Positions 1 to 64,000 of a DNA stretch of 64,000 bases are shown in pieces. How positions within the stretch are numbered: position 1 is the first letter of the stretch; each line of letters opens with the position of its first letter. The DNA comes from Candidatus Eisenbacteria bacterium (GTDB lineage: Bacteria; Orphanbacterota; Orphanbacteria; Orphanbacterales; Orphanbacteraceae), in NCBI GenBank assembly GCA_016930695.1, contig JAFGGD010000034.1, positions 199,375-263,374 on the forward strand. Reading direction: 5' to 3'. The notes beneath the pieces are model-generated. The model was not told the origin of the DNA. It saw only the letters and a program-made list of their open reading frames with translations, and ran no database searches. A program made the translations under genes and the position numbers.

Positions 1-914
1 GCGTCGCCGAGAAGCTGGAGAAGGCGAAAGGGGAGTCGGGGCCGGCCGCGCCGGAGCCGGAGGGGATCGCCGAGGACGCCGGCGCCGAAGCGCCCGCCTG
101 GGATTGCGGGTCCGTCGGTGAAATCGACTCGGTGGACGGGATCCCGCCGGAGGGCTTGATCGATCCCGCCGGAGAAGAGCCGGAGGGGGAGAGCCCGGCC
201 GCCGAGCCGGTGGAGCCGCACGAATTCGAGATCCCCGGCGCTACCTTCGAAAACGACTCCCGCCTGGTCTCCTTCCATCCTCCGGAAGAGCCGGGGGGGG
301 ACGAGCCCGAGAAGCCCGGCTCCGAGGCGCGGGACGCCTTGGACGGGCTGATAGGCGCGTTTCCGGAGGAACCGTCCTCCGCGGAGGAGATCGAGATTCT
401 CTCGTCCGAGTCGGAATCGTTTCAAGAAGGGGAGATCGAGACGGAAGAAACGACCGCCGACCCGGTACTCGATCAATCTCCGAAGCCTCAGGAGGACTTC
501 GTTCCCGTCGAGGAGATCCTAAGGGAGTTTCAGAACGGTGTCGGGAAAATACTCGACGAAGAAGACTACCAGTCTCACTATGACATGGGAATGTCCTACA
601 AGGAGATGGGTCTGTTCGAGGAGGCGCTCGCCGAATTCGAGCAGGCCGCCGTTTCTCCCGAATTCAGCCCCTCCTGCGGCGAGATGATGGGTGCGGTGCT
701 CTTGGAAATCCACCGGTCCGAGGACGCGATCCAAATCCTCCGGCCACTGGTCGACGGCGGCGAGAACGATTCCCTAGGCGTCCACTACCTTCTCGGTAAG
801 GCTTACGAGCGGTTGGGACAGAGAGATCGGGCGCTCCTGGAGTATCGTTTCGTGGAGGAACACGATCCGAATTTCCGCGACGTGCGGGATCGGATCGAGC
901 GCGTTCATCGCTGA
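1..914 (+). CDS. TPR-repeat protein, C-terminal part (5' end outside window)
   Basis: The reading frame is open from base 3 with no stop, so the gene begins before the window. A GTG at 132 is only an internal codon candidate. The first about 180 visible residues are acidic, rich in Pro, Glu and Ser, and probably disordered. From about base 570 there are tetratricopeptide-type helices, with a DMGMSYKEMGLFEEALAEFE motif followed by two further repeat-like units (LLEIHRSEDAIQILRPL, LLGKAYERLGQRDRALLEY). Such domains mediate protein-protein contacts. It ends 15 bases before the PHP gene and is probably co-transcribed with it. No specific function can be assigned. Confidence 0.75.
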   Translation, partial: VAEKLEKAKGESGPAAPEPEGIAEDAGAEAPAWDCGSVGEIDSVDGIPPEGLIDPAGEEPEGESPAAEPVEPHEFEIPGATFENDSRLVSFHPPEEPGGDEPEKPGSEARDALDGLIGAFPEEPSSAEEIEILSSESESFQEGEIETEETTADPVLDQSPKPQEDFVPVEEILREFQNGVGKILDEEDYQSHYDMGMSYKEMGLFEEALAEFEQAAVSPEFSPSCGEMMGAVLLEIHRSEDAIQILRPLVDGGENDSLGVHYLLGKAYERLGQRDRALLEYRFVEEHDPNFRDVRDRIERVHR

Positions 915-929
915 AGACCGGGGGATCCG

Positions 930-1757
930 TTGCCGCAGATCTACGCCGACATGCACGTCCACTCTCTCTACTCCGACGGACGGGTCTCGCCGGAGGATCT
1001 CCTCCTGAGCGCCGCCTATGCGGGGCTCTCCGTGCTGGCGCTCACCGATCACGACACGGTGGACGGCATCGAACCGATGCGCGTCGCCTTGTCCGGCGAC
1101 GCTCCTCGGATCGTCCCCGGGGTGGAACTCTCCTGCACGGAGGGCGACCGGGAAATCCATCTCCTCGGTTACTGGATCGATCCGGAACACCGACCCCTCC
1201 GGCGCGAGTTACGAAGAATCCGCGACGCCAGGATCGACCGCGCCCAGAACATAGTTGACCGCTTGCGAGAGCATCAGATAGCGTTGGAGTTCGACGATGT
1301 GATGGCGCTCACCCGGAACGGTCTGGTCGGGCGCCTCCACATCGCCGAGGTGATGCGCCGGTCCGGCCATGTCCCGGACCTGCAGGCCGCGTTCCGTGAC
1401 TATCTCGGCGACGGACGGCCCGCCGTGGTGCCCAAACGGTTCCTGACTCCCGAGGAGGGGATCCGGATCATTCGGGACGCCGGGGGCGTCGCCGTGCTGG
1501 CCCACCCCGGGATCGGTGGGGTGGCCGGAATGGCGGGGCGGCTGAAGGAACAGGGGCTTCACGGCCTGGAGGTTTGGCACCCCAAGCACACGCACCGGGA
1601 GAACGAACGGTTTGCCGAGCTTTGTACCACTCTCGGCCTCGTCCCGACCGGAGGATCCGATTACCACGGTAGCCACACCGGCACCGGCACCCTCGGTTAC
1701 TTCGGGCTCACCCTGGAGGGATACGAGCGTCTCGCCGGTTCGGCGTCCATCTCCTAG
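930..1757 (+). CDS. PHP-domain phosphoesterase (TrpH/YciV-like, RNase AM type)
   Basis: This 275-residue protein has the full set of PHP metal ligands: H9 and H11 in HVHSLYSDG, D16, H41 in LTDHDTVDG, E66 in PGVELS, a VLAHPG motif and GGSDYHGSH near the C-terminus. The size and the EIHLLGYWID segment fit the cytosolic TrpH/YciV group, which hydrolyses 3',5'-nucleoside bisphosphates or trims RNA 5' ends. The start is TTG at 930; the ATG at 951 would cut into the conserved first motif, so the upstream TTG is preferred. The family is secure, the exact substrate is inferred. Confidence 0.85.
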   Translation: MPQIYADMHVHSLYSDGRVSPEDLLLSAAYAGLSVLALTDHDTVDGIEPMRVALSGDAPRIVPGVELSCTEGDREIHLLGYWIDPEHRPLRRELRRIRDARIDRAQNIVDRLREHQIALEFDDVMALTRNGLVGRLHIAEVMRRSGHVPDLQAAFRDYLGDGRPAVVPKRFLTPEEGIRIIRDAGGVAVLAHPGIGGVAGMAGRLKEQGLHGLEVWHPKHTHRENERFAELCTTLGLVPTGGSDYHGSHTGTGTLGYFGLTLEGYERLAGSASIS

Positions 1758-3783
1758 CGCGCTCTTTCCTCTTCTCCTCATACTCGGTGTTTCGTTTGTT
1801 CTCGCGGCCCGTCCCTCTCATGCAGGGACCGGCCAATCCGACGACGGCGCGCCCGTCCCCCGGGACACATCCGCCGCGCCCTCCCCGGTGGTCGCCGACT
1901 CCGCCGCGCCCATCGACACCGCCGACTCCGCCCTTTTTCCCGCCGTGGAGGAAGAACCCGGCCCGCCGGAAGCCGCCCCACCGGGCGACTCCTCCTTTGC
2001 GGGAGGCCCGGGATCTCCCGACGCGATCGTCGGGGGAGAGGAACGGGGAGGGGGGGAAGAAGAGGGAGCGCGCGCGCTTCCCCAGCCGGTGTCGATCCCC
2101 CTCGTGCGCGTTGCCACGCCGCCGGACCCTGCCGGGACGTGGCGTCGCACCGCCGTGGAGACCCGCGCCTACGCGCCGCGCACCTGGGCGGACGTGGCCG
2201 CCGCGCTTCCTCTCACCGTCGCGGACCGCTTCGGCCCTCCCGGCTATTTCGAGACGATCCGACTCGGCGGTTCCGGTTCCCCTCTCGTGCTGATCGACGG
2301 AATCCCCTGGCCGCGCGAAGCGGGTGGGCTGGTAAACGGCAACGCTCTACCGAGGGCGGGGGTCGCCTCCCTTTCGGTCGTCACCCCGCGCCTTCTCCCC
2401 GAAGCGGCGGCGGTGGCGCCCGACGGCGCGATTCTCCTGGAGACCGAGCCGTGGCGGGGCGGTGACCCCGTCAGCTACGTCGACGCCGAACAGGGATCGG
2501 GGGGCTATCGGGATTACCGGTTCGGGATCTCCCGCGACGTGACCGCCCGACTCTCCGTCCAACTGAACGGGAGTTTCCGGAAGGCGGACCAATACGTCAT
2601 CGACAGCTACCGTTCCTCGTCGAGCGACATCCGGGTCGGTTTTCCCCTGCGGGAGGACATCCTCCTCCGGGCGGGACTTCGCACCTATAAAGATGAACAG
2701 ATCCTGATCAACCCGACGCTGCAGGAGGCGATCTTCTCCCACGACGGCAGGGACGAGAGACGCCTCCTCTTCCTGGAGGCTTCCTTTCGAGGAATGGTTG
2801 GACAAGCGTATCGGTCAAAGATACACTCCGTCCTGGAGCCTCGGAGCGCCGCCTTCGACCGCGTCCGGGTCGTGGAGGAGCGTGACGGGCTGCTCCTGTC
2901 GCACAGGCGGTTCGTTTCCGGAACGGACCTCTCTTTCGGTCTGCGTGTGGAACGAAAAAAGGCCGAAACGGAGGATCTCTCCCGCGAAGAGTGGGGGGCC
3001 GTCGCGGCCGCCGGCGCCGAAGCGCCTCTCTCCGGCGGGTTCCGTCTCCGGATCGCCGCCGCGGAGGAGTTCGCCGACGGCGCGTCTTACACGGACGCCG
3101 AAGGGGCGATCCTTCGCGAGGGGCGCGTTCCGATCCTCCTCCGCCTCGCCCGATTGTGGGAGCGCCCCACCGCGCGGGACTGGGTCCCGGCGGTGAAAGA
3201 GAGGGACGTGCTCCGCTCCGGTGAGATCGGGTGCTCGTTCCCCTTCCTCCCCGCCCGTCCCGGAATCCGTTTCTTCCGGCGCGAAGGGGACGCCGTGCGG
3301 CGCCTTCTCTCGGTGGACGCCTTCCGGCAGGAGGGGGAGAGGATCGACGAGCGGACCCTCGGTTGGGAGATTCACTCCACCATCGAAAGGGGCCGCCTGA
3401 GCGTCGAGGCCGCCTACGCCCGTTTCCGCGCGCGCGAAGACGGCTCGGACGAACGTCCCGCCTATCACGGCGATCACCTGGTGCGCGGCCGGGTCTCCTT
3501 CACCCACCCGATCCCTTGGTTCGAGTGGGAGCCGCGCTGGGACGTGCTCGGCGAATGGCGCTCGGACCGGAACGCCCCGGATCGGGAGACGCCGATGAGC
3601 GGCTACGCCTACTTGCGCGGAAGAGTCACGATCAGCCCCCGCGGCGGCGTGCTCCTCTTCGGCCAGATGGAACAGGCGACGGGGCACGCGCTCGAGTATT
3701 TCGACGGCGCCGGCGGCGAGGACGGTGTCCTCTCCGGGACGCAGCAGATCGTTTTAGGCGTGATCTGGCCTTTTCGGGATTGA
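1612..3783 (+). CDS. TonB-receptor-like outer-membrane protein with plug domain; start uncertain
   Basis: The protein has a clear signal peptide (SALFPLLLILGVSFVLAA, cleavage near SHA/G), then a Pro/Ala-rich linker. Next comes a plug-like segment (RLGGSGSPLVLIDGIPWP) and about 450 residues of alternating amphipathic strands typical of a beta-barrel, ending in VIWPFRD. It would sit in the outer membrane; the ligand is unknown and no TonB box is obvious. The only canonical in-frame start ahead of the signal peptide is TTG 1612, which gives about 54 extra residues and a 146-base overlap with the PHP gene. Near-cognate ACG 1723 or GTC 1729, just after GGAGGG (1715-1720), would give a normal signal peptide. 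Confidence 0.7.
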   Translation: MPSFVPLSASSRPEDPITTVATPAPAPSVTSGSPWRDTSVSPVRRPSPSALFPLLLILGVSFVLAARPSHAGTGQSDDGAPVPRDTSAAPSPVVADSAAPIDTADSALFPAVEEEPGPPEAAPPGDSSFAGGPGSPDAIVGGEERGGGEEEGARALPQPVSIPLVRVATPPDPAGTWRRTAVETRAYAPRTWADVAAALPLTVADRFGPPGYFETIRLGGSGSPLVLIDGIPWPREAGGLVNGNALPRAGVASLSVVTPRLLPEAAAVAPDGAILLETEPWRGGDPVSYVDAEQGSGGYRDYRFGISRDVTARLSVQLNGSFRKADQYVIDSYRSSSSDIRVGFPLREDILLRAGLRTYKDEQILINPTLQEAIFSHDGRDERRLLFLEASFRGMVGQAYRSKIHSVLEPRSAAFDRVRVVEERDGLLLSHRRFVSGTDLSFGLRVERKKAETEDLSREEWGAVAAAGAEAPLSGGFRLRIAAAEEFADGASYTDAEGAILREGRVPILLRLARLWERPTARDWVPAVKERDVLRSGEIGCSFPFLPARPGIRFFRREGDAVRRLLSVDAFRQEGERIDERTLGWEIHSTIERGRLSVEAAYARFRAREDGSDERPAYHGDHLVRGRVSFTHPIPWFEWEPRWDVLGEWRSDRNAPDRETPMSGYAYLRGRVTISPRGGVLLFGQMEQATGHALEYFDGAGGEDGVLSGTQQIVLGVIWPFRD

Positions 3784-3794
3784 AGGGGAATCGG

Positions 3795-4343
3795 ATGGAC
3801 GCGCATTGGGCGGACTTGGTGATCGGGGCGGTGCTTCTCGTCCTCTTTTTGCGGGGGCTTTTCCGCGGTCTGGTGAAGGAGCTGTTCGCGCTGGCTGCGA
3901 TTCTCGCCGGCTGGCTGGTCGCGACGCGATACCACCTCGCCGTCGGTTCGCTCGTCGGCGTTCGCTCAGACGGCGAAGCGCTCTTGGCGCGGGCGATCCT
4001 CTTCGCTCTCGTCTTTCTCGTGACGGCGGTTCTGGTCCGGCTGATCGGCCACGCGGTGCACAAGGTGCTGAGCGATTCCCCGCTCGGCTGGTTGAATCGG
4101 CTCCTCGGCGGGGCGGTGGGGGTCGCCTTCGGCGTGATCCTGATCGGCGTGATCCTCTTGGTGATCGTCACCTATCTTCCCGCCGGGGGACGGGTTCTGG
4201 AGGGCTCCTCCTTGGTCGGCCCGATCACCCGTGTGACCCGGGTGCTCGCCAAGACGCTCCCCGACGAGGCGAGCGAACTTTTCGATCGAAACTTCCGGGG
4301 GAAACACCCGTCGATCCCGGAGGATGTAGAAGGTTTCGTGTAA
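3795..4343 (+). CDS. CvpA family inner-membrane protein
   Basis: A 182-residue protein with four predicted membrane helices: DLVIGAVLLVLFLRGL, FALAAILAGWLVATRY, AILFALVFLVTAVLVRLIG and AVGVAFGVILIGVILLVIV. Between helices 1 and 2 it has the family's GLFRGLVKELF motif. CvpA proteins are small membrane proteins linked to colicin V production and envelope homeostasis; the molecular role is unclear. ATG 3795 lies 11 bases after the preceding stop, behind a GGGGAATCGG leader. The C-terminus (about 40 residues) is soluble. It is the second gene of a run leading into the GDP-mannose genes. Confidence 0.85.
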   Translation: MDAHWADLVIGAVLLVLFLRGLFRGLVKELFALAAILAGWLVATRYHLAVGSLVGVRSDGEALLARAILFALVFLVTAVLVRLIGHAVHKVLSDSPLGWLNRLLGGAVGVAFGVILIGVILLVIVTYLPAGGRVLEGSSLVGPITRVTRVLAKTLPDEASELFDRNFRGKHPSIPEDVEGFV

Positions 4344-4365
4344 TGATCCGGAGGCGAATGACGAG

Positions 4366-5742
4366 ATGAATCCTTTGATCTTTCGTGAGTACGACATCCG
4401 CGGCGTGGTGGAGAATGAACTCACGCCGGAAGTGGTGGAACGGATCGCCAAGGCGATCGGCACGTATGTCCGCAGGCGCTACACCGGCGAGGTGGTGGTG
4501 GGACGGGACGTGCGGCTCAGCTCTCCCCGCCTCGCCTCGGAGATCCTCGCGGGGCTGCGCGCGGTGGGCCTCGACTGCGTGGACATCGGAACGGTCCCCA
4601 CGCCTCTCCTTTATTACGCCGTGACGCGCGGCGGCGAGGATTCCTACGCCGCGGGCGTGATGATCACCGGCAGCCACAACCCGCCCGAATTCAACGGAAT
4701 CAAGATCTGCCACGGCACGACGCCCATCTTCGGCCCCGCGATCCAGGAGATCCGGAAGCTGGCGGAGGCGGAGGATTTCGAGAGCGGTGAAGGCGCCCTA
4801 CGCACCGACGACGTGGTTCCCGACTACATCGACGAGGTGGCGGCGGGCCTCCGCCTCGCGCGTCCGGTGCGTGTCGCCGTGGACTGCGGCAACGGGACGG
4901 CGGGGCCGGTGGCGATCCCCCTCCTCCGCAAGATCGGCTGCGACGTGATCCCTCTCTTCGAGGAGCCGGACGGCCGTTTCCCCAACCATCACCCGGACCC
5001 CACGGTGCCCAAGTACATCCGGGCGCTGATCGAGGAAGTCAAGAAAAGCGGTTGCGAGCTGGGCGTCGGTTACGACGGCGACTCGGACCGGATCGGCGCG
5101 GTGGACGAGAAGGGGGACATCCTCTTCGGCGACACGCTGGCGGGCGTCTTCGCCCGTTCCGTGCTGGCGAAGAAACCGGGGACGATCGTTTTTGACGTAA
5201 AATGCAGCGTCGGGCTCGTCGAGGCGATCCGTGACGCGGGGGGCACTCCTCTGATGTGGAAGACGGGCCACAGCCATCTGAAGCAGAAGATGAAGGACGA
5301 GCGGGCTCCCTTCGCCGGAGAGATGAGCGGTCATGTGTTTTTCGCCGACCGTTACTACGGCTACGACGACGCCATCTACGCCTCCGCCCGGCTGATCGAG
5401 ATCGTGGCCGCGGGTGGGAGGCCCCTCTCGGCGATCGCCGCCGAGATTCCCCGCTACCACTCCACGCCGGAGATCCGGATCGACTGTCCCGACAGCCGGA
5501 AGTTCACCGTGGTGGAGGCGATTCAGAAGAAGTTCCGCGCCACCCATGACGTCGTCGACATCGACGGCGCCCGGGTGAATTTCGACGAAGGATGGGGGCT
5601 CGTGCGCGCCTCCAACACACAGCCCGTCTTGGTTCTTCGCTTCGAGGCGAAGACGACGGATGCCCTCGCCGAGATCCGGGATACTCTGGTCGGCGCGATC
5701 CGCGAACAAGGGGTGGAGGTTCCGGAGGAGGCGCTCGAATAG
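4366..5742 (+). CDS. manB: Phosphomannomutase/phosphoglucomutase
   Basis: A 458-residue alpha-D-phosphohexomutase. It interconverts hexose 6-phosphate and hexose 1-phosphate. Visible motifs are the catalytic phosphoserine loop TGSHNP (101-106, Ser103), the Mg2+-binding DGDSDR (237-242), the sugar-specificity loop GEMSGH (318-323) and a C-terminal phosphate-binding RASNTQP. The GEMSGHVFF form and overall length fit the AlgC/ManB group that acts on both mannose and glucose phosphates. The stop codon abuts the start of the guanylyltransferase gene, which supports mannose 1-phosphate as a main product. Confidence 0.93.
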   Translation: MNPLIFREYDIRGVVENELTPEVVERIAKAIGTYVRRRYTGEVVVGRDVRLSSPRLASEILAGLRAVGLDCVDIGTVPTPLLYYAVTRGGEDSYAAGVMITGSHNPPEFNGIKICHGTTPIFGPAIQEIRKLAEAEDFESGEGALRTDDVVPDYIDEVAAGLRLARPVRVAVDCGNGTAGPVAIPLLRKIGCDVIPLFEEPDGRFPNHHPDPTVPKYIRALIEEVKKSGCELGVGYDGDSDRIGAVDEKGDILFGDTLAGVFARSVLAKKPGTIVFDVKCSVGLVEAIRDAGGTPLMWKTGHSHLKQKMKDERAPFAGEMSGHVFFADRYYGYDDAIYASARLIEIVAAGGRPLSAIAAEIPRYHSTPEIRIDCPDSRKFTVVEAIQKKFRATHDVVDIDGARVNFDEGWGLVRASNTQPVLVLRFEAKTTDALAEIRDTLVGAIREQGVEVPEEALE

Positions 5743-6813
5743 ATGATCGTCGTCGTGATGGCCGGAGGGAGCGGGACCCGTTTCTGGCCCCGTAGCCGTG
5801 AATCGGAGCCGAAGCAGTTTCTCCCGCTCCTCGGCCCGGAGTCGATGCTCGCGCGGACCGTGGCGCGCGTCGCGCCTCTCGCGTCGCCGGAGAGGGTGCT
5901 TGTGGTTACCGGCGCCCCCTTCGTCGACCGGACGCGGCGGGAGCTGCCGGATCTCCCGCCGGAAAACGTCATCGGCGAGCCGGTGGGACGGAACACCGCG
6001 CCCTGCGTCGCCCTCGCCGCGGCGCGCGCCGCCGCGCGCTATGGGAACGAAGAGGTGATGGCGATGCTCCCGGCGGATCACCACATCGAGGGGGAAGAGC
6101 GCTTTCGCGAACTGCTCTCGGCCGGAGCCGATTTCTGCCGCGGCGAGGGGGAGACGTTACTCACGCTCGGCGTCCGCCCGGACCGCCCCGAAACCGGCTA
6201 CGGATATCTCGAAATGGGGGAGGAGATCCGCGGCGGCGGCGTCCCGGTCCGCCGGGTGAACCGCTTCATCGAGAAGCCCGATCGGAAGAGGGCGGAGGAA
6301 TACGTGCGCTCCGGCCGCCATCTCTGGAACAGCGGCATGTTCCTTTGGCGGGTGGACGCGATCACGAACGCGATCCTCCGCCACATGCCGGAGCTCGAGG
6401 AGCCGATGCGGCTTTTCCGAGGCGCCGCGGAGAAAGATCTCTCCTCGGTTCTCGAATCCGTGTACGAAGATCTCCCCGACCTCTCGATCGATTACGGCGT
6501 CATGGAGAAGGCGGAGCGCGTCGCCGCCATCGCCGCCGATTTCAGGTGGAACGACGTGGGGAGCTGGAGCGCCCTCGGCGATTTGATCGATGCGGACGCC
6601 GAGGGGAACGCGGCGGTGGGCGGGCACCTGGGAATCGACTCGCGCCGCTGCGTCGTCTACTCCTCCGGCCGGTTGATCGCCACCGTCGGCGTCGACGACC
6701 TGATCGTCGTGGAGACGGACGGCGCGGTCCTCGTCTGTCCCCGCGACCGTGCGCAGGACGTGCGCCTCGTCGTGGAGCGCCTCCGTCGCGAAGGACGCCG
6801 GGATCTCCTCTAA
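5743..6813 (+). CDS. manC: Mannose-1-phosphate guanylyltransferase
   Basis: A 356-residue nucleotidyltransferase that makes GDP-mannose from mannose 1-phosphate and GTP. The N-terminal signature GGSGTRFWP (8-16) with the downstream EPKQF, the catalytic FIEKPD (175-180), and the WNSGMF and WNDVGSWSAL segments are typical of the monofunctional GMP pyrophosphorylase family. There is no C-terminal isomerase domain, so it is shorter than bifunctional ManC. The ATG directly follows the manB stop (TAGATG), implying translational coupling. GDP-mannose would feed glycan, LPS or exopolysaccharide synthesis. Confidence 0.92.
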   Translation: MIVVVMAGGSGTRFWPRSRESEPKQFLPLLGPESMLARTVARVAPLASPERVLVVTGAPFVDRTRRELPDLPPENVIGEPVGRNTAPCVALAAARAAARYGNEEVMAMLPADHHIEGEERFRELLSAGADFCRGEGETLLTLGVRPDRPETGYGYLEMGEEIRGGGVPVRRVNRFIEKPDRKRAEEYVRSGRHLWNSGMFLWRVDAITNAILRHMPELEEPMRLFRGAAEKDLSSVLESVYEDLPDLSIDYGVMEKAERVAAIAADFRWNDVGSWSALGDLIDADAEGNAAVGGHLGIDSRRCVVYSSGRLIATVGVDDLIVVETDGAVLVCPRDRAQDVRLVVERLRREGRRDLL

Positions 6814-7147
6814 ACCGGCCGCTCCGCCTCCTTCGCCCCCATCCCGCTCCACCCGAGCGAACATTCGCCCGAATCGACCCGATTCGGGCGGAGTTGGTCC
6901 GATTCGCACCGGGCCGAGCGGATCCAGGTTACTCCCCTTTTCCCCGCCACGGATTTTACTTCCCCGAGGAAAGTTTTTCCCTTTTCCATCAATTTGAATC
7001 ATCTGGGTCGAATCGTCCTAACAGATTGTAATTATTTCAGATCCGCCTTCCGGACTCCCTTAAGAAAACGGCCGGGGTGCCGATTCGTAAGGAAACGATT
7101 GCACCCATTCGACTCCGGTCCGGATCGCGGCTCCAGGGAGGTGCGCG
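6814..7147. other. Intergenic region ahead of the comEA-pilB genes
   Basis: No coding potential is visible in these 334 bases. They contain a perfect hairpin (6866-6890) and five copies of the hexamer GATTCG or its complement CGAATC (6870, 6881, 6901, 7009, 7082). An AT-rich patch lies at 6990-7040. This is where transcription of the pilus genes should start, but no sigma-70 promoter with good spacing was found. TTGAAT at 6994 followed by TAACAG at 7019 has a 19-base spacer and is weak. Confidence 0.5.
6866..6890. terminator. Perfect 10-bp inverted repeat (possible terminator of the manB-manC unit, or operator)
   Basis: CGCCCGAATC, a 5-base spacer GACCC, then GATTCGGGCG form a perfect stem 53 bases after the manC stop. 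No U-tract follows, so it is not a canonical intrinsic terminator. The symmetry would equally suit a dimeric regulator. Confidence 0.45.
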
Positions 7148-7597
7148 ATGACGCGTGAGGAGCGTTGGGTGATCGTGGGTCTGGCGTGGTTGATCCTCTT
7201 CGGTTGTGTCGCGGAGAGGTGGCGTCGCGGGGCGGGAGCGGCGGGTCCGCCGGTGGATCTCCCCACGACGCAAGCGGAGCCGGTCGGACTCGGAGAGGAA
7301 GAGAGAGCGCCGGGCCCCCCACCGCCGATTGAACTGAATCGTTGCGACGCCGCGGAGCTGGAGAGACTCCCCGGCATCGGTCCGGTCCGGGCGAACCGGA
7401 TCGTGGAGTGGCGGGAACGGCACGGCCCCTTTCGAAGTGTTCGGGATCTTCTCCGGGTGCCCGGACTGGGACCGAAGACCTTGGCGCGGATCGATTCCCT
7501 TCTCGTCGTCGTCGGTGGGGAGGGAGGAGCCGGAGCGGAAGAAGGATCGAAGGGGGCCGCTCCTGAAGAAGCGGATGGATCGCAATCCCCGCGTTGA
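7148..7597 (+). CDS. ComEA-like helix-hairpin-helix protein
   Basis: A 149-residue protein with one N-terminal membrane segment (WVIVGLAWLILFGCVA), a Pro-rich linker and two helix-hairpin-helix motifs at about 59-115 (ELNRCDAAELERLPGIGP and LLRVPGLGPKTLARI). The tail is disordered and Gly/Glu-rich. Proteins of this layout bind double-stranded DNA non-specifically; ComEA is the periplasmic DNA receptor for transformation. Sitting directly upstream of pilB, and with dprA elsewhere in the window, a role in pilus-assisted DNA uptake is plausible but inferred. The ribosome binding site GGGAGGTG precedes ATG 7148. Confidence 0.75.
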   Translation: MTREERWVIVGLAWLILFGCVAERWRRGAGAAGPPVDLPTTQAEPVGLGEEERAPGPPPPIELNRCDAAELERLPGIGPVRANRIVEWRERHGPFRSVRDLLRVPGLGPKTLARIDSLLVVVGGEGGAGAEEGSKGAAPEEADGSQSPR

Positions 7598-7636
7598 TCC
7601 GAATCGTCCCTCGGGGGGGGCGGCGACGGGAGGCGC

Positions 7637-9325
<1,689 letters not shown>

Positions 9326-9353
9326 CGATCCGCCGCGCGAATCGGGGTAAGGA

Positions 9354-10439
9354 ATGGCATCGCTACGCACGTTGTTGGAAGAGATGATGGAGCGGGGGGC
9401 GTCGGATCTCCACCTTTCGGCGGGCCACCCGGCCCAACTCCGGGTCGACGGGAATCTGACCTCCAGCCGGACCGGCGAGTCGCTCACGCCGGAGACGACC
9501 CTGCAGCTTGCCTATTCGATCCTCACCGAGGATCAGAGGAAGCGCTTCGAGAACGAGAAGGAACTGGATCTTTCTTTCGGGATCAAGGGGCTTTCCCGCT
9601 ATCGGGCGAACGTGTTCCTTCAACGGGGCGTCGTTTCGGTGGCGATCCGGTCGATCCCCTTCGAGATCCTCAGCTTCGAGGAACTCGGCCTGCCGCCGGT
9701 GGTGCAGGAACTCGCGGAGAAGCAGAAGGGCTTGATTCTGGTGACCGGGCCGACCGGAAGCGGCAAGTCGACCACGCTCGCGTCGATCATCGACAAGATC
9801 AACGAGGAGCAAAAATCCCACATCATCACGATCGAGGATCCGATCGAATACGTCTACAAGCATAAAAACTCCACCGTGGACCAGCGGGAGGTGGGGACCG
9901 ACACGAATTCCTTCCCCAGCGCGCTCAAATACGTGCTGCGGCAGGACCCGGACGTGATTCTGATCGGCGAGATGCGCGACTTGGAAACGATCGCGGCCGC
10001 CCTGACCATCGCCGAGACGGGGCATCTGGCGCTCGCCACGCTCCACACCAACTCCGCTTCCGAGTCGATCACGCGCATCGTGGACGTTTTCCCTTCGTCC
10101 CAGAAGAACCAGGTGCAGGCGCAGCTCGCCTTCGTGCTTCAGGGGGTGGTGTGTCAGCAGCTTGTTCCCAAGAGCTACGGGCCCGGGCGGGTGATGGTCG
10201 CGGAGGTGCTCGTCTGCACCCCGGCGATCCGCGCCGTGATCCGAGAAGGGAAGATTCATCAGATTTACGGCCTCATGCAGGCCGGAACGAAATACGGCAT
10301 GCAGACCATGAACCAATCGCTCTTTCACGCCGTCCGCCGGAAACATCTTTCCCGGGAGGCGGCTATGGAGCGGAGTCCGGACACGAACGAGTTGGAGCAG
10401 ATGTTCGGACGGACCATGGCGCCCGCCGGACGCCGCTAG
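9354..10439 (+). CDS. pilT: Type IV pilus retraction ATPase PilT
   Basis: A 361-residue twitching-motility ATPase that depolymerises the pilus. Features are the N-terminal ASDLHLSAG PAS-like segment (16-24), Walker A GPTGSGKST (132-140), the EDPIEYVYKHK Asp box, Walker B VILIGEMRD and the AIRAVIREGKIHQI segment near the C-terminus (AIRNLIREGK in PilT). It lacks the tetracysteine of PilB. The gene starts 28 bases after pilB and is followed 15 bases later by pilC. Confidence 0.95.
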   Translation: MASLRTLLEEMMERGASDLHLSAGHPAQLRVDGNLTSSRTGESLTPETTLQLAYSILTEDQRKRFENEKELDLSFGIKGLSRYRANVFLQRGVVSVAIRSIPFEILSFEELGLPPVVQELAEKQKGLILVTGPTGSGKSTTLASIIDKINEEQKSHIITIEDPIEYVYKHKNSTVDQREVGTDTNSFPSALKYVLRQDPDVILIGEMRDLETIAAALTIAETGHLALATLHTNSASESITRIVDVFPSSQKNQVQAQLAFVLQGVVCQQLVPKSYGPGRVMVAEVLVCTPAIRAVIREGKIHQIYGLMQAGTKYGMQTMNQSLFHAVRRKHLSREAAMERSPDTNELEQMFGRTMAPAGRR

Positions 10440-10454
10440 AAGGGAGGGTGACCG

Positions 10455-11663
10455 GTGCCGGTTACCTATGAATGGAAAGGGAAGACCGCGGCGGGGGAGA
10501 GGCTTTCGGGCGAACTCACCGTCGACAACCGGAGGGAGCTGAATAACGTCCTCCGGAAACGCCACGTGATCCCCACGCAGGTGAAGGAGAAGCGGACCAA
10601 GCAGGATGGAGGAAGGCGTGGGAGGGTGAACACGGGAGACCTGTCGGTCTTCACCCGGCAGTTCGCCACCATGATCAACGCCGGCCTGCCCATCGTGCAG
10701 TGTCTGGAGACCCTCTCCCGGCAGGTGACCAAGGATCGTCTGCGCGGCGTGGTCGGCGCGGTGATGCACGACGTCGAGTCCGGCTCCACCCTCGCCGAGT
10801 CGATGGGGAAACACCGAGACGTCTTCACGGAACTGTACATTTCCATGGTCGAGGCGGGCGAGGCGGGCGGTATCCTGGACGTGATCCTGCAGCGTCTCTC
10901 CACCTTCCTGGAGAAATTGGACGCCCTGAAGCGGAAGGTGAAGACCGCCATGGTCTATCCGGCGGTCGTGCTCAGCGTGGCGGTGCTCGCCACCGTGTTC
11001 CTTCTCATCTTCGTCATTCCGACCTTCGCGAAGATGTTCTCCGACTTCGGCGGAACCCTCCCCCTTCCCACGCGGATCGTGATGGGGCTCTCCGGATTTC
11101 TGCGAACGAAATGGTATCTGCTCCTCGGGGTCACCGCGGGGTCTTTTTATATGTTCAAGCGCTACAACGCCACCGAGAAGGGGAAACGGAAGGTCGACGC
11201 GGGCCTCCTCAAGATTCCGGTGATCGGCGACATTCTCCGCAAGAGCGCGGTGGCGCGCTTCACCCGCACGCTGGGAACGCTCATCTCCAGCGGTGTTCCG
11301 ATTCTGGACGGCCTCCATATCACCGCCCGCACCTCCGGGAACATGATCGTGCATGACGCGATCATGGACACCCGCGCGAGCATCCGGGAGGGGCAGACCA
11401 TCGCGGAGCCGCTCCGGGCGAGCGAGGTTTTCCCGCCCATGGTGGTGCAGATGATCTCCATCGGAGAGGACACGGGCGCCCTGGACGAGATGCTCGGGAA
11501 GATCGCCGATTTCTACGAAGAAGAGGTGGATACCGCCGTGGACGGCCTGACCTCCATCATCGAGCCGCTCATGATCGTGATGATGGGCGGAGTGGTCGGC
11601 GGCATGGTGGTCGCCATGTATCTGCCCATCTTCAAGATGGTGAACGTGATTATGGCCCAGTAG
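10455..11663 (+). CDS. pilC: Type IV pilus inner-membrane platform protein PilC
   Basis: A 402-residue polytopic protein of the PilC/GspF family. It carries the duplicated cytoplasmic helical domain (FTRQFATMINAGLPIVQCLE at about 70-90 and FTRTLGTLISSGVPILDGL at about 270-290). Each copy is followed by membrane helices (AVVLSVAVLATVFLLIFVIP, WYLLLGVTAGSFYMF and a C-terminal one around MIVMMGGVVGGMVVAMYLP). It couples PilB and PilT to pilin insertion and extraction. ATG would be internal, so GTG 10455 in the context AGGGAGGGTGACCGGTG is taken as start. Confidence 0.95.
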   Translation: MPVTYEWKGKTAAGERLSGELTVDNRRELNNVLRKRHVIPTQVKEKRTKQDGGRRGRVNTGDLSVFTRQFATMINAGLPIVQCLETLSRQVTKDRLRGVVGAVMHDVESGSTLAESMGKHRDVFTELYISMVEAGEAGGILDVILQRLSTFLEKLDALKRKVKTAMVYPAVVLSVAVLATVFLLIFVIPTFAKMFSDFGGTLPLPTRIVMGLSGFLRTKWYLLLGVTAGSFYMFKRYNATEKGKRKVDAGLLKIPVIGDILRKSAVARFTRTLGTLISSGVPILDGLHITARTSGNMIVHDAIMDTRASIREGQTIAEPLRASEVFPPMVVQMISIGEDTGALDEMLGKIADFYEEEVDTAVDGLTSIIEPLMIVMMGGVVGGMVVAMYLPIFKMVNVIMAQ

Positions 11664-11688
11664 GGCGGAAGAGGAGCGAATCGAAAGG

Positions 11689-13392
11689 ATGCGGGGAAAC
11701 GAGGCGACGACGCGCAAGGGGTTTCTGACCCTGATCTATCTCCGGCTCCTGGTGGTGCTGGCGATCTCCGGCACGGGCGTGCTGATCCTGCACGGTCACA
11801 CGGATCAGCCGCTCCGGCCCTTCTACGCCCTTATGGGGATCACCACCATTCTCTCCGCCGTCTACTGGCTCGCGGCGCGGAAGGGGAAGAGCCTGGTTTT
11901 CCAGGCCTGGGTGCAGCTCCTGGCGGACGTGGGTCTCGCGACGGGGATCATCCACTACACCGGAGGCGCCGCGTCTCCCTTCGCTCTCCTTTATATCCTG
12001 ATCATTACTTCCGGCTCCGCCTTCCTCCTCCTTCGCGGAACCGCCTTTCTGGCGTCGCTCTCCGCCGCCGCCTACGGAATGCTCCTCGCCTGGGAGAAGG
12101 GGGCGCTTTTCGCGACGTCCGGCTCCTCCTTCGCCTTCGATAGCGAGGCGGGACGTTACCTCACCCTGCAGGTCGGCCTTTACGCGATCACCTTCCTTCT
12201 GGTGGCGCTTCTCTCCGGCTACCTCTCCTTTCGGGTGCGCCGGGGAGGCGAGGCGCTGGCCGCGGTTCGTTCCCGGCTCCGCCAAGTCCATCTGGACACG
12301 GACCAGATCCTGCGCTCCCTCTCGAGCGGTCTTCTCACGGTGGACCGGGAGGGTCGCGTGGTTCACTTCAACCGCGCGGCGGAACAGATCGCGGGGCTCT
12401 CCGCCTGCGCCGTTTCCGCCCGTCCCTGCCGCGCGGTTTTCGAGAATCTGTCGCCCGCCCTGGCGGAGATGGTGGAGGGAATCCGGGATGGAGGCGCCGC
12501 GGTGGCCCGGCGGGAGACGGACCTGATCACTCCTTTCGGGGATGTGGTCCCCATCGGGGTGAGCGCCTCGGCGCTGCACGATGAAAAAGGAGGGACCGCC
12601 GGGGTGGTCGCCATCTTCCAGGATCTGACGGATGTGCGGAAGATGGAGGAGCAGATCCGACACGCCGACCGGCTCGCCGCGGTGGGCGAACTCTCCGCCG
12701 GGATCGCCCACGAGATCCGCAACCCCCTCGCTACGATCAGCGGATCGATTCAGGTGCTCCAGGGGGAACTGGACGTGACCGGAGAGAACCGCAGACTCCT
12801 CGAACTGATCGTGCGGGAGTCGGACCGCCTGCACCGCATCGTCGAGGAGTTTCTCGACTTCGCCCGCAATCGCCCCCTGGGACGGGCGCGCATCGATCTG
12901 ACGGCGTTTCTCGAGGACCTGGTGGAGAACCTCCGCGCCCATCCGAAAGTGGGTCCGGGTGTGCGGGTTCTTCTCCGTTCGGAAAGGCCGGGCGCGGAGC
13001 TGGCAGCCGACGAGGAACTGCTCCGCTCCATTTTCTTGAACCTGACGGTGAACGGCGCGGAGGCGATGGGTGGAAAAGGCGAACTCGTCGTCGAAGTCGG
13101 CGAGGTCGAGGACTTCCGGAGCGCGCCGGACAGCGGGCCCGACCGGGCGATCGCCGTCCGCGTCACGGACAAGGGACCCGGCGTTTCCGAGGAGGTTCGG
13201 CGGAACCTGTTCCGCCCCTTCTTCACGACCAAGAAAGGCGGCGTCGGTCTCGGCCTGGCGATGGCCCAAAAAGCGGCGCTCAGTCACAACGGGAAGATCG
13301 AATGCACGAGCGGTCCGGAGGGAACGACCTTCACGGTCTATCTCCCCTGGGACGGCGCGCGGGTCCGCGAAAGCTGCGCCGCCGGCGCCTAG
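11689..13392 (+). CDS. pilS: PilS-type membrane sensor histidine kinase
   Basis: A 567-residue kinase. The first 190 residues hold six membrane helices, as in PilS sensors that read pilin levels in the inner membrane. A PAS domain follows (about 205-315), then HisKA with phospho-acceptor H341 (AGIAHEIRNPLATISG) and an HATPase_c domain with N box LTVNGAEAMGG, G1 DKGPGVSEE and GVGLGLAMAQK. It should phosphorylate PilR, encoded 68 bases downstream. The location between pilC and pilR matches the canonical pil order, so the name is supported by context as well as by domain layout. Confidence 0.9.
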   Translation: MRGNEATTRKGFLTLIYLRLLVVLAISGTGVLILHGHTDQPLRPFYALMGITTILSAVYWLAARKGKSLVFQAWVQLLADVGLATGIIHYTGGAASPFALLYILIITSGSAFLLLRGTAFLASLSAAAYGMLLAWEKGALFATSGSSFAFDSEAGRYLTLQVGLYAITFLLVALLSGYLSFRVRRGGEALAAVRSRLRQVHLDTDQILRSLSSGLLTVDREGRVVHFNRAAEQIAGLSACAVSARPCRAVFENLSPALAEMVEGIRDGGAAVARRETDLITPFGDVVPIGVSASALHDEKGGTAGVVAIFQDLTDVRKMEEQIRHADRLAAVGELSAGIAHEIRNPLATISGSIQVLQGELDVTGENRRLLELIVRESDRLHRIVEEFLDFARNRPLGRARIDLTAFLEDLVENLRAHPKVGPGVRVLLRSERPGAELAADEELLRSIFLNLTVNGAEAMGGKGELVVEVGEVEDFRSAPDSGPDRAIAVRVTDKGPGVSEEVRRNLFRPFFTTKKGGVGLGLAMAQKAALSHNGKIECTSGPEGTTFTVYLPWDGARVRESCAAGA

Positions 13393-13460
13393 AGGCGATC
13401 CGGACGTTTAAAGAGTTCGAAGGCGGGAAGTGTAGGCGAAAAAGAACAGAGGGTTGCGGG

Positions 13461-14813
13461 ATGGCTCAGGTAAAAATTTTGATCGTGGACGACGAGGAGA
13501 GCATGTGCCAGTTCCTTTCGATCATGTTGCGAAAGGAGGGGTACGACGTTCGGTCGACGGAGAGCGGAAAGGAGGCGATTCGTCTCGCGTCGGAGGAAGA
13601 GTACGGCGCGGTGATCACCGATATCCGCATGGCCGGCATGGACGGACTGGACGTCCTCGCCGGCGTCCACAACGTGGACCCCACCCTCCCCGTCATCATC
13701 CTCACCGCCTACGCTTCCCAGGAAACCGCCATCGAGGCCGTGAACCGCGGCGCTTTTTATTACCTGACCAAGCAGGCCAAGAACGAAGAGATCAAGCTGG
13801 TGATCCGCAAGGCGCTGGAGCACCGCAAGCTCCGCCGCGAGAACTGTATGCTGAAGAGGGAACTCCGCATGCGGCACGACAGCCGCAAGATGATCGGCAG
13901 CAGCGAGAAGATGGAGGAGGTCTTCCGTCTCGTCTGCCGCGTCGCCGTCTCGGACTCGACCATCCTGGTTCAGGGGGAGAGCGGCACGGGCAAGGAACTG
14001 ATCGCCCGGGAAATTCATTACGCCTCCCCCCGCGCCGAGGAATCCTTCGTCTCCATCAATTGCGGCGCTCTTCCGGAGAACCTTCTCGAGAGCGAACTCT
14101 TCGGACACGTGAAGGGATCCTTCACCGGCGCCGTCCGCGACAAGGAGGGGCTCTTCGCCGTCGCCGAGGGGGGGACCTTCCTTCTCGACGAAGTGGGGGA
14201 GACGAGCCCGGCGATCCAGGTGAAACTGCTCCGGGTCCTGCAGGAGAGGGAGATCATCCCCGTCGGCGGCACCCGCCCCCTCAGCGTGAACGTCCGGCTC
14301 GTGGCGGCCACCAACGCCGACCTGGAGCAGAGGGTGAAGGAGGGGACTTTCCGGGCGGACCTTTATTACCGGCTGAACGTGATCCCCATTCATATTCCGC
14401 CGCTCCGCGAGCGGATGGAGGACATCCCCCTTCTGGTGGACCACTTCCTCAAGCGCTGCGACCCGACCGGCGCCAAGCGAATCGACAAGGAGGCGATGGA
14501 TCTCCTGATGCGTTACGAATGGCCGGGGAACGTGCGGGAGCTGGAGAACATCGTGGAGAGGATGGTCATTCTCCAGGAGGAGGACCGGATCACGCCCGAG
14601 GACGTGCCGCCCCGGATCCGCAACCACTACGAGGGATCGCACCTGGACGAGAACGTGGACGTGATCAACATGACCCTGCACGATCTGGAGAAGAGGCATC
14701 TCCTCCGGGTCCTGGACGAGACGAACTGGCAGAAACGAAAGGCTTCATCCATTCTGGGTATAAATACTTCTACTCTATACCGGAAGTTGCAGCGATACGG
14801 GATCGAACGGTAG
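13461..14813 (+). CDS. pilR: PilR, sigma-54-dependent response regulator
   Basis: A 450-residue NtrC-family activator. The receiver domain has acidic pair D10/D11, phospho-acceptor D54 and K104. The AAA+ domain has Walker A GESGTGKE (172-179) and the sigma-54 contact loop GSFTGA (219-224), the same variant known in Pseudomonas PilR. The C-terminus carries a Fis-type helix-turn-helix (KRKASSILGINTSTLYRKLQ). ATG 13461 gives the usual VKILIVDDEE beginning; the open frame continues upstream but adds no domain. The pilA sigma-54 promoter lies about 135 bases downstream, so pilA is the obvious target. Confidence 0.93.
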   Translation: MAQVKILIVDDEESMCQFLSIMLRKEGYDVRSTESGKEAIRLASEEEYGAVITDIRMAGMDGLDVLAGVHNVDPTLPVIILTAYASQETAIEAVNRGAFYYLTKQAKNEEIKLVIRKALEHRKLRRENCMLKRELRMRHDSRKMIGSSEKMEEVFRLVCRVAVSDSTILVQGESGTGKELIAREIHYASPRAEESFVSINCGALPENLLESELFGHVKGSFTGAVRDKEGLFAVAEGGTFLLDEVGETSPAIQVKLLRVLQEREIIPVGGTRPLSVNVRLVAATNADLEQRVKEGTFRADLYYRLNVIPIHIPPLRERMEDIPLLVDHFLKRCDPTGAKRIDKEAMDLLMRYEWPGNVRELENIVERMVILQEEDRITPEDVPPRIRNHYEGSHLDENVDVINMTLHDLEKRHLLRVLDETNWQKRKASSILGINTSTLYRKLQRYGIER

Positions 14814-14874
14814 GAGGCCCGTTGCACACTTCTCCCCGTTTCTCGCATTCTGCGACGACCGGTAGATCTTCCCG

Positions 14875-14900
14875 AGAGAGGGGCCGAAAGGCCCCTCTCT
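14875..14900 (+). terminator. Hairpin after pilR
   Basis: A perfect 11-bp stem (AGAGAGGGGCC / GGCCCCTCTCT) closes a GAAA tetraloop 61 bases after the pilR stop. There is no U-tract, so termination may be partial or factor-assisted, but it would insulate pilA from read-through. Confidence 0.65.
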
Positions 14901-14948
14901 AACGTAAGCCCCCGTCGGCGGTTCCAAGACCGTTTTCCCAAGACCTCC

Positions 14949-14965
14949 TTGGCACACCCCTTGCT
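14949..14965 (+). promoter_or_regulatory. Sigma-54 (-24/-12) promoter of pilA
   Basis: TTGGCACACCCCTTGCT matches the sigma-54 consensus TGGCACG-N4-TTGCW closely. The invariant GG (14951-14952) and GC (14963-14964) are separated by exactly 10 bases. Transcription would start near 14976, leaving a 5' leader of about 125 bases before the pilin ATG. The adjacent pilS/pilR pair encodes the expected activator. Confidence 0.88.
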
Positions 14966-15101
14966 CATTACTTCGATTGGATGAGAAAAGAAAACGGGGT
15001 TGGATCCCGGGCTTCCAGAGGAAAAATTCACCTTGGGAAGAGCAGCCGAGGGGTCCGGGATTCACCCTACTGTTCGGGTAAGTTCAGATGGGAGGAACAT
15101 C

Positions 15102-15530
15102 ATGAGAGGACAACGAGGATTCACCCTGATCGAGCTCATGATCGTGGTCGTCATCATCGGTATCCTGGCCGCGATCGCCATTCCGAACTTCGTTTCCATG
15201 CAGAGCCGTGCCAAGGAAGCGGGCGTCAAGGGGAACATGCACATGATTCAGCTCGGGTTCGAGGACTACAGCGTCCTGACCGACGGCGTGTACCCGACCG
15301 CGGCCGCCGACGCGACCCCGGGCGGCGACACCCTGGTCGACCTGCTTCCGGGCGGCGCGTACCCGAGCAACCCCTTCTCGGGCGTCGCGACGGTCTTCAA
15401 CTGGAACGCGGCCCCCGCCGGCAACGCGGGCGCCATCGCCGCGACCACCGCGGGCGTGACCGGCTATGTGATCGAAGGCCGGGGCGAGGATCCGGCCGGA
15501 TTCCTCAGCCTCCAGCTGACCAACGGCTAG
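15102..15530 (+). CDS. pilA: Type IV major pilin PilA
   Basis: A 142-residue prepilin with short leader MRGQRG, then the processed N-terminus [20 protein letters not shown] with Glu5. This hydrophobic helix is followed by a small globular domain with no cysteine ([21 protein letters not shown]), as in the short Geobacter-type or GspG-like pilins. It is the main pilus subunit candidate: it has its own sigma-54 promoter, a strong ribosome binding site (GGGAGGAAC) and an intrinsic terminator directly after it. It would be cleaved by a PilD peptidase, which is not encoded in this window. Confidence 0.92.
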
Positions 15531-15538
15531 TAGCCGAC

Positions 15539-15573
15539 GGCGGAGGGGCCCCGCGGCCCCTCCGCCGGTTTTT
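15539..15573 (+). terminator. Strong intrinsic terminator after pilA
   Basis: A perfect 12-bp GC stem (GGCGGAGGGGCC / GGCCCCTCCGCC) with a 4-base loop is followed by GGTTTTT, eight bases after the pilA stop. This is a classic rho-independent terminator for a highly expressed monocistronic gene. Confidence 0.92.
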
Positions 15574-15574
15574 C

Positions 15575-15642
15575 GACCCCGACGGACCGCCGATCCCGCA
15601 ACCGAGACTCCGCATCAGGCCCGTTCGGGGTCTTTTTCTTTT
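15575..15642 (+). terminator. Possible second, back-up terminator
   Basis: GACCCCGACGG (15575-15585) can pair with CCGTTCGGGGTC (15621-15632) with one bulge, and the 3' arm runs into TTTTTCTTTTC. The loop is long (about 35 bases), so it is less certain than the hairpin directly upstream. Confidence 0.4.
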
Positions 15643-15721
15643 CTCCGGAAATGCCGATGGTGAGGAAGAGGAGAGCGTTCGGCGGCGGTGCGCCCCGGAC
15701 GCCCGTGTCAGGGGGGAGAAC

Positions 15722-16645
15722 GTGATCCGACTGGACCGAATCGAGAAGACCTTCCGAACCGATTTTCTCCGGAGGCGCCGGCCCGCGCTCCGGGGCCTTT
15801 CGTTGCATGTCCGCCGCGGGGAGACCTACGCGCTTCTGGGGGCGAACGGGGCCGGCAAAACGACCACCATGAAGATCCTCCTGGATCTCATACGGCCGGA
15901 CCGGGGGACGGCGGAGGTGAACGGCGTCTCCACCCGCGACCCGCGCTCCCGGGCGCGCCTCGGCTATCTTCCCGAGCACCCTTACTTCTTCCCCCATCTG
16001 ACCGGCGGCGAGCTGGTGCGTTACTACGGCCGCCTCTCCGGCCTGGACCGGGGGGAGGCGGAGAGGAGCGCGCGCCGGTGGATCGAACGGATGGGCCTGT
16101 CGAAGGCGGAGCACCGGCGGGTCCTTACCTATTCGAAGGGGATGCTGCAGAGGATCGGCTTCGCCCAGGCGCTGGTCGCCGGCCCGGAGATCCTCGTGTT
16201 GGACGAGCCCCTCTCCGGCCTCGACCCGATCGGGCGGAAGGAACTCCGGGAGCTGATGCAGGAGCTGAAAGGGGAGGGGGTCACGATGCTCCTCTCCTCG
16301 CACATCCTCGAAGACGTGGAGCGGATCTGCGACCGCGCCGGTTTTCTCGTGGACGGGCGGATCGTGCGTGAGGTGGAGGGGAGCGAGGCGCGCTGGATCG
16401 AGGTGAGCGCCGAGGGGTTCGATCCGGAGGCGCTTCGGGCGGGGGACACGGCGGCGGAGAGGATCGTGCGGGTCGGCGAGGCGGTCCGGATCGCCCTCCG
16501 GCGGGAGGAAGATCTGCCGCGGCTCCGGGAGCGCGTCGCCGTCGCCGGCGGCCGGATCACGGCCGTGGAGACCCGGCGCGAGTCCTTGGAGCAACTTTAT
16601 GTGGAAAACGTTCAGGCGCGCGTCACCGCGGTGGACCGGGCTTAG
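15722..16645 (+). CDS. ABC transporter ATP-binding protein
   Basis: A 307-residue ATPase with Walker A GANGAGKTT (40-48), signature YSKGMLQ (137-143), Walker B EILVLDEP (156-163) and a switch His in LLSSHILED. A C-terminal extension of about 75 residues (ETRRESLEQLY) is typical of ABC-2 exporters. It is followed after 14 bases by the permease gene. GTG 15722 has a very strong ribosome binding site (AGGGGGGAGAAC); the frame is open far upstream but only this start gives a normal N-terminus (VIRLDRIEKTF). The substrate is unknown. Confidence 0.88.
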   Translation: MIRLDRIEKTFRTDFLRRRRPALRGLSLHVRRGETYALLGANGAGKTTTMKILLDLIRPDRGTAEVNGVSTRDPRSRARLGYLPEHPYFFPHLTGGELVRYYGRLSGLDRGEAERSARRWIERMGLSKAEHRRVLTYSKGMLQRIGFAQALVAGPEILVLDEPLSGLDPIGRKELRELMQELKGEGVTMLLSSHILEDVERICDRAGFLVDGRIVREVEGSEARWIEVSAEGFDPEALRAGDTAAERIVRVGEAVRIALRREEDLPRLRERVAVAGGRITAVETRRESLEQLYVENVQARVTAVDRA

Positions 16646-16659
16646 GGGGGGAAGAAGAG

Positions 16660-17424
16660 ATGCGAATCGCCGAGGTCGCGCTGCACACGCTCCGGGAAAC
16701 GGTTCGGGACCGGGTCTTTCTGGTTTCTCTCTTTTTCGCCGCCGCCCTGATCGGAAGTTCTCTCGTGGTGAGCGCCCTCGCGGCGGGCCAGCAGGACAAG
16801 GTGATCAAGGACGTGGGGCTCGCGGCGATCTCCGCCATCGGCATCCTGCTTTCGGCTTTCGTCGGCGCCAGCCTGGTCCATCGGGAGGTCCAACGCCGCA
16901 CCATCTATACCCTGCTCGCCCGCCCGGTCGGACGGACCGAGTACGTGGTGGGGAAGTACCTCGGCATGGTGCTCACGCTGGCGCTGAACGTGGCGATCAT
17001 GGCGGTCTTCTTCGGGCTGCTGGTCCATTTCCACCTCCACTCGCTCCGGTGGGCTCATCTCGCCGCGATCTACATGATCGGGCTGGAGCTGTTTCTGGTG
17101 GCCGCCTTCTCGATTCTCTTCTCCACCATCGCGTCGCCCGTGGTCAGCGCCTGCTTCACTCTTTCCGTGTACTTCGTCGGACATCTGGTTTCGGACATCC
17201 GCGGTTTCGCGGAGATGCTCCCCTCCGACGCCGCGGCGTGGCTCACCCGGGCTGTCTGCCTGCTTCTACCCAATCTGGAGTATTTTGACGTAAAAGGAAT
17301 GGCGGTGTACGGGAAGACGATCGAACCGGCGCTCGTGGGGAACGCCACTCTCTACGGCCTCGTGTACACCGCCGGCGTGGTGCTGGTCGCCGCCGTGCTC
17401 TTCCGGAGGAAGGACCTGCAGTGA
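16660..17424 (+). CDS. ABC-2 type transporter permease
   Basis: A 254-residue integral membrane protein with about six hydrophobic segments, including VFLVSLFFAAALIGSSLVVS, VMLTLALNVAIMAVFFGLLV, LELFLVAAFSILFSTIASPV and a final VYTAGVVLVAAVLF ending in FRRKD. The LVHREVQRRTIYTLLARPVGR loop after the second helix is a hallmark of ABC-2 permeases of the NosY/Ccm-like group. It forms an exporter with the preceding ATPase. Its stop overlaps the start of the next gene, so the three genes are one operon. Confidence 0.85.
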   Translation: MRIAEVALHTLRETVRDRVFLVSLFFAAALIGSSLVVSALAAGQQDKVIKDVGLAAISAIGILLSAFVGASLVHREVQRRTIYTLLARPVGRTEYVVGKYLGMVLTLALNVAIMAVFFGLLVHFHLHSLRWAHLAAIYMIGLELFLVAAFSILFSTIASPVVSACFTLSVYFVGHLVSDIRGFAEMLPSDAAAWLTRAVCLLLPNLEYFDVKGMAVYGKTIEPALVGNATLYGLVYTAGVVLVAAVLFRRKDLQ

Positions 17425-18506
17425 TGGGCGTGCGTTTTCCGAAGACCGTCGAGCTGCCGGCGGCGCTGCTTACGCTCGCCTGTCTCTCTCTCCTGGTGAA
17501 CGCGACGCTCGGGCAGCGGATCGAGGCGGCCCGGATCGGGACGGACATCGAGGAGGAACTGGCGCTCTACCCCTCCGGGCGCTTTCTGCGGCAGGCCGTC
17601 GCCGGCTTTCGCCACGTCACCGCCGATCTGCTCTGGCTGAAAGCGATCCAGTACTACGGCAAGCACAAGCAGACGGATATGGTCTTCGACAAGGCGGCGC
17701 ATGTGTTCGATGTACTCACCGATCTGGATCCGCAATTCCTCGAGGCGTACCGCTTCGGCGCCCTGGTGGTGGTGGAGGACGCCAAGGAACCGGGCCGCGG
17801 ATATGATCTTCTCCGCAAGGGGATCCGGGAGAATCCGGAGAACTGGGAGCTGCACTTCGATCTCGGTTTCCACTACTACCTGAACGAAGACTACGACCTC
17901 GCCGCCGCCGCTTTCCGTCAGGCGGCGCGCCTTCCCGGGGACCGGAAGAGGGCCGCGCGCTTCGCCGCCATGGCGGAGAAAAAGACCGGAAGGCTGGACG
18001 CGGCGCGGGCGCTCTGGGAAGAGATGCTCGCCACCACCGAAAACGACCGTTACCGGGAAGCGGCGCGGTTCGCCCTCTCCGCCATCACCGTCGCGGAGGA
18101 CACCACCCGGATCGCGAAGTTCGCCCGCGTTTTCCGCGATCGCCGGGGCCGATTTCCGCGGAGCATGGAGGAACTGGCGGCGGAGGGATTCGTCACCGAG
18201 GCGCCCGTCGACCCCTTCGGCGTTCCCTATCTGATCCGCCCCGCCACGGGCGAGGTGCGGTCGGCCCATCTGCTCGCCATGCGGGTTCGTCACGACAAAC
18301 AGATCCTCCAGGGGGCGGCGGACCGTTTCCGCTCCCTCCACGGCCGGTCGCCTCGGGACCTGGAGGAGGTCGTGGCCGCGGGTCTGCTCGACCGCGTCCC
18401 GGACGATTTCGGCGCCCGCTATTCCATCGATCCGCGGGACGGCGCGGTGCGGGTCCGTTTCGATTTTCTCCGCATGTCCGATCCGTCGGACGATCGGACC
18501 GGATAG
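17421..18506 (+). CDS. Membrane-anchored TPR protein with two GspG-tail-like repeats
   Basis: A 361-residue protein with an N-terminal anchor (ELPAALLTLACLSLLVNATL). A TPR-type helical region follows at about 55-200 (FDVLTDLDPQFLEAYRFGAL, NWELHFDLGFHYYLNEDYD). The last 120 residues contain two related units, RGRFPRSMEELAAEGF...VDPFGVPYLI and HGRSPRDLEEVVAAGLL...DDFGARYSI. These resemble the C-terminal turn of GspG-type pseudopilins (P-DPWG-Y), yet no prepilin leader is present. GTG 17421 or ATG 17424 could start it; both overlap the permease stop. The role is unknown; it may be an accessory of the exporter. Confidence 0.7.
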   Translation: MMGVRFPKTVELPAALLTLACLSLLVNATLGQRIEAARIGTDIEEELALYPSGRFLRQAVAGFRHVTADLLWLKAIQYYGKHKQTDMVFDKAAHVFDVLTDLDPQFLEAYRFGALVVVEDAKEPGRGYDLLRKGIRENPENWELHFDLGFHYYLNEDYDLAAAAFRQAARLPGDRKRAARFAAMAEKKTGRLDAARALWEEMLATTENDRYREAARFALSAITVAEDTTRIAKFARVFRDRRGRFPRSMEELAAEGFVTEAPVDPFGVPYLIRPATGEVRSAHLLAMRVRHDKQILQGAADRFRSLHGRSPRDLEEVVAAGLLDRVPDDFGARYSIDPRDGAVRVRFDFLRMSDPSDDRTG

Positions 18507-18517
18507 GGGGGCGGACG

Positions 18518-19861
18518 GTGGAAGCGTTGGTTCGGATCCTGCCGCTGCTTCTCTTCATCGGGGCTTTTCTGCTTTTCTTCTTCCCCTGGGCGATCGGTCG
18601 GATCGCCCGGGCGCTTCACGGGCGCGAGCCGCGGCCGGACCCGTCCACGTTCCTGCTCGGCACGGTGAACGACGTGGTCCGGGGGATCCGGGAGAGCGAG
18701 AGCGATCTTCGGGATCTCTACTCCCGCGCGGAGCGCCGCGCGTCGTTCCTCGACCGCTATCACCAGAGCATTCTGGAGTCGATGAGCACAGGCGTGATGG
18801 CGTGCAACCGCCGCGGCGAGATCACGGCGCTGAACGGCGCGGCGGCGGCGATTCTGGGGCTTCCGGCCGAGGCGGGCCGCGGAAAGCGGCTCGGCGAGCT
18901 GCTCGGCCCCAAGCACCCCCTTCACCGGATCCACTTCGCCGTGGCGGCGGGCGAGCCCGCGAGCGGAAGGAGGGAGTTGAAGATCCGGCGCGCCGGCGAG
19001 GAGGCGCGCTGGGTGGAACTCCGCGTCTCCGCCCTGCCCGGGAGAAGCGGGCAGGCGGTGGGCGTCATCTTCGTCGTCGACGATGTTACGGAGACGAAGC
19101 GGCTCCACGCCCAGGTGGAGATGAAGGAGCGCCTCGCGGCGATGGGGGAGATCTCCGCCGGGATCACCCACGAGTTCCGCAACGCCCTCCAGGCCCTCTC
19201 GGGTCTCGCCAAACTGATCGCCCGTCGCGCCGCGGGGAACGAGCGCATCGAGCCGTTGGCGCTGGAGATCCGCGGCGAAACGGATCGGATGGCGCGGATC
19301 CTGAACGAGATGAGAACATACTTAAAACCACAAGAAATCCGGATGGAACCGATCCGGGCCGACGAACTGGTCCGCACGGTACTCATTCCTTTCCTCGAAC
19401 AGCGCGGGGAGCGTCCGATCCGGATTCGCCTCGACGTCCCCTCCGATCTGCTGCCGATTCGCGGCGACCGGGCGCTCCTGGCCCAGGCGCTCCGGAACAT
19501 CGCCCGGAACGCCTGGGAGGCGATGTCCGGTGGAGGCGAGCTGGTCGTGCGCGGCCGCGCCCTTGCGCCGGACCTCGGCCCCGAGGCGGCCCGCGGCGCC
19601 CGGGTCCTTTTGGAGGTGGCCGATACCGGCCCCGGCATCCCGGAGGAAATTCGGGACAAAATCTTTCATCCCTTCTTCACGACCCGGACCGAAGGGACCG
19701 GCCTCGGTCTCCCCTTCGTGCAGAAGGTGATCGCCGCCCACGGGGGAACGGTGGACGTGGATTCCCGTCTCGGCGAGGGGACCTGTTTCGCCCTCTGTCT
19801 CCCCGCGGTCGCGCCGGAGAGGGAGGAGGCGGTCACGCCCGTCCCGGACGGATCCTTCTGA
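18518..19861 (+). CDS. PAS-domain sensor histidine kinase, partner of the downstream NtrC-type regulator
   Basis: A 447-residue kinase with a single N-terminal hydrophobic segment (LPLLLFIGAFLLFFFPWAIG), a linker, a PAS domain (about 80-195), HisKA with H218 (GITHEFRNALQALSG) and HATPase_c with IARNAWEAMSGGG, DTGPGIPEE and GTGLGLPFVQK. Unlike PilS it has one membrane segment, so it probably senses a cytoplasmic or membrane signal through PAS. The start is GTG 18518, 11 bases after the preceding gene. It lies 79 bases before the regulator gene, which makes them a cognate pair. Confidence 0.85.
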   Translation: MEALVRILPLLLFIGAFLLFFFPWAIGRIARALHGREPRPDPSTFLLGTVNDVVRGIRESESDLRDLYSRAERRASFLDRYHQSILESMSTGVMACNRRGEITALNGAAAAILGLPAEAGRGKRLGELLGPKHPLHRIHFAVAAGEPASGRRELKIRRAGEEARWVELRVSALPGRSGQAVGVIFVVDDVTETKRLHAQVEMKERLAAMGEISAGITHEFRNALQALSGLAKLIARRAAGNERIEPLALEIRGETDRMARILNEMRTYLKPQEIRMEPIRADELVRTVLIPFLEQRGERPIRIRLDVPSDLLPIRGDRALLAQALRNIARNAWEAMSGGGELVVRGRALAPDLGPEAARGARVLLEVADTGPGIPEEIRDKIFHPFFTTRTEGTGLGLPFVQKVIAAHGGTVDVDSRLGEGTCFALCLPAVAPEREEAVTPVPDGSF

Positions 19862-19940
19862 GTCTCCGCCCTCTCCCGATAGTCGCTCATCCCCCGCTCC
19901 CCTCGGGCCGATCCTCGGAAGAGGAGAGGAGGACCGCCCT

Positions 19941-21329
19941 ATGGCGGACCGAAAGCTATTGGTCGTCGAAGACCGGCCGGGGACGCTCCATATGTTGGAG
20001 GAGACCCTCGCCGACGAAGGGTACCGCGCCGTCGGCGTCCCCACGGCCGAGCTGGCGATGGAACGCCTCCGTGATGAGAGCTTCGAGCTGGTCCTGACGG
20101 ACCTGAACCTTCCCGGCAAGGACGGCCTGCAGGTGCTCGCCGCGGCGCGCGAGAACGATCCTCTGGCGCCGGTGATCGTCATGACCGCCTACGGCACGGT
20201 GGAAAACGCCGTACGGGCGATGAAGGACGGCGCCTACGATTTCGTCACCAAACCGGTCGACACCGACCGCCTGCTTCTTCTCGTGAAGCGCGCCCTGGAG
20301 AAGAGAACTCTCGAGGTGCGAAACCGGGGCCTTCGGGCCGGCGTCGAGGCGCCGGTGATCGTCGGCGCCGGACCGGCGATCCGGGACACGCTTCGCCTCG
20401 CCGAGAAGGTCGCCCGCAGCGACGCGGCGGTCCTTCTCCTCGGCGAGAGCGGCACCGGCAAGGAACTCTTCGCCCGCGCGATCCACGGATGGAGCGCACG
20501 GGCGGCCCATCCGATGGTGGCGGTCAACTGCGCCGCCATGCCCCGGGATCTGATCGAGGCGGAGCTGTTCGGCGCGGAAAAGGGCGCCTACACCGGCGCC
20601 GATCGCCTGCGGGTGGGAAAATTCGAACTCGCCGACGGCGGCACTCTCTTTTTCGACGAGATCGGGGAGCTGCGAACGGACCTGCAGTCCAAGCTCCTCC
20701 GCGTGCTGGAGGAACATTCGGTGGAGCGGCTCGGCGGTTCCCGGAGCATCCCCGTGGACGTTCGCCTGATCACCGCCACCAACAGGAATCTGGAAGAGGA
20801 CGTGGCGGAGGGCCGTTTTCGCGAGGACCTCTACTATCGTCTCAACGTGTTTCCCATCCGTCTTCCCTCGCTCCGGGAGCGCCGCGAGGACATTCCCGTC
20901 CTGGCGGAGCATTTCCTCGCCGCCTACTCCCGCGAGCTGCGGCGCGATCCGGTCCGCCTCTCGCCGGAGGCGACCGAGGCGATCCTCGCCTATGACTGGC
21001 CGGGAAATATCCGGGAGCTGCGCAACGTTCTCGAGAGGGCGGTGATCCTCGCCGAGGGGGAGACGATCACGGGGGCGCTGGTCCGCCCGGCGGCGGCGGG
21101 CGCCGCCACGACCGCGGGCGTGGTTCCCCTCCCGCGGGAGCGTTTCGATTTCGGACCGGGCGCCGCCGACCTGCACGCGGCGGTCCGTAATGTCACTCGG
21201 CGGGTGGAGGCGGACATCATCGGCCGCGTGCTTCGCGAGTGCGGCGGCAACAAGAGCGAGGCGGCGCGGCGGATGAAGATCAGCTATCGCTCCCTCTGGA
21301 CCAAGGTGAAGGAGTACGGGTTGGAATGA
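19941..21329 (+). CDS. NtrC-family sigma-54-dependent response regulator
   Basis: A 462-residue activator. The receiver has E10/D11, phospho-site D54, T82 and K104. The AAA+ module has Walker A GESGTGKE (168-175) and the sigma-54 contact loop GAYTGA (215-220). A Fis-type HTH ([24 protein letters not shown]) ends the protein. It is distinct from PilR and so gives this locus two sigma-54 activators. Its targets are unknown; candidates are the HU-like gene at 58.2 kb or the adjacent minor pilin operon. A 79-base gap separates it from its kinase. Confidence 0.88.
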
Positions 21330-22702
21330 AGGGGAATGGACACCTGCCGGTCCTGCTGATGCTGCTCGTCGCGGTGGTGGGGGGCGCGCCGGCCGAGGAG
21401 CGCCTTCTTCACGCCCCGCGGGTTCCCGCCGGCGCCTGGCGCGTCCCCTTCTTCCTGCACACCGGCCGCCCCCCCGCCGAGGCGCCCGTCCTCACCGCCC
21501 GCGCGGGTGGGGAGAGCCTCGCCGTCTCCTTCCGTCCGCTCGGCGAAGGGGCCTGGTCGCTCTTCTTGGAGCACCCCCTTTTCTTTCTCGTCCCGGAGGA
21601 GACCCTTCTGGTGCGGGTCCTCATCGACGGGGAGGATCCTTTCGGACTGCGCTCGATTCCCATCGTGGTTCGGGATGACCGTTGGAACGTCCTGAGCGCC
21701 GACGAGGAGGGCTATCTCGTTCTCTGGGAGCCCGACGGCGGAGGCGGGATGACCGCCATCGATTCCATCGACATCGGGGACCGGGCGGACGCGATCGCTC
21801 TCCTGCGCGGAGGGCCGGGCGAAGGAGCGCGCGCGGTCGTCTTCAACGAGAACGGGGATCTCGTTCTCCGTGGCGGCGCCACAGGATTCCGGGAGCTGCA
21901 ACGCGTTCCTTTCGGCGGCCGCGCCTCCTGCGTTGGATCCGGGGGCGATCCCGGATCCTGCTTGATCGGGTTGCTGGACGGACGGATCGTCCGGGTCGGC
22001 GGGCGCGGGAGGGGAGAGGTCGAGGTGATCGCCTCGGTCCGCGGCATACCGGTGTCGGTGGCGGTCGGTTTCGTCGATGGGGACGACGTGCCGGACTTGA
22101 TGGCGACGGTTTTGGAGATGGAACGCTCCACGCTGGTTTGGTGGCCCGGCCGCCGAGGAGCGGGCTTCGACCGTGACCGGGAGAGAACGATCCCCCTTCC
22201 CGGGTCCGGCAGGATGGTCCTCTTCGTTCCTCTCCCGGGAGAGGAACGCCCCGTCCCCTTGATCCTTCTCCACGGAGGAGCGGCGGCGATCAGCGGCGTC
22301 TTCCGGATCGAAGTGCCGCAGGAGGAACCCCTCGGCGAGCGTCTCGAGCCGATCGATCTCCCCGGTCTGCCGGAGAGGAACGTCCACCGTCTTCTCGCCG
22401 GCGACTGGAATGGGGACGGGCTCACCGACCTGGCGGTCCTCGCCGGCGGGGGACAATCCTCTTTGGAGGTTTTCCTTCTCGATCCGGGAGGGGAGAAGGG
22501 GCGGCTGGTCGAACGGCTCCCCGTCGACGGGCCGGAGGTGGATCTTCTGGTGGGAGACTGGGACGGCAACGGAGTGGATGATCTCATGGCCGTGGAGGGA
22601 CGGTTCCGGATCTGGCTCGCAGACGGATCGGGGAAGATGTACGAACTCCCCCATCCGCCGTCGGGCCGGCCCGCCCGCGCCGATCTCCTCTCCGGCCCCT
22701 AA
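21326..22702 (+). CDS. Secreted FG-GAP/VCBS-like repeat protein
   Basis: A 458-residue protein with a signal peptide ([23 protein letters not shown]). At least two calcium-type FG-GAP loops lie near the C-terminus (DWNGDGLTDLAVL, DWDGNGVDDLMAV) and a looser one mid-protein (FVDGDDVPDLMAT), suggesting a beta-propeller. The N-terminal about 110 residues form a separate beta-rich domain. ATG 21326 overlaps the regulator stop (ATGA), so it is translated with the two-component pair. It may be a periplasmic or surface component of that sensory system; this is inferred from position only. Confidence 0.72.
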   Translation: MKGNGHLPVLLMLLVAVVGGAPAEERLLHAPRVPAGAWRVPFFLHTGRPPAEAPVLTARAGGESLAVSFRPLGEGAWSLFLEHPLFFLVPEETLLVRVLIDGEDPFGLRSIPIVVRDDRWNVLSADEEGYLVLWEPDGGGGMTAIDSIDIGDRADAIALLRGGPGEGARAVVFNENGDLVLRGGATGFRELQRVPFGGRASCVGSGGDPGSCLIGLLDGRIVRVGGRGRGEVEVIASVRGIPVSVAVGFVDGDDVPDLMATVLEMERSTLVWWPGRRGAGFDRDRERTIPLPGSGRMVLFVPLPGEERPVPLILLHGGAAAISGVFRIEVPQEEPLGERLEPIDLPGLPERNVHRLLAGDWNGDGLTDLAVLAGGGQSSLEVFLLDPGGEKGRLVERLPVDGPEVDLLVGDWDGNGVDDLMAVEGRFRIWLADGSGKMYELPHPPSGRPARADLLSGP

Positions 22703-22727
22703 ACCGGAAAGGGGTTGCCGCGAAGGT

Positions 22728-22743
22728 CGGCAAATCGTTGCCG
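22728..22743. repeat. Small inverted repeat upstream of minor pilin operon
   Basis: CGGCAA-ATCG-TTGCCG is a perfect 6-bp palindrome with a 4-base spacer in the 177-base gap before the minor pilin genes. It could be an operator or weak hairpin. It superficially resembles a -24/-12 site, but its GG-to-GC spacing is 9, not 10. Confidence 0.35.
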
Positions 22744-22879
22744 GAAAGAGGTGTTCCGCCCCAAGAATATGGTCGAGGATAATATCGCAACAAACCAGGA
22801 TATATGCGGTTAGGTCCGACATGACGATTGGGAGCGTAATGGGAATGAACCTTGCGACTCCTCATGGCGGGAGGAAAAG

Positions 22880-23335
22880 ATGGACGCGCGACAGAACAAG
22901 GAAAAGGGCTTTTCCCTGGTGGAGTTGGTATTCGCCGTCGGGATTCTCGCTCTCGCGTTTCTGGCCATGGGGAGGCTGTTCGTGACCAGCATCGAGCACT
23001 CCCGCCAGGGGCGGCACGACATGATCGCCCTGAACAGCGCCAACGAGATTCTCGAGCGGATGCGCTCCATCGATTTCGACGATGTGCCCGACAAGTTCGA
23101 CGGCCTCGACACGGCGGACAGCGCCAGCGTGCCGAATGAGGTGCGCGTCTGGTTCCGTCATATGCGTGAGAATCTTGGGCCGACCGCCCGCTGCGAAATC
23201 AACGTATTCGACGAAAACGAGAAGGCGCAGCTGACCAACGGGCTGATCGAGGTGGAGATCCTCACAAGCTGGACCGAAAGGGGCCGGGAAAGAACGATGC
23301 GGACCGGCACCTATCTGGTCCGCATGGGGAGCTGA
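22880..23335 (+). CDS. PilV-like minor pilin
   Basis: A 151-residue prepilin with leader MDARQNKEKG, then FSLVELVFAVGILALAFLAMG, including Glu5. The segment NSANEILERMRSIDFDDVP after the helix is typical of PilV/GspI-type minor pilins. It starts the minor pilin cluster with a good ribosome binding site (GGGAGGAAAAG). Minor pilins of this kind form the priming complex at the pilus tip. Five bases separate it from the next gene. Confidence 0.82.
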   Translation: MDARQNKEKGFSLVELVFAVGILALAFLAMGRLFVTSIEHSRQGRHDMIALNSANEILERMRSIDFDDVPDKFDGLDTADSASVPNEVRVWFRHMRENLGPTARCEINVFDENEKAQLTNGLIEVEILTSWTERGRERTMRTGTYLVRMGS

Positions 23336-23340
23336 CGGCG

Positions 23341-24897
23341 ATGTGGACTAAGCGATCCATTCTCGGAAATGAGAGGGGCTCCGGCCTTTTTCTCTCTTTG
23401 CTTTTGCTTACCGCTCTTTCTCTCTTCGGGATTTCCCTGGCGCTTCTCTCGGCGACGGACAGACGGGTCGCCGCATACGAGAGGGAAGGGTCCCGGGCGC
23501 TGAACGCCGCCGAGGCGGGACTGGCGATGGCGAAGCGGGGAATCCAAGATCGAATCCTCGAGTTCGACGACGAGAACGGGAACGGCTATCCCGATTTCCG
23601 GATCGCGGACACCCTCGATTGGGGGGGGAGCTATGACGTCTTCGGTGAATCGGACGTTCCTCTCGCCGGGTCCGCCTCCCCTTACGCGGGAGACGTGTTC
23701 AACCTGACCGCCGTCGGACGGGTGGGGGACGCCCTCCGTCAGGTCCGCGCGGAGATCCAGCACGACAGCTTCCTGAAATACGCCCGCTTCGTCGAGGACG
23801 CGGGCACCTCCTATGGCTGCGGCGCCGTGCTGACCGGCGAGGTCTACGTGGGGGGCACGCTCGGCCTTCCCTCCGGCTGCGCGGACGGAACGGACGTGGA
23901 GTTCCTGGAGATGGTCGCCGCCACGCGCGGCATCACCAACAAGGACGAGGCGATCTTCCACAAGGGGTACACCGATTCGGCGACGACCATCGACCTGCAA
24001 AGTTCGGTCGACCTGCCGCTCATGCGGAACAAGGCGAAGGGCGCCGGCGGCGAGTGCGACTGCGAGGGGATCGGCCACGTCGGTCTCTACATGGGCTGGA
24101 ATCCTCTCGGCGTCGGCGTGAACGGAACCATCGACCTCGGCCTCTTCGACTTCGAGGTGATCGATGCCGGCACCGGCGACACGTTGGTCGCCTACAACGG
24201 CGCGACTCTGAACGACCCGACCACGGGCGGTTCGCTCCGCTCCGCCGATTTCAACGGCGTGATTTTCTACGAGGGAGACGGATACGTCCGGGGGCGCCTG
24301 GACGGAGTGAGCGCGCGCAGTCTGATCATCTTCGCCACCGACGACATCTTCGTGGAGGGGGACATCCTCACCGGACACACCGGATACGACGAGGTCACCC
24401 GCCTCCCCAACGGCTCGGGAGAACCGGTCAACATCGGGCTCGTCGCGGCGGACTACATCTACCTCGGCAACGTCAATCGCGTGGTCTTCATCGACGCGGC
24501 GCTGATGGCCGTGGGCGCCAACTGGCGGGCCTATAACACCAACACTTCCGCTCATCCCGCCGTCGCGCCGGGCAACTACGACCTGGACCAGGACGGGATC
24601 GTGGGAGAGACGCCCTACAACAATGACGGGGGCGCCGGCACCGGCTGGGACGAGGTGATCACCGCCGCGAACCAGGACATCACCTGGGTACTGAACATCA
24701 ACGGGCCGATCATCACCCACGACGGCGGTTCCGCGGCCCCCTGGAACGCGAGCACCGTGCTCGCGGCCGCCACGGGCCCGACGCGTCGTTATAACTACGA
24801 CATGGACATCACCGACTTTCCGCCTCCCTGCTTCCCGGTTCCCTTGAATCTGTGGAAGGACAAGGCCTGGGCGGAGATGTACGCGGCGGGGGAGTAG
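23341..24897 (+). CDS. PilX-like pilus assembly protein, large
   Basis: A 518-residue protein with a PilX-type N-terminus: basic start, ERGSGLFLSLLLLTALSLFGISLALL helix, then the conserved ALNAAEAGLAMAKRGI. It lacks a strict prepilin GFTLxE site, as PilX family members often do. The remaining about 450 residues are beta-rich with many Gly/Asp turns and repeated acquired-domain-like stretches (SLIIFATDDIFVEGDILTG), several times longer than classical PilX (about 170-200). It lies second in the minor pilin operon. A tip-located structural or adhesive role is inferred. Confidence 0.7.
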   Translation: MWTKRSILGNERGSGLFLSLLLLTALSLFGISLALLSATDRRVAAYEREGSRALNAAEAGLAMAKRGIQDRILEFDDENGNGYPDFRIADTLDWGGSYDVFGESDVPLAGSASPYAGDVFNLTAVGRVGDALRQVRAEIQHDSFLKYARFVEDAGTSYGCGAVLTGEVYVGGTLGLPSGCADGTDVEFLEMVAATRGITNKDEAIFHKGYTDSATTIDLQSSVDLPLMRNKAKGAGGECDCEGIGHVGLYMGWNPLGVGVNGTIDLGLFDFEVIDAGTGDTLVAYNGATLNDPTTGGSLRSADFNGVIFYEGDGYVRGRLDGVSARSLIIFATDDIFVEGDILTGHTGYDEVTRLPNGSGEPVNIGLVAADYIYLGNVNRVVFIDAALMAVGANWRAYNTNTSAHPAVAPGNYDLDQDGIVGETPYNNDGGAGTGWDEVITAANQDITWVLNINGPIITHDGGSAAPWNASTVLAAATGPTRRYNYDMDITDFPPPCFPVPLNLWKDKAWAEMYAAGE

Positions 24898-24901
24898 GAC
24901 C

Positions 24902-25390
24902 ATGAGGGGGAATCGAAAACGAGTGCGCGGATTCACGCTGACCGAGCTGATGGTGGTTCTCTCCGTCATCGGGATCGTCGCCGTGGCGACCGCCCCCACG
25001 GTGATCCGTGCGTGGAAGCGGCCCGCTCTGGAGCGGGAGGCGAACGATCTCGCCTCCACCATGCGCCTTTGCCGCCAGAAGGCGGTTTGGCGGCGGATTC
25101 CCTACCGCCTCACCATCGATCCCGCGCGGCGCTGTTATTGGACCGAGCGGCAGGATACGACCGGCACCTGGGTGCTCGACCCGGTCGACTCGGTCCGTGT
25201 GGACGGAACCGTGCAGTTCTCCGTTCGCGCCGGCGGGAGCGGCTCGAACAACGACATCCTTTTCCTGGGTAGGGGAAGCGTGGACAGGAACGATGCGCCC
25301 GCGACCGTGGAATTCTGGGACGCCCGGGAGGAGACCCTCTCGGTGCAGCTGATTCGGACCGGTCGCGTCCGAATGTCGAGAAGGGGCTGA
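24902..25390 (+). CDS. FimT/GspH-like minor pseudopilin
   Basis: A 162-residue prepilin with leader MRGNRKRVRG, then FTLTELMVVLSVIGIVAVATAP, including Glu5. The segment DLASTMRLCRQKAVWRRIPYRL matches the GspH/FimT pattern (small residues, then R-AV-R--PV). The rest is a small beta domain with no obvious insertion. It is third in the minor pilin operon, four bases after the PilX-like gene and three bases before the giant pseudopilin. Confidence 0.85.
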   Translation: MRGNRKRVRGFTLTELMVVLSVIGIVAVATAPTVIRAWKRPALEREANDLASTMRLCRQKAVWRRIPYRLTIDPARRCYWTERQDTTGTWVLDPVDSVRVDGTVQFSVRAGGSGSNNDILFLGRGSVDRNDAPATVEFWDAREETLSVQLIRTGRVRMSRRG

Positions 25391-25393
25391 CCG

Positions 25394-28261
25394 ATGAAAG
25401 GCAAGGCAGGATTCACGCTGGTCGAGGTCACCGTGGCTCTCGTCATTCTCGCGGCGGTCTCGGCGCTCTCTTACCAGATGTTGATCCGCGCGCAGAGCGC
25501 CTTCCAGTCTCAACGGGACCTCGTGGAGACGCAGCAGAACGCCCGCATGGCGATGGAGTCGATCACCGGCGATCTCCGGCAGATCAGTTACGGCAAGGAT
25601 CCGACCCAGCCCTCGGTGGTGTTCGCCAGCCTCGATTCGATCGTGTTCGTCGCCGATCTCTTCGATTCCGTCCCCGGCGCCGAGATGGTGGCGATCTATC
25701 TGACGTCCACCCCCGACTCGGGTACGTTGAATCCGTCGGACCGGATCGTCTTTCGCACCGTCTGGGACACCGCCGGCGCGGAGGTGATCACCGGGCCGAT
25801 CGCCTACGGCGTGGCGGACAGCGGTCTCACCTTCACCTACTTCGATCGGGAGGGAGACCACATGTCCTTCCCCATCGTGCAGCCGGAGCATGTCAGCGAG
25901 GTGGAAGTGGCGATCACCGCGCAAACCGCCCACGCCGTCGCCGCCGGGAACTATCTGGACGTGACATCGACGACCACCGTGTTCCCCCGGAACCTCCCCT
26001 TCACGCCGCCCATGCCCCGGCCGGAGTCGCCCGGATGCGGGAACTTGTCGAGCCCGAACTGCGAGTCCCTCACGCTCACCTGGACGCGGCCGACGACGAA
26101 CACCGACGGGAGCGAGCTGTTGTTCAACGACATCTCCCACTACTCGGTCTACTACGGGACGCGGACGGATTCGATGAAGCTGGACACGCGGCTCGCCCGA
26201 AATCTGGATACTTGGACGGTGAAGAATCTGACCGGCGGGCTCTCTTACTACGTGGACGTGACCGTCACCAGTCTCGCGGGCGTGGAGAGTTACCCCTGCC
26301 GGCGGAACGGTACGGTGGGCTCCTCGGCGCCCCCCAAGTCGCCGGCGAATTTCCAGGTCGGCGGCGGGATCGGCGCCATCTCCCTCAACTGGTCGCCGGT
26401 GACGGAGGATACGCTGGACGCCCAGATCACGGCCGAAGTGAGTTACCGGGTCTACCGGGAGGAAACCGCCGGCTTCACCCCATCCATATCGAACCTGGTC
26501 GTCGCCGAACTGATCGATACCTCCTACACCGATTTCCTGAGCGATTCCTGCGCGCACTTCTTCTATCTGGTCACCGCCGAGGCGTGCGGCATGGAGGGGG
26601 GACGCTCGAGTGAACAGGCGATCAGCCTTCCCGCGGCCGCATCCTGTCCGCCCACCGTACTCGCCTACGAGGGATCGAACCCGGGCGAAGTGGGCGTCAT
26701 CTGGAGCCCGCCGACCACGCGCACAGACGCCACTTCGCTTTCGTCGGGGGACATCAGCGGCTACCGTCTCTTTTGGGGGCTCGCCACCGGCTACTACACC
26801 GATTCCATGGACGTGGGGACTACGCCGCTGGACCAGATCATCTCCGGCCTGCAGGACTGTTCCACCTACTACGTCAATCTGGCCGCCATCGACGCCTGCG
26901 GCACCCGGGGTGTCGTCTGTCCCGGACGGGAGAGCGCGGCGCGGACCTCCGCCCCCTGCAACGAATATGTCCCCGAGCCGGTGGCGTCTCTCGCCTTGAC
27001 CGCGGGGGACCAGAGGATGGATCTGGCCTGGCCCGCGAACCTGACCGACTGCGACCTGGCCGGATACAACGTCTACTACGGGAGCTCTCCCGGTTTGTAC
27101 GATGGGACCGGGGCGACGCAGGGGCCGTCACCGGTCTTCGTGGACGCCTCGGTGGCCCACCAGGATACGGTGCACGCCGTCTATACGTTGAGCGGTCTGG
27201 ACGCCTGCACGGAGTACTCGATCATGGTGCAGTGCGTGGACGTCTGCGATCCGCCGCACCTGAGCGAGGGGAACGCGACGGCCACGGACATGACCTACTG
27301 CGGCACCTGCGACATCGTCAAGGCCTGCGTCACCGAGATCGCCGAGGGGAGCGGACAACGGCGCATCCGTTATCAGATCGCCAACGACGGCGAAGTGGAT
27401 CTGGACGTGGATCAAATGGATCTGGTCTGGGGCAGCGCGGCCGGCCTGACGGAAATCCTGGTGGGCGGCTCGTCGGTTTGGAAGGAGGACGGATCCGCAG
27501 GCGAGGATCCGACCGGGACGCAAGGATCGCCCGCCGAGATCGACATCGACGATTTCACTCTCGGTGAGGACGAGGATTTCGGGCATCCTCGGGAACTGAC
27601 CCTCGTTTTTAACGGTTCCATGACCGGTGACGTGGTGGACGTGACCTATCACACCCAGGAGGGGACCTGCACCAACACCCTCTCCCCCTGCGGGATCCTG
27701 CTCGATGATGACTTCACGCAGGCCAACGGTTCGCCCATCGGTTGGACCCCCCGGACCGGCACGACCTGGCGCGTGACGAGCAACGTCCTGCAGACGACCA
27801 GCAGCAGCCGGATCACGCCCGACGCGATCGGCTTCTCCATGAGCGACTACACCGTCACCGCGCGCATGCGTGTCGAGAGCGGCAGCAGCACCCGCCGGGT
27901 CGGCGTCTACGTCCGCTACCGGGATACCGGAACCTATTATCTCCTGAGGTATTACCCGGGTTACGATCTCCTCGAGTTCCGGAAGAAGGTGAACTTCGGC
28001 GGGCTCGATCTTCTCGGCTATACCTACGACTTCGACTTGGACAACGGCGTCTGGTACACGCTGACCGTCGCCGCCTACGGGAACTCCTTCCGCTGCTGGG
28101 TCGACGGCGTGCCGATCGAGTGGGAGGGGATCGGCCCCACGATCCACGACGGGTCCATCGCGACCGGCAATGTCTGTCTGTACGCCTGGGACATCTATAC
28201 CGCCTACTTCGACGACGTGGTCGTCGAGCCCACCTGCGGATGCGGGGGCATGGTCCCCTAA
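25394..28261 (+). CDS. Giant PilW-like pseudopilin fused to fibronectin III-like and lectin-like domains (candidate pilus tip adhesin)
   Basis: A 955-residue protein with a true prepilin start: MKGKAG, then FTLVEVTVALVILAAVSALSYQ and a PilW/GspJ-like body (about 30-200, QQNARMAMESITGDLRQISYG). After it come about four fibronectin type III-like modules (about 205-305, 315-415, 420-515, 525-640; YSVYYGT, YRVYREE, YRLFWGL, YNVYYGS strands). Next is a Cys-containing linker domain (about 645-770), and last a concanavalin/LamG-like module (about 775-950, with YYLLRYYPGYDLLEFRKK and FRCWVDGVPIEW). Ordinary PilW is 200-350 residues. The pilin end would place it in the tip complex with the other modules exposed outside. 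The domain calls rest on motif reading only. Confidence 0.8.
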   Translation: MKGKAGFTLVEVTVALVILAAVSALSYQMLIRAQSAFQSQRDLVETQQNARMAMESITGDLRQISYGKDPTQPSVVFASLDSIVFVADLFDSVPGAEMVAIYLTSTPDSGTLNPSDRIVFRTVWDTAGAEVITGPIAYGVADSGLTFTYFDREGDHMSFPIVQPEHVSEVEVAITAQTAHAVAAGNYLDVTSTTTVFPRNLPFTPPMPRPESPGCGNLSSPNCESLTLTWTRPTTNTDGSELLFNDISHYSVYYGTRTDSMKLDTRLARNLDTWTVKNLTGGLSYYVDVTVTSLAGVESYPCRRNGTVGSSAPPKSPANFQVGGGIGAISLNWSPVTEDTLDAQITAEVSYRVYREETAGFTPSISNLVVAELIDTSYTDFLSDSCAHFFYLVTAEACGMEGGRSSEQAISLPAAASCPPTVLAYEGSNPGEVGVIWSPPTTRTDATSLSSGDISGYRLFWGLATGYYTDSMDVGTTPLDQIISGLQDCSTYYVNLAAIDACGTRGVVCPGRESAARTSAPCNEYVPEPVASLALTAGDQRMDLAWPANLTDCDLAGYNVYYGSSPGLYDGTGATQGPSPVFVDASVAHQDTVHAVYTLSGLDACTEYSIMVQCVDVCDPPHLSEGNATATDMTYCGTCDIVKACVTEIAEGSGQRRIRYQIANDGEVDLDVDQMDLVWGSAAGLTEILVGGSSVWKEDGSAGEDPTGTQGSPAEIDIDDFTLGEDEDFGHPRELTLVFNGSMTGDVVDVTYHTQEGTCTNTLSPCGILLDDDFTQANGSPIGWTPRTGTTWRVTSNVLQTTSSSRITPDAIGFSMSDYTVTARMRVESGSSTRRVGVYVRYRDTGTYYLLRYYPGYDLLEFRKKVNFGGLDLLGYTYDFDLDNGVWYTLTVAAYGNSFRCWVDGVPIEWEGIGPTIHDGSIATGNVCLYAWDIYTAYFDDVVVEPTCGCGGMVP

Positions 28262-28371
28262 TCCGCCCTTTGGCGGGGGAATTCGAAGCCGAATTGCCTA
28301 TTCAGGTTTCGAGTTCCCCTGCCGATCTATAGATAGAACCGGAGGACTCTACCTGATACGGGAGAACGACC

Positions 28372-29418
28372 ATGGGTTTCTTTGACGCCTTTTTACGGGC
28401 CGACTCCGGCACGGTGGGGATCGACATCGGCAGCCACACGATCAAAGCGGTCGAAATCTCACGCAAGGGAGGTCGGCTCGGCCTCGTCCACTACGGCTTG
28501 GGGCAGCTCCCCCAGGACGCGATCGTCGACGGCGAAGTGATGGACCGCGACGTGGTGGTGGAATGCCTCCAGGAGACTCTCCGGGAGAGCGGCATCACGG
28601 TACGGAACGCCGTTTCCGCCATCTCCGGACGCTCGGTGATCGTGAAACGGATCACCATGGATACCATGACCGAGCAGGAGGCGGAAGAGGCGATCTATTG
28701 GGAGGCGGAGCAGCACGTCCCCTATGGGATCGACGAGGTCTCCCTCGACTTCCAGGTCCTCGGCGACATCGGCGACGGGAAGATGGACGTCCTTTTGGTG
28801 GCCGCCAAGCGGGACACGGTGGAGATGCACACCTCGCTGCTCCGCGACGCCGGGCTCGTCCCCTTCGTGGTGGACGTGGATTCCCTGGCGGTTCAGAACT
28901 CTTTCGAGATGAATTATGAGATCGAGCCGGAAGAGAAGATCCTGCTCCTCAACGTGGGCGCGAGCGTGACCAACCTGAGCCTCCTTTCCCGGGGCGCGCC
29001 CCTTTTCACGCGGGACCTCTCGGTGGCGGGGAACGCCTTCATCGAGGAGATCCAGCGCGTGATGAACGTGGATCGGAGCGAAGCGGAGCGGATCGCCGCG
29101 TCCGTCGACGACGAGGATGCGGGCGCGGTGGGGCCGATCCTGAACACGGTCGGCCAGGATCTGCTTCTCGGCGTAGAGCGCTCTCTCTCGTACCTGAAGG
29201 GAAACACCGGGTCCTCCGATGTCTCCCGCGCTTATCTCTCCGGCGGCGGTGCGCTGCTTCCGGGCCTGCATTCGTTCCTCTCGGAGCGGCTCGGCGTGCC
29301 CGTGGAGATCGCCAACCCGTTGCGCAACCTGCTGCACGATCCGTCCCTGTTCGGGGACGCCGACCCGGAGCTGACCGGTCCCGCCTTGGCGGTGGCCGTC
29401 GGCCTGGCGTTGCGGTGA
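28372..29418 (+). CDS. pilM: PilM, actin-like pilus alignment protein
   Basis: A 348-residue cytoplasmic ATPase of the actin/FtsA fold. Visible motifs are the phosphate-1 loop VGIDIGSHTIKAVEI near residue 15, the phosphate-2 region LLNVGASVTNLSLL at about 185-198, and the adenosine loop YLSGGGALLPGL near 285. PilM binds the PilN N-terminus and links the periplasmic alignment complex to PilB/PilT. It begins pilM-N-O-P-Q, 110 bases after the minor pilin operon. No convincing promoter was seen in that gap, so it may be co-transcribed with the minor pilins. Confidence 0.93.
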   Translation: MGFFDAFLRADSGTVGIDIGSHTIKAVEISRKGGRLGLVHYGLGQLPQDAIVDGEVMDRDVVVECLQETLRESGITVRNAVSAISGRSVIVKRITMDTMTEQEAEEAIYWEAEQHVPYGIDEVSLDFQVLGDIGDGKMDVLLVAAKRDTVEMHTSLLRDAGLVPFVVDVDSLAVQNSFEMNYEIEPEEKILLLNVGASVTNLSLLSRGAPLFTRDLSVAGNAFIEEIQRVMNVDRSEAERIAASVDDEDAGAVGPILNTVGQDLLLGVERSLSYLKGNTGSSDVSRAYLSGGGALLPGLHSFLSERLGVPVEIANPLRNLLHDPSLFGDADPELTGPALAVAVGLALR

Positions 29419-29431
29419 GGGGAGGGGAACG

Positions 29432-30049
29432 ATGATCCGAATCAACCTGATCCCGCGGGAAGAGCGGATCACCACCAAGTCGGCGGCGCCGAACTGGATG
29501 ATGATCGCCGCCGCGGTGGCGCCCGTGATCTATCTGCTCGTCCTGCTGAGCGTCGCCATGGTCCAGGAGCACCGGGTCACGGTGCTGGACGTGACGGTCC
29601 AGGAAGAGGAATCCACCCTCGCCCACTACGCCCCGGCGCTGGAGAAAATCCAGCGACTCACCAAGGAGAAGGAAGAGGTGCGGGACCGTCTGGACGCGCT
29701 CGCCGCCCTCGACCGGGATCGCCGTCTGGCGGTGCGCCTCCTGGAAGCGGTGAACCGGAGCGTGCCCAGCTATCTCTGGATCGAGAAGCTTGAGGAAACC
29801 CGCGAGGAAGGCGGAGAGCTGCTGCTCACCGGGAACACCTTCTCGAACCTGACCGTGTCCGACTTCCTCGATCGTCTCGCCGAGAGCGAGTTGTTCGAGG
29901 AGGTGGATCTGACCATCACCCAGGAAAAGCGAATCGGCGAGCACAAGGTCGTGGAGTTCTCCGTCACCGGGCGGGGGATCCGGTCCGGTTCCGTCGAGCC
30001 GGGAGAGGCGACGCTGGCGTCGCTCTTTCCGCCGGTGGAGGGGGGATAA
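29432..30049 (+). CDS. pilN: PilN, pilus alignment protein
   Basis: A 205-residue bitopic inner-membrane protein. It starts with the PilM-binding motif MIRINLIPREERI, followed by one membrane helix (WMMIAAAVAPVIYLLVLLSVA), a coiled-coil (about 50-95) and a ferredoxin-like periplasmic domain (LWIEKLEETREEGGELLLTG). It heterodimerises with PilO. It sits 13 bases after pilM and 3 bases before pilO. Confidence 0.92.
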   Translation: MIRINLIPREERITTKSAAPNWMMIAAAVAPVIYLLVLLSVAMVQEHRVTVLDVTVQEEESTLAHYAPALEKIQRLTKEKEEVRDRLDALAALDRDRRLAVRLLEAVNRSVPSYLWIEKLEETREEGGELLLTGNTFSNLTVSDFLDRLAESELFEEVDLTITQEKRIGEHKVVEFSVTGRGIRSGSVEPGEATLASLFPPVEGG

Positions 30050-30052
30050 ACG

Positions 30053-30730
30053 ATGCGCGCTCCCGAAATCGATTTTCGGAGCCCGAAAGTACAGAAGATC
30101 CTCTTCGCGGTGATGATCTTCGCGGGCGTGAACTACGTATATTTTTTCACCGATTATTTCTCCTTCAACTTTCCGGTGCGCAAGGCGCAGATCGAAGAGC
30201 GGCAGGAGAAGGTGAACCGGCTCGCCGCCAAGGTGGAGCAGGCGAAGCGGGCTTCCCAGAACCTCCCCAAGCTGGAGGCGGATCTCGCTACGATGCACGC
30301 CGACTGGGAACTCGCCATGAGCCATCTGCCGGAGAAGAAGGAAATCGCTTCGCTGCTCCGGCGGGTCACTCTGGCGGGCGAGAAATCGGGAGTCCGATTC
30401 CTGCTTTTCGAGCCGGACGGAGTGGTGCATCAGGGCATCTACGACGAGCATCCCGTGAACGTGAAGATCCAGGGCGCCTATCACGACATCGGCGCTTTTC
30501 TGGGCAGGCTCATGAACCTGGACCGGATCGTTCACGTGTCGGAAATGAACTTTCATTCGACCAGGGGCGACGAGGATGAACCGCTGGTGACCGGCGAGAT
30601 GGTGGTTTCCGCTTATACGGTGCCGCTCGAGCCTTTTGATCCGGTCGCCGAGAACCCGCCAGCCGCCGGCAAAAGGACGAAGAATAATCATGCGCGTTCC
30701 CACTCTGCTCCGGAACCTTCGAACGAGTAG
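30053..30730 (+). CDS. pilO: PilO, pilus alignment protein
   Basis: A 225-residue bitopic protein with a short cytoplasmic start, one membrane helix (ILFAVMIFAGVNYVYFFTDY), a coiled-coil (about 40-85) and a ferredoxin-like domain containing the PilO pattern HLPEKKEIASLLRRVTLAGEKSGV and VKIQGAYHDIGAFLGRL. It pairs with PilN and recruits PilP. Its last 41 bases overlap the next gene. Confidence 0.92.
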   Translation: MRAPEIDFRSPKVQKILFAVMIFAGVNYVYFFTDYFSFNFPVRKAQIEERQEKVNRLAAKVEQAKRASQNLPKLEADLATMHADWELAMSHLPEKKEIASLLRRVTLAGEKSGVRFLLFEPDGVVHQGIYDEHPVNVKIQGAYHDIGAFLGRLMNLDRIVHVSEMNFHSTRGDEDEPLVTGEMVVSAYTVPLEPFDPVAENPPAAGKRTKNNHARSHSAPEPSNE

Positions 30731-31451
30731 GAAGCACGCGGTCGTCGCCGCCGGCGCGACCGCGGCGCTCCTGGTGATGGCGCTCGTCCTGTGGGGCGGC
30801 TCGGTGTTCGGCGTCGCCGGGAAAGGCGTCGGTTGGGTCGTGGACCGCACGGTGCGCGTCGTGGCCTACCGGAACACCGCGCCGGAATCGGAAACCACCG
30901 AGGCGCGGGCCCGCGTCGCCGTCGCCCGCTCTCCGCTGGAACGGGTGAAGGGGACCGAGGCTCCCGCGGCGCCCGCGGCGGAGGAACCCGGTCCGCCCGC
31001 GCTGCAAGGGGGCGAAGCCGAACCGGACGCTTCGGTGGAGGAGGCGACCCTTGTCGCCGTGCCCGCGCCGGACGTGCTCACCGATTCGGGATTGCCTTCC
31101 TCGCTGGACGAGGAGCGCTTCGGCGATCGGTCGGGGGAACTTCCCTATCGGAGCTTCGGGATGCGGGACCCGATGACGCCGCTCGTCGTCCCCGGCAAGA
31201 TGGACGACGCGGGCGGGCGGTTCAGCATCTACGGGCTCGTCCTCGTCGGACTGGCCTGGAAGAACAGCGAAGCGCTGGCGCTCTGCGAAGACAAGTATCA
31301 CAAGACCTGGCTCTTCCGCGAAGGGGACTGGACCAAGGACGGAGCGCGGGTCGTGGATATCGCCGACAATTCGATCACCTTTGCGCAGCTGAGGTATGGG
31401 GAGACGAGCCGCCATACGATCCGCCTCGCCGCGCGGGAAGGGGAAAACTGA
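30690..31451 (+). CDS. pilP: PilP-like pilus assembly protein
   Basis: A 253-residue protein in the PilP position. It has an N-terminal membrane anchor (AVVAAGATAALLVMALVLWG) instead of the lipobox seen in classical PilP, a Pro/Ala/Glu-rich linker (about 65-150), and a C-terminal beta domain with RDPMTPLVVPGK and FSIYGLVLVGLAWKNSEALAL, resembling the PilP homology region that binds the secretin. ATG 30690 overlaps pilO by 41 bases. The assignment rests on context and this C-terminal domain. Confidence 0.78.
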   Translation: MRVPTLLRNLRTSRKHAVVAAGATAALLVMALVLWGGSVFGVAGKGVGWVVDRTVRVVAYRNTAPESETTEARARVAVARSPLERVKGTEAPAAPAAEEPGPPALQGGEAEPDASVEEATLVAVPAPDVLTDSGLPSSLDEERFGDRSGELPYRSFGMRDPMTPLVVPGKMDDAGGRFSIYGLVLVGLAWKNSEALALCEDKYHKTWLFREGDWTKDGARVVDIADNSITFAQLRYGETSRHTIRLAAREGEN

Positions 31452-32794
31452 TGAGCCTGGATGCGGGCATCGCGCGCGGAATCGGCGCGGCGGCCGGGAA
31501 TGGGAGAGGACGAGCCGGCGCGGGGGCGACGGTGATTCTCCTGCTCCTCCTGTCGGTCCTCGCCGCGACACCCACCCTCGCCGGGGGAGACCGAATCTCC
31601 CTGGACGTGCAGAAGGCGGACATGGAAACCGTCCTTCGCATGCTCTCCGACTTCAGCGGGCGGAACATCGTCGCCGGCCCGGAAGTAAAGGGAGAGGTCA
31701 GCGTCCGCCTCGAGGAAGTTCCCTGGCAGAGCGCCCTGGACGTCGTGCTTCGGGCGAACGGCTACTCCTGGAAGGAAGACGCCTCCGGCATCATCCGGGT
31801 CGCCACGATCAAGGACATGCAGAACGAGGACGTGGAGCGCGAGGCGGCGGCCCGGAAGCGGGAGGATCTGCTCCCTCTGGAAACCCGGATCTTCCCGGTC
31901 AACTTCTCCAAGGCGGAGGAACTTCTTGGGGCGATCGAGACGACGGTCTCCAAGCGCGGCCTGGCCCACGTGGACACGCGCACCAACACGATCCTGGTGA
32001 AGGACATCGGAAGCAATCTGGATCGGGTGGGCGATCTGATCGCCGAATTGGACAAGGAGACCATGCAGGTCGAGATCGTGGCGAAGCTGATCGACATCGA
32101 CGCCAAGATCTCCCGCGAGCTGGGCATCCAGTGGAACGCGAAGAACCTGAACAATCCGAATATCGACGCGACGGGCAACGCCTCGGTGAGCGCCGAGATC
32201 GCGCAGCCTTCGGGTGAGTTCTCCGTCGGTACCGTCGGGCCGGGCGGGTCGCTGGACGCGACGCTGCAGGCCCTCGCCGCGGAGAACAAGGCGCGGATCA
32301 TCTCCAACCCGAGGATCACCACGCTGGACAATCAGCGCGCCTGGATCCTGGTGGGGAAGAAGATCCCCCTCATCGTTTCCGATCCCTCGGGGAACCCGAT
32401 CACCGAGCTGACCACCATCGGGATCCAGCTCACCGTGACTCCCCACATCCACGCGAACGGGAACGTCACTCTCGATCTGCATCCCGAGGTGAGCGACCTC
32501 TCCTCCCAGGCCACGGTGCAGGGCGGGATCATCATCGTAACCAGCGAAGCCTCCACACGGGTGATGGTGGAGAGCGGCCAGACCGCGGTGATCGGCGGCC
32601 TGATCCGGAGCAACACGTCCAACACGGATTCGGGCGTTCCCTTCCTCCGCTCCGTGCCGCTTCTCGGCCATTTCTTCAGCGCCAGCACCCATGTTAAGGA
32701 GGACCGGGAGCTGCTGATCTTCGTGACCCCGACCGTCCTCGAAGCCGCCGACCTGGCCCAAAAGGCCGTAGACGCGGAGGCGATGGAACGATGA
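31451..32794 (+). CDS. pilQ: PilQ, type IV pilus secretin
   Basis: A 447-residue outer-membrane secretin through which the pilus leaves the cell. It has a signal peptide (ILLLLLSVLAATPTLA), an STN-type domain (ISLDVQKADMETVLRMLSDFSG and VPWQSALDVVLRANGYSW), an N1 domain (IFPVNFSKAEELLGAIE to RTNTILVKDI), then the secretin core with EIVAKLIDIDAK, LGIQWNAK and the closing VIGGLIRSNTSNTDSGVPFL and VPLLGHFF motifs. It is shorter than proteobacterial PilQ because the AMIN domains are absent. The start overlaps the pilP stop (TGATG). Confidence 0.93.
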   Translation: MSLDAGIARGIGAAAGNGRGRAGAGATVILLLLLSVLAATPTLAGGDRISLDVQKADMETVLRMLSDFSGRNIVAGPEVKGEVSVRLEEVPWQSALDVVLRANGYSWKEDASGIIRVATIKDMQNEDVEREAAARKREDLLPLETRIFPVNFSKAEELLGAIETTVSKRGLAHVDTRTNTILVKDIGSNLDRVGDLIAELDKETMQVEIVAKLIDIDAKISRELGIQWNAKNLNNPNIDATGNASVSAEIAQPSGEFSVGTVGPGGSLDATLQALAAENKARIISNPRITTLDNQRAWILVGKKIPLIVSDPSGNPITELTTIGIQLTVTPHIHANGNVTLDLHPEVSDLSSQATVQGGIIIVTSEASTRVMVESGQTAVIGGLIRSNTSNTDSGVPFLRSVPLLGHFFSASTHVKEDRELLIFVTPTVLEAADLAQKAVDAEAMER

Positions 32795-35700
32795 AGACGA
32801 TAACGACGAAACGACGCAACCTTTTCGAAGCGCTCCTTCTCTCGACGCTGATTCTTCTCTGGATCGGATGCCGGGACGAGGGGTCGATCCAACCCTTCGA
32901 ACCCACGGCGCTTCCGACCGCCTTTCTCCACAGCCTCTTCTCCGACCCCGGACTGCTTCCCATGGGCGGGCGGGAGTCGCAGCTCACCGCCTACGTGGTC
33001 GATACCGACGGCGTCCCGGTGGAGGGGGTGGAGGTCTCCTTCAGCTCCGACCTGGGATCGGTGGTCGAATCGGCGGTGACCGACGAAAACGGCGTGGCCC
33101 GGGCGGTCTACACCAGCGGTTCCGAGAAGGGGACCGCCACGGTGATCGCCTCCATCGGATCCTTCCAGCTGAGCACCACCATTCTGGTCGGCGCCAACGA
33201 GCTGATCGTCGGCTCCACGTCGGTGGTGGCGGACGGCCGGAGTAAAACCACCGTCTCGGCGCGTGTCTTCCGCAAGGACGGTGAGCCGGCGAAGACCATC
33301 AACGTGACCTTCACCTCCACCGCGGGGTCCATCCCCTCGGTCGCGGTCACCGACTCCTCCGGCTACGTGGCGGTTCAGCTGACCGCCCCGGCGAGCCGAA
33401 CCGATCTGCAGGGGGAGATCACCGCCATGGTGGACGCCGCCGACCTGGGCATCGTCGACGAGGGGGGTCTGGGAGAGTCCGAGGTGATCGGCGTGGCGTC
33501 GATCATGTTCCGGGGAATCACCCTCTCGTTGGAGACGGCGGAGACCGAGCTGGAGGCGTCCGGACGAGACACCACCGTGGTGCGTTGCCTCGTGGCGGAG
33601 ACGGTCCGGCGGGTACCGGTGAAGGAGCTGGAGGTGAGCTTCGGCTCCAGCCTCGGGTCCATCACCTCCTCGGTGCTCACCGACGAGAGCGGCATCGCCG
33701 TCGCCACGCTCCGGAGCGGGGTCGTCGCCGGGATCTGCGCGGTGAGCGCCCTGGTGGACACGATCCAAGCGGAAGCGGACGTGGAGTTCACGCCGCTCCA
33801 GATGCTCCCCCTTACGGCGACGCCGCGGAACATCCTGACCGGGGGCAAGAAGTCGGAGATCTCGACGTCGCTCCTGAACCAGAGCAACAACCCGGTGCCG
33901 GGGATGGAGGTTCGTTTCCGCACCGACCTGGGAGTCATCCTCGCCAGCGCCTACACCGACAGCATGGGCCGCGTGGCGGTGAACTTGGTGAGCGGCGACT
34001 CGACGGGCGTCGCCACCGTGAGCGCCCGCTTCGGATCGCTCAGCGTGTCCACCGAGGTCACCATCGGCGAGGTCGTCTCCGAGCCCCTCAAGCTGACGCC
34101 CCTCGATTTCAATCCGGAGGAGCTGACCGCCGACGGCGTGAGCAAGAGCCGGGTGATCACGAAACTCTTGAACGGATCCAACAACCCGGTGGTGGCCGAG
34201 CCCGTGGAGTTCGCCACCACACTGGGCGTGATCAACGCGTCGGTGCTCACCGATTCCCAGGGGGTGGCCGAGGCGTGGCTGACCAGCGAGGAGTCTCTCG
34301 ATACGGCCGTGGCCTATGTCTCCGCTTCCTATGGGAGCGTTTCCGTGCACAGCGAGATCCTCTTCCTCCCGACGGTGAACAAGGTACCCGTGTCGATGAC
34401 CGTCACGCCGTCGAGGCCGACCATTCAGGTGGCCGGTCTGGACGACCTGGAGAGCGCCGTGCTCACGGCGGTCGCCTATGACGAGCGGGGCGATCCGATC
34501 GAACAGGGTTGGGACATCACCTTCCGGATCGATTCCGGGCCGGGGATGGGGGAGTACATCACCTATCCGGACTCCGGATCGGGCACGCAGGTGACCGTGC
34601 CGATCATCGGCGGCGAGGCGCGGACCACGCTGGTGGCGGGAACGCGGACCGGCATCATCAGCGTCACCGCCCGAACGGCGGGGGACGTGGACGCCAGCGC
34701 CTCCGTGGGGGTCAGCGCGGGCGATCCCGCTCACGCGGTGATCGGCATCGACTCTCTCGCGGGCATCAACATGGAGGGCGGTCTCTGGAACTGGAAGGTG
34801 ACGATGGCGATCACCGACGCCCACGGCAACCCGGTGTCGGCCTTCACGCCGGTCTACGTCACTTTGCATGACGGGTACTGCGGGTCCGGCGTTCTCCCGG
34901 CGGGGATGCAGATCACCGGCAACGTGACGACGGAGAACGTGCCGGACTGCAACACCGGCACGCCGCTCCCGGGCGTCGCGCGGGCGTGCCTCCACTCCCC
35001 GTACCGGTGGTTCGAGGACATGCCCAGCTTCGCCATCGAGGTGCGGGCGTCGGCGGACACCACCCTGGACTGCCTCTTCATCGACCACAGCTCCGCCAAC
35101 GCCGACCCGGCGAGCATCGTCCTCTACTCGGTGGAGGACAGCTCCCTGGCGGTCTCGGGCGTGGGCGCCGACGAGACCTCGCGGATCATCTTCGAGGTAC
35201 GGGACGACATGGGCCAGCCCATGCGCGCGGGGAACAGGGTGCCGGTGGACTTCACCATCCAAAGCGCGCCCGCCGGCGTGACCCTGTCGCGCTACACGGA
35301 CACCACCAACGCGGAAGGCCAGGTTTCCACCACCGTCCGGAGCGGCACCGCCGCCGGCGTGGTGAAGCTGAAAGCGGTCAGCGGCGGGGTGCAGTCCAAC
35401 GTGGTCAATCTCGCGGTCCACGGCGGACCGCCCGATCCGGAACACTTCAGCATCGCCGCTTCGAGGGTCAACATCGAGGGGCTGCTCCGGTACGGACTGT
35501 CGGACACGATCACCGCCTATGTATTCGACCGGTATTCCAATCCGGTTCCGGCGGGGATGGCGGTCTACTTCACCACCGATTTCGGCGGCATCATCGGATC
35601 GGGCGTGACCAACTCGATCGGCCAGGCGACGGCGATCCTCTACTCGGCGGCGCCGGTCCCCACCTGCGAGGACGACGGGCTGGTGCACGTCACCGCCACC

Positions 35701-36081
35701 ACCGTGGACGAGTTGGACGAGGAGATCACCGCCGAGATCGACGTGCTCTTCACCGGAACCACCACAATCTCCGTCGAGCCGGTGAGCTTCGCCGTCGAAA
35801 ACGGCGGCTATACGGACCTGCTCTTCACGGTGGACGATCCCTGCGGGAATCCGCTCGTGATGGGAACCAACATCATGATCAGCTCCAGCGCGGGCAGCCT
35901 GGTGGGGAACATCAACGTGGATCTGCCGGACACGAAGTCCCAGGGGTACACCACGTTCTGGGTGCGACTCTCCGACGACGACGCGGAGGACACCGATCCG
36001 CCCGAGGGTTGCTCGATCAATGTCGAGGTCACCAGCCGGAACGGAAACGCCGCCCTGGTGGTCTTCGGGACCATCGACTAG
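32791..36081 (+). CDS. Large lipoprotein with about ten Big_1-type Ig-like repeats
   Basis: A 1096-residue protein with a lipoprotein signal (LLLSTLILLWIGC, lipidated Cys about 27). The rest is a chain of about nine or ten repeats of roughly 95 residues, each with a pattern such as TDGVPVEGVEVSFSSDLGS followed by TDENGVARAVYTSG, typical of bacterial Ig-like domain 1 as in intimin and invasin. There is no beta-barrel or C-terminal adhesin head. It overlaps the pilQ stop by four bases (ATGA), so it is in the pilMNOPQ transcript. A surface rod or pilus-associated adhesin is a reasonable inference. Confidence 0.82.
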   Translation: MKTITTKRRNLFEALLLSTLILLWIGCRDEGSIQPFEPTALPTAFLHSLFSDPGLLPMGGRESQLTAYVVDTDGVPVEGVEVSFSSDLGSVVESAVTDENGVARAVYTSGSEKGTATVIASIGSFQLSTTILVGANELIVGSTSVVADGRSKTTVSARVFRKDGEPAKTINVTFTSTAGSIPSVAVTDSSGYVAVQLTAPASRTDLQGEITAMVDAADLGIVDEGGLGESEVIGVASIMFRGITLSLETAETELEASGRDTTVVRCLVAETVRRVPVKELEVSFGSSLGSITSSVLTDESGIAVATLRSGVVAGICAVSALVDTIQAEADVEFTPLQMLPLTATPRNILTGGKKSEISTSLLNQSNNPVPGMEVRFRTDLGVILASAYTDSMGRVAVNLVSGDSTGVATVSARFGSLSVSTEVTIGEVVSEPLKLTPLDFNPEELTADGVSKSRVITKLLNGSNNPVVAEPVEFATTLGVINASVLTDSQGVAEAWLTSEESLDTAVAYVSASYGSVSVHSEILFLPTVNKVPVSMTVTPSRPTIQVAGLDDLESAVLTAVAYDERGDPIEQGWDITFRIDSGPGMGEYITYPDSGSGTQVTVPIIGGEARTTLVAGTRTGIISVTARTAGDVDASASVGVSAGDPAHAVIGIDSLAGINMEGGLWNWKVTMAITDAHGNPVSAFTPVYVTLHDGYCGSGVLPAGMQITGNVTTENVPDCNTGTPLPGVARACLHSPYRWFEDMPSFAIEVRASADTTLDCLFIDHSSANADPASIVLYSVEDSSLAVSGVGADETSRIIFEVRDDMGQPMRAGNRVPVDFTIQSAPAGVTLSRYTDTTNAEGQVSTTVRSGTAAGVVKLKAVSGGVQSNVVNLAVHGGPPDPEHFSIAASRVNIEGLLRYGLSDTITAYVFDRYSNPVPAGMAVYFTTDFGGIIGSGVTNSIGQATAILYSAAPVPTCEDDGLVHVTATTVDELDEEITAEIDVLFTGTTTISVEPVSFAVENGGYTDLLFTVDDPCGNPLVMGTNIMISSSAGSLVGNINVDLPDTKSQGYTTFWVRLSDDDAEDTDPPEGCSINVEVTSRNGNAALVVFGTID

Positions 36082-36098
36082 ATGAGGAAGGTTGACGA

Positions 36099-36851
36099 AT
36101 GAAAAGCCGGTTGCTCGCGACATTCGTAACGGTTATCCTCCTCGGGGCGGCGGGCGCCGCCGCCGGGTCGGTCGGGGTTCCGGTCCCGCCGGACGGCGGC
36201 ACGCTGCTGGTCGGTTTCGAGGAGGAAGGAACGCGACAGGAGGTGGACGGGGAGATCCTCGGGTCCACCGCCTATCTGGGGCGGGTCGCCTGGAGAGTAC
36301 GGGCGCCCCTTACGTTCGCCCTCCTGGTCGGCGGGTCGGAGGTGGACGTGGAGTCCGCCGTACACGGCAAAACGACCGATTTCGAGGGACGGGCCAAACT
36401 CGCCGTCGGGGCGGGCGCTTCCTGGATCGGGCCGGCCCTGGGGAAGGGGCTTCACCTCTTCGCCGACATGAGCGCGCTCCATGTTCTTTCCGAGGGAGAA
36501 ACGAATTTCCAGACCACCATCCAATCGAGCGTCTTCCGGGAGGAGTACTACAACCGGTACTCCTGGACCGATTTCCGGATCGGCGGGGGCGTTCGATGGG
36601 AGGCGGGCCCCCTGATTCCCTACGCGGGATTCCTCGGGCGCGCCCTCGATGGAAACGTGAGCCGTGAAACGTATCAGACCGGACAACTCGTGGTGGACGA
36701 AACGGAGGACTTCTCGCGGGGCTTCCTGTTCTACGCCCTCGGCGGCGTCGAATACTGGCTCTCCGAAAGCTTCCTGGTGCGCGTCACCGCGAGCGCGCGC
36801 GGTTCCGACGACTATGCTTGGACGGTGGGAATCGCCGAATTGGGATTTTGA
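36099..36851 (+). CDS. Small outer-membrane beta-barrel protein
   Basis: A 250-residue protein with signal peptide MKSRLLATFVTVILLGAAGAAAG. The mature part shows alternating hydrophobic strands with Gly and aromatic residues (LLVGFEEEG, WRVRAPLTFALLVGG, FRIGGGVRWEAG, YALGGVEYWLS) and ends VGIAELGF, with a terminal Phe as barrel proteins have. It is probably an 8- to 10-stranded barrel. It follows the Ig-repeat lipoprotein by 17 bases and precedes a terminator, so it closes the pilM-Q operon. Function unknown. Confidence 0.7.
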   Translation: MKSRLLATFVTVILLGAAGAAAGSVGVPVPPDGGTLLVGFEEEGTRQEVDGEILGSTAYLGRVAWRVRAPLTFALLVGGSEVDVESAVHGKTTDFEGRAKLAVGAGASWIGPALGKGLHLFADMSALHVLSEGETNFQTTIQSSVFREEYYNRYSWTDFRIGGGVRWEAGPLIPYAGFLGRALDGNVSRETYQTGQLVVDETEDFSRGFLFYALGGVEYWLSESFLVRVTASARGSDDYAWTVGIAELGF

Positions 36852-36884
36852 TCCGGCCGGGTTCGTGAACGAAAGAAAACGAAG

Positions 36885-36919
36885 AGTCCCCTCTTCCGGC
36901 ACGGGAAGGGGGGACTTTT
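36885..36919 (+). terminator. Intrinsic terminator that also covers the aroK ribosome binding site
   Basis: A 13-bp stem with one G-T pair (AGTCCCCTCTTCC / GGAAGGGGGGACT) and a 6- to 7-base loop is followed by TTTT. The aroK ATG is at 36921, so the GGGGGGA that should serve as its ribosome binding site is inside the 3' arm. This would both end the pil transcript and mask aroK translation unless the hairpin opens. Confidence 0.75.
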
Positions 36920-36920
36920 C

Positions 36921-37460
36921 ATGAGCCGACGCGTCGCGCTCGTCGGGATGATGGGCGCGGGGAAGAGCACGGCCGGTCCCCTCCTCGCCGTGCGGCTCGG
37001 CGTCCCCTTCTTCGATCTGGACCGGAGGATCGCCGAAGAGTGCGGGCGGAGCGTGACCGCGATCATCCGCGACGACGGCGAGGAGCGGTTTCGGGAGAGG
37101 GAAGCCTCCCTCCTCGCGGAACTCCTGCGCCGGCCCGCCGGGGTGATCGCCGCGGGCGGAGGCGCGGTTCTGGGAGAGGAGAACCGGCGCGCGCTCCGCG
37201 ACTGGGGGCGCGTGGTTTATTTACGAGCCGCGCCGGAGACGCTCGCGGCGCGGCTCACGCTCGCGGGGATCACCGAGAGACCCCTCCTCGACGGGGGCGC
37301 TCCTCTGGAGGCACTCCGGAAAATTCTGGAAACGCGAGCCCCTCTCTATGAAGAGGCGGATCGGATCATCGATACGGATCGCCTCACGCCGGAGGAAACC
37401 GCCGCGGCGGTTCTTCGGGAGTTAAACGGGGACGGCCACCTATTACCGGATAATGGGTGA
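36921..37460 (+). CDS. aroK: Shikimate kinase
   Basis: A 179-residue P-loop kinase that phosphorylates shikimate at O3 in chorismate synthesis. Motifs are Walker A GMMGAGKST (9-17), the shikimate-binding FFDLDRRI with the Asp-x-Asp region, FREREASLL, and the AAGGGAVLGEENR Walker B-like GGG motif. The lid has ERPLL. pilQ-aroK neighbourhood is conserved in many proteobacteria; here two surface protein genes lie between them. Its Shine-Dalgarno lies in a terminator hairpin. Confidence 0.93.
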   Translation: MSRRVALVGMMGAGKSTAGPLLAVRLGVPFFDLDRRIAEECGRSVTAIIRDDGEERFREREASLLAELLRRPAGVIAAGGGAVLGEENRRALRDWGRVVYLRAAPETLAARLTLAGITERPLLDGGAPLEALRKILETRAPLYEEADRIIDTDRLTPEETAAAVLRELNGDGHLLPDNG

Positions 37461-37492
37461 CTGTCCCTAATGAACTCCCCGCCGGGAACCTC

Positions 37493-37521
37493 TTGACCCT
37501 GAATCGCAATCCTCTTAATAT
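37493..37521 (+). promoter_or_regulatory. Sigma-70 promoter for rsmD-coaD
   Basis: TTGACC (37493-37498), a 17-base spacer, then TAATAT (37516-37521) lie just upstream of rsmD. Both hexamers match the consensus in five of six bases. Transcription would start near 37528, about 14 bases before the ATG, so the leader is very short but holds GAGGTGA. Confidence 0.78.
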
Positions 37522-37541
37522 CAATCGGTTGAGGTGAGCCC

Positions 37542-38111
37542 ATGCGTATCGTCGCCGGATCGAAACGGGGCGCGCGGCTCTACACGGGCCGTGCCGAGCG
37601 TTTCCGCCCCACCTCGGATCGGGTGCGGGAGGCGATTTTCGCGATCCTGGGCGGCCGCGTGGAGGAGAGGCGCGTGCTCGACCTGTGCGCCGGATCGGGG
37701 GCGCTCGGTTTCGAAGCGCTCTCGCGAGGCGCCCGGGAGGCGCTCTTCGTCGAGAAGAACCGGCGGGTCGCCGCGTGGATCGAGAGGAACGCCCGGGATC
37801 TCCGCCTGGAGGACCGGACGGAGACGGTGGTCGCCGACGCGCTCCGTTTCCTGGAGAGGGACGGGCGCGCATCCCGTTTCGATCTGGTCTTCGCCGACCC
37901 GCCCTACGGCGCGGGCCTCGTCGACCCGATCCTGGAGAGGCTCGCGAATCTGCCGGGGGAGAGAATCGCGGTGATCGAGCGGGAGAAGCGGGAGGTTCCG
38001 GCGGATCCGCCGGAGCGCCTGCGGGAGCCGGCGGTCTACGGCGACACGGTTGTGGAGTTCTTCCAATTCGGCCCGGCCGGTCCGGACCCGTCGGAAGGGG
38101 GAGAGGATTGA
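37542..38111 (+). CDS. rsmD: 16S rRNA (guanine966-N2)-methyltransferase
   Basis: A 189-residue SAM-dependent methyltransferase for helix 31 of 16S rRNA. It starts with the typical MRIVAGSKRGARL, then RPTSDRVREAIFAIL, SAM motif I LDLCAGSGALG (46-56) and the catalytic DPPY (119-122). The rsmD-coaD pairing is widespread. Its TGA overlaps the TTG start of coaD. It has its own sigma-70 promoter. Confidence 0.94.
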   Translation: MRIVAGSKRGARLYTGRAERFRPTSDRVREAIFAILGGRVEERRVLDLCAGSGALGFEALSRGAREALFVEKNRRVAAWIERNARDLRLEDRTETVVADALRFLERDGRASRFDLVFADPPYGAGLVDPILERLANLPGERIAVIEREKREVPADPPERLREPAVYGDTVVEFFQFGPAGPDPSEGGED

Positions 38112-38599
38112 ACAAAGTCCTTTATCCGGGAACGTTCGACCCGGTTACGAACGGGCACATGGATCTGATCGAACGGGGGCGGCGCCTCTTCGACGGCGTG
38201 ATCGTCGGCGTGGCGGCGGCCCACCACAAGGACGGCCCGCTCTTCTCCCTGGAGGAGAGAACCGAGATGGTCCGTATCGCCGTGCGGGGGATGGAGGGGG
38301 TGGAGGTTCTCCCCTTCGAGGGGCTCCTCGTCGACTTCGCCCGCGCCCTCGGCGTTCACGCCGTGCTGCGCGGCCTGCGCGCGATCAGCGATTTCGAATT
38401 CGAGACGCAGATGGCCTTCATGAATCGCCGCCTCGCCCCGGACGTGGAGTTCCTCTTCCTGCCGGCGGACGAGAAGGTCACTTACCTCAACTCGTCGGTG
38501 GTGAAGGAGATCGCCCGGCTCGGCGGGGACGTCTCCTCCTTCGTGCCGCCGCCGGTGCGGGAACGCCTCGCCGCGCGGTTCGGCGGAGGGGCCGGATGA
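38108..38599 (+). CDS. coaD: Phosphopantetheine adenylyltransferase
   Basis: A 163-residue enzyme of coenzyme A synthesis, converting 4'-phosphopantetheine and ATP to dephospho-CoA. It shows YPGTFDPVTNGHMD (6-19, nucleotidyl-transfer His in NGH), GLRAISDFEFETQMAFMNR and the C-terminal LNSSVVKEIA that matches the ISS-x-RE motif. TTG 38108 overlaps the rsmD stop; it fits the family length of about 160 and leaves a normal N-terminus (NKVLYPG). No other start in frame precedes the first motif. Confidence 0.94.
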   Translation: MNKVLYPGTFDPVTNGHMDLIERGRRLFDGVIVGVAAAHHKDGPLFSLEERTEMVRIAVRGMEGVEVLPFEGLLVDFARALGVHAVLRGLRAISDFEFETQMAFMNRRLAPDVEFLFLPADEKVTYLNSSVVKEIARLGGDVSSFVPPPVRERLAARFGGGAG

Positions 38600-39156
38600 G
38601 GCGTTGGACCCGTCTCTCCCGGGAGACGCTCTTCACAACCCCCTGGTGCCGATTCGAGCACGACCGTTTCCGGCTCCCCGACGGCGCCGAGGGCGATTAT
38701 TATTATGTGAACAGCCCGGGCGCGGTCATGGTGGTCGCCCTGGATGACCGGGACCAAGCGGTACTGGTGCGGCAATACCGGTACCTCTTGGATCGGGACT
38801 CCGTCGAGTTCCCCGCGGGGGGACTCCGGGAGGGAGTGGAACCTCTGGAGCAGGCGCGCAGGGAGTTGGAGGAAGAGGCGGGCTACCGGGCGGGCCGCTG
38901 GGAGGAGTTGGGGAGTTTCGCCTCCTGGAACGGCGTGACCAATGAGGTTTGCCGCGTCTTTCTCGCCCGGGATCTCTCCCCTTCGGAGGGGACGCCGGAC
39001 CCGACCGAGGAGTTCGAGGTGTTCCACCTCGCCTGGAGGGAGGTGCTCGCTCGGGCGGCGCGGGGGGAGATCGACGACGGGATGACCCTGGCCTCCATCG
39101 CCCTGGCACGTGACAGGATCGAGGGGGCGGGCGGGGCGCGGAAGGCGGAGGAGTGA
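38596..39156 (+). CDS. NUDIX hydrolase, ADP-ribose pyrophosphatase type
   Basis: A 186-residue NUDIX enzyme. The box runs from about residue 75 to 96 and keeps the metal-binding core RELEEEAG. The Glu usually found five residues after the first Gly is Val81 here. The upstream segment VALDDRDQAVLVRQYRY and the FPAGG before the box are typical of ADP-ribose pyrophosphatases. It overlaps coaD by four bases. The likely reaction is ADP-ribose to AMP and ribose 5-phosphate; substrate is inferred from subfamily look. Confidence 0.85.
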   Translation: MRRWTRLSRETLFTTPWCRFEHDRFRLPDGAEGDYYYVNSPGAVMVVALDDRDQAVLVRQYRYLLDRDSVEFPAGGLREGVEPLEQARRELEEEAGYRAGRWEELGSFASWNGVTNEVCRVFLARDLSPSEGTPDPTEEFEVFHLAWREVLARAARGEIDDGMTLASIALARDRIEGAGGARKAEE

Positions 39157-39163
39157 TCGGGCG

Positions 39164-39463
39164 ATGCCGACCTATGAATATGAATGCACCAAGTGTGGAC
39201 ACCGCTTCGAGCGGTTTCAATCGATGAACGACGAGCCGGTCAAGCGTTGCCCCAAGTGTCGCTGCAAGGTGCGGCGGATCCTTTCGGGCGGCGCCGGCAT
39301 CCTCTTCAAGGGGAGCGGCTTTTACCAGACCGACTACCGGAGCGCCGAGTACAAGAAGAGGGAGCGCGAGGAGAAGAAGACGCCTGTGAAGCCGGCGGAG
39401 AAGAAAGAGGGATCCGGCTCCGCGTCCGAGCCGAAGCCGAAGAAAACGGGGGGCGGGGCGTAG
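39164..39463 (+). CDS. FmdB family zinc-ribbon protein
   Basis: A 99-residue protein. The N-terminal half is a small zinc ribbon, [20 protein letters not shown], with a second CPKC pair. It is followed by the family's [21 protein letters not shown]. The second half is a Lys/Glu/Pro-rich low-complexity tail. The family is very widespread; a regulatory role has been suggested but not established. It lies seven bases after the NUDIX gene. Confidence 0.88.
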
Positions 39464-39509
39464 AGGGTTCCGGCTCCTGTCCCCCCGACTCCGCCGTGTC
39501 CCGACCCCG

Positions 39510-39538
39510 TTGACAGCGAAGGGGCGCGGCGATACCAT
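39510..39538 (+). promoter_or_regulatory. Sigma-70 promoter for icd
   Basis: TTGACA (39510-39515, perfect -35), a 17-base spacer and TACCAT (39533-39538, weaker -10) lie 65 bases before the icd ATG. It fits the start of a new transcription unit after the FmdB gene. Confidence 0.65.
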
Positions 39539-39602
39539 CCGGTCTCCCGGGGGGACGCCCCGCCCCCGCGACGGGATTCCCACTCGCGGAGGAAAAATAA
39601 CG

Positions 39603-40850
<1,248 letters not shown>

Positions 40851-40872
40851 ACGAGCCTTCGGGAGGTGGGTC

Positions 40873-41982
40873 ATCCGTTTCGTCGATCGGGCCGTCATCA
40901 CCGTCGAATCGGGCGCCGGCGGCGACGGCTGCATCGCCTTCCGGCGGGAAAAGTTCATTCCGCGAGGCGGGCCGAGCGGCGGCGACGGCGGCCGGGGGGG
41001 CGACGTGATCCTCGAGGCGGATCCGGGGAAGAGGACCCTTCTCGATTTCCACTACAAAAGCCGGTTCCGCGCCGGGCGGGGGGTTCACGGAAGCGGCCGG
41101 GACAGGCACGGCCGGGACGGCGGCGACGTGGTGATCCGCGTTCCCCAGGGAACGCTCATCGTCGACGCCGAGACGAACGAGACTCTCGCCGACCTGGTCG
41201 AGCCGGGCGAGAAAGTCGTCGTCGCGCGCGGCGGGCGCGGCGGCCGCGGGAACGCCCGCTTCGCCACCCCCACCGACCGGGCGCCGCGGCGCGCCGAACC
41301 GGGAGGCCGGGGGTCGGCCCGCACGATCGCTTTGGAGCTGAAACTCCTCGCCGACGCCGGGCTCGTCGGCCTGCCGAACGCGGGCAAGTCGACTCTCCTG
41401 GCGCGTGTCTCCGCGGCCCGTCCCAAGATCGCCGACTACCCCTTCACCACGCTGGCGCCCAACCTGGGGCTCGTGCGCGTCGGCGCCTCCGATTCGTTCC
41501 TCCTCGCCGATATCCCCGGCCTGATCGAGGGGGCGAGCGAGGGGAAGGGGCTGGGTCTTGATTTCCTGCGCCACGTGGAACGCTGCCGCGTTCTCCTCGT
41601 TCTGATCGACGCCACCTCCGAGACGCCGGAAAACGATTATCGGGTGCTGCTCGGCGAGCTGGGGCGTTACCGCTCCGACCTGCTCGCGAGGCCCCGCCTG
41701 CTGGTTTGGAACAAAATGGACGCGGCCGCCGGCCCCGAAGGGCTCCCGCGTCTCGCGCCGGAGGAGTGGCGGATCTCCGCCGCCACCGGCGAGGGGATCG
41801 AGGAGCTTCTCTGGGCGGTGGTCGAAAAGATCCGGGAGGAGAGGGATGGGGACGAAGACGAGGGATTGGGTGATCCTCCACGGGGCGAAGGGGATCGGGG
41901 AGAGGAAGAAACGGATTCTGGTGGAGAGGTGCGGCGGCGCGGCGGAGGCGCTCCGCCTCTCGGCGAGGGAGGTGGAGGCTGA
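40873..41982 (+). CDS. obg: Obg family GTPase; apparent non-AUG start
   Basis: About 369 residues. The Obg fold is complete: RFVDRAVITVESGAGGDG, FRREKFIPRGGPSGGDGG and further Gly-rich turns, then a G domain with GLPNAGKST (166-174), the switch region with DIPGLIEGA, and NKMD (280-283). It acts in ribosome assembly and stress control. The first canonical in-frame start is GTG 41005, which would delete half of the Obg fold. GGAGGT at 40862-40867 sits six bases before ATC 40873, exactly where other Obg proteins begin. The acidic, Gly-rich C-terminus overlaps dprA by 137 bases. Confidence 0.88.
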   Translation: MRFVDRAVITVESGAGGDGCIAFRREKFIPRGGPSGGDGGRGGDVILEADPGKRTLLDFHYKSRFRAGRGVHGSGRDRHGRDGGDVVIRVPQGTLIVDAETNETLADLVEPGEKVVVARGGRGGRGNARFATPTDRAPRRAEPGGRGSARTIALELKLLADAGLVGLPNAGKSTLLARVSAARPKIADYPFTTLAPNLGLVRVGASDSFLLADIPGLIEGASEGKGLGLDFLRHVERCRVLLVLIDATSETPENDYRVLLGELGRYRSDLLARPRLLVWNKMDAAAGPEGLPRLAPEEWRISAATGEGIEELLWAVVEKIREERDGDEDEGLGDPPRGEGDRGEEETDSGGEVRRRGGGAPPLGEGGGG

Positions 41983-42931
41983 GACCCGCTGCGCGACTGA
42001 CGCGGCGGAGTGTTTCGTCGCCGAGAGGGAGGACCCGGACCGGATCCTCCGCGCGCTGGAGCGGTGCGGCGCCGGGGCGATCCCTTGGGACGACCCCCGC
42101 TATCCGCCCCTTCTGAAGGAGATCTACGACCCGCCGATCCTCCTTTTCTACAAGGGAGAGAGGGGGCTTCTCGATCGCCCGGCGGTGGCGATGGTCGGGG
42201 CGCGGCGGGCGCTTCGCGAAGCCGAAGCGTGGACGGAGTCGATGGCGGCGGTGATCGCCCGTTCCGGCTTTCTCGTGGCGAGCGGCTTCGCCCGGGGCGT
42301 GGACGGCGCCGCGCACCGGGGCGCGTTGGACGCGGGGGGCGGAACGGCGGCGGTGTTCGGCACCGGGCCGGACGTGGTTTATCCGCGGGAGCACCGGCGT
42401 CTCGCCGAGAGGATCGCCGCGGGCGGAGTGATCCTCACGGAACGCCCCCCTGGTTCGGGTCCGAGCCGTTCGGTCTTTCCCAGGAGGAACCGGATCCTTG
42501 CCGGAATCTCCGTCGCGACGGTGGTGATTCAGGCTTCGGAGAGGAGCGGCGCGCGGATCACGGCGCGCCTCGCCCTGGAGGCCGGGAGGGAGGTCTTCTC
42601 ACTCGCCGCTCCTCCCTGGGACGGGCGCTTCGCCGGGAACCGGATCCTCGCCCGGGACGGCGCGCCGGTGGTGCAGGACGGCGAGGAGGTGGTGCTGCGC
42701 CTCGGCGGGACGCCGCCGTCGCCGGAACCGGAGGAGAGGGCGCGGCGGCTGGAGGGCGCCCGGTTTCTCGTGGCGCGCGCCCTTCTCGACGGGCCGCGGG
42801 ACGTCGACGCGATCGCCCGCGCCTCCGGTCTTCCGAGCGGCGAGGCGCTCGGGGTCCTTCTGACGCTCGAGCTCGAGGGGATCGTGGAGGAACGGCCCGG
42901 GAAGGTGTACGCCGTGAAGGTACGGACATGA
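41846..42931 (+). CDS. dprA: DNA processing protein DprA
   Basis: A 361-residue protein. DprA loads RecA on incoming single-stranded DNA during natural transformation. It has the N-terminal helical region, then the typical DPRYPPLLKEIYDPPILLFYKG, and the Rossmann core with VGARRALREAE, SGFLVASGFARGVDGAAHRGAL, GTGPDVVYPREHR and SARITA-like SGARITARLALE. The C-terminal about 70 residues form a winged-helix-like domain. With the ComEA-like protein and the pilus it supports competence. Its start lies inside the 3' end of obg. Confidence 0.92.
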   Translation: MGTKTRDWVILHGAKGIGERKKRILVERCGGAAEALRLSAREVEAETRCATDAAECFVAEREDPDRILRALERCGAGAIPWDDPRYPPLLKEIYDPPILLFYKGERGLLDRPAVAMVGARRALREAEAWTESMAAVIARSGFLVASGFARGVDGAAHRGALDAGGGTAAVFGTGPDVVYPREHRRLAERIAAGGVILTERPPGSGPSRSVFPRRNRILAGISVATVVIQASERSGARITARLALEAGREVFSLAAPPWDGRFAGNRILARDGAPVVQDGEEVVLRLGGTPPSPEPEERARRLEGARFLVARALLDGPRDVDAIARASGLPSGEALGVLLTLELEGIVEERPGKVYAVKVRT

Positions 42932-43860
42932 AAGATGCGGAGGGGCCCATTCCGATTCGCCATCGGATCGAGGAGACCGCTCTCCGGCTGATCGTCCTCC
43001 CCCTCGGACCGCTCGGTTGGCGCGGCGCGGGGGCGATCGGCGCTGCGCTCGGCGCCTTCGCCTGGCGCTTCGTCCGGATCCGGCGGCGCGTCGCCCGGGA
43101 GAACCTCGCCCGCGCCTTCCCGGATCTGCCGGCGCGGGAGATCGAACGAATCGGTCTCGCCGCTTACCGAAACCTGGGGAGAACCTTCTTCGAGTTCGCC
43201 CGCTTCGGGTCGGCGACGCAGGAGGAGGTGCGGCGCATCGTCCGTTTCGAGAGGACCGATCTTTTGGACGACGCGCTTGCGGAGGGAAGGGGGGCGATCC
43301 TCTCCACGGGGCACTTCGGCAATTTCGACCTTTTCGGCGCGGCGGTCGCGGCGGCCGGCTATCCCATCGACGTGCTGGTGCAGCGCCAGAGCAATCGGGC
43401 CGTGGACGAACGGGTGAGCCGCTGGCGCGCGAGGATGGGCGCCCGCGTGATCGTGCGGGGCCCGGGATCGCGAGCCCTTCTGCGCTCTTTACGTCAAAAC
43501 CGATTCGTGGCGATCGTGGCGGATCAGGACGCCCGGGAGTCGGGGGTCTTCGTCGACTTTCTGGGAACGCCCGCCTCGACGCCGAGGGGACCGGCGGTTC
43601 TCGCGCACAGGACCGGCGCGCCGATCCTTTTCGGCACGCTGAAACGGCTCCCCGGCGGGACGCACCTCGCGCGCTTCGAGGGCCCGATCCGCGCCGACCG
43701 GGAGCGCGGGGAGGAGGAGGAGGTCCGGCGGATCACCGCGCTCCTGGCGGAGAAGCTGGGGGACGCGATCCGGGATGCTCCGGAACAGTACTTCTGGCCG
43801 CACCGCCGCTGGAAGACGCCTCCGCCGCAGGAGGAAGAGGACGGGGGGGAGGGAAATTGA
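42928..43860 (+). CDS. Lipid A biosynthesis acyltransferase (LpxL/HtrB family)
   Basis: A 310-residue inner-membrane acyltransferase. The catalytic H-X4-D is HFGNFD (H129, D134), preceded by ARENLARAFPD and followed by RQSNRAVDERV and the ADQDARESGVFVDFLG motif typical of the family. These enzymes add secondary acyl chains to lipid A, which implies an LPS-containing outer membrane. It overlaps the dprA stop by four bases. Confidence 0.88.
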   Translation: MKDAEGPIPIRHRIEETALRLIVLPLGPLGWRGAGAIGAALGAFAWRFVRIRRRVARENLARAFPDLPAREIERIGLAAYRNLGRTFFEFARFGSATQEEVRRIVRFERTDLLDDALAEGRGAILSTGHFGNFDLFGAAVAAAGYPIDVLVQRQSNRAVDERVSRWRARMGARVIVRGPGSRALLRSLRQNRFVAIVADQDARESGVFVDFLGTPASTPRGPAVLAHRTGAPILFGTLKRLPGGTHLARFEGPIRADRERGEEEEVRRITALLAEKLGDAIRDAPEQYFWPHRRWKTPPPQEEEDGGEGN

Positions 43861-44816
43861 GCGCGTGCGTGGCGATGATCGGCACCGTGAACCGGGACAG
43901 GATCATCACCCACGGCGGCGCGGTCCGTGAGGGACTCGGCGGCATCCTCTACAATGTCCTCTCCCTCGCCCCCTACCTCTCGGCGAAGGACCTCGTCCTT
44001 CCCATCGCCCGCCTCGGCGCGGAAGACCGGGAACGAGCGGTGCAGCTTTTCCGCCCCTACCCCTGGATCGATCCGTCGGGGCTTCTCGCCGATCCCGCCG
44101 GCACCAACGAGACGGTTCTCCGATACAGGACGCCGGACGAGAGGGAAGAGACGCTCGTCGAGAAGATCGCGCCCCTCGGTTGGGAGGAGATCCGCCCCGC
44201 CGCGGCGTGCGACCTCGTTTTGGTGAATTTGATCTGGGGGAAGGAGATCACGCCGGCGCTTCTCCGGCGCCTCGCCGGGGCGGGACGCGCGCGGATCGTT
44301 TTAGATGTGCAGAGTTTGACGCTCACCTTTCGGGCCGGGCCGGACCGCGGCTACAGGAACATTCCGGAGTGGAAGGAGTGGGCGGCTCCGGCGCACACCG
44401 TGAAGGGGAACGAGGAGGAGATCCGCTGGCTGATCGGCGAGGGGGACTCCCCTTTCGGCGGCGACATCGAGGAGGCGCTCCACCGGTTGCTCGACGCGGG
44501 GCCGCGGGTGGCGATCGCCACGAGGGGGACGCGCGGATTCACCATCGCTTGGGATGGGGAAGGGGCGCGGCGAACGGCGTCCTTGCCGGCGATTCCCGTG
44601 CCGCCCGAGGAGTGCGACGACACCACAGGTTGCGGCGACACATTCTCCTCCGGTTATCTCCTCGGGATGATCCTCGGCGAGAAACCGCTCCGCGCGGCGC
44701 TCCTCGGCTCCTCCCTCGCCGCCCTCTCCTGCCGCACCCGTGGTCTCCGCGCCCTCGCCCGCCTCGGCGACCCCGCCGCCCTCCGCGCCGAGGCGTACCG
44801 CGACTTCGAGGGATAG
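43857..44816 (+). CDS. PfkB family carbohydrate/nucleoside kinase
   Basis: A 319-residue sugar kinase. It begins CVAMIGTVNRDRI, has a mid-protein VKGNEEEIRWL motif and the PfkB catalytic signature DTTGCGDTFSSGYLLGM, where the Asp of GCGDT is the base. The usual Ala of GAGD is Cys, as in some members. TTG 43857 overlaps the acyltransferase stop and has a strong GGGGGGAGGG ribosome binding site; ATG 43875 is an alternative. Substrate cannot be named from the sequence. Confidence 0.82.
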   Translation: MSACVAMIGTVNRDRIITHGGAVREGLGGILYNVLSLAPYLSAKDLVLPIARLGAEDRERAVQLFRPYPWIDPSGLLADPAGTNETVLRYRTPDEREETLVEKIAPLGWEEIRPAAACDLVLVNLIWGKEITPALLRRLAGAGRARIVLDVQSLTLTFRAGPDRGYRNIPEWKEWAAPAHTVKGNEEEIRWLIGEGDSPFGGDIEEALHRLLDAGPRVAIATRGTRGFTIAWDGEGARRTASLPAIPVPPEECDDTTGCGDTFSSGYLLGMILGEKPLRAALLGSSLAALSCRTRGLRALARLGDPAALRAEAYRDFEG

Positions 44817-45093
44817 GGAACTTCGGTGTCCGGAGGTTTCCCGCGTCGAGGAGGGCCGACAAAGGGGAACGCCCCCCTCATTTTCATTCCATAACGGGAT
44901 CCTCACGGTAACCAAACGCCGCCATCAGGCCGTATCCGTCTCCCTTCGCTACAGTGCACGGTGGTGGATCGGACGGGATTCCGTCCGGGGGAGGAACCGC
45001 GAGCCTGTCGGATCCTCCGATGGAACATCCGGAATGAAGAGAAAGGCCGGGGGGCCTCATCGGGCGCGCTCCCTCGAGAAAGGTGTTCGGCTC

Positions 45094-47379
45094 ATGCGCA
45101 ATCCATGGTTCTTGATCCCGTGCGGTGTTTTTCTTTCGCTCTCCTGGGAGGGCCTTGCCGGAGCGGATGTTCGGGACTTTGCCGTGGAGGTGAGCGCCGT
45201 CGTTCAGGAATCGCCCCCACGGATCGATTTCTCCTGGCGGGCGGACCCCGGCGCCGATTCAATCTACGTTTTCCGTAAAGAGGTGAGCGACACGGCCTGG
45301 GGGGATCCGATCGCCGTCCTGGGGGGAGGCGACAGTGCCTTCACCGACACGGAGGTCGCCGTCGGTGAGGCGCGGGAGTACTCCTTCCGAAAGACGCTCG
45401 GCTTCTACGCCGACACGGTCGAGGTGGAGGCGGGCCATTCGCTGCTCTTCCGGATCTACGACAGCTGGAGCGACGGGTGTTGCTGCCATCACGGCCTCGG
45501 CTCCTATACGGTGAAAGGCTGCGACAGCGTCTACGCGACCGGGGGAAGCTTCGGCGCCTCCACCGGCGCGGCCTTCACGGCCGGGTGCGACACCATCCTC
45601 GTCTCCGGGGTGCTCGACGCGTTTCCCGCGGAGACGACCTGGAACCTGACCGATCAGACGACCGGAGACACGCTGGCTCGAGGGGGGCCCTACGAGCCGG
45701 CTCGTTTCGGCCACATCTTCGCCGGGATCGGCTGTCCGGCGATCGAGGATCGGGGGTCCTTGCTCCTTCTCGCCGAAGCCGGTGTCGCCGATTCCCTCCC
45801 CGCGGAGATCGCCCGGCTCGAAACGGACCTGATCGCCGACGGCTTTCGCGTGCGAAAGCACGTCATCGACGCCTCCTACGACGTGCCGGACGTCAAGGAT
45901 TTGATCGTCGCCGAGCATGCCCTCGATCCCACCATCGAAACGGTCTTTCTGCTCGGTCATCTCCCGGTCCCCTACTCCGGCAACGAGAAAGGGGTCCACA
46001 CCGACCATCAAGGCGCCTGGCCGGCGGATCTCTTCTACGGAGAGTTGGACGGAGAATGGACCGACTCCTATGTGTACAACACGAGCGCTTCCCGGGCCGC
46101 CAACCACAACATCCCCGGTGACGGCAAGTACGACCAGACCTTTCTCCCCTCCGACGTCGATCTGATGGTGGGGCGCGTGGATCTCAGCGACCTGCCCGCC
46201 TTCGCCGAGAATGAATACGCGCTGATGCGGCGTTACCTCGACAAGAACCACGACTACCGGACCGGCGCGTTCGACGTGGAGAGGCGCGGGATCGTGGACG
46301 ACAATGTGGGCGTATCGGGCGGGCTCGCCTTCGCGGCAATCGGCTGGCGCAACATCGCCGCCCAGGTCGGCACGGAGAGCGTCGTCGCCGCCCCCTATTT
46401 CGCGACCCTCGGCGGCGGCAGCTATCAATGGTCCTATGGCTGCGGGGGTTCCCAGTACACGAGCGTCGGCGGAATCGGAACCACCTGGGATTTCGCCGCC
46501 AACCCCGTATACAGCGTCTTCACGATGCTTTATGGGAGCTACTTCGGCGATTGGGACAACCGAAACAACGTCCTCCGCGCCCCGTTGGCCTCGGAGGGAC
46601 ACGTGCTGACGAACGGGTACGCCGGACGACCGGGGTGGCACCTGCACCACATGGCGCTCGGATACACCATCGGATACGCCGCACGTCTCAGCCAGAACAA
46701 CAACGATCTCTACACGGTGAGCGACGGCACGCGACAGATCCACACCGCCCTGATGGGGGATCCCACGCTGAAGGCGCACATCGTGAATCCCCCACGGAAT
46801 CTGGGCGTCGCCCCGACCGGCGACTGCGGCATGCGGCTCGCCTGGTCCTCCTCCGGAGAAGCCGTGGAGGGCTACCACGTCTACCGCGCCCCGACCCTGC
46901 ACGGCGCCTTCGAAAGACTCGACGTCTCTCTCGTCACCGATACGGTCTTCGTCGACGACGACCCCTTGGAGGAGAACAACGTCTACATGGTGCGGGCGCT
47001 GAAGGAGGAAACCTCCGCCGGCGGAACCTACGACAATCTGAGCGCGGGGATCATCGATTCATCGTCGATGGCGACTTCCATCGACGGGGGGGAGGTTCCC
47101 CGGGAGACGCGCCTCGGCGCCAACATTCCCAATCCCTTCAACCCGGTGACGACGATCCCGTTCACCCTCGCCGGGCGATCCCGGGTGCGCCTCGAGGTGT
47201 TCGATCCGCGCGGGCGGCGGGTGCGCCTCATCGCCGATGGAGTTTTCCCCCCGGGCGAGCACGGTGTTCTCTGGAATGGAAGGGACGCCGCCGGCAGGGC
47301 CGTCCCCTCCGGCGTCTATCTTTACCGCCTCGTATCCGAAGGCCGAATCCAAACGAGGAAGATGACGCTTTTGCGATGA
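45094..47379 (+). CDS. Secreted protein with peptidase C25-like region and FlgD-like C-terminal domain
   Basis: A 761-residue protein with signal peptide (NPWFLIPCGVFLSLSWEGLAGA). The N-terminal about 200 residues are beta-rich. The middle (about 220-540) has a Rossmann-like pattern, EIARLETDLIADGFRV and VETVFLLGHLPVPYSG-like strands, reminiscent of the gingipain C25 fold, but catalytic residues were not assigned. A fibronectin-like module follows, and the end is a FlgD-like Ig domain (NIPNPFNPVTTIPFTLAG, PPGEHGVLWNGRDAAG, SGVYLYRL). The last is a common sorting/C-terminal domain of secreted proteins in FCB-type bacteria. ATG 45094 is chosen because it directly precedes the signal peptide. 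Confidence 0.72.
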   Translation: MRNPWFLIPCGVFLSLSWEGLAGADVRDFAVEVSAVVQESPPRIDFSWRADPGADSIYVFRKEVSDTAWGDPIAVLGGGDSAFTDTEVAVGEAREYSFRKTLGFYADTVEVEAGHSLLFRIYDSWSDGCCCHHGLGSYTVKGCDSVYATGGSFGASTGAAFTAGCDTILVSGVLDAFPAETTWNLTDQTTGDTLARGGPYEPARFGHIFAGIGCPAIEDRGSLLLLAEAGVADSLPAEIARLETDLIADGFRVRKHVIDASYDVPDVKDLIVAEHALDPTIETVFLLGHLPVPYSGNEKGVHTDHQGAWPADLFYGELDGEWTDSYVYNTSASRAANHNIPGDGKYDQTFLPSDVDLMVGRVDLSDLPAFAENEYALMRRYLDKNHDYRTGAFDVERRGIVDDNVGVSGGLAFAAIGWRNIAAQVGTESVVAAPYFATLGGGSYQWSYGCGGSQYTSVGGIGTTWDFAANPVYSVFTMLYGSYFGDWDNRNNVLRAPLASEGHVLTNGYAGRPGWHLHHMALGYTIGYAARLSQNNNDLYTVSDGTRQIHTALMGDPTLKAHIVNPPRNLGVAPTGDCGMRLAWSSSGEAVEGYHVYRAPTLHGAFERLDVSLVTDTVFVDDDPLEENNVYMVRALKEETSAGGTYDNLSAGIIDSSSMATSIDGGEVPRETRLGANIPNPFNPVTTIPFTLAGRSRVRLEVFDPRGRRVRLIADGVFPPGEHGVLWNGRDAAGRAVPSGVYLYRLVSEGRIQTRKMTLLR

Positions 47380-47400
47380 TCGAAAACGGCGCGGCGTTCC

Positions 47401-47444
47401 GTACCGGATTCACTTCCTTGGCTCGTGAAAGGAAAATCCGGTAC
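47401..47444. terminator. Perfect long inverted repeat between convergent genes
   Basis: GTACCGGATT (47401-47410) and AATCCGGTAC (47435-47444) form a perfect 10-bp stem, with an inner TTCCTT/AAGGAA stem. It lies between the stop codons of the plus-strand C25-like gene and the minus-strand DUF3467 gene. No U-tract is present, but position and symmetry suit a bidirectional terminator. Confidence 0.6.
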
Positions 47445-47446
47445 CT

Positions 47447-47749
47447 CTAGAATCCCAGCTTGTTCGCGTCGTCTTTCCCCTGGGTCTTGATCTTGCCGTG
47501 CTTCTCCTCGTAGGACTTGATGTTCCGTTCGAGGGTTTCGAGGAGCATCTTGGCGTTGGGTGGGGTCATGACGATGCGGGAAAAGACCTTCGCCTTTCGG
47601 AGGCCGGGGAGCATGCGGGCGAAGTCGAGGATCACTTCCGACGGCCCGTGGGAGAGGAGGACGAAGTTGGAGTAGATCCCCTCCGCCTCTTTATCGCCCA
47701 GCTCGACGTTCAACTGCTGCTTTTGCTGCTGCGGTCCTTGCGATTCCAT
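47447..47749 (-). CDS. DUF3467 family protein
   Basis: A 100-residue protein. The core GIYSNFVLLSHGPSEVILDFARMLPG followed by AKVFSRIVMTPPNAKMLLETLERNI matches the DUF3467 pattern closely. The family is small, widespread and of unknown role. It has a Gln-rich start and Lys-rich tail. It follows the M6 protease gene by 12 bases on the minus strand with a good AAAAGAGGA ribosome binding site, so the two are likely one transcript. Confidence 0.85.
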   Translation of the reverse strand: MESQGPQQQKQQLNVELGDKEAEGIYSNFVLLSHGPSEVILDFARMLPGLRKAKVFSRIVMTPPNAKMLLETLERNIKSYEEKHGKIKTQGKDDANKLGF

Positions 47750-47761
47750 GGTTCCTCTTTT

Positions 47762-49663
47762 CTATCGGATGACGGCGATCTTGCCGGTGCGCGTCTCGCC
47801 GCCGGCGTGGAGCACGTAAAGATAAAGCCCGGATGCCGCTTCCTCGCCGGAGTCGTTCCTCCCGTCCCATTCTGCGTAAAGCGTGCCGTCCGTCTCGATG
47901 ACGATCTCCCCCTCGGACGGATCGAGGACGCGGACGCGCGATCCGAGGATGTCGAATATTCTAACCCGGACCGTCGAGGGATCGGGGGAGGAACCGCCGC
48001 CGCGGAAGGCGACCGTCACCGTCCCCGTCTCGCCGGGACGGAAGGGGTTGGGATAGACGATCGGCTCGCCGGATTGAATCGTCGGCGGTTCGATATCGAA
48101 GGTGACCACCGTGCCGCTCTTCACGATGTCCGTGACCGACACACCGCTGTAGGCGCCGCCGTAGAGCGCCGTGTTCGGGTCCGTCTCCGGCGTCCAATCC
48201 CGCCCGCCGCCGACAGGCCAGAAGTCCTCCTCCTCGCCCAGGTTCTCCGTGCCGATCTCGCCGGTGTACCCGCCGTCCGCCTCCACCACGTTCACCAGCC
48301 GCTGCCGGTAATCGTCGGGGTCGTTGCCGCTCCGCCTCTCGTCCACGTGCCAGACGAGAAGTCCGCCGCCGGGAAGATTCCTGTCGAAGCCGACGGCGCT
48401 TCGGTTCTCGAGGAGGAAGTACTCCCCCTCGGCGCCCGGGATCTTCCACTCCGTCCCGTTCGGGTTGGCGAGAAGGCGGATGAGCGAGCCGCCGCGCGCG
48501 ATCGCATCCAAGCGGATCGACTCGACCTCCGCCGGCCCGCCCCGGTCGTAACCATCCTCTTCGATCCAGCCGAGCCATACCTTGAAGAAGGGGCAGATGT
48601 GGGCGGGCGTGGAGCCGCGCGGCTCGCCGCCGGATGCGTTCGCCGGGAGGAGGGAGCCGGCGTCCATCAGGCAGTAGTAGCCGACGCTCGACTCCTGCAC
48701 CGTGCCGCTCGATCCCGAATAGGTCCGGTAGAGGTCGGGGAGCCCGAGGATGTGGCCGTACTCGTGGGCGTAGACGCCGATCTGCCCGATCTCCGGATCC
48801 AGGTTGTAGGGGCCGATCCAGACTCCGTCCGCCTCGGTGGCGCCGATCCGTGAGAGGAGATAGGGATCGCTCATGTCCGATTTGTGCGACCAGATCGCGT
48901 CCGCGCCGAGGAGCGGGTCGAACGATCCCTCTGCGCCCGTGCCGGCGTGGATCACCACGAGGGCGTCCACGATGCCGTCGTCGTCCCCCGAAGAAGGAAT
49001 CCCGTCCGGGCCGTCGTTGTCGAAGAGGGAGAAGTCCACGCCCGCCGCGTCCGCCAGCTCCACCGCCTCCCGCACGATCCCCCAGACGTTGGTCGGGTAG
49101 GGCTCGGCGTCGAAAGCCTCGGCGTTCGTGTCGAAGCCGTGGTCGTCCGCGGTTCCCGGAGTCAAGTCGCCGTTCACGTAGTAATGGTACGAGCGCGAAG
49201 AACGGAGCCACACCGTCACGTCGCCGCGCGGCGCGAACCGTCCGCCCGAGACTTCCGCGTAGTAATCGGCCATCGTTTCGTCGCCGTTCGCCGTGGTTTG
49301 GAAGAAGGTCTTTCGATAGGAGGCGGGGGTGTGCACGTTCCGGAAAGCCTGCTGGTCCTCCCAGTCCAGGAGAATCACCAGCGTGGCGAGTGAGTCGGGC
49401 GCCTCTTCCACCGGCCTCTCGGCGAGGGCGGGTGCGAAACCGGCCGCGCCGACCTCCGCCCGTCCCGCCCGCTTCCCCGCCGAAGGATCCGCCTCCATCA
49501 CCGCTTCGTGCAGGTAGAGACAGGAGACCGGAATGGGGCGAGGAATTGCCGGATCCCCGGAAGAGCCCGCGGGGGAGGCGGCGAGAAGGATGGGAATGAG
49601 CGCGGCGAAGCAGGCCCGCGCGGGGGCGGCGAATGGGGCGCCTCGTCTTTTCCTTGTCGTCAT
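47762..49663 (-). CDS. Secreted M6-type metalloprotease with FlgD-like C-terminal domain
   Basis: A 633-residue protein with a signal peptide (ACFAALIPILLAASPAGS). The immune-inhibitor-A-like M6 domain carries zinc motif HEYGH (300-304) in VYAHEYGHILGLPDLY, with the typical upstream TMADYYAEVSGGRF and downstream GYYCLMDAGS. From about residue 540 comes a FlgD-like Ig domain (VYPNPFRPGETGTVTVAF, ASGLYLYVLHAGG) as in the convergent neighbour. ATG at 49663 is preceded by GGGAGGATC. The frame remains open upstream, but the signal peptide fixes the start. It likely degrades extracellular protein. Confidence 0.87.
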   Translation of the reverse strand: MTTRKRRGAPFAAPARACFAALIPILLAASPAGSSGDPAIPRPIPVSCLYLHEAVMEADPSAGKRAGRAEVGAAGFAPALAERPVEEAPDSLATLVILLDWEDQQAFRNVHTPASYRKTFFQTTANGDETMADYYAEVSGGRFAPRGDVTVWLRSSRSYHYYVNGDLTPGTADDHGFDTNAEAFDAEPYPTNVWGIVREAVELADAAGVDFSLFDNDGPDGIPSSGDDDGIVDALVVIHAGTGAEGSFDPLLGADAIWSHKSDMSDPYLLSRIGATEADGVWIGPYNLDPEIGQIGVYAHEYGHILGLPDLYRTYSGSSGTVQESSVGYYCLMDAGSLLPANASGGEPRGSTPAHICPFFKVWLGWIEEDGYDRGGPAEVESIRLDAIARGGSLIRLLANPNGTEWKIPGAEGEYFLLENRSAVGFDRNLPGGGLLVWHVDERRSGNDPDDYRQRLVNVVEADGGYTGEIGTENLGEEEDFWPVGGGRDWTPETDPNTALYGGAYSGVSVTDIVKSGTVVTFDIEPPTIQSGEPIVYPNPFRPGETGTVTVAFRGGGSSPDPSTVRVRIFDILGSRVRVLDPSEGEIVIETDGTLYAEWDGRNDSGEEAASGLYLYVLHAGGETRTGKIAVIR

Positions 49664-49876
49664 GATCCTCCCAACCTTCCGCGGGGTTCGGCCCAGGATA
49701 CTCCGGCGGAGCGGCCCGGCGCAAGCCGCCGCCGGCCCGCGCGGCCCGGCCGGGTCACGCCCCCGCCGCTCTCTTCTTACTATATATAACCAAGAAAGGG
49801 CGTCCGTCCGCCGTTGACCCCCTTTTCCGGCGCGTGCTAACTTCACGGGGGTTCGATCGACGAAAATGGAGGAACG
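49664..49876. other. Divergent intergenic region, M6 protease / heptose kinase
   Basis: This 213-base gap separates divergently transcribed genes and should hold both promoters. The rightward one is visible (see 49814). An AT-rich TACTATATATAACC patch at about 49779-49792 could be the leftward -10 region, but no matching -35 was found. Confidence 0.5.
49814..49843 (+). promoter_or_regulatory. Sigma-70 promoter for the heptose operon
   Basis: TTGACC (49814-49819), an 18-base spacer and TAACTT (49838-49843) precede the heptose kinase ATG by 33 bases. This is a reasonable promoter with a slightly long spacer. Confidence 0.65.
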
Positions 49877-50872
49877 ATGACCGAAGCGATCCGGAACGTG
49901 GAGAGGATCCGGGAGAGGATCCGCCGTTTCCAAGGAAAACGCTTTCTGGTGGTCGGCGACGTGATGCTCGACCGCTACGTCTACGGCGACGTCTCCCGCA
50001 TCTCCCCCGAGGCGCCGGTTCCGGTGGTGCGGGTCCTCCGCCAGGAGGAGCGGCTCGGCGGCGCGGCGAACGTGGCGAACAACCTCCTCGCCCTCGGCGC
50101 CGAGGCGACCATCTGCGGCGTCACGGGCGACGACGAGGACGGCGAGGTGCTTCGCTGGGCTTTCAGCGAAAACGGCCTCGACCCGTCGGCGCTCGTCACG
50201 GCGGCGGGACGCCCCACCACGCGCAAGACGCGCATCATCGGCAACCACCAGCAGGTGGTCCGGATCGACACCGAGACGGACGAGCCGGTGGAGGACGCCG
50301 CCGGCGAGGGGGTCGCCGCCGCGATTCGCGAGAGGATCGACGGTGTGGACGGCGTGATCCTCTCCGACTACGGCAAGGGGGTGGTGACGGAGAAGATCAT
50401 CCGTCTCGTCGTCGGCCTCTCCGGCGCGCGCGGGAACATCTTCGTCGACCCCAAGGTGAAGCACTTCTCCAACTATCGGGGCGTCTCACTCGTCACGCCG
50501 AACGCGTCGGAGGCGGGGATGGCGGCGGGGGAGAAGATCGTCGACGAGGCGAGCCTCCTTCGAGTGGGAAAGCGTCTCTTGAACATGCTCCCCGGGACGT
50601 CGCTCCTCATTACCCGCGGCGAAAAGGGAATGAGCCTCTTCGAACCGGCGGGGCGGATCACCCACATCCCCACGGTGGCGCGCGCGGTCTACGACGTGAC
50701 CGGCGCCGGCGACACGGTGATCTCCGTCTTCGCCGTGGCCGTCGCGGCCGGCGCGGACAAAAGGGAGGCGGCGATCATCGCCAACCACGCCGCCGGCGAG
50801 GTGATCATGCAGCCCGGCGCGGCGGTGATCACCGCGGAGCGTCTTCTGGAGTTGTTCGAGGAGGAGGAGTGA
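49877..50872 (+). CDS. hldA: D-glycero-beta-D-manno-heptose 7-phosphate kinase (RfaE domain I type)
   Basis: A 331-residue PfkB-fold kinase that makes heptose 1,7-bisphosphate in ADP-heptose synthesis. It has the RfaE opening KRFLVVGDVMLDRYVYGDVS, then SPEAPVPVV, GGAANVANNL, VDPKVKHFSNYRG, NASEA and the catalytic DVTGAGDTVIS. In E. coli this and the next activity are fused in HldE; here they are separate genes overlapping by a few bases. It supports a heptose-containing LPS core. Confidence 0.92.
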   Translation: MTEAIRNVERIRERIRRFQGKRFLVVGDVMLDRYVYGDVSRISPEAPVPVVRVLRQEERLGGAANVANNLLALGAEATICGVTGDDEDGEVLRWAFSENGLDPSALVTAAGRPTTRKTRIIGNHQQVVRIDTETDEPVEDAAGEGVAAAIRERIDGVDGVILSDYGKGVVTEKIIRLVVGLSGARGNIFVDPKVKHFSNYRGVSLVTPNASEAGMAAGEKIVDEASLLRVGKRLLNMLPGTSLLITRGEKGMSLFEPAGRITHIPTVARAVYDVTGAGDTVISVFAVAVAAGADKREAAIIANHAAGEVIMQPGAAVITAERLLELFEEEE

Positions 50873-50877
50873 CGGCC

Positions 50878-51357
50878 GTGGGGCGCGTGATCGGCGAAGA
50901 GGAACTGCTCCGGGAGCGGGAAGAGCTCCGGTGCCGCGGCGAGAAGGTCGTCTTCACCAACGGCTGCTTCGACGTTCTCCACGCGGGGCATCTGGATGTG
51001 CTCCGGAGCGCCCGCGCCGAGGGGGACTTCCTGGTGGTCGGCCTGAACGGCGATGATTCGGTCCGCCGCCTGAAAGGGGAGGGGAGGCCGCTCGTCGGTC
51101 AGGAAGAGCGCGCGGAGCTTCTCGCCGCCCTGGAACCGGTCGATCGCGTGGTCCTTTTCCACGAGGAGACTCCCGCCCGGATCATCGAAAAACTGCTCCC
51201 CGACGTGCTCGTGAAAGGGGGCGATTACGGCCCCGATACGATCGTCGGCGCCGAGACGGTCCGCCACTCGGGCGGGCGCGTGGTGATCGTCCCCCTCCGG
51301 GAAGGGCTCTCCACTCGCGGCCTCATCGCTCTCATCCTGGAGCGCTACGGAGATTGA
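50878..51357 (+). CDS. D-glycero-beta-D-manno-heptose 1-phosphate adenylyltransferase (RfaE domain II type)
   Basis: A 159-residue cytidylyltransferase-fold enzyme. It has TNGCFDVLHAGHLDVL with the nucleotidyl transfer motif HAGH, then VGLNGDDSVRRLKGEGRP and the late VKGGDY and GLSTRGLI. It would attach AMP to heptose 1-phosphate. GTG 50878 is preferred because GAGGAGGAG lies about nine bases upstream; GTG 50869 overlaps the kinase stop but sits too close to that site. Confidence 0.9.
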   Translation: MGRVIGEEELLREREELRCRGEKVVFTNGCFDVLHAGHLDVLRSARAEGDFLVVGLNGDDSVRRLKGEGRPLVGQEERAELLAALEPVDRVVLFHEETPARIIEKLLPDVLVKGGDYGPDTIVGAETVRHSGGRVVIVPLREGLSTRGLIALILERYGD

Positions 51358-51358
51358 C

Positions 51359-52537
51359 ATGCCCGTTTTCCATCGCGGTGCGCGCCGCCGCCTCATTCCG
51401 CGGGCGCTCCTTCTCCTCGCGCTGATCCTCTGGGGGATCAACCTCGGCGTCGTGGCCGGCGACCGGCCCAGGCGCCCTGCCGCGGGCGGCCCGCTCGGCC
51501 CGGAACGGGAGTGGGTGGGGGCGGTGCACGTGCACACCCGTCACTCCGACGGCGGAGGGACGGTGGACGAAGTGGCCCGCGCCGCCGCCGCCGCGGGGCT
51601 CGACTTCGTTCTCGTCAGCGACCACAACACGCTCGACGGGATGGAGGAGGCGGGCTACCGCCACGGCGTGCTCGTGGTGGTCGCCACGGAGCAGTCCCTT
51701 CCGGAGGGACATCTTGTTGTGGCCGGCGTGAAGGAGGCGCTTCGCGACCCGGCGGAGAGAACCGCCGCCGCCGCGCGCGCCGCCGGCGGTTTCAGCTGGA
51801 TCGCGCATCCCTTCGGAAGACCCTCCTGGAAGGGGCCGGTCCCGGAAGCGGTTTCCGGCATCGAGATCGTGAACGCCGACTCGGAGTGGCGGGACGAGTC
51901 CCCGCTCAAGCTCCTCTCCTCGCTCGTCGCGCTTCCCGTTTTTCCCCAAGCCCCCTGGAACCGTCTCGTGGATCGGCCCGACAAGAACCTCGCCCTCTTC
52001 GACAGCCTCTCCCTGGAGCGGCCGGCCTTCTTCGTCGGCGCCGTGGACGCCCACGCCCGCATCCGTCTGGACAAGAAAGGGCGTTTCGCGATCCCCTTCC
52101 CTTCCTACGAGACCCTCTTCCGGGGGATTCGCACCCACGCCCTCCTGACCGCCGTCCCCCAGGGGGACGGTCCGGGAGACACGCGGCTGCTTCTGTACGC
52201 GATCCTTAATGGACGAAGCTTCGTCGGCTACGACGGGTTCGGCGAAAGCAGGGGCTTCCGTTTCGCCGCCCGCCGCGGCGACTACGCCGTCGGCCCGGGG
52301 GAGCGTCTCGTCGCCTCGAACCACGCCCGCCTCGAAGTGGAACTCCCCCTTCCCGGGCGCGCGCGGATCCGGATCTACAAGAACGGCGCGCTCTGGAAAG
52401 AGGGGGAGGGACCGGGAATGGACGTCGAGGCTGGTCCGGGGATCTACCGCGTCGAGGTGGACCAACTCCGCCGCTCCGCCCGCCCCTGGATCCTCACCAA
52501 CCCGATCCGCATCGAGTCTCCCGTCGCCGCCGGCTGA
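51359..52537 (+). CDS. Membrane-anchored PHP-domain protein
   Basis: A 392-residue protein with one N-terminal membrane helix (RALLLLALILWGINLGVVAG), so the PHP domain would be periplasmic. Metal ligands are visible in VGAVHVHTRHSDGGG and VSDHNTLDG, plus WIAHPFG and FFVGAVDAHA. The last 100 residues form a beta-sandwich-like domain. It starts one base after the nucleotidyltransferase stop. It may be a phosphatase related to envelope sugars, but the substrate is unknown. Confidence 0.8.
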   Translation: MPVFHRGARRRLIPRALLLLALILWGINLGVVAGDRPRRPAAGGPLGPEREWVGAVHVHTRHSDGGGTVDEVARAAAAAGLDFVLVSDHNTLDGMEEAGYRHGVLVVVATEQSLPEGHLVVAGVKEALRDPAERTAAAARAAGGFSWIAHPFGRPSWKGPVPEAVSGIEIVNADSEWRDESPLKLLSSLVALPVFPQAPWNRLVDRPDKNLALFDSLSLERPAFFVGAVDAHARIRLDKKGRFAIPFPSYETLFRGIRTHALLTAVPQGDGPGDTRLLLYAILNGRSFVGYDGFGESRGFRFAARRGDYAVGPGERLVASNHARLEVELPLPGRARIRIYKNGALWKEGEGPGMDVEAGPGIYRVEVDQLRRSARPWILTNPIRIESPVAAG

Positions 52538-52570
52538 TCCGGCCGCGTCCGCGCGCCTCCCCTTTCCGGC

Positions 52571-52599
52571 TTGAGCGTACGCCCGCGAATCCCTACAAT
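52571..52599 (+). promoter_or_regulatory. Sigma-70 promoter for the cDPG-synthetase-like/sucCD operon
   Basis: TTGAGC (52571-52576), a 17-base spacer and TACAAT (52594-52599) lie about 90 bases before the next ATG. Both hexamers are close to consensus. Confidence 0.7.
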
Positions 52600-52690
52600 A
52601 GAGAGTCTTCCTGAAAGGGGCCCAGGCCTCATCGGTTCGGCCTCAGCCGGTCCCAGGTGGAAACAGAACCGAACAAGGATGGGAACGCTG

Positions 52691-54082
52691 ATGAAGAAGA
52701 AGCGCGTATTGATCATGGGCGCGGCGGGACGTGATTTTCACGTGTTCAACACGCTGTTCCGGAACGACGAAAGCACCGAGGTGGTCGCCTTCACCGCCAC
52801 CCAAATCCCCGACATCCACGGCCGCGCCTATCCTCTGGAGCTCGCCGGACCGCTCTACGAGAAGCCGATCCCGATCTTTCCGGAGGAGCAGGCCCTCGAG
52901 CTGATCCACGAGCTGAAGGTGGACGAGGTGATCTTCGCGTACAGCGACGTCCCCTACGATTACGTGATGAGCCACGCCGCGGCGGTGCTCGCCGCCGGTC
53001 CCGATTTCCGCCTGGTGGGAGTGAAGGAGACGGCGCTGAAGAGTTCCAAGCCGGTGGTGTCGATCTGCGCCGGCCGAACCGGTTCCGGGAAGAGCCAGAC
53101 GACGCGCCGGGTGGTGGAGATCCTCCAGTCCTTGGGCGCCAAGGTGGCGGTGGCGCGCCACCCCATGCCCTACGGCGACCTGGCGAAGCAGGCGGTGCAA
53201 CGCTTCCGCACCTTCAAGGACCTGGAGAAGCATCAGTGCACCATCGAGGAGCGCGAGGAGTACGAGCCGCACATCCAGCGGAAGACGACCCTCTTCGCCG
53301 GCGTCGACTACGAGGCGATCCTTCGGGAGATGGAGAAGGAAGCGGACGTCGTGGTCTGGGACGGCGGCAACAACGATCTCCCCTTCTTCCGGCCGGACCT
53401 GGCGATCACCGTGGTCGACCCGCACCGCCCCGGCGACGAGATGAGCTACCACCCCGGCGAGGCGAACGTGCGCATGTCCGACGTTGTGGTGATCAACAAG
53501 ATCGACACCGCCGAGTCGGACGACATCGAGGAGGTCCGCCAGAACGTGTTCGGCGCGAACCCGGACGCGATCATCGTCGACGCCGCTTCGCCGATCTCGG
53601 TGGACAAACCGGAGCTGATCCGGGGCAAGCAGGTCCTGGTGATCGAGGACGGCCCGACCCTCACGCACGGCGAGATGGAGTACGGCGCAGGAATGGTGGC
53701 CGCGGTGAAGTACGGCGCCGACGGCGTCATCGATCCGCGCCCCTTCGCCAAGGGGACCATCGCGCAGACCTTCGACAAATACCCGGACACCGGTCCGGTC
53801 CTTCCCGCCATGGGCTACGGTGATAAACAGATCAAGGATCTGGAGAAGACGGTGAAGGCTTCCAAGGCGGAGCTGGTGGTGATCGGCACCCCCATCGATC
53901 TTCGCCGCGTGATCGACTTCCCCATGCCGGCGGTGCGGGTCAGCTACGATCTTCAGGAGATCGGCCACCCGACCCTGCAGGAGATCCTCGAGAAGTTCTG
54001 GAAGAAGCACGGCAGGAAGGGGAAGGGCGCCGGTAGGTCATCCAAGTCCAAAGCGAAGACCAAGACCAAAGCCCGGAAGTAG
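52691..54082 (+). CDS. Cyclic 2,3-diphosphoglycerate synthetase-like P-loop protein
   Basis: A 463-residue protein. The N-terminal about 115 residues are Rossmann-like ([18 protein letters not shown]). A P-loop domain follows with GRTGSGKS (128-135), [14 protein letters not shown] and [11 protein letters not shown]. This arrangement matches proteins annotated as cyclic 2,3-diphosphoglycerate synthetase, a thermophilic archaeal enzyme with many bacterial homologues of unproven function. The last about 25 residues are almost only Lys, Arg, Gly and Ser. ATG 52691 is taken; ATG 52679 adds four residues. It lies seven bases before sucC. Confidence 0.75.
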
Positions 54083-54088
54083 GCGCCG

Positions 54089-55234
54089 ATGAAGATTCAC
54101 GAGTATCAGGCGCAGGAAATCTTTCGAACCCACGGGATCCCCGTGCCGGGGGGGCGGGTCGCCGCCTCCCCGGCCGAAGCCCGGGCGATCGCCGAAGAGG
54201 TGGGCGTCCCGGTGATGATCAAGGCGCAGGTGCACGTGGGCGGCCGCGGCAAGGCGGGGGGCATTCGGCGCGCCGACTCCATCGAGGACGCGGAGCGCGT
54301 CGCCGGCGAGATCCTCGGAATGGAGATCAAGGGGCTCACGGTCCGGAAGGTGTTCGTCACCCGCGCGGTGAGGATCGCCTCCGAGGCGTACGTGGGCGTT
54401 CTCCTGGACCGGGAGAAGAAGCGGCTCACTTTCCTGGTGAGCCGGGCCGGCGGCGTCGACATCGAGGAGACCGCGCGGACCGACCCGGACAAAATCGCGC
54501 GGCTCACGGTGGACCCCACGGTGGGGCTCCGGAGCTATCACGCGAGGACCCTCGCGTCGGCGCTCTACGACGACCCGGCGAAAATCAAAGCGGCGGCGGC
54601 GGTGATTCGCAACCTCTACGCCGCCTTCCACGCCGTGGACGCGTCCCTCGCCGAGATCAATCCCCTCATCACCACCGAGGAGGGGGAGGTTCTCGCGCTG
54701 GACGCCAAGATCAACATCGACGACAGCGCGCTCTTCCGCCGGAAGGAGATCGAGGCGCTCCGGGATCCCGAGGCGGACCCGCCCGCCGAGATCGCCGCCC
54801 GCGAGGCGGGCCTCTCCTACGTGGCGTTGGAGGGGACGATCGGCTGTTTGGTGAACGGCGCGGGTCTCGCCATGGCGACCATGGACGTGATCCAGCACTA
54901 CGGCGGCGAGCCGGCCAACTTCCTCGATATCGGCGGCAGCTCGAACCCCGGGAAGGTCGAGGCCGCGCTCCGCATCCTCACCGCCGACGACAAGGTGAAG
55001 GCGATCCTCTTCAATATTTTCGGCGGGATCACGCGGTGCGACGACGTGGCGCTCGGACTGAAAAGCGCCTTCGAGAAGCGGCCCGTGAACGTGCCGGTGG
55101 TGATCCGCCTGACCGGAACCAACGAGGATCGGGCGAAGGAGATCCTCCGGGAGGCGGGGTACGACACCCTCACCTCCATGGACGAAGCGGTGCGGGCGGT
55201 GGTGGCGGCCGCGAAGGGGGGGGAGGGACGATGA
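54089..55234 (+). CDS. sucC: Succinyl-CoA synthetase beta subunit
   Basis: A 381-residue ATP-grasp subunit. It begins [22 protein letters not shown] and has [52 protein letters not shown] and [11 protein letters not shown], all typical. With SucD it interconverts succinyl-CoA and succinate with ATP or GTP formation. It overlaps sucD by four bases. Confidence 0.96.
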
Positions 55235-56112
55235 GCATCCTGATCGATGAGAAAACCCGGCTGGTGGTTCAGGGGATCACCGGGCGGGACGGTTCGTTCC
55301 ACACCCGGCAGATGATCGACTACGGCACCCGCGTCGTCGCCGGCGTCACCCCCGGCAAAGGGGGAACGGAGTCGGACGGCGTCCCGGTCTTCGACTCTGT
55401 GCGCGGAGCGGTGGAAAAAACCGGCGCGAACGTGTCGGTCATTTTCGTCCCCCCGGCCTTCGCCACGGATGCGCTCTACGAGGCGATCGAGAGCGGCGTC
55501 GCCCTGGTGGTCTGCATCACCGAGGGGGTGCCGGCGCTCGACATGATCGGCGTTTACGACGCGGCGCGGCGGAGCGGCGTCCGCCTGATCGGACCGAACT
55601 GCCCCGGCCTCATCTCGCCCGGCAAGGCGAAGGTGGGGATCCTCCCCGGCTCGATCCATAAAAAGGGGACGGTGGGGGTGGTCTCCCGGAGCGGCACGCT
55701 GACCTACGAGATCGTGGCGAACCTGACCGCCCACGATGTCGGCCAGTCCACCTGCATCGGCATCGGCGGCGACCCGGTCGTGGGCTCCAACTACATGGAC
55801 CTGCTCCCCCTCTTCAACGAGGACCCCGGGACGGAGGGGATCGTGCTGATCGGCGAGATCGGCGGGACCGAGGAGGAGCGGGCGGCGGAGTACATCGCTT
55901 CGGAGGTGAAGAAACCGGTGGCGGCCTTCATCGCCGGGCGGACCGCACCGCCGGGGAAGCGGATGGGGCACGCGGGGGCGATCATCAGCGGCGGCACCGG
56001 TACGGCGGAGGAGAAGACCGCCGCGCTGGAGAAGGCGGGAATTCCGGTGGCGCGCGTCCCCTCCGAGATCGGCGGGCTGATGGCGGAGGCGCTGAAAGGG
56101 GGCGGGCGTTGA
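55231..56112 (+). CDS. sucD: Succinyl-CoA synthetase alpha subunit
   Basis: A 293-residue CoA-binding subunit. It has the [12 protein letters not shown] start, [27 protein letters not shown] and the active-site phosphohistidine loop [21 protein letters not shown] 55231 overlaps the sucC stop (ATGA). It is followed directly by ndk, which would equilibrate ATP/GTP produced by this enzyme. Confidence 0.96.
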
Positions 56113-56525
56113 GCGACCGAACCCTTCTCATGGTGAAACCGGACGCGACGGAGAGAAACCTGGCCGGAGAGATCCTCCGGCGCGTCACCGAAGCGGGTTT
56201 TCGGCTCGTGGCGGTCCGTTCGCTCCGTCTCCGACGCGAGGAGGCGGAGGCGTTCTACGCGGTCCATCGAGGGAAGCCGTTCTACGAGGGGCTCGTTCAA
56301 TACATCGTCTCCGGCGACGTGATGCCGGCGGTGTTGGAGAAGGAGAACGCCGTCGCGGCGCTCCGCGAGTTCATCGGCCCCACCGACCCGTCCGCCGCCG
56401 AGGACGGAACGATCCGCGCCGACTTCGGTCTCGACGTGCGCCGGAACGCGGTGCACGCCTCGGACGCGCCGGAGACGGCGGCCAGGGAGATCGGCTTCTT
56501 TTTCGCCGCCCGGGAGTTGGTCTGA
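56109..56525 (+). CDS. ndk: Nucleoside diphosphate kinase
   Basis: A 138-residue enzyme that exchanges gamma-phosphates between NTPs and NDPs. Motifs are [13 protein letters not shown] near the start and NAVHASDA with active-site H116. TTG 56109 overlaps the sucD stop by four bases and gives the expected length. The sucC-sucD-ndk order is common. Confidence 0.95.
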
Positions 56526-56551
56526 GCGGCCGCGTCCCGAAGGGGGGAGGG

Positions 56552-57883
56552 ATGGAGGAGCGGGAGCGACGCATTCTTCTCGTGTCCTACTATTTCCCCC
56601 CGCTCGGCGGCGTGGGCGCCTTCCGGGCGGTCAAGCTCGCCGGTTGGCTCCCCCGATTCGGATGGCGGCCGTCGGTCCTCACCGTGCGCGCCGGCGCCTA
56701 CTATTGCATCGATCCCACCTTGGAGCGGCAGATCCCGCCGGAGACGGCGGTGGTCCACGCCGAGAGCCTCGACCCCTTCCGTCTTTTCGGGAGGCTCCGC
56801 CGTCCCGCCGCTTCCTCCGCGCCGCCGCGCGCCGCCGCCGCCGCGAGGGAGCCGCTCTTCGGAAGGCTCGCGCGGCGGCTGAAGGCGGTCAATCCGTGGC
56901 TCTCCCTGCCGGACAACAAGGCGGGCTGGTACCCCTTCGCCGTGCGGGAGGGGAAACGGTTCGTCCGCCGCGAATCGATCGACCTGATCTACACGATCAA
57001 CGTTCCCCACACCTCCCACCTCATCGGGCGGGCGATCCACCGCGCCACCGGCGTCCCCTGGGTGGCGGACTTCCGCGATTCCTGGAGCGATAATTACGAC
57101 CTTCTCCCGCCGACCGCCTTCCACCGCGCCTGGAACCGGCGAATGGAGGCGTCCGTCTTGGATGAGGCGAACGGCGTGACGGCGGTGAACGACCGCATAC
57201 GGGAGCTTCTTCTCCGGGGCCGCCCGGAGAGGGCGGACCGCTTCGTCGTCGTCCATAACGGCTACGACCCGGAGGATTTCGCCCCCGGGCCGCCGCCGCC
57301 GCGTTCGGGCGCGGACAGGTTCACGATGGTTTTTGTGGGAACCTTTCACCGAAGAACCGATCCCGGGCTTCTGCTCGAGCCCTACCGGGATTGTCTCAGG
57401 AGCGGGCGGATCCCCGCCGGCGCGTCCCGGATCGTGATCGTCGGCGCGCAAACCGGGAGAACCGCCGAAACGGTGCGTCGTCTCGGACTCGAGGGGGAGG
57501 TCGAGCTGACCGGTTTCCTCCCTCACCGGGAGAGCGTCGCCCGCATGGCGGCGGCGGACCTGCTTCTCCAGGTGATCGCCGACGGACCCGGCGCGGACCA
57601 GATCGTCTCCGGAAAACTTTATGAGTATATGGCCGCCGGCCGTCCCGTGCTCGGCATCGGTCCGGAGGGAGAGGCGCGCGCGATGGTCCGCCGCCTCCGC
57701 CTCGGTTCGTGGGCGGATGTGAATCGGCCGGACCATGTGGCGGCCGCCATCGCCGGCGCCTACGAGGCGCACCGGAGCGGCGGCGTTCCCTACGATCCGG
57801 ATCGCGAGGGGATCGAAGAGATGAGCTTCCCCCGCCAGACCGGGAAGCTGGACCGCTTCCTCCGTTCCATTCTCGACTCCTGA
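56552..57883 (+). CDS. Glycosyltransferase, GT4 family-like
   Basis: A 443-residue GT-B-fold enzyme. The N-terminal domain begins RILLVSYYFPPLGGVGAFRAVKLAGWLPRFGW, and the C-terminal domain has FVGTFHRRTDPGLLLEPY, VELTGFLPHRESVARMAAADLLL and GKLYEYMAAGRPVLG with the nucleotide-sugar-binding Glu. It probably makes a surface glycan; donor and acceptor are unknown. GDP-mannose from the manB-manC unit is one possible donor. Confidence 0.85.
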   Translation: MEERERRILLVSYYFPPLGGVGAFRAVKLAGWLPRFGWRPSVLTVRAGAYYCIDPTLERQIPPETAVVHAESLDPFRLFGRLRRPAASSAPPRAAAAAREPLFGRLARRLKAVNPWLSLPDNKAGWYPFAVREGKRFVRRESIDLIYTINVPHTSHLIGRAIHRATGVPWVADFRDSWSDNYDLLPPTAFHRAWNRRMEASVLDEANGVTAVNDRIRELLLRGRPERADRFVVVHNGYDPEDFAPGPPPPRSGADRFTMVFVGTFHRRTDPGLLLEPYRDCLRSGRIPAGASRIVIVGAQTGRTAETVRRLGLEGEVELTGFLPHRESVARMAAADLLLQVIADGPGADQIVSGKLYEYMAAGRPVLGIGPEGEARAMVRRLRLGSWADVNRPDHVAAAIAGAYEAHRSGGVPYDPDREGIEEMSFPRQTGKLDRFLRSILDS

Positions 57884-58205
57884 ATCGTTTGCGTCCTTCC
57901 CTTATCCCGCCCTCTCTCTATTCGAAGCGGCAAAAAAACAGGCAATTTTCTTCGTTCGTGTGGTAGATTTTTGGACGCTCCGGAGAAGAAAAGATCCTCT
58001 CTCCTGCCGAAATTGTAACACACCAAGCCATAACGAGTTATCCGGTCGGTTCGGGCCGTTTCTTTCGCCGATCTGGCATCCCGCTTGCTGTATTGGCATA
58101 AGGCCGAGGTATAGCCGTCTCCGGCAATCGAGGGGAAGGAACGCCTTCCGGCGGTTCGTGGCATCCCCCCAGTCACGGGGAGACGGGAAAAGGAGAGAGG
58201 AAGAG
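57884..58205. other. Intergenic region upstream of the HU-like gene
   Basis: These 322 bases hold no gene. They include AT-rich stretches (57925-57975), a short palindrome TAACGAGTTA (58031-58040), the sigma-54 promoter at 58074, and in the leader a hairpin GGAAGG-AACG-CCTTCC (58134-58149). Confidence 0.6.
58074..58089 (+). promoter_or_regulatory. Sigma-54 (-24/-12) promoter of the HU-like gene
   Basis: TGGCATCCCGCTTGCT fits the sigma-54 consensus, with GG (58075-58076) and GC (58087-58088) separated by exactly 10 bases, as in the pilA promoter. Transcription would start near 58100, leaving a leader of about 105 bases. Confidence 0.78.
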
Positions 58206-58478
58206 ATGAACAAGACCGAATTGGTGAAGTATGTGTCCCGCAAGACCAAGCTACCGGAGAAGGAAGCCTGGACCGCCGTCGACTGGACGCTCGACGGGAT
58301 CAAGCGTTACACCCGCACCCGCCAGGGAGTCCGTCTGAGCGGCTTCGGGAACTTCACCTGCTCCGCGCAGAAGAAGGAGCGGAAATACAACCCCCGCACC
58401 AAACGCTACAGCTGGACCAAGCCGCAGAAGCAGGTCAGCTTCACCCCCACCAAAGCCTATCGGGAGTGGGTGAAGTAA
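58206..58478 (+). CDS. HU/IHF family DNA-binding protein
   Basis: A 90-residue basic nucleoid protein. It starts MNKTELVKYVSRKTKLPEKEAW, has the family core RLSGFGNFTCSAQKKERKYNP with the DNA-intercalating Pro in the arm, and ends FTPTKAYREWVK. The arm is richer in Lys, Arg, Tyr and Trp than usual HU. It stands alone between its sigma-54 promoter and an intrinsic terminator, so expression should depend on an NtrC-type activator, unusual for a HU-type gene. Confidence 0.9.
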   Translation: MNKTELVKYVSRKTKLPEKEAWTAVDWTLDGIKRYTRTRQGVRLSGFGNFTCSAQKKERKYNPRTKRYSWTKPQKQVSFTPTKAYREWVK

Positions 58479-58499
58479 GAGACGGATAGACGTCTTTCG

Positions 58500-58540
58500 G
58501 AGGGCGCCCGCCGCGGAGTGGGCGCCCTCTTTCGTTTTTT
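58500..58540 (+). terminator. Intrinsic terminator after the HU-like gene
   Basis: A perfect 10-bp stem (GAGGGCGCCC / GGGCGCCCTC), a 10-base loop, then TTTCGTTTTTT. A canonical terminator that makes the HU-like gene monocistronic. Confidence 0.92.
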
Positions 58541-58547
58541 CGCCGCG

Positions 58548-58576
58548 TTGACACACCCATCGGCCTCCCCTATACT
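58548..58576 (+). promoter_or_regulatory. Sigma-70 promoter for tolQ-R-A-B-pal-cpoB
   Basis: TTGACA (58548-58553), a 17-base spacer and TATACT (58571-58576) are close to the perfect consensus. The tolQ GTG is at 58658, giving a leader of about 75 bases. Confidence 0.85.
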
Positions 58577-58657
58577 CCCCCCCGACGCGACGCGAGCATT
58601 CTATCTTGTTGTTATTGCGTCGAATCGGAGTCGTGCCCCTCAAGGAGGATCCCCGCC

Positions 58658-59392
58658 GTGCCTTTCGCGAATCTCCTTCTTTCGGGGGAGGCGGAGCGGA
58701 GCATTCACGCCATGATCCTGCATGCGGGACCGGTGGCGAAGATTGTGCTGCTCGTTCTCTTCCTCTTCTCGGTCGTTTCCTGGGCGATCATTCTGCAGAA
58801 GTCCTTCCGCTTCCGTGTCCTCGCCCGCGAGTCGGCCCGTTTCTGGCGCCGCTACGAGGAGTCGGATCTCCGTTCCGCCGCGGAGCGCTGCCTCGCGCCG
58901 AACGGGAAGGGTCTTCCTCTGCGCACCCTCTTCCGCGCCGGTCTCCGGGAGGCTTTCGGCGGGGACGGCCGCGGGGGGGTCCCCATCGACCGGGTTCGAG
59001 GCGGGTCGCTCCCGCGCGAACGGGTGGAGAGGATCGAGAGGGCGATGGAACGCGCGTCCCTTCTGGAGATGGAGCAGCTGGAGCGCCATCTTCCCTTCCT
59101 CGCGACGACGGCGAACGTCTCCCCCTTCTTCGGCCTTTTCGGGACCGTTTGGGGGGTGATGAGTTCCTTCCTCGCCATGGGCGTCAAGGGATCGGCGAGC
59201 CTCGCCGTGGTCGGGCCCGGGATCGCCGAGGCGCTGATCACCACCGTGGCCGGCCTGGCCGCGGCGATTCCCGCGGTGATCGCCTACAACCATTTCCTCG
59301 GGCGGCTACGCTCGCTTTCCATCGACCTGGATCGTTTCCGGTCCTCTCTGACGGACCGGCTCACCGAGGGAGGGGACGATGCCGTCGCATGA
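58658..59392 (+). CDS. tolQ: TolQ proton-channel subunit (MotA/TolQ/ExbB)
   Basis: A 244-residue inner-membrane protein with three membrane segments: VAKIVLLVLFLFSVVSWAIIL, then FLATTANVSPFFGLFGTVWGVMSSFLAM and VVGPGIAEALITTVAGLAAAIPAVIAY. The last two contain the family's GLFGTVWGIM and GIAEAL-TTA motifs. It forms the proton channel of the Tol system with TolR. The start is GTG 58658 behind AAGGAGGAT. It overlaps tolR by 14 bases. Confidence 0.93.
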   Translation: MPFANLLLSGEAERSIHAMILHAGPVAKIVLLVLFLFSVVSWAIILQKSFRFRVLARESARFWRRYEESDLRSAAERCLAPNGKGLPLRTLFRAGLREAFGGDGRGGVPIDRVRGGSLPRERVERIERAMERASLLEMEQLERHLPFLATTANVSPFFGLFGTVWGVMSSFLAMGVKGSASLAVVGPGIAEALITTVAGLAAAIPAVIAYNHFLGRLRSLSIDLDRFRSSLTDRLTEGGDDAVA

Positions 59393-59792
59393 TTACCGTC
59401 CCCTCTCCCAGGTGAACGTGACCAGCCTGGTGGACGTCACCCTCGTGTTGCTCATCGTCTTCATGCTCGCCGCGCCTCTCCTGCAGGAGGGGGTCGAGGT
59501 GGAGCTTCCCCGCGCCGAGGTGAAGGGGATCGAGATGAGCGACGCCTGGATCCTGAGCGTCGACCGGGAGGGGAACGTCTTCCTGAATGAGAGGAAAATC
59601 CCCATGGACCGGCTCTCCGCCGAGATCGAGGGGCGGATCGTCGCTTCCGGCGCCCGGGAAGTGTACGTACGCGGCGACGCCCGCGTCCCCTATGGCTCGG
59701 TGGTCCGTCTGATCGGCATGCTGAAGGGGGCCGGTATCGAGCACGTGGGCTTGGTTTCCCAACCGGAGGAGCCCGCCGGTGCGTTTCCGTAA
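59379..59792 (+). CDS. tolR: TolR/ExbD family protein
   Basis: A 137-residue bitopic protein. It has the single helix VNVTSLVDVTLVLLIVFMLAAP with the essential membrane Asp, then a periplasmic domain with LPRAEV and VFLNERKIPMDRL. It couples proton flow through TolQ to TolA. The start lies in the tolQ 3' end and its own end overlaps tolA by 14 bases. Confidence 0.92.
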   Translation: MPSHDYRPLSQVNVTSLVDVTLVLLIVFMLAAPLLQEGVEVELPRAEVKGIEMSDAWILSVDREGNVFLNERKIPMDRLSAEIEGRIVASGAREVYVRGDARVPYGSVVRLIGMLKGAGIEHVGLVSQPEEPAGAFP

Positions 59793-60447
59793 AGGACTCG
59801 GTCCCTTTCTCGTCGCCAGCCTCGTGCTGCACGCGGCGCTCTCCGTCCTCTATGTCCGGGCGGTGAGCGGCGCGCGCGTCCCCTTTCCGCGGACGCCGGT
59901 CTACCGGGTCAGCCTGGTGGAACTTCCCCGTCCCGAACCGGAGCCCGTGCCGGAACCGCCCAAAGAAGAGAGGGTGCAACCGGAGGTGAAGTCGGTTCAG
60001 CCGATCAAACCGGAGAAGGTTCCCGAGAAACCTCGGCCCCGGAAGGAGACGAAGGAGGAGAAGCCGAAGCCGAAAGAGGAAGCGAAGCCGCCGGCCGAGG
60101 AGCAACGCGTCCAGACGAAACCCGCCTCGGGCGGGCCGGTGACGGTGGAGGCGGAGGATTTTCTCTTTTCCTATTATCTGGCGTTGATCGAGAACCGGGT
60201 CGGCGGACGCTGGAATCCTCCCCGCGGGATGGTCACGGGTGGACGGAAACCCGTCGCCACGGTCCGTTTCGAGATCCTGCGGGACGGACACGTGCGGGAC
60301 GCCCGCATCCAGGAATCTTCGGGGATCGACTTTTTCGACGGCGCCGCGCTTCGGGCGGTGCTCGACGCGGACCCCTTCCCGGCCCTTCCGGAAGGTTTCA
60401 CCGGTGACCGTTTGGGTGTGAATTTCGTTTTCCGCCTCGAAGAATGA
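59779..60447 (+). CDS. tolA: TolA/TonB-like energy transducer
   Basis: A 222-residue protein with one N-terminal membrane helix (FLVASLVLHAALSVLYVRAV). A Pro/Glu/Lys-rich rod follows (about 50-120), then a TonB-like C-terminal domain (VTVRFEILRDGHVRDARIQESSG, FDGAALRAVLDADPFPALPEG). It spans the periplasm and transmits TolQR energy to the outer membrane. Operon position favours TolA over TonB. It starts with GTG 59779 and overlaps tolB by four bases. Confidence 0.87.
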   Translation: MRFRKGLGPFLVASLVLHAALSVLYVRAVSGARVPFPRTPVYRVSLVELPRPEPEPVPEPPKEERVQPEVKSVQPIKPEKVPEKPRPRKETKEEKPKPKEEAKPPAEEQRVQTKPASGGPVTVEAEDFLFSYYLALIENRVGGRWNPPRGMVTGGRKPVATVRFEILRDGHVRDARIQESSGIDFFDGAALRAVLDADPFPALPEGFTGDRLGVNFVFRLEE

Positions 60448-61700
60448 GTCGCCGGCGGAGCGGGGGCATCATGCGACGCGCGCTCATCGTTACCATTCTC
60501 GCGCTCCTGGCCGCGGCGCCCGCCGCCGCCCAAACCGAGGTCTGGCTCGGCGTCACCAAATACCGCACGTTCCGCGTTCCCCTGGTGATTCGCCCCTTTC
60601 AGGGGGAGGGAACCCTTCCCGCCGTGTTGGAGGAAACGGTCCGGCGGGACCTCTCCCTCTCCGGCTTCTTCGAGATTCTCGCCGCCGGGTCGGCGGACAC
60701 GATCCGGGCACGCTCCGCCGTGGGGGGCGCGGTCGAGTTCCGCGAAGGGACGTTGGAGGGATGGATCCATCGGATGCCGGGGGGGCAGAAGATCGTCACG
60801 AGGCGCTACGAAATGAGCGAGGGAGGGCCGCGGGACGCGGCGCACCGTTTCGCCGACGACGTGATCTACAACCTGACCGGCGAGCGGGGGATCTCCCGCA
60901 CCCGGATCGCTTTCGTCCGCTCCTTCGGAAGGCATTCCGACCTGTACAAGGTGGACTGGGACGGTTCCAACCTGAGCCTGATCCTGACCAACGATTCCAA
61001 CAACCTGACGCCGGAGTGGGCGCCGGACGGGAGAAAGCTGCTTTACACCTCCTACACCGGCGGCGACGCCGATCTCTACTGGCTCGATCTGATCGACGGC
61101 GCCGGCGGATCGGTGCTCACCGGGCCGGGGGTGGACAGCGCCCCCGCCTGGTCGCCGGACGGGAAGAGGATCGCCTTCATGATGACCCGGGGGGTGAACG
61201 GCGATATCTATATCATGAACCGGGATGGAAGCGGCCTCCGGCGGCTCACGTATGACGGGGCGATCGACACCGAACCGACCTGGGCGCCGAGCGGGAGGCA
61301 GATCGCCTTCGTTTCGGATCGCTCCGGTTCGCCGCAGGTCTACCGGATGAACGACGACGGTTCCGACGTGACGAGGATCACCTTCGAGGGGACGTACAAC
61401 GCCTCCCCCAAATGGTCTCCCCAGGGGGACCGGATCGCCTACGTTTCTCGCGAGGAAGGGGGGTTCCAGATCCGCGTCCTTGACCTGCAGGACGGAGAAT
61501 CGTATCTTTTGACGTTTCAGAGCGGGAACAACGAGGATCCGGAGTGGTCCCCCGATGGCCGCCACCTCGTGTTCAGTTCCACGCGGACCGGGAGAAGAAG
61601 GTTGTACGTGATGCTGGCGGACGGCAGCGGCGTGCGCCTCCTCGTGCCGGGCGAGGGGGAGGATTATTCGCCGTCCTGGTCTCCCCGACCGGACCGCTGA
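60444..61700 (+). CDS. tolB: TolB periplasmic beta-propeller protein
   Basis: A 418-residue protein with signal peptide (ALIVTILALLAAAPAAAQ), the TolB N-terminal domain (about 20-140, VRRDLSLSGFFEI, DDVIYNLTGERGISRTRIAFV), and five WD40-like PD40 blades (WAPDGRKLLYTS, WSPDGKRIAF, WAPSGRQIAFVS, WSPQGDRIAYVS, WSPDGRHLVFSS). It binds Pal. ATG 60444 overlaps tolA; ATG 60471, directly before the signal peptide, is an equally good start. Confidence 0.94.
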   Translation: MSRRRSGGIMRRALIVTILALLAAAPAAAQTEVWLGVTKYRTFRVPLVIRPFQGEGTLPAVLEETVRRDLSLSGFFEILAAGSADTIRARSAVGGAVEFREGTLEGWIHRMPGGQKIVTRRYEMSEGGPRDAAHRFADDVIYNLTGERGISRTRIAFVRSFGRHSDLYKVDWDGSNLSLILTNDSNNLTPEWAPDGRKLLYTSYTGGDADLYWLDLIDGAGGSVLTGPGVDSAPAWSPDGKRIAFMMTRGVNGDIYIMNRDGSGLRRLTYDGAIDTEPTWAPSGRQIAFVSDRSGSPQVYRMNDDGSDVTRITFEGTYNASPKWSPQGDRIAYVSREEGGFQIRVLDLQDGESYLLTFQSGNNEDPEWSPDGRHLVFSSTRTGRRRLYVMLADGSGVRLLVPGEGEDYSPSWSPRPDR

Positions 61701-61736
61701 AACGGCGGGCGGAGGGAGACGGAGGAAAGAATCGCC

Positions 61737-62273
61737 ATGTTCCGAAACACTTCCTTTCTGAAGATCATTTTCGCACTCACGATCCTCCTGTTGATCGCCT
61801 CCTGCGGATCGAAGAAGGAACTGGTTCCGCCGGAGCCGGTGGAGAAGGAGCAGACCGCGCCGGTTTCGCAGCCGGATGAACGCGATCGCCAGGGCGTTCC
61901 GGCCGAGAAGCCCGATGTCGATCCGGACGCGCCCTATGTTTTTCAGAACGTCCACTTCGAGTTCGATAAGTACCGTTTGACGACGGACGCGACCCGGATT
62001 CTGAACGCCCACGCCGAAGTGCTGATGCGCCATCCCGCCTGGACGGTTCGCATCGAGGGGCACTGCGACGAGCGGGGGACGGTCGAGTATAACCTCGCCC
62101 TCGGCGAGAAGCGCGCGAACGCGGCGAAGGACTTCCTGGTCGGCTACGGCGTGGCCGCTTCCCGCGTCCGCACCGTGAGCTACGGAAAGGAACGGCCGAT
62201 CGACGCCGGGCACGGCGAAGCGGCCTGGGCGAAGAACCGGAGAGGCGAGTTCCACGTTACCCGAACGGAGTAG
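61737..62273 (+). CDS. pal: Peptidoglycan-associated lipoprotein
   Basis: A 178-residue lipoprotein with lipobox LIASC (lipidated C23) and a short Glu/Pro-rich linker. The OmpA-type domain has VHFEFDKYRLTTDA, RIEGHCDERGTVEYNLALGEKRA and GKERP, with the peptidoglycan-binding Asp and Arg. It anchors the outer membrane to the cell wall and works with TolB. It ends four bases before cpoB. Confidence 0.95.
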   Translation: MFRNTSFLKIIFALTILLLIASCGSKKELVPPEPVEKEQTAPVSQPDERDRQGVPAEKPDVDPDAPYVFQNVHFEFDKYRLTTDATRILNAHAEVLMRHPAWTVRIEGHCDERGTVEYNLALGEKRANAAKDFLVGYGVAASRVRTVSYGKERPIDAGHGEAAWAKNRRGEFHVTRTE

Positions 62274-62277
62274 AGCG

Positions 62278-63051
62278 ATGCGGAGGCGGAGCGGCGCGGC
62301 GGCGCTCGCGGTTTTTCTCCCCTGGCTCCTGGCCGGTTGCTACGGCCGCCAGTTGGTGAGGGGGCCGATCACGACCGAGGAGAACGCGGAAGCGCTCGCC
62401 GAGATTCAAGCGGAGCAGGCGCGCCAAGAAGAGAGAATCGAGGGTCTCGAGGAGCTGCTGGAGGAGCAGAACGGGCTTCTCCGTTCGATCCGAGCCGAGG
62501 ACGCCGTCGGCAGGGAGCAGATCTTCGCCCGCCTGGACGAACTGGAGACCCGCTTCGGCGAGAACGAGAACCGACTCGATCGGGTGGCGGGGAAGGTGGA
62601 CCGGGTCACCTACCAATTGTCGCGGGGGGGAGCCCCCGCCGCCGACGGGGAGGCGCCGGACGGCGACGCCGCGATGATCGACCCGAAGGCGCTTTACGAC
62701 GCCGCCTATCTCGACCTGGTGCGCGGCAACTACGCCGCCGCCGTCTCCGGTTTCGAAGCGTACCTGCAGGCCTACCCACGGTCGGTGCTTTCCGACGACG
62801 CGCGCTACTGGATCGGCGAGTGCCGCCTCGCCGAGGGGATGCCCGAGGAGGCGGCGGAGCATTTCCTTCTCGTGGAAAGGGATTTTCCCGATTCGGAACG
62901 GGTCCCCGCCGCGCTACTCCGCCTCGCCGCCTGCCGGATCGAACTGGGAGACCGGGACGAGGCGCGTAAAACGCTGACGCGCATCCTGGACCGTTTCCCG
63001 CGATCCGTCGAGGCTCCCCTCGCCCGAGAGCGGTTGGGGGAGATCGAATAG
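62278..63051 (+). CDS. cpoB: Tol-Pal system TPR protein CpoB (YbgF)
   Basis: A 257-residue protein. It begins with a lipobox (LPWLLAGC, Cys21), so it should be a lipoprotein, unlike the soluble periplasmic E. coli CpoB. A coiled-coil region follows (about 35-115, QARQEERIEGLEELLEEQN), then TPR repeats (ALYDAAYLDLVRGNYAAAVSGFEAYLQAYP, YWIGECRLAEGMPEEAAEHF, RLAACRIELGDRDEARKTL). In E. coli CpoB coordinates wall synthesis with constriction. It is the last gene of the tol operon. Confidence 0.88.
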   Translation: MRRRSGAAALAVFLPWLLAGCYGRQLVRGPITTEENAEALAEIQAEQARQEERIEGLEELLEEQNGLLRSIRAEDAVGREQIFARLDELETRFGENENRLDRVAGKVDRVTYQLSRGGAPAADGEAPDGDAAMIDPKALYDAAYLDLVRGNYAAAVSGFEAYLQAYPRSVLSDDARYWIGECRLAEGMPEEAAEHFLLVERDFPDSERVPAALLRLAACRIELGDRDEARKTLTRILDRFPRSVEAPLARERLGEIE

Positions 63052-63107
63052 GGCAAAGGGGACGGGCGGGCCGCACCCGCGCGGCGCACCCGAGCCGAGG
63101 ACGAGCC

Positions 63108-64000
63108 GTGATCGTTGTGGAGGATCTTTCCAAGCGCTTCGGCGCCTTTCACGCCCTCCGGGGCGTTTCTTTTCGCGTCCGTGCCGGTGAGGTGGTCGGA
63201 TTCCTCGGTCCCAACGGCGCGGGAAAGACCACCACGCTCCGGATCCTGACCGGTTGGCTCCGTCCCACCGCGGGACGGGTTCGCGTGGCGGGTCATGATC
63301 CGGGGGACGAGGGTGGGGAGGCGCGCCGCCGCATCGGCTACCTTCCCGAACGGGTTCCCCTCTACCCCGACATGCGCGTTCGCGGCTACCTGCGCTTCGT
63401 GGCGGAGATGAAGGGTTTCTCCGGACGGGAGGGGGAGCGCCTCGCGTCGGAGGCGCTGGAGAGATGCGGCGCGGACCCAGTGGCGGACCGCAGAACCGCG
63501 GCGATCTCCCACGGTTTCCGGCAGCGGGTCGGTCTCGCCCAGGCGCTTCTCGGCGACCCCGACGTGCTTCTCTTGGATGAGCCGACGATCGGTCTCGATC
63601 CGGAGCAGGCCGCCTCCTTCCGCGCCCTCATCCGCGAGCTGGCGGGGGAGAGGACGATCCTGCTCTCCACGCACATCCTCACCGAGGCGGCGCGGCTCTG
63701 CGGTCGCGTGATGATTCTGGACGAGGGGGAATTGTTGGCGGTCGACACGCCGGAGAACCTGGAGCGGGCGCTCCGGGGGAAAGGGAGGACGCGGGTTCTT
63801 TTCGCGGGGCCGATGGAGGATGTCCGCGGCGCTCTCGGACGGGTCCCCGGCGTGGTCGCAGTCGAGGAGGGGGGGCGCGAAGGAGAATACCATCGCGTTC
63901 TACTCGAGACGGACGGATCGGAAAAACCGGGCGCCTTCGCGCGGGCCGTCTTGGGCGCCGGCGGGGAGCCGGTCGAGCTGTTCCGGGAGCGGATGTCCCT
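63108..64000 (+). CDS. ABC transporter ATP-binding protein (GldA-like), 3' end outside window
   Basis: At least 297 codons, open to the window end. It starts with GTG 63108 (VIVVEDLSKRFGAFHALRGV). Motifs are Walker A GPNGAGKTTT, Q-loop GYLPERVPLYPDM, signature ISHGFRQRVGLAQALL, Walker B VLLLDEPTIGLDP and the switch His in LLSTHILTEAA. The LPERVPLYPDMRV pattern is common in the GldA/NosF-like group of ABC-2 exporters. A permease gene is expected just beyond the window. It lies 56 bases after cpoB and may be a separate unit. Confidence 0.88.
   Translation, partial: MIVVEDLSKRFGAFHALRGVSFRVRAGEVVGFLGPNGAGKTTTLRILTGWLRPTAGRVRVAGHDPGDEGGEARRRIGYLPERVPLYPDMRVRGYLRFVAEMKGFSGREGERLASEALERCGADPVADRRTAAISHGFRQRVGLAQALLGDPDVLLLDEPTIGLDPEQAASFRALIRELAGERTILLSTHILTEAARLCGRVMILDEGELLAVDTPENLERALRGKGRTRVLFAGPMEDVRGALGRVPGVVAVEEGGREGEYHRVLLETDGSEKPGAFARAVLGAGGEPVELFRERMS

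Follow-up and report, generated by a model that had tools for sequence, protein, structure and literature searches.

The pilus cluster

The window, by which we mean the whole stretch of 64,000 nucleotides analysed here, holds a pilus gene cluster in the order PilB, PilT, PilC, PilS, PilR, PilA, an ABC transporter and a second histidine kinase/response regulator pair, continuing with a secreted FG-GAP protein, PilV, PilX, FimU, a PilW-type protein fused to further domains, PilM, PilN, PilO, PilP, PilQ and a Big_1 protein (Table 1). The arrangement is close to the type IVa pilus gene order of Myxococcus. PilB, PilT, PilM and PilQ score over curated cut-offs, and PilC, PilN, PilO and the minor pilins were recognized by Pfam or NCBIfam matches. 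Because PilV, PilX and FimU are found in one cluster with the PilW fusion, all four conserved minor pilins are present and the fusion occupies the J slot; judged by its genes, the cluster is a complete retractile type IVa pilus set with four H/I/J/K minor pilins. PilX shares 65-74% identity with its orthologs. Its length was considered as an oddity and dismissed, as PilX-like neighbours of PilW elsewhere measure 439-781 aa. The start of the FG-GAP gene overlaps the stop of the second NtrC-type response regulator. A scan of viral contigs gave no matches.

Table 1. Coordinates and basis of the features discussed, in window positions unless a genome and contig are named
Feature	Position	Strand	Basis
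pilB, pilT, pilC	7637..11663	+	TIGR02538 and TIGR01420 over cut-off; third gene has the PilC model as best match, under cut-off
Major pilin PilA	15102..15530	+	
Secreted FG-GAP beta-propeller protein, 458 aa	21326..22702	+	PF13517, E=8.5e-8
PilV/GspI-type minor pilin	22880..23335	+	
PilX/GspK-type minor pilin, 518 aa, no E+5	23341..24897	+	PF14341
FimU/GspH-type minor pilin	24902..25390	+	PF12019, PF07963
pilW-type modular minor pilin, 955 aa	25394..28261	+	ORF list, domain profiles, orthologs
Class III leader, 55-residue alpha1 helix and PilW/GspJ-type pilin domain, residues 1-203	25394..26002	+	
FnIII module 1, residues 205-312	26006..26329	+	PF00041 at 222-296
FnIII-like module 2, residues 313-415	26330..26638	+	hhalign to modules 3 and 4, 79-81%
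FnIII module 3, residues 416-524	26639..26965	+	hhalign to module 1, 97%
FnIII module 4, residues 525-636	26966..27301	+	hhalign to module 3, 96%
Cys-rich domain, residues 637-771	27302..27706	+	No known family; strands in model
ConA-like/CBM66-like C-terminal module, residues 772-955	27707..28258	+	Profile to 4azz, 4b1l, 4b1m
pilM, pilN, pilO, pilP (by position), pilQ	28372..32794	+	
Big_1/Invasin_D3 repeat protein, 1096 aa, lipobox-like N-terminus	32791..36081	+	
Stop-containing pilW genes of Nitrospirota	G229:C22:55857, G289:C109:22448, G245:C1:2085506, G301:C2:1604481		

A PilW-type pilin with a modular extension

The gene in the J slot is an ATG-initiated open reading frame whose product begins MKGKAG/FTLVEVTVAL. 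This is a prepilin leader of class III, carrying one of the residues allowed at -1 (G or A), here G, and the E at +5, and it matches PF07963 (N_methyl) over its cut-off (E=1.8e-6, 27.7 bits against 21.2). When PilW-type homologues were supplied, AF2 resolved the pilin domain as a helix (residues 9-63) followed by strands (74-196) at a pLDDT of ~50-91. This part of the chain is 24-33% identical to PilW-type proteins from other bacteria. Among the curated PilW/GspJ models searched, PF16074 did not match the fusion and TIGR01711 (gspJ) stayed under its cut-off, at 20.8 of 64.85 bits in the N-terminal part, so the J assignment is based on the alignment to PilW-type proteins together with the operon slot. 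On these grounds, we place the product among the class III prepilins, as a PilW/GspJ (J) type and a predicted type IVa minor pilin.

Behind the pilin domain, PF00041 (FnIII) matches over its cut-off (E=6.6e-11, 42.7 bits against 25), as it does in 7/7 orthologs (best E 3.8e-16). Profile-profile comparison with hhalign connected modules 1 and 3 (97%), 3 and 4 (96%), 2 and 3 (79%) and 2 and 4 (81%), whereas the pilin part stayed below 1% in comparison with each of the four; these links among the modules, and their lack with the pilin part, are the reason for counting four FnIII-like modules in residues 205-636. No likeness to the later Cys-rich and C-terminal domains was seen in the same kind of comparison. 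Module 2 scores slightly below the cut-off of PF25523, and module 3 weakly matches neogenin (PDB 1x5h, E=0.0032). In the AF2 run of the full chain, which used PilW homologues covering the pilin domain, the modules came out at a pLDDT of ~30.

The sequence-only reading of this DNA had described a 955-residue protein with a genuine prepilin leader, a PilW-like body and about four FnIII-like modules, and all of this holds. What it had called a Cys-containing linker is indeed Cys-rich, but proves to be a beta domain of about 135 aa that matches no family and weakly resembles the end of a modular PilW from another phylum. Its concanavalin/LamG-like end needs a similar adjustment: Laminin_G_3 scores below the Pfam cut-off (22.2 against 27.6 bits), and the ortholog profile puts this ConA-like end nearest to CBM66, aligning residues 782-942 to the CBM66 of Bacillus subtilis levanase (4azz, 4b1l, 4b1m) at E=1.3e-8. 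A single-sequence model of residues 765-955, itself of low confidence (pLDDT 42), had galectins and CBM66 as its best structural matches, and Foldseek placed it among ConA-like/CBM66 folds with a probability of 1.0 and a TM of ~0.5. An invariant CGCGG lies close to the end of this module. The C-terminal end thus resembles CBM66/ConA-like domains in both sequence and modelled fold, from which carbohydrate binding may be surmised; CBM66 members differ in their ligands, binding levan or xanthan (PMC11002231). With an intact pilin moiety and foreign domains predicted to fold C-terminal to it, the protein is by its sequence a modular pilin.

Conservation within the phylum and the search for PilY1

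The same fusion was found at the same place in 7/7 genomes analysed from this small phylum, representing five genera, and orthologous loci keep the gene order with all four minor pilins. Full-length orthologs in four genomes besides that of the window are 51-59% identical to it, and the G001 copy is 62% identical over residues 1-334, where its contig ends within module 2. In G004 (L047 14004-16830), the frame is broken exactly at the junction of pilin and modules, giving two frames, and no signal peptide precedes the modules; the split may be a strain lesion, an assembly error or an on/off switch. The remaining six genomes have one open frame, five at full length and that of G001 as far as the contig end.

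Purifying selection acts over the whole chain, with dN/dS of ~0.1-0.6 in every module. FnIII module 1 is conserved like the pilin domain (67-72%). All six genomes whose sequence extends that far retain the ConA/CBM66-like end. Of 23 cysteines, 20 are invariant in the orthologs covering them, which fits modules that are exported and braced by disulfides.

PilY1 counts as a core protein of diderm type IVa pili (PMC10191384) and normally caps the H-I-J-K complex through contacts with PilX (PMC7541494, PMC13190605). The statement that the window encodes no PilY1 can be extended: sequence-profile searches with PF05567 found none elsewhere in the window's draft genome or in the six other draft genomes of the phylum (0/7, six of the seven being >90% complete), and the PF05567 propeller does not occur in the 955-aa fusion itself. 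Within the reach of draft genomes and sequence profiles, the counter-evidence that the sequence-only reading had named, a PilY1 homologue in another part of the genome, thus did not turn up. A second PilY1 profile, built here without a positive control, likewise had no matches in the seven genomes. The PF05567 search evidently works, as it matched in 5/9 outside genomes, 72/148 Desulfobacterota and 65/148 Nitrospirota. Nevertheless, a missing PilY1 is by itself a weak argument, because 55/164 sampled genomes with only short PilW also have no PF05567 match. Nor does a missing PilY1 call for a fusion of this kind: three Desulfobacterota drafts with no PF05567 match carry PilWs of 216-246 aa, and Smithellaceae drafts with short PilW have neither a giant PilW nor PF05567.

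Giant PilWs in other phyla

A profile of the PilW pilin domain was searched against 148 genomes each of Desulfobacterota and Nitrospirota, all drafts of unstated completeness, and PilWs of at least 1000 aa, measured as open-frame lengths, were termed giant. Most PilW frames were ~190-480 aa long; giants of ~1100-2100 aa (L065-L076, L077-L089) occurred in 8 Desulfobacterota and 13 Nitrospirota genomes. In those scanned, the pilin part was followed by FnIII, Big_1, Big_2, Big_7, Invasin_D3, H_lectin or a ConA-like domain, although in a few nothing but the pilin part was recognized. Lectin-like domains near the end were H_lectin in L073 and a ConA-like domain in L069. The plain order fimU-pilV-pilW-pilX, with no PilY1 following, was seen in five of the seven neighbourhoods read (L138, L139, L140, L142, L143). 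In L140 (G069:C38:1-20000), two minor pilin operons with giant PilWs of 1398 and 1708 aa adjoin each other, and one of them encodes a PilX-like protein of 781 aa. Some pilW genes of Nitrospirota contain one or two in-frame stops inside the pilin domain and still match over their full length (Table 1).

PilY1 was present in 1/21 genomes with a giant PilW, as against 109/164 with short PilWs only (Desulfobacterota and Nitrospirota together, p=4e-8). The contrast appears in each phylum, with 1/8 against 51/73 genomes in Desulfobacterota (p=0.003) and 0/13 against 58/91 in Nitrospirota (p=8e-6), and also at the level of loci in Desulfobacterota, where PilY1 accompanied 0/12 giant PilWs against 54/108. 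In the sole exception, G136, PilY1 lies 3 kb from a second, short PilW. Modular PilWs of 1181-1202 aa were also encountered in 2/4 genomes of a fourth, small phylum, with PilY1 in 0/4.

The negative association between giant PilW and PilY1 is real in the sampled genomes; repeated independent replacement is a claim that goes beyond it. Giant forms fall into few clades of the PilW tree, the best tree having six changes, of which well-supported branches force only one, and the cluster that holds the window's PilW (SH-aLRT 92) also takes in the giants of the fourth phylum, two from Nitrospirota and one from Desulfobacterota. Since the giants belong to few clades and a test on independent pairs has no power, the link to PilY1 absence may reflect shared history. 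The tie between fusion and missing PilY1 proposed in the sequence-only reading is borne out as far as the rarity of PilY1 beside giant PilWs is concerned, and is blunted by the many short-PilW genomes that also have no PF05567 match.

Relation to known pilus subunits

Proteins of this kind are not new, as modular pilins with FnIII or ConA-like modules are already documented (PMC8179133, PMC9934059). Passages of the survey by Raynaud et al. (2021) describe modular pilins as widespread, with FnIII (IPR003961) and PF13385 (LamG_3) among the 15 commonest extra domains (PMC8179133). These proteins share with ours an N_methyl pilin onto which a foreign domain has been grafted; bimodular forms are the commonest there and the extreme case has 860 residues, and the passages covered here draw no link to the absence of PilY1 in diderms. 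The closest parallel is PilC of Streptococcus sanguinis, a pilin with an Ig-like domain and a ConA lectin that binds glycans and has been modelled at the tip (PMC9934059). Both proteins have a prepilin moiety, a beta-sandwich spacer and a ConA-like end, PilY1 is absent in both cases, and both are assigned to a proposed tip complex. However, S. sanguinis is a monoderm, and its PilC has one Ig-like module and a short pilin moiety in a set of three minor pilins, whereas the window protein comes from a diderm with PilQ and the full H-I-J-K set, and has four FnIII modules and a CBM66-like end.

Other large subunits differ more. CofB and TcpB of type IVb pili are also large tip minor pilins with C-terminal beta domains, but they are trimeric pilus initiators without sequence-recognized FnIII or lectin domains, and CofB acts as adapter to CofJ, a secreted protein. 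ComZ of Thermus and the PilX/GspK subunits are likewise large modular minor pilins, but their extra domain (in ComZ, a beta-solenoid) is set within the sheet of the pilin, in contrast to the C-terminal string of domains on a J subunit seen here. The PilY1/PilC tip adhesin resembles the window protein in its proposed role, that of a modular adhesin which minor pilins hold out at the end of the pilus; it is not a pilin and has the PF05567 propeller, whereas the window protein is a pilin without PF05567. What is new here is a diderm modular J pilin with a full H-I-J-K set and no PilY1 found, as well as the occurrence of giant PilWs with FnIII/Ig stalks, rarely accompanied by PilY1, in Desulfobacterota, Nitrospirota and a fourth small phylum.

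Proposed function and alternatives

The domain make-up, the operon, the conservation, the selection on the chain, the failure to find PilY1 and the negative association of giant PilW with PilY1 are directly supported by our data. The explanation that we favour, and consider probable, is that the protein is a modular J pilin presenting its own stalk and a carbohydrate-binding-like head at the tip of a retractile type IVa pilus. The prepilin part would be processed and take its place at the pilus tip, in the initiation complex of four pilins (H-I-J-K). FnIII module 1 would project from its C-terminus, probably packed against the minor pilins, as it is conserved as much as the pilin domain. Next would come a stalk braced by disulfides and made up of FnIII modules 2-4 plus another beta domain, ending in the ConA/CBM66-like beta-sandwich, which most likely binds a polysaccharide, be it in the extracellular matrix, on the surface of a neighbour or on a solid substrate. 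Extension through PilQ would carry the protein out, the end module would bind and retraction by PilT would pull, so that one chain would do what a separate PilY1 does in model Gram-negative bacteria. Tip position, carbohydrate binding and substitution for PilY1 are what we infer. Against this proposal stands an observation from Myxococcus xanthus, in which a bulky PilW3-sfGFP fusion entered the machine and did not support motility (PMC7541494), and cargo on a PilW subunit can therefore jam the machine.

A tip capped by another protein is the main alternative, unlikely in our estimate, although it has to be taken seriously. The secreted FG-GAP propeller could be a functional analogue of PilY1, with the PilW extension as an accessory arm or docking stalk: its gene stands directly before pilV in 7/7 genomes, its product has a signal-peptide-like start and FG-GAP repeats as in the propeller fold, which PilY1 also has, and CofB offers a precedent of a minor pilin that carries a secreted adhesin, CofJ (PMC8179133). 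However, the FG-GAP protein is less conserved (35-44%) than the minor pilins, carries no recognizable adhesin module and shows no detectable homology to PilY1 (hhalign 0.1%). It may be a partner, so far overlooked, of the pilus tip or of the outer membrane. Because this propeller is encoded just upstream in all seven genomes, the 'one piece' of the earlier proposal, in which a single chain is both minor pilin plug and adhesive tip, is not established. A J pilin with adhesin-type modules does stand, and 'candidate one-piece tip adhesin' remains a plausible description. It is rather improbable that the FnIII/CBM66 extension has no adhesive role and instead sets length or acts as a plug, gating PilQ or holding the tip at a distance, or that it persists as a carried-along remnant. 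In M. xanthus, a vWFA domain of PilY1 is proposed to plug the vestibule of PilQ (PMC7541494), many FnIII modules are mere spacers, and the ligand of the extension is conjectural. Yet the ConA/CBM66-like end is under purifying selection wherever the sequence reaches it, and giant PilWs elsewhere bear different lectin-like modules near their ends.

Two further explanations were rejected. PilW is homologous to GspJ, and weak N-terminal matches to GspJ and GspI could suggest that the protein serves a secretion apparatus as a pseudopilin and is not the tip subunit of a surface pilus; with PilB, PilT, PilM and PilQ over curated cut-offs, PilA in the cluster and other prepilin genes, perhaps those of a T2SS, elsewhere in the genome (C44), we hold this to be very improbable. 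The two frames of the G004 copy are what an assembly or sequencing artefact uniting two genes might leave visible, but the frame is open in all other copies and the G004 module frame has no export signal, which leaves such an origin a negligible chance.

Beyond this phylum, our modular J pilin may be one case of a wider pattern, in which several diderm phyla have replaced PilY1 by a giant one-chain PilW/J (~950-2100 aa) with FnIII/Ig stalks and, in some, lectin-like ends, so that the tip adhesin is built into the initiation complex rather than docked on it. We regard this combined claim as possible, with the balance tilting slightly against it. If lineages do build the adhesin into PilW, PilY1 would not be universal in diderm type IVa pili. 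The separability of its functions (priming, retraction control, adhesion and surface sensing) would become testable, and the end module of PilW could be read as a predictive marker of the targets to which uncultivated bacteria adhere.

The Big_1/Invasin_D3 repeat protein encoded at the locus is a further candidate for the cell surface, linked to the pilus by gene position. It has a lipobox-like start (LWIGC), is 52-59% conserved and directly follows pilQ, as in every genome where the end of pilQ was read.
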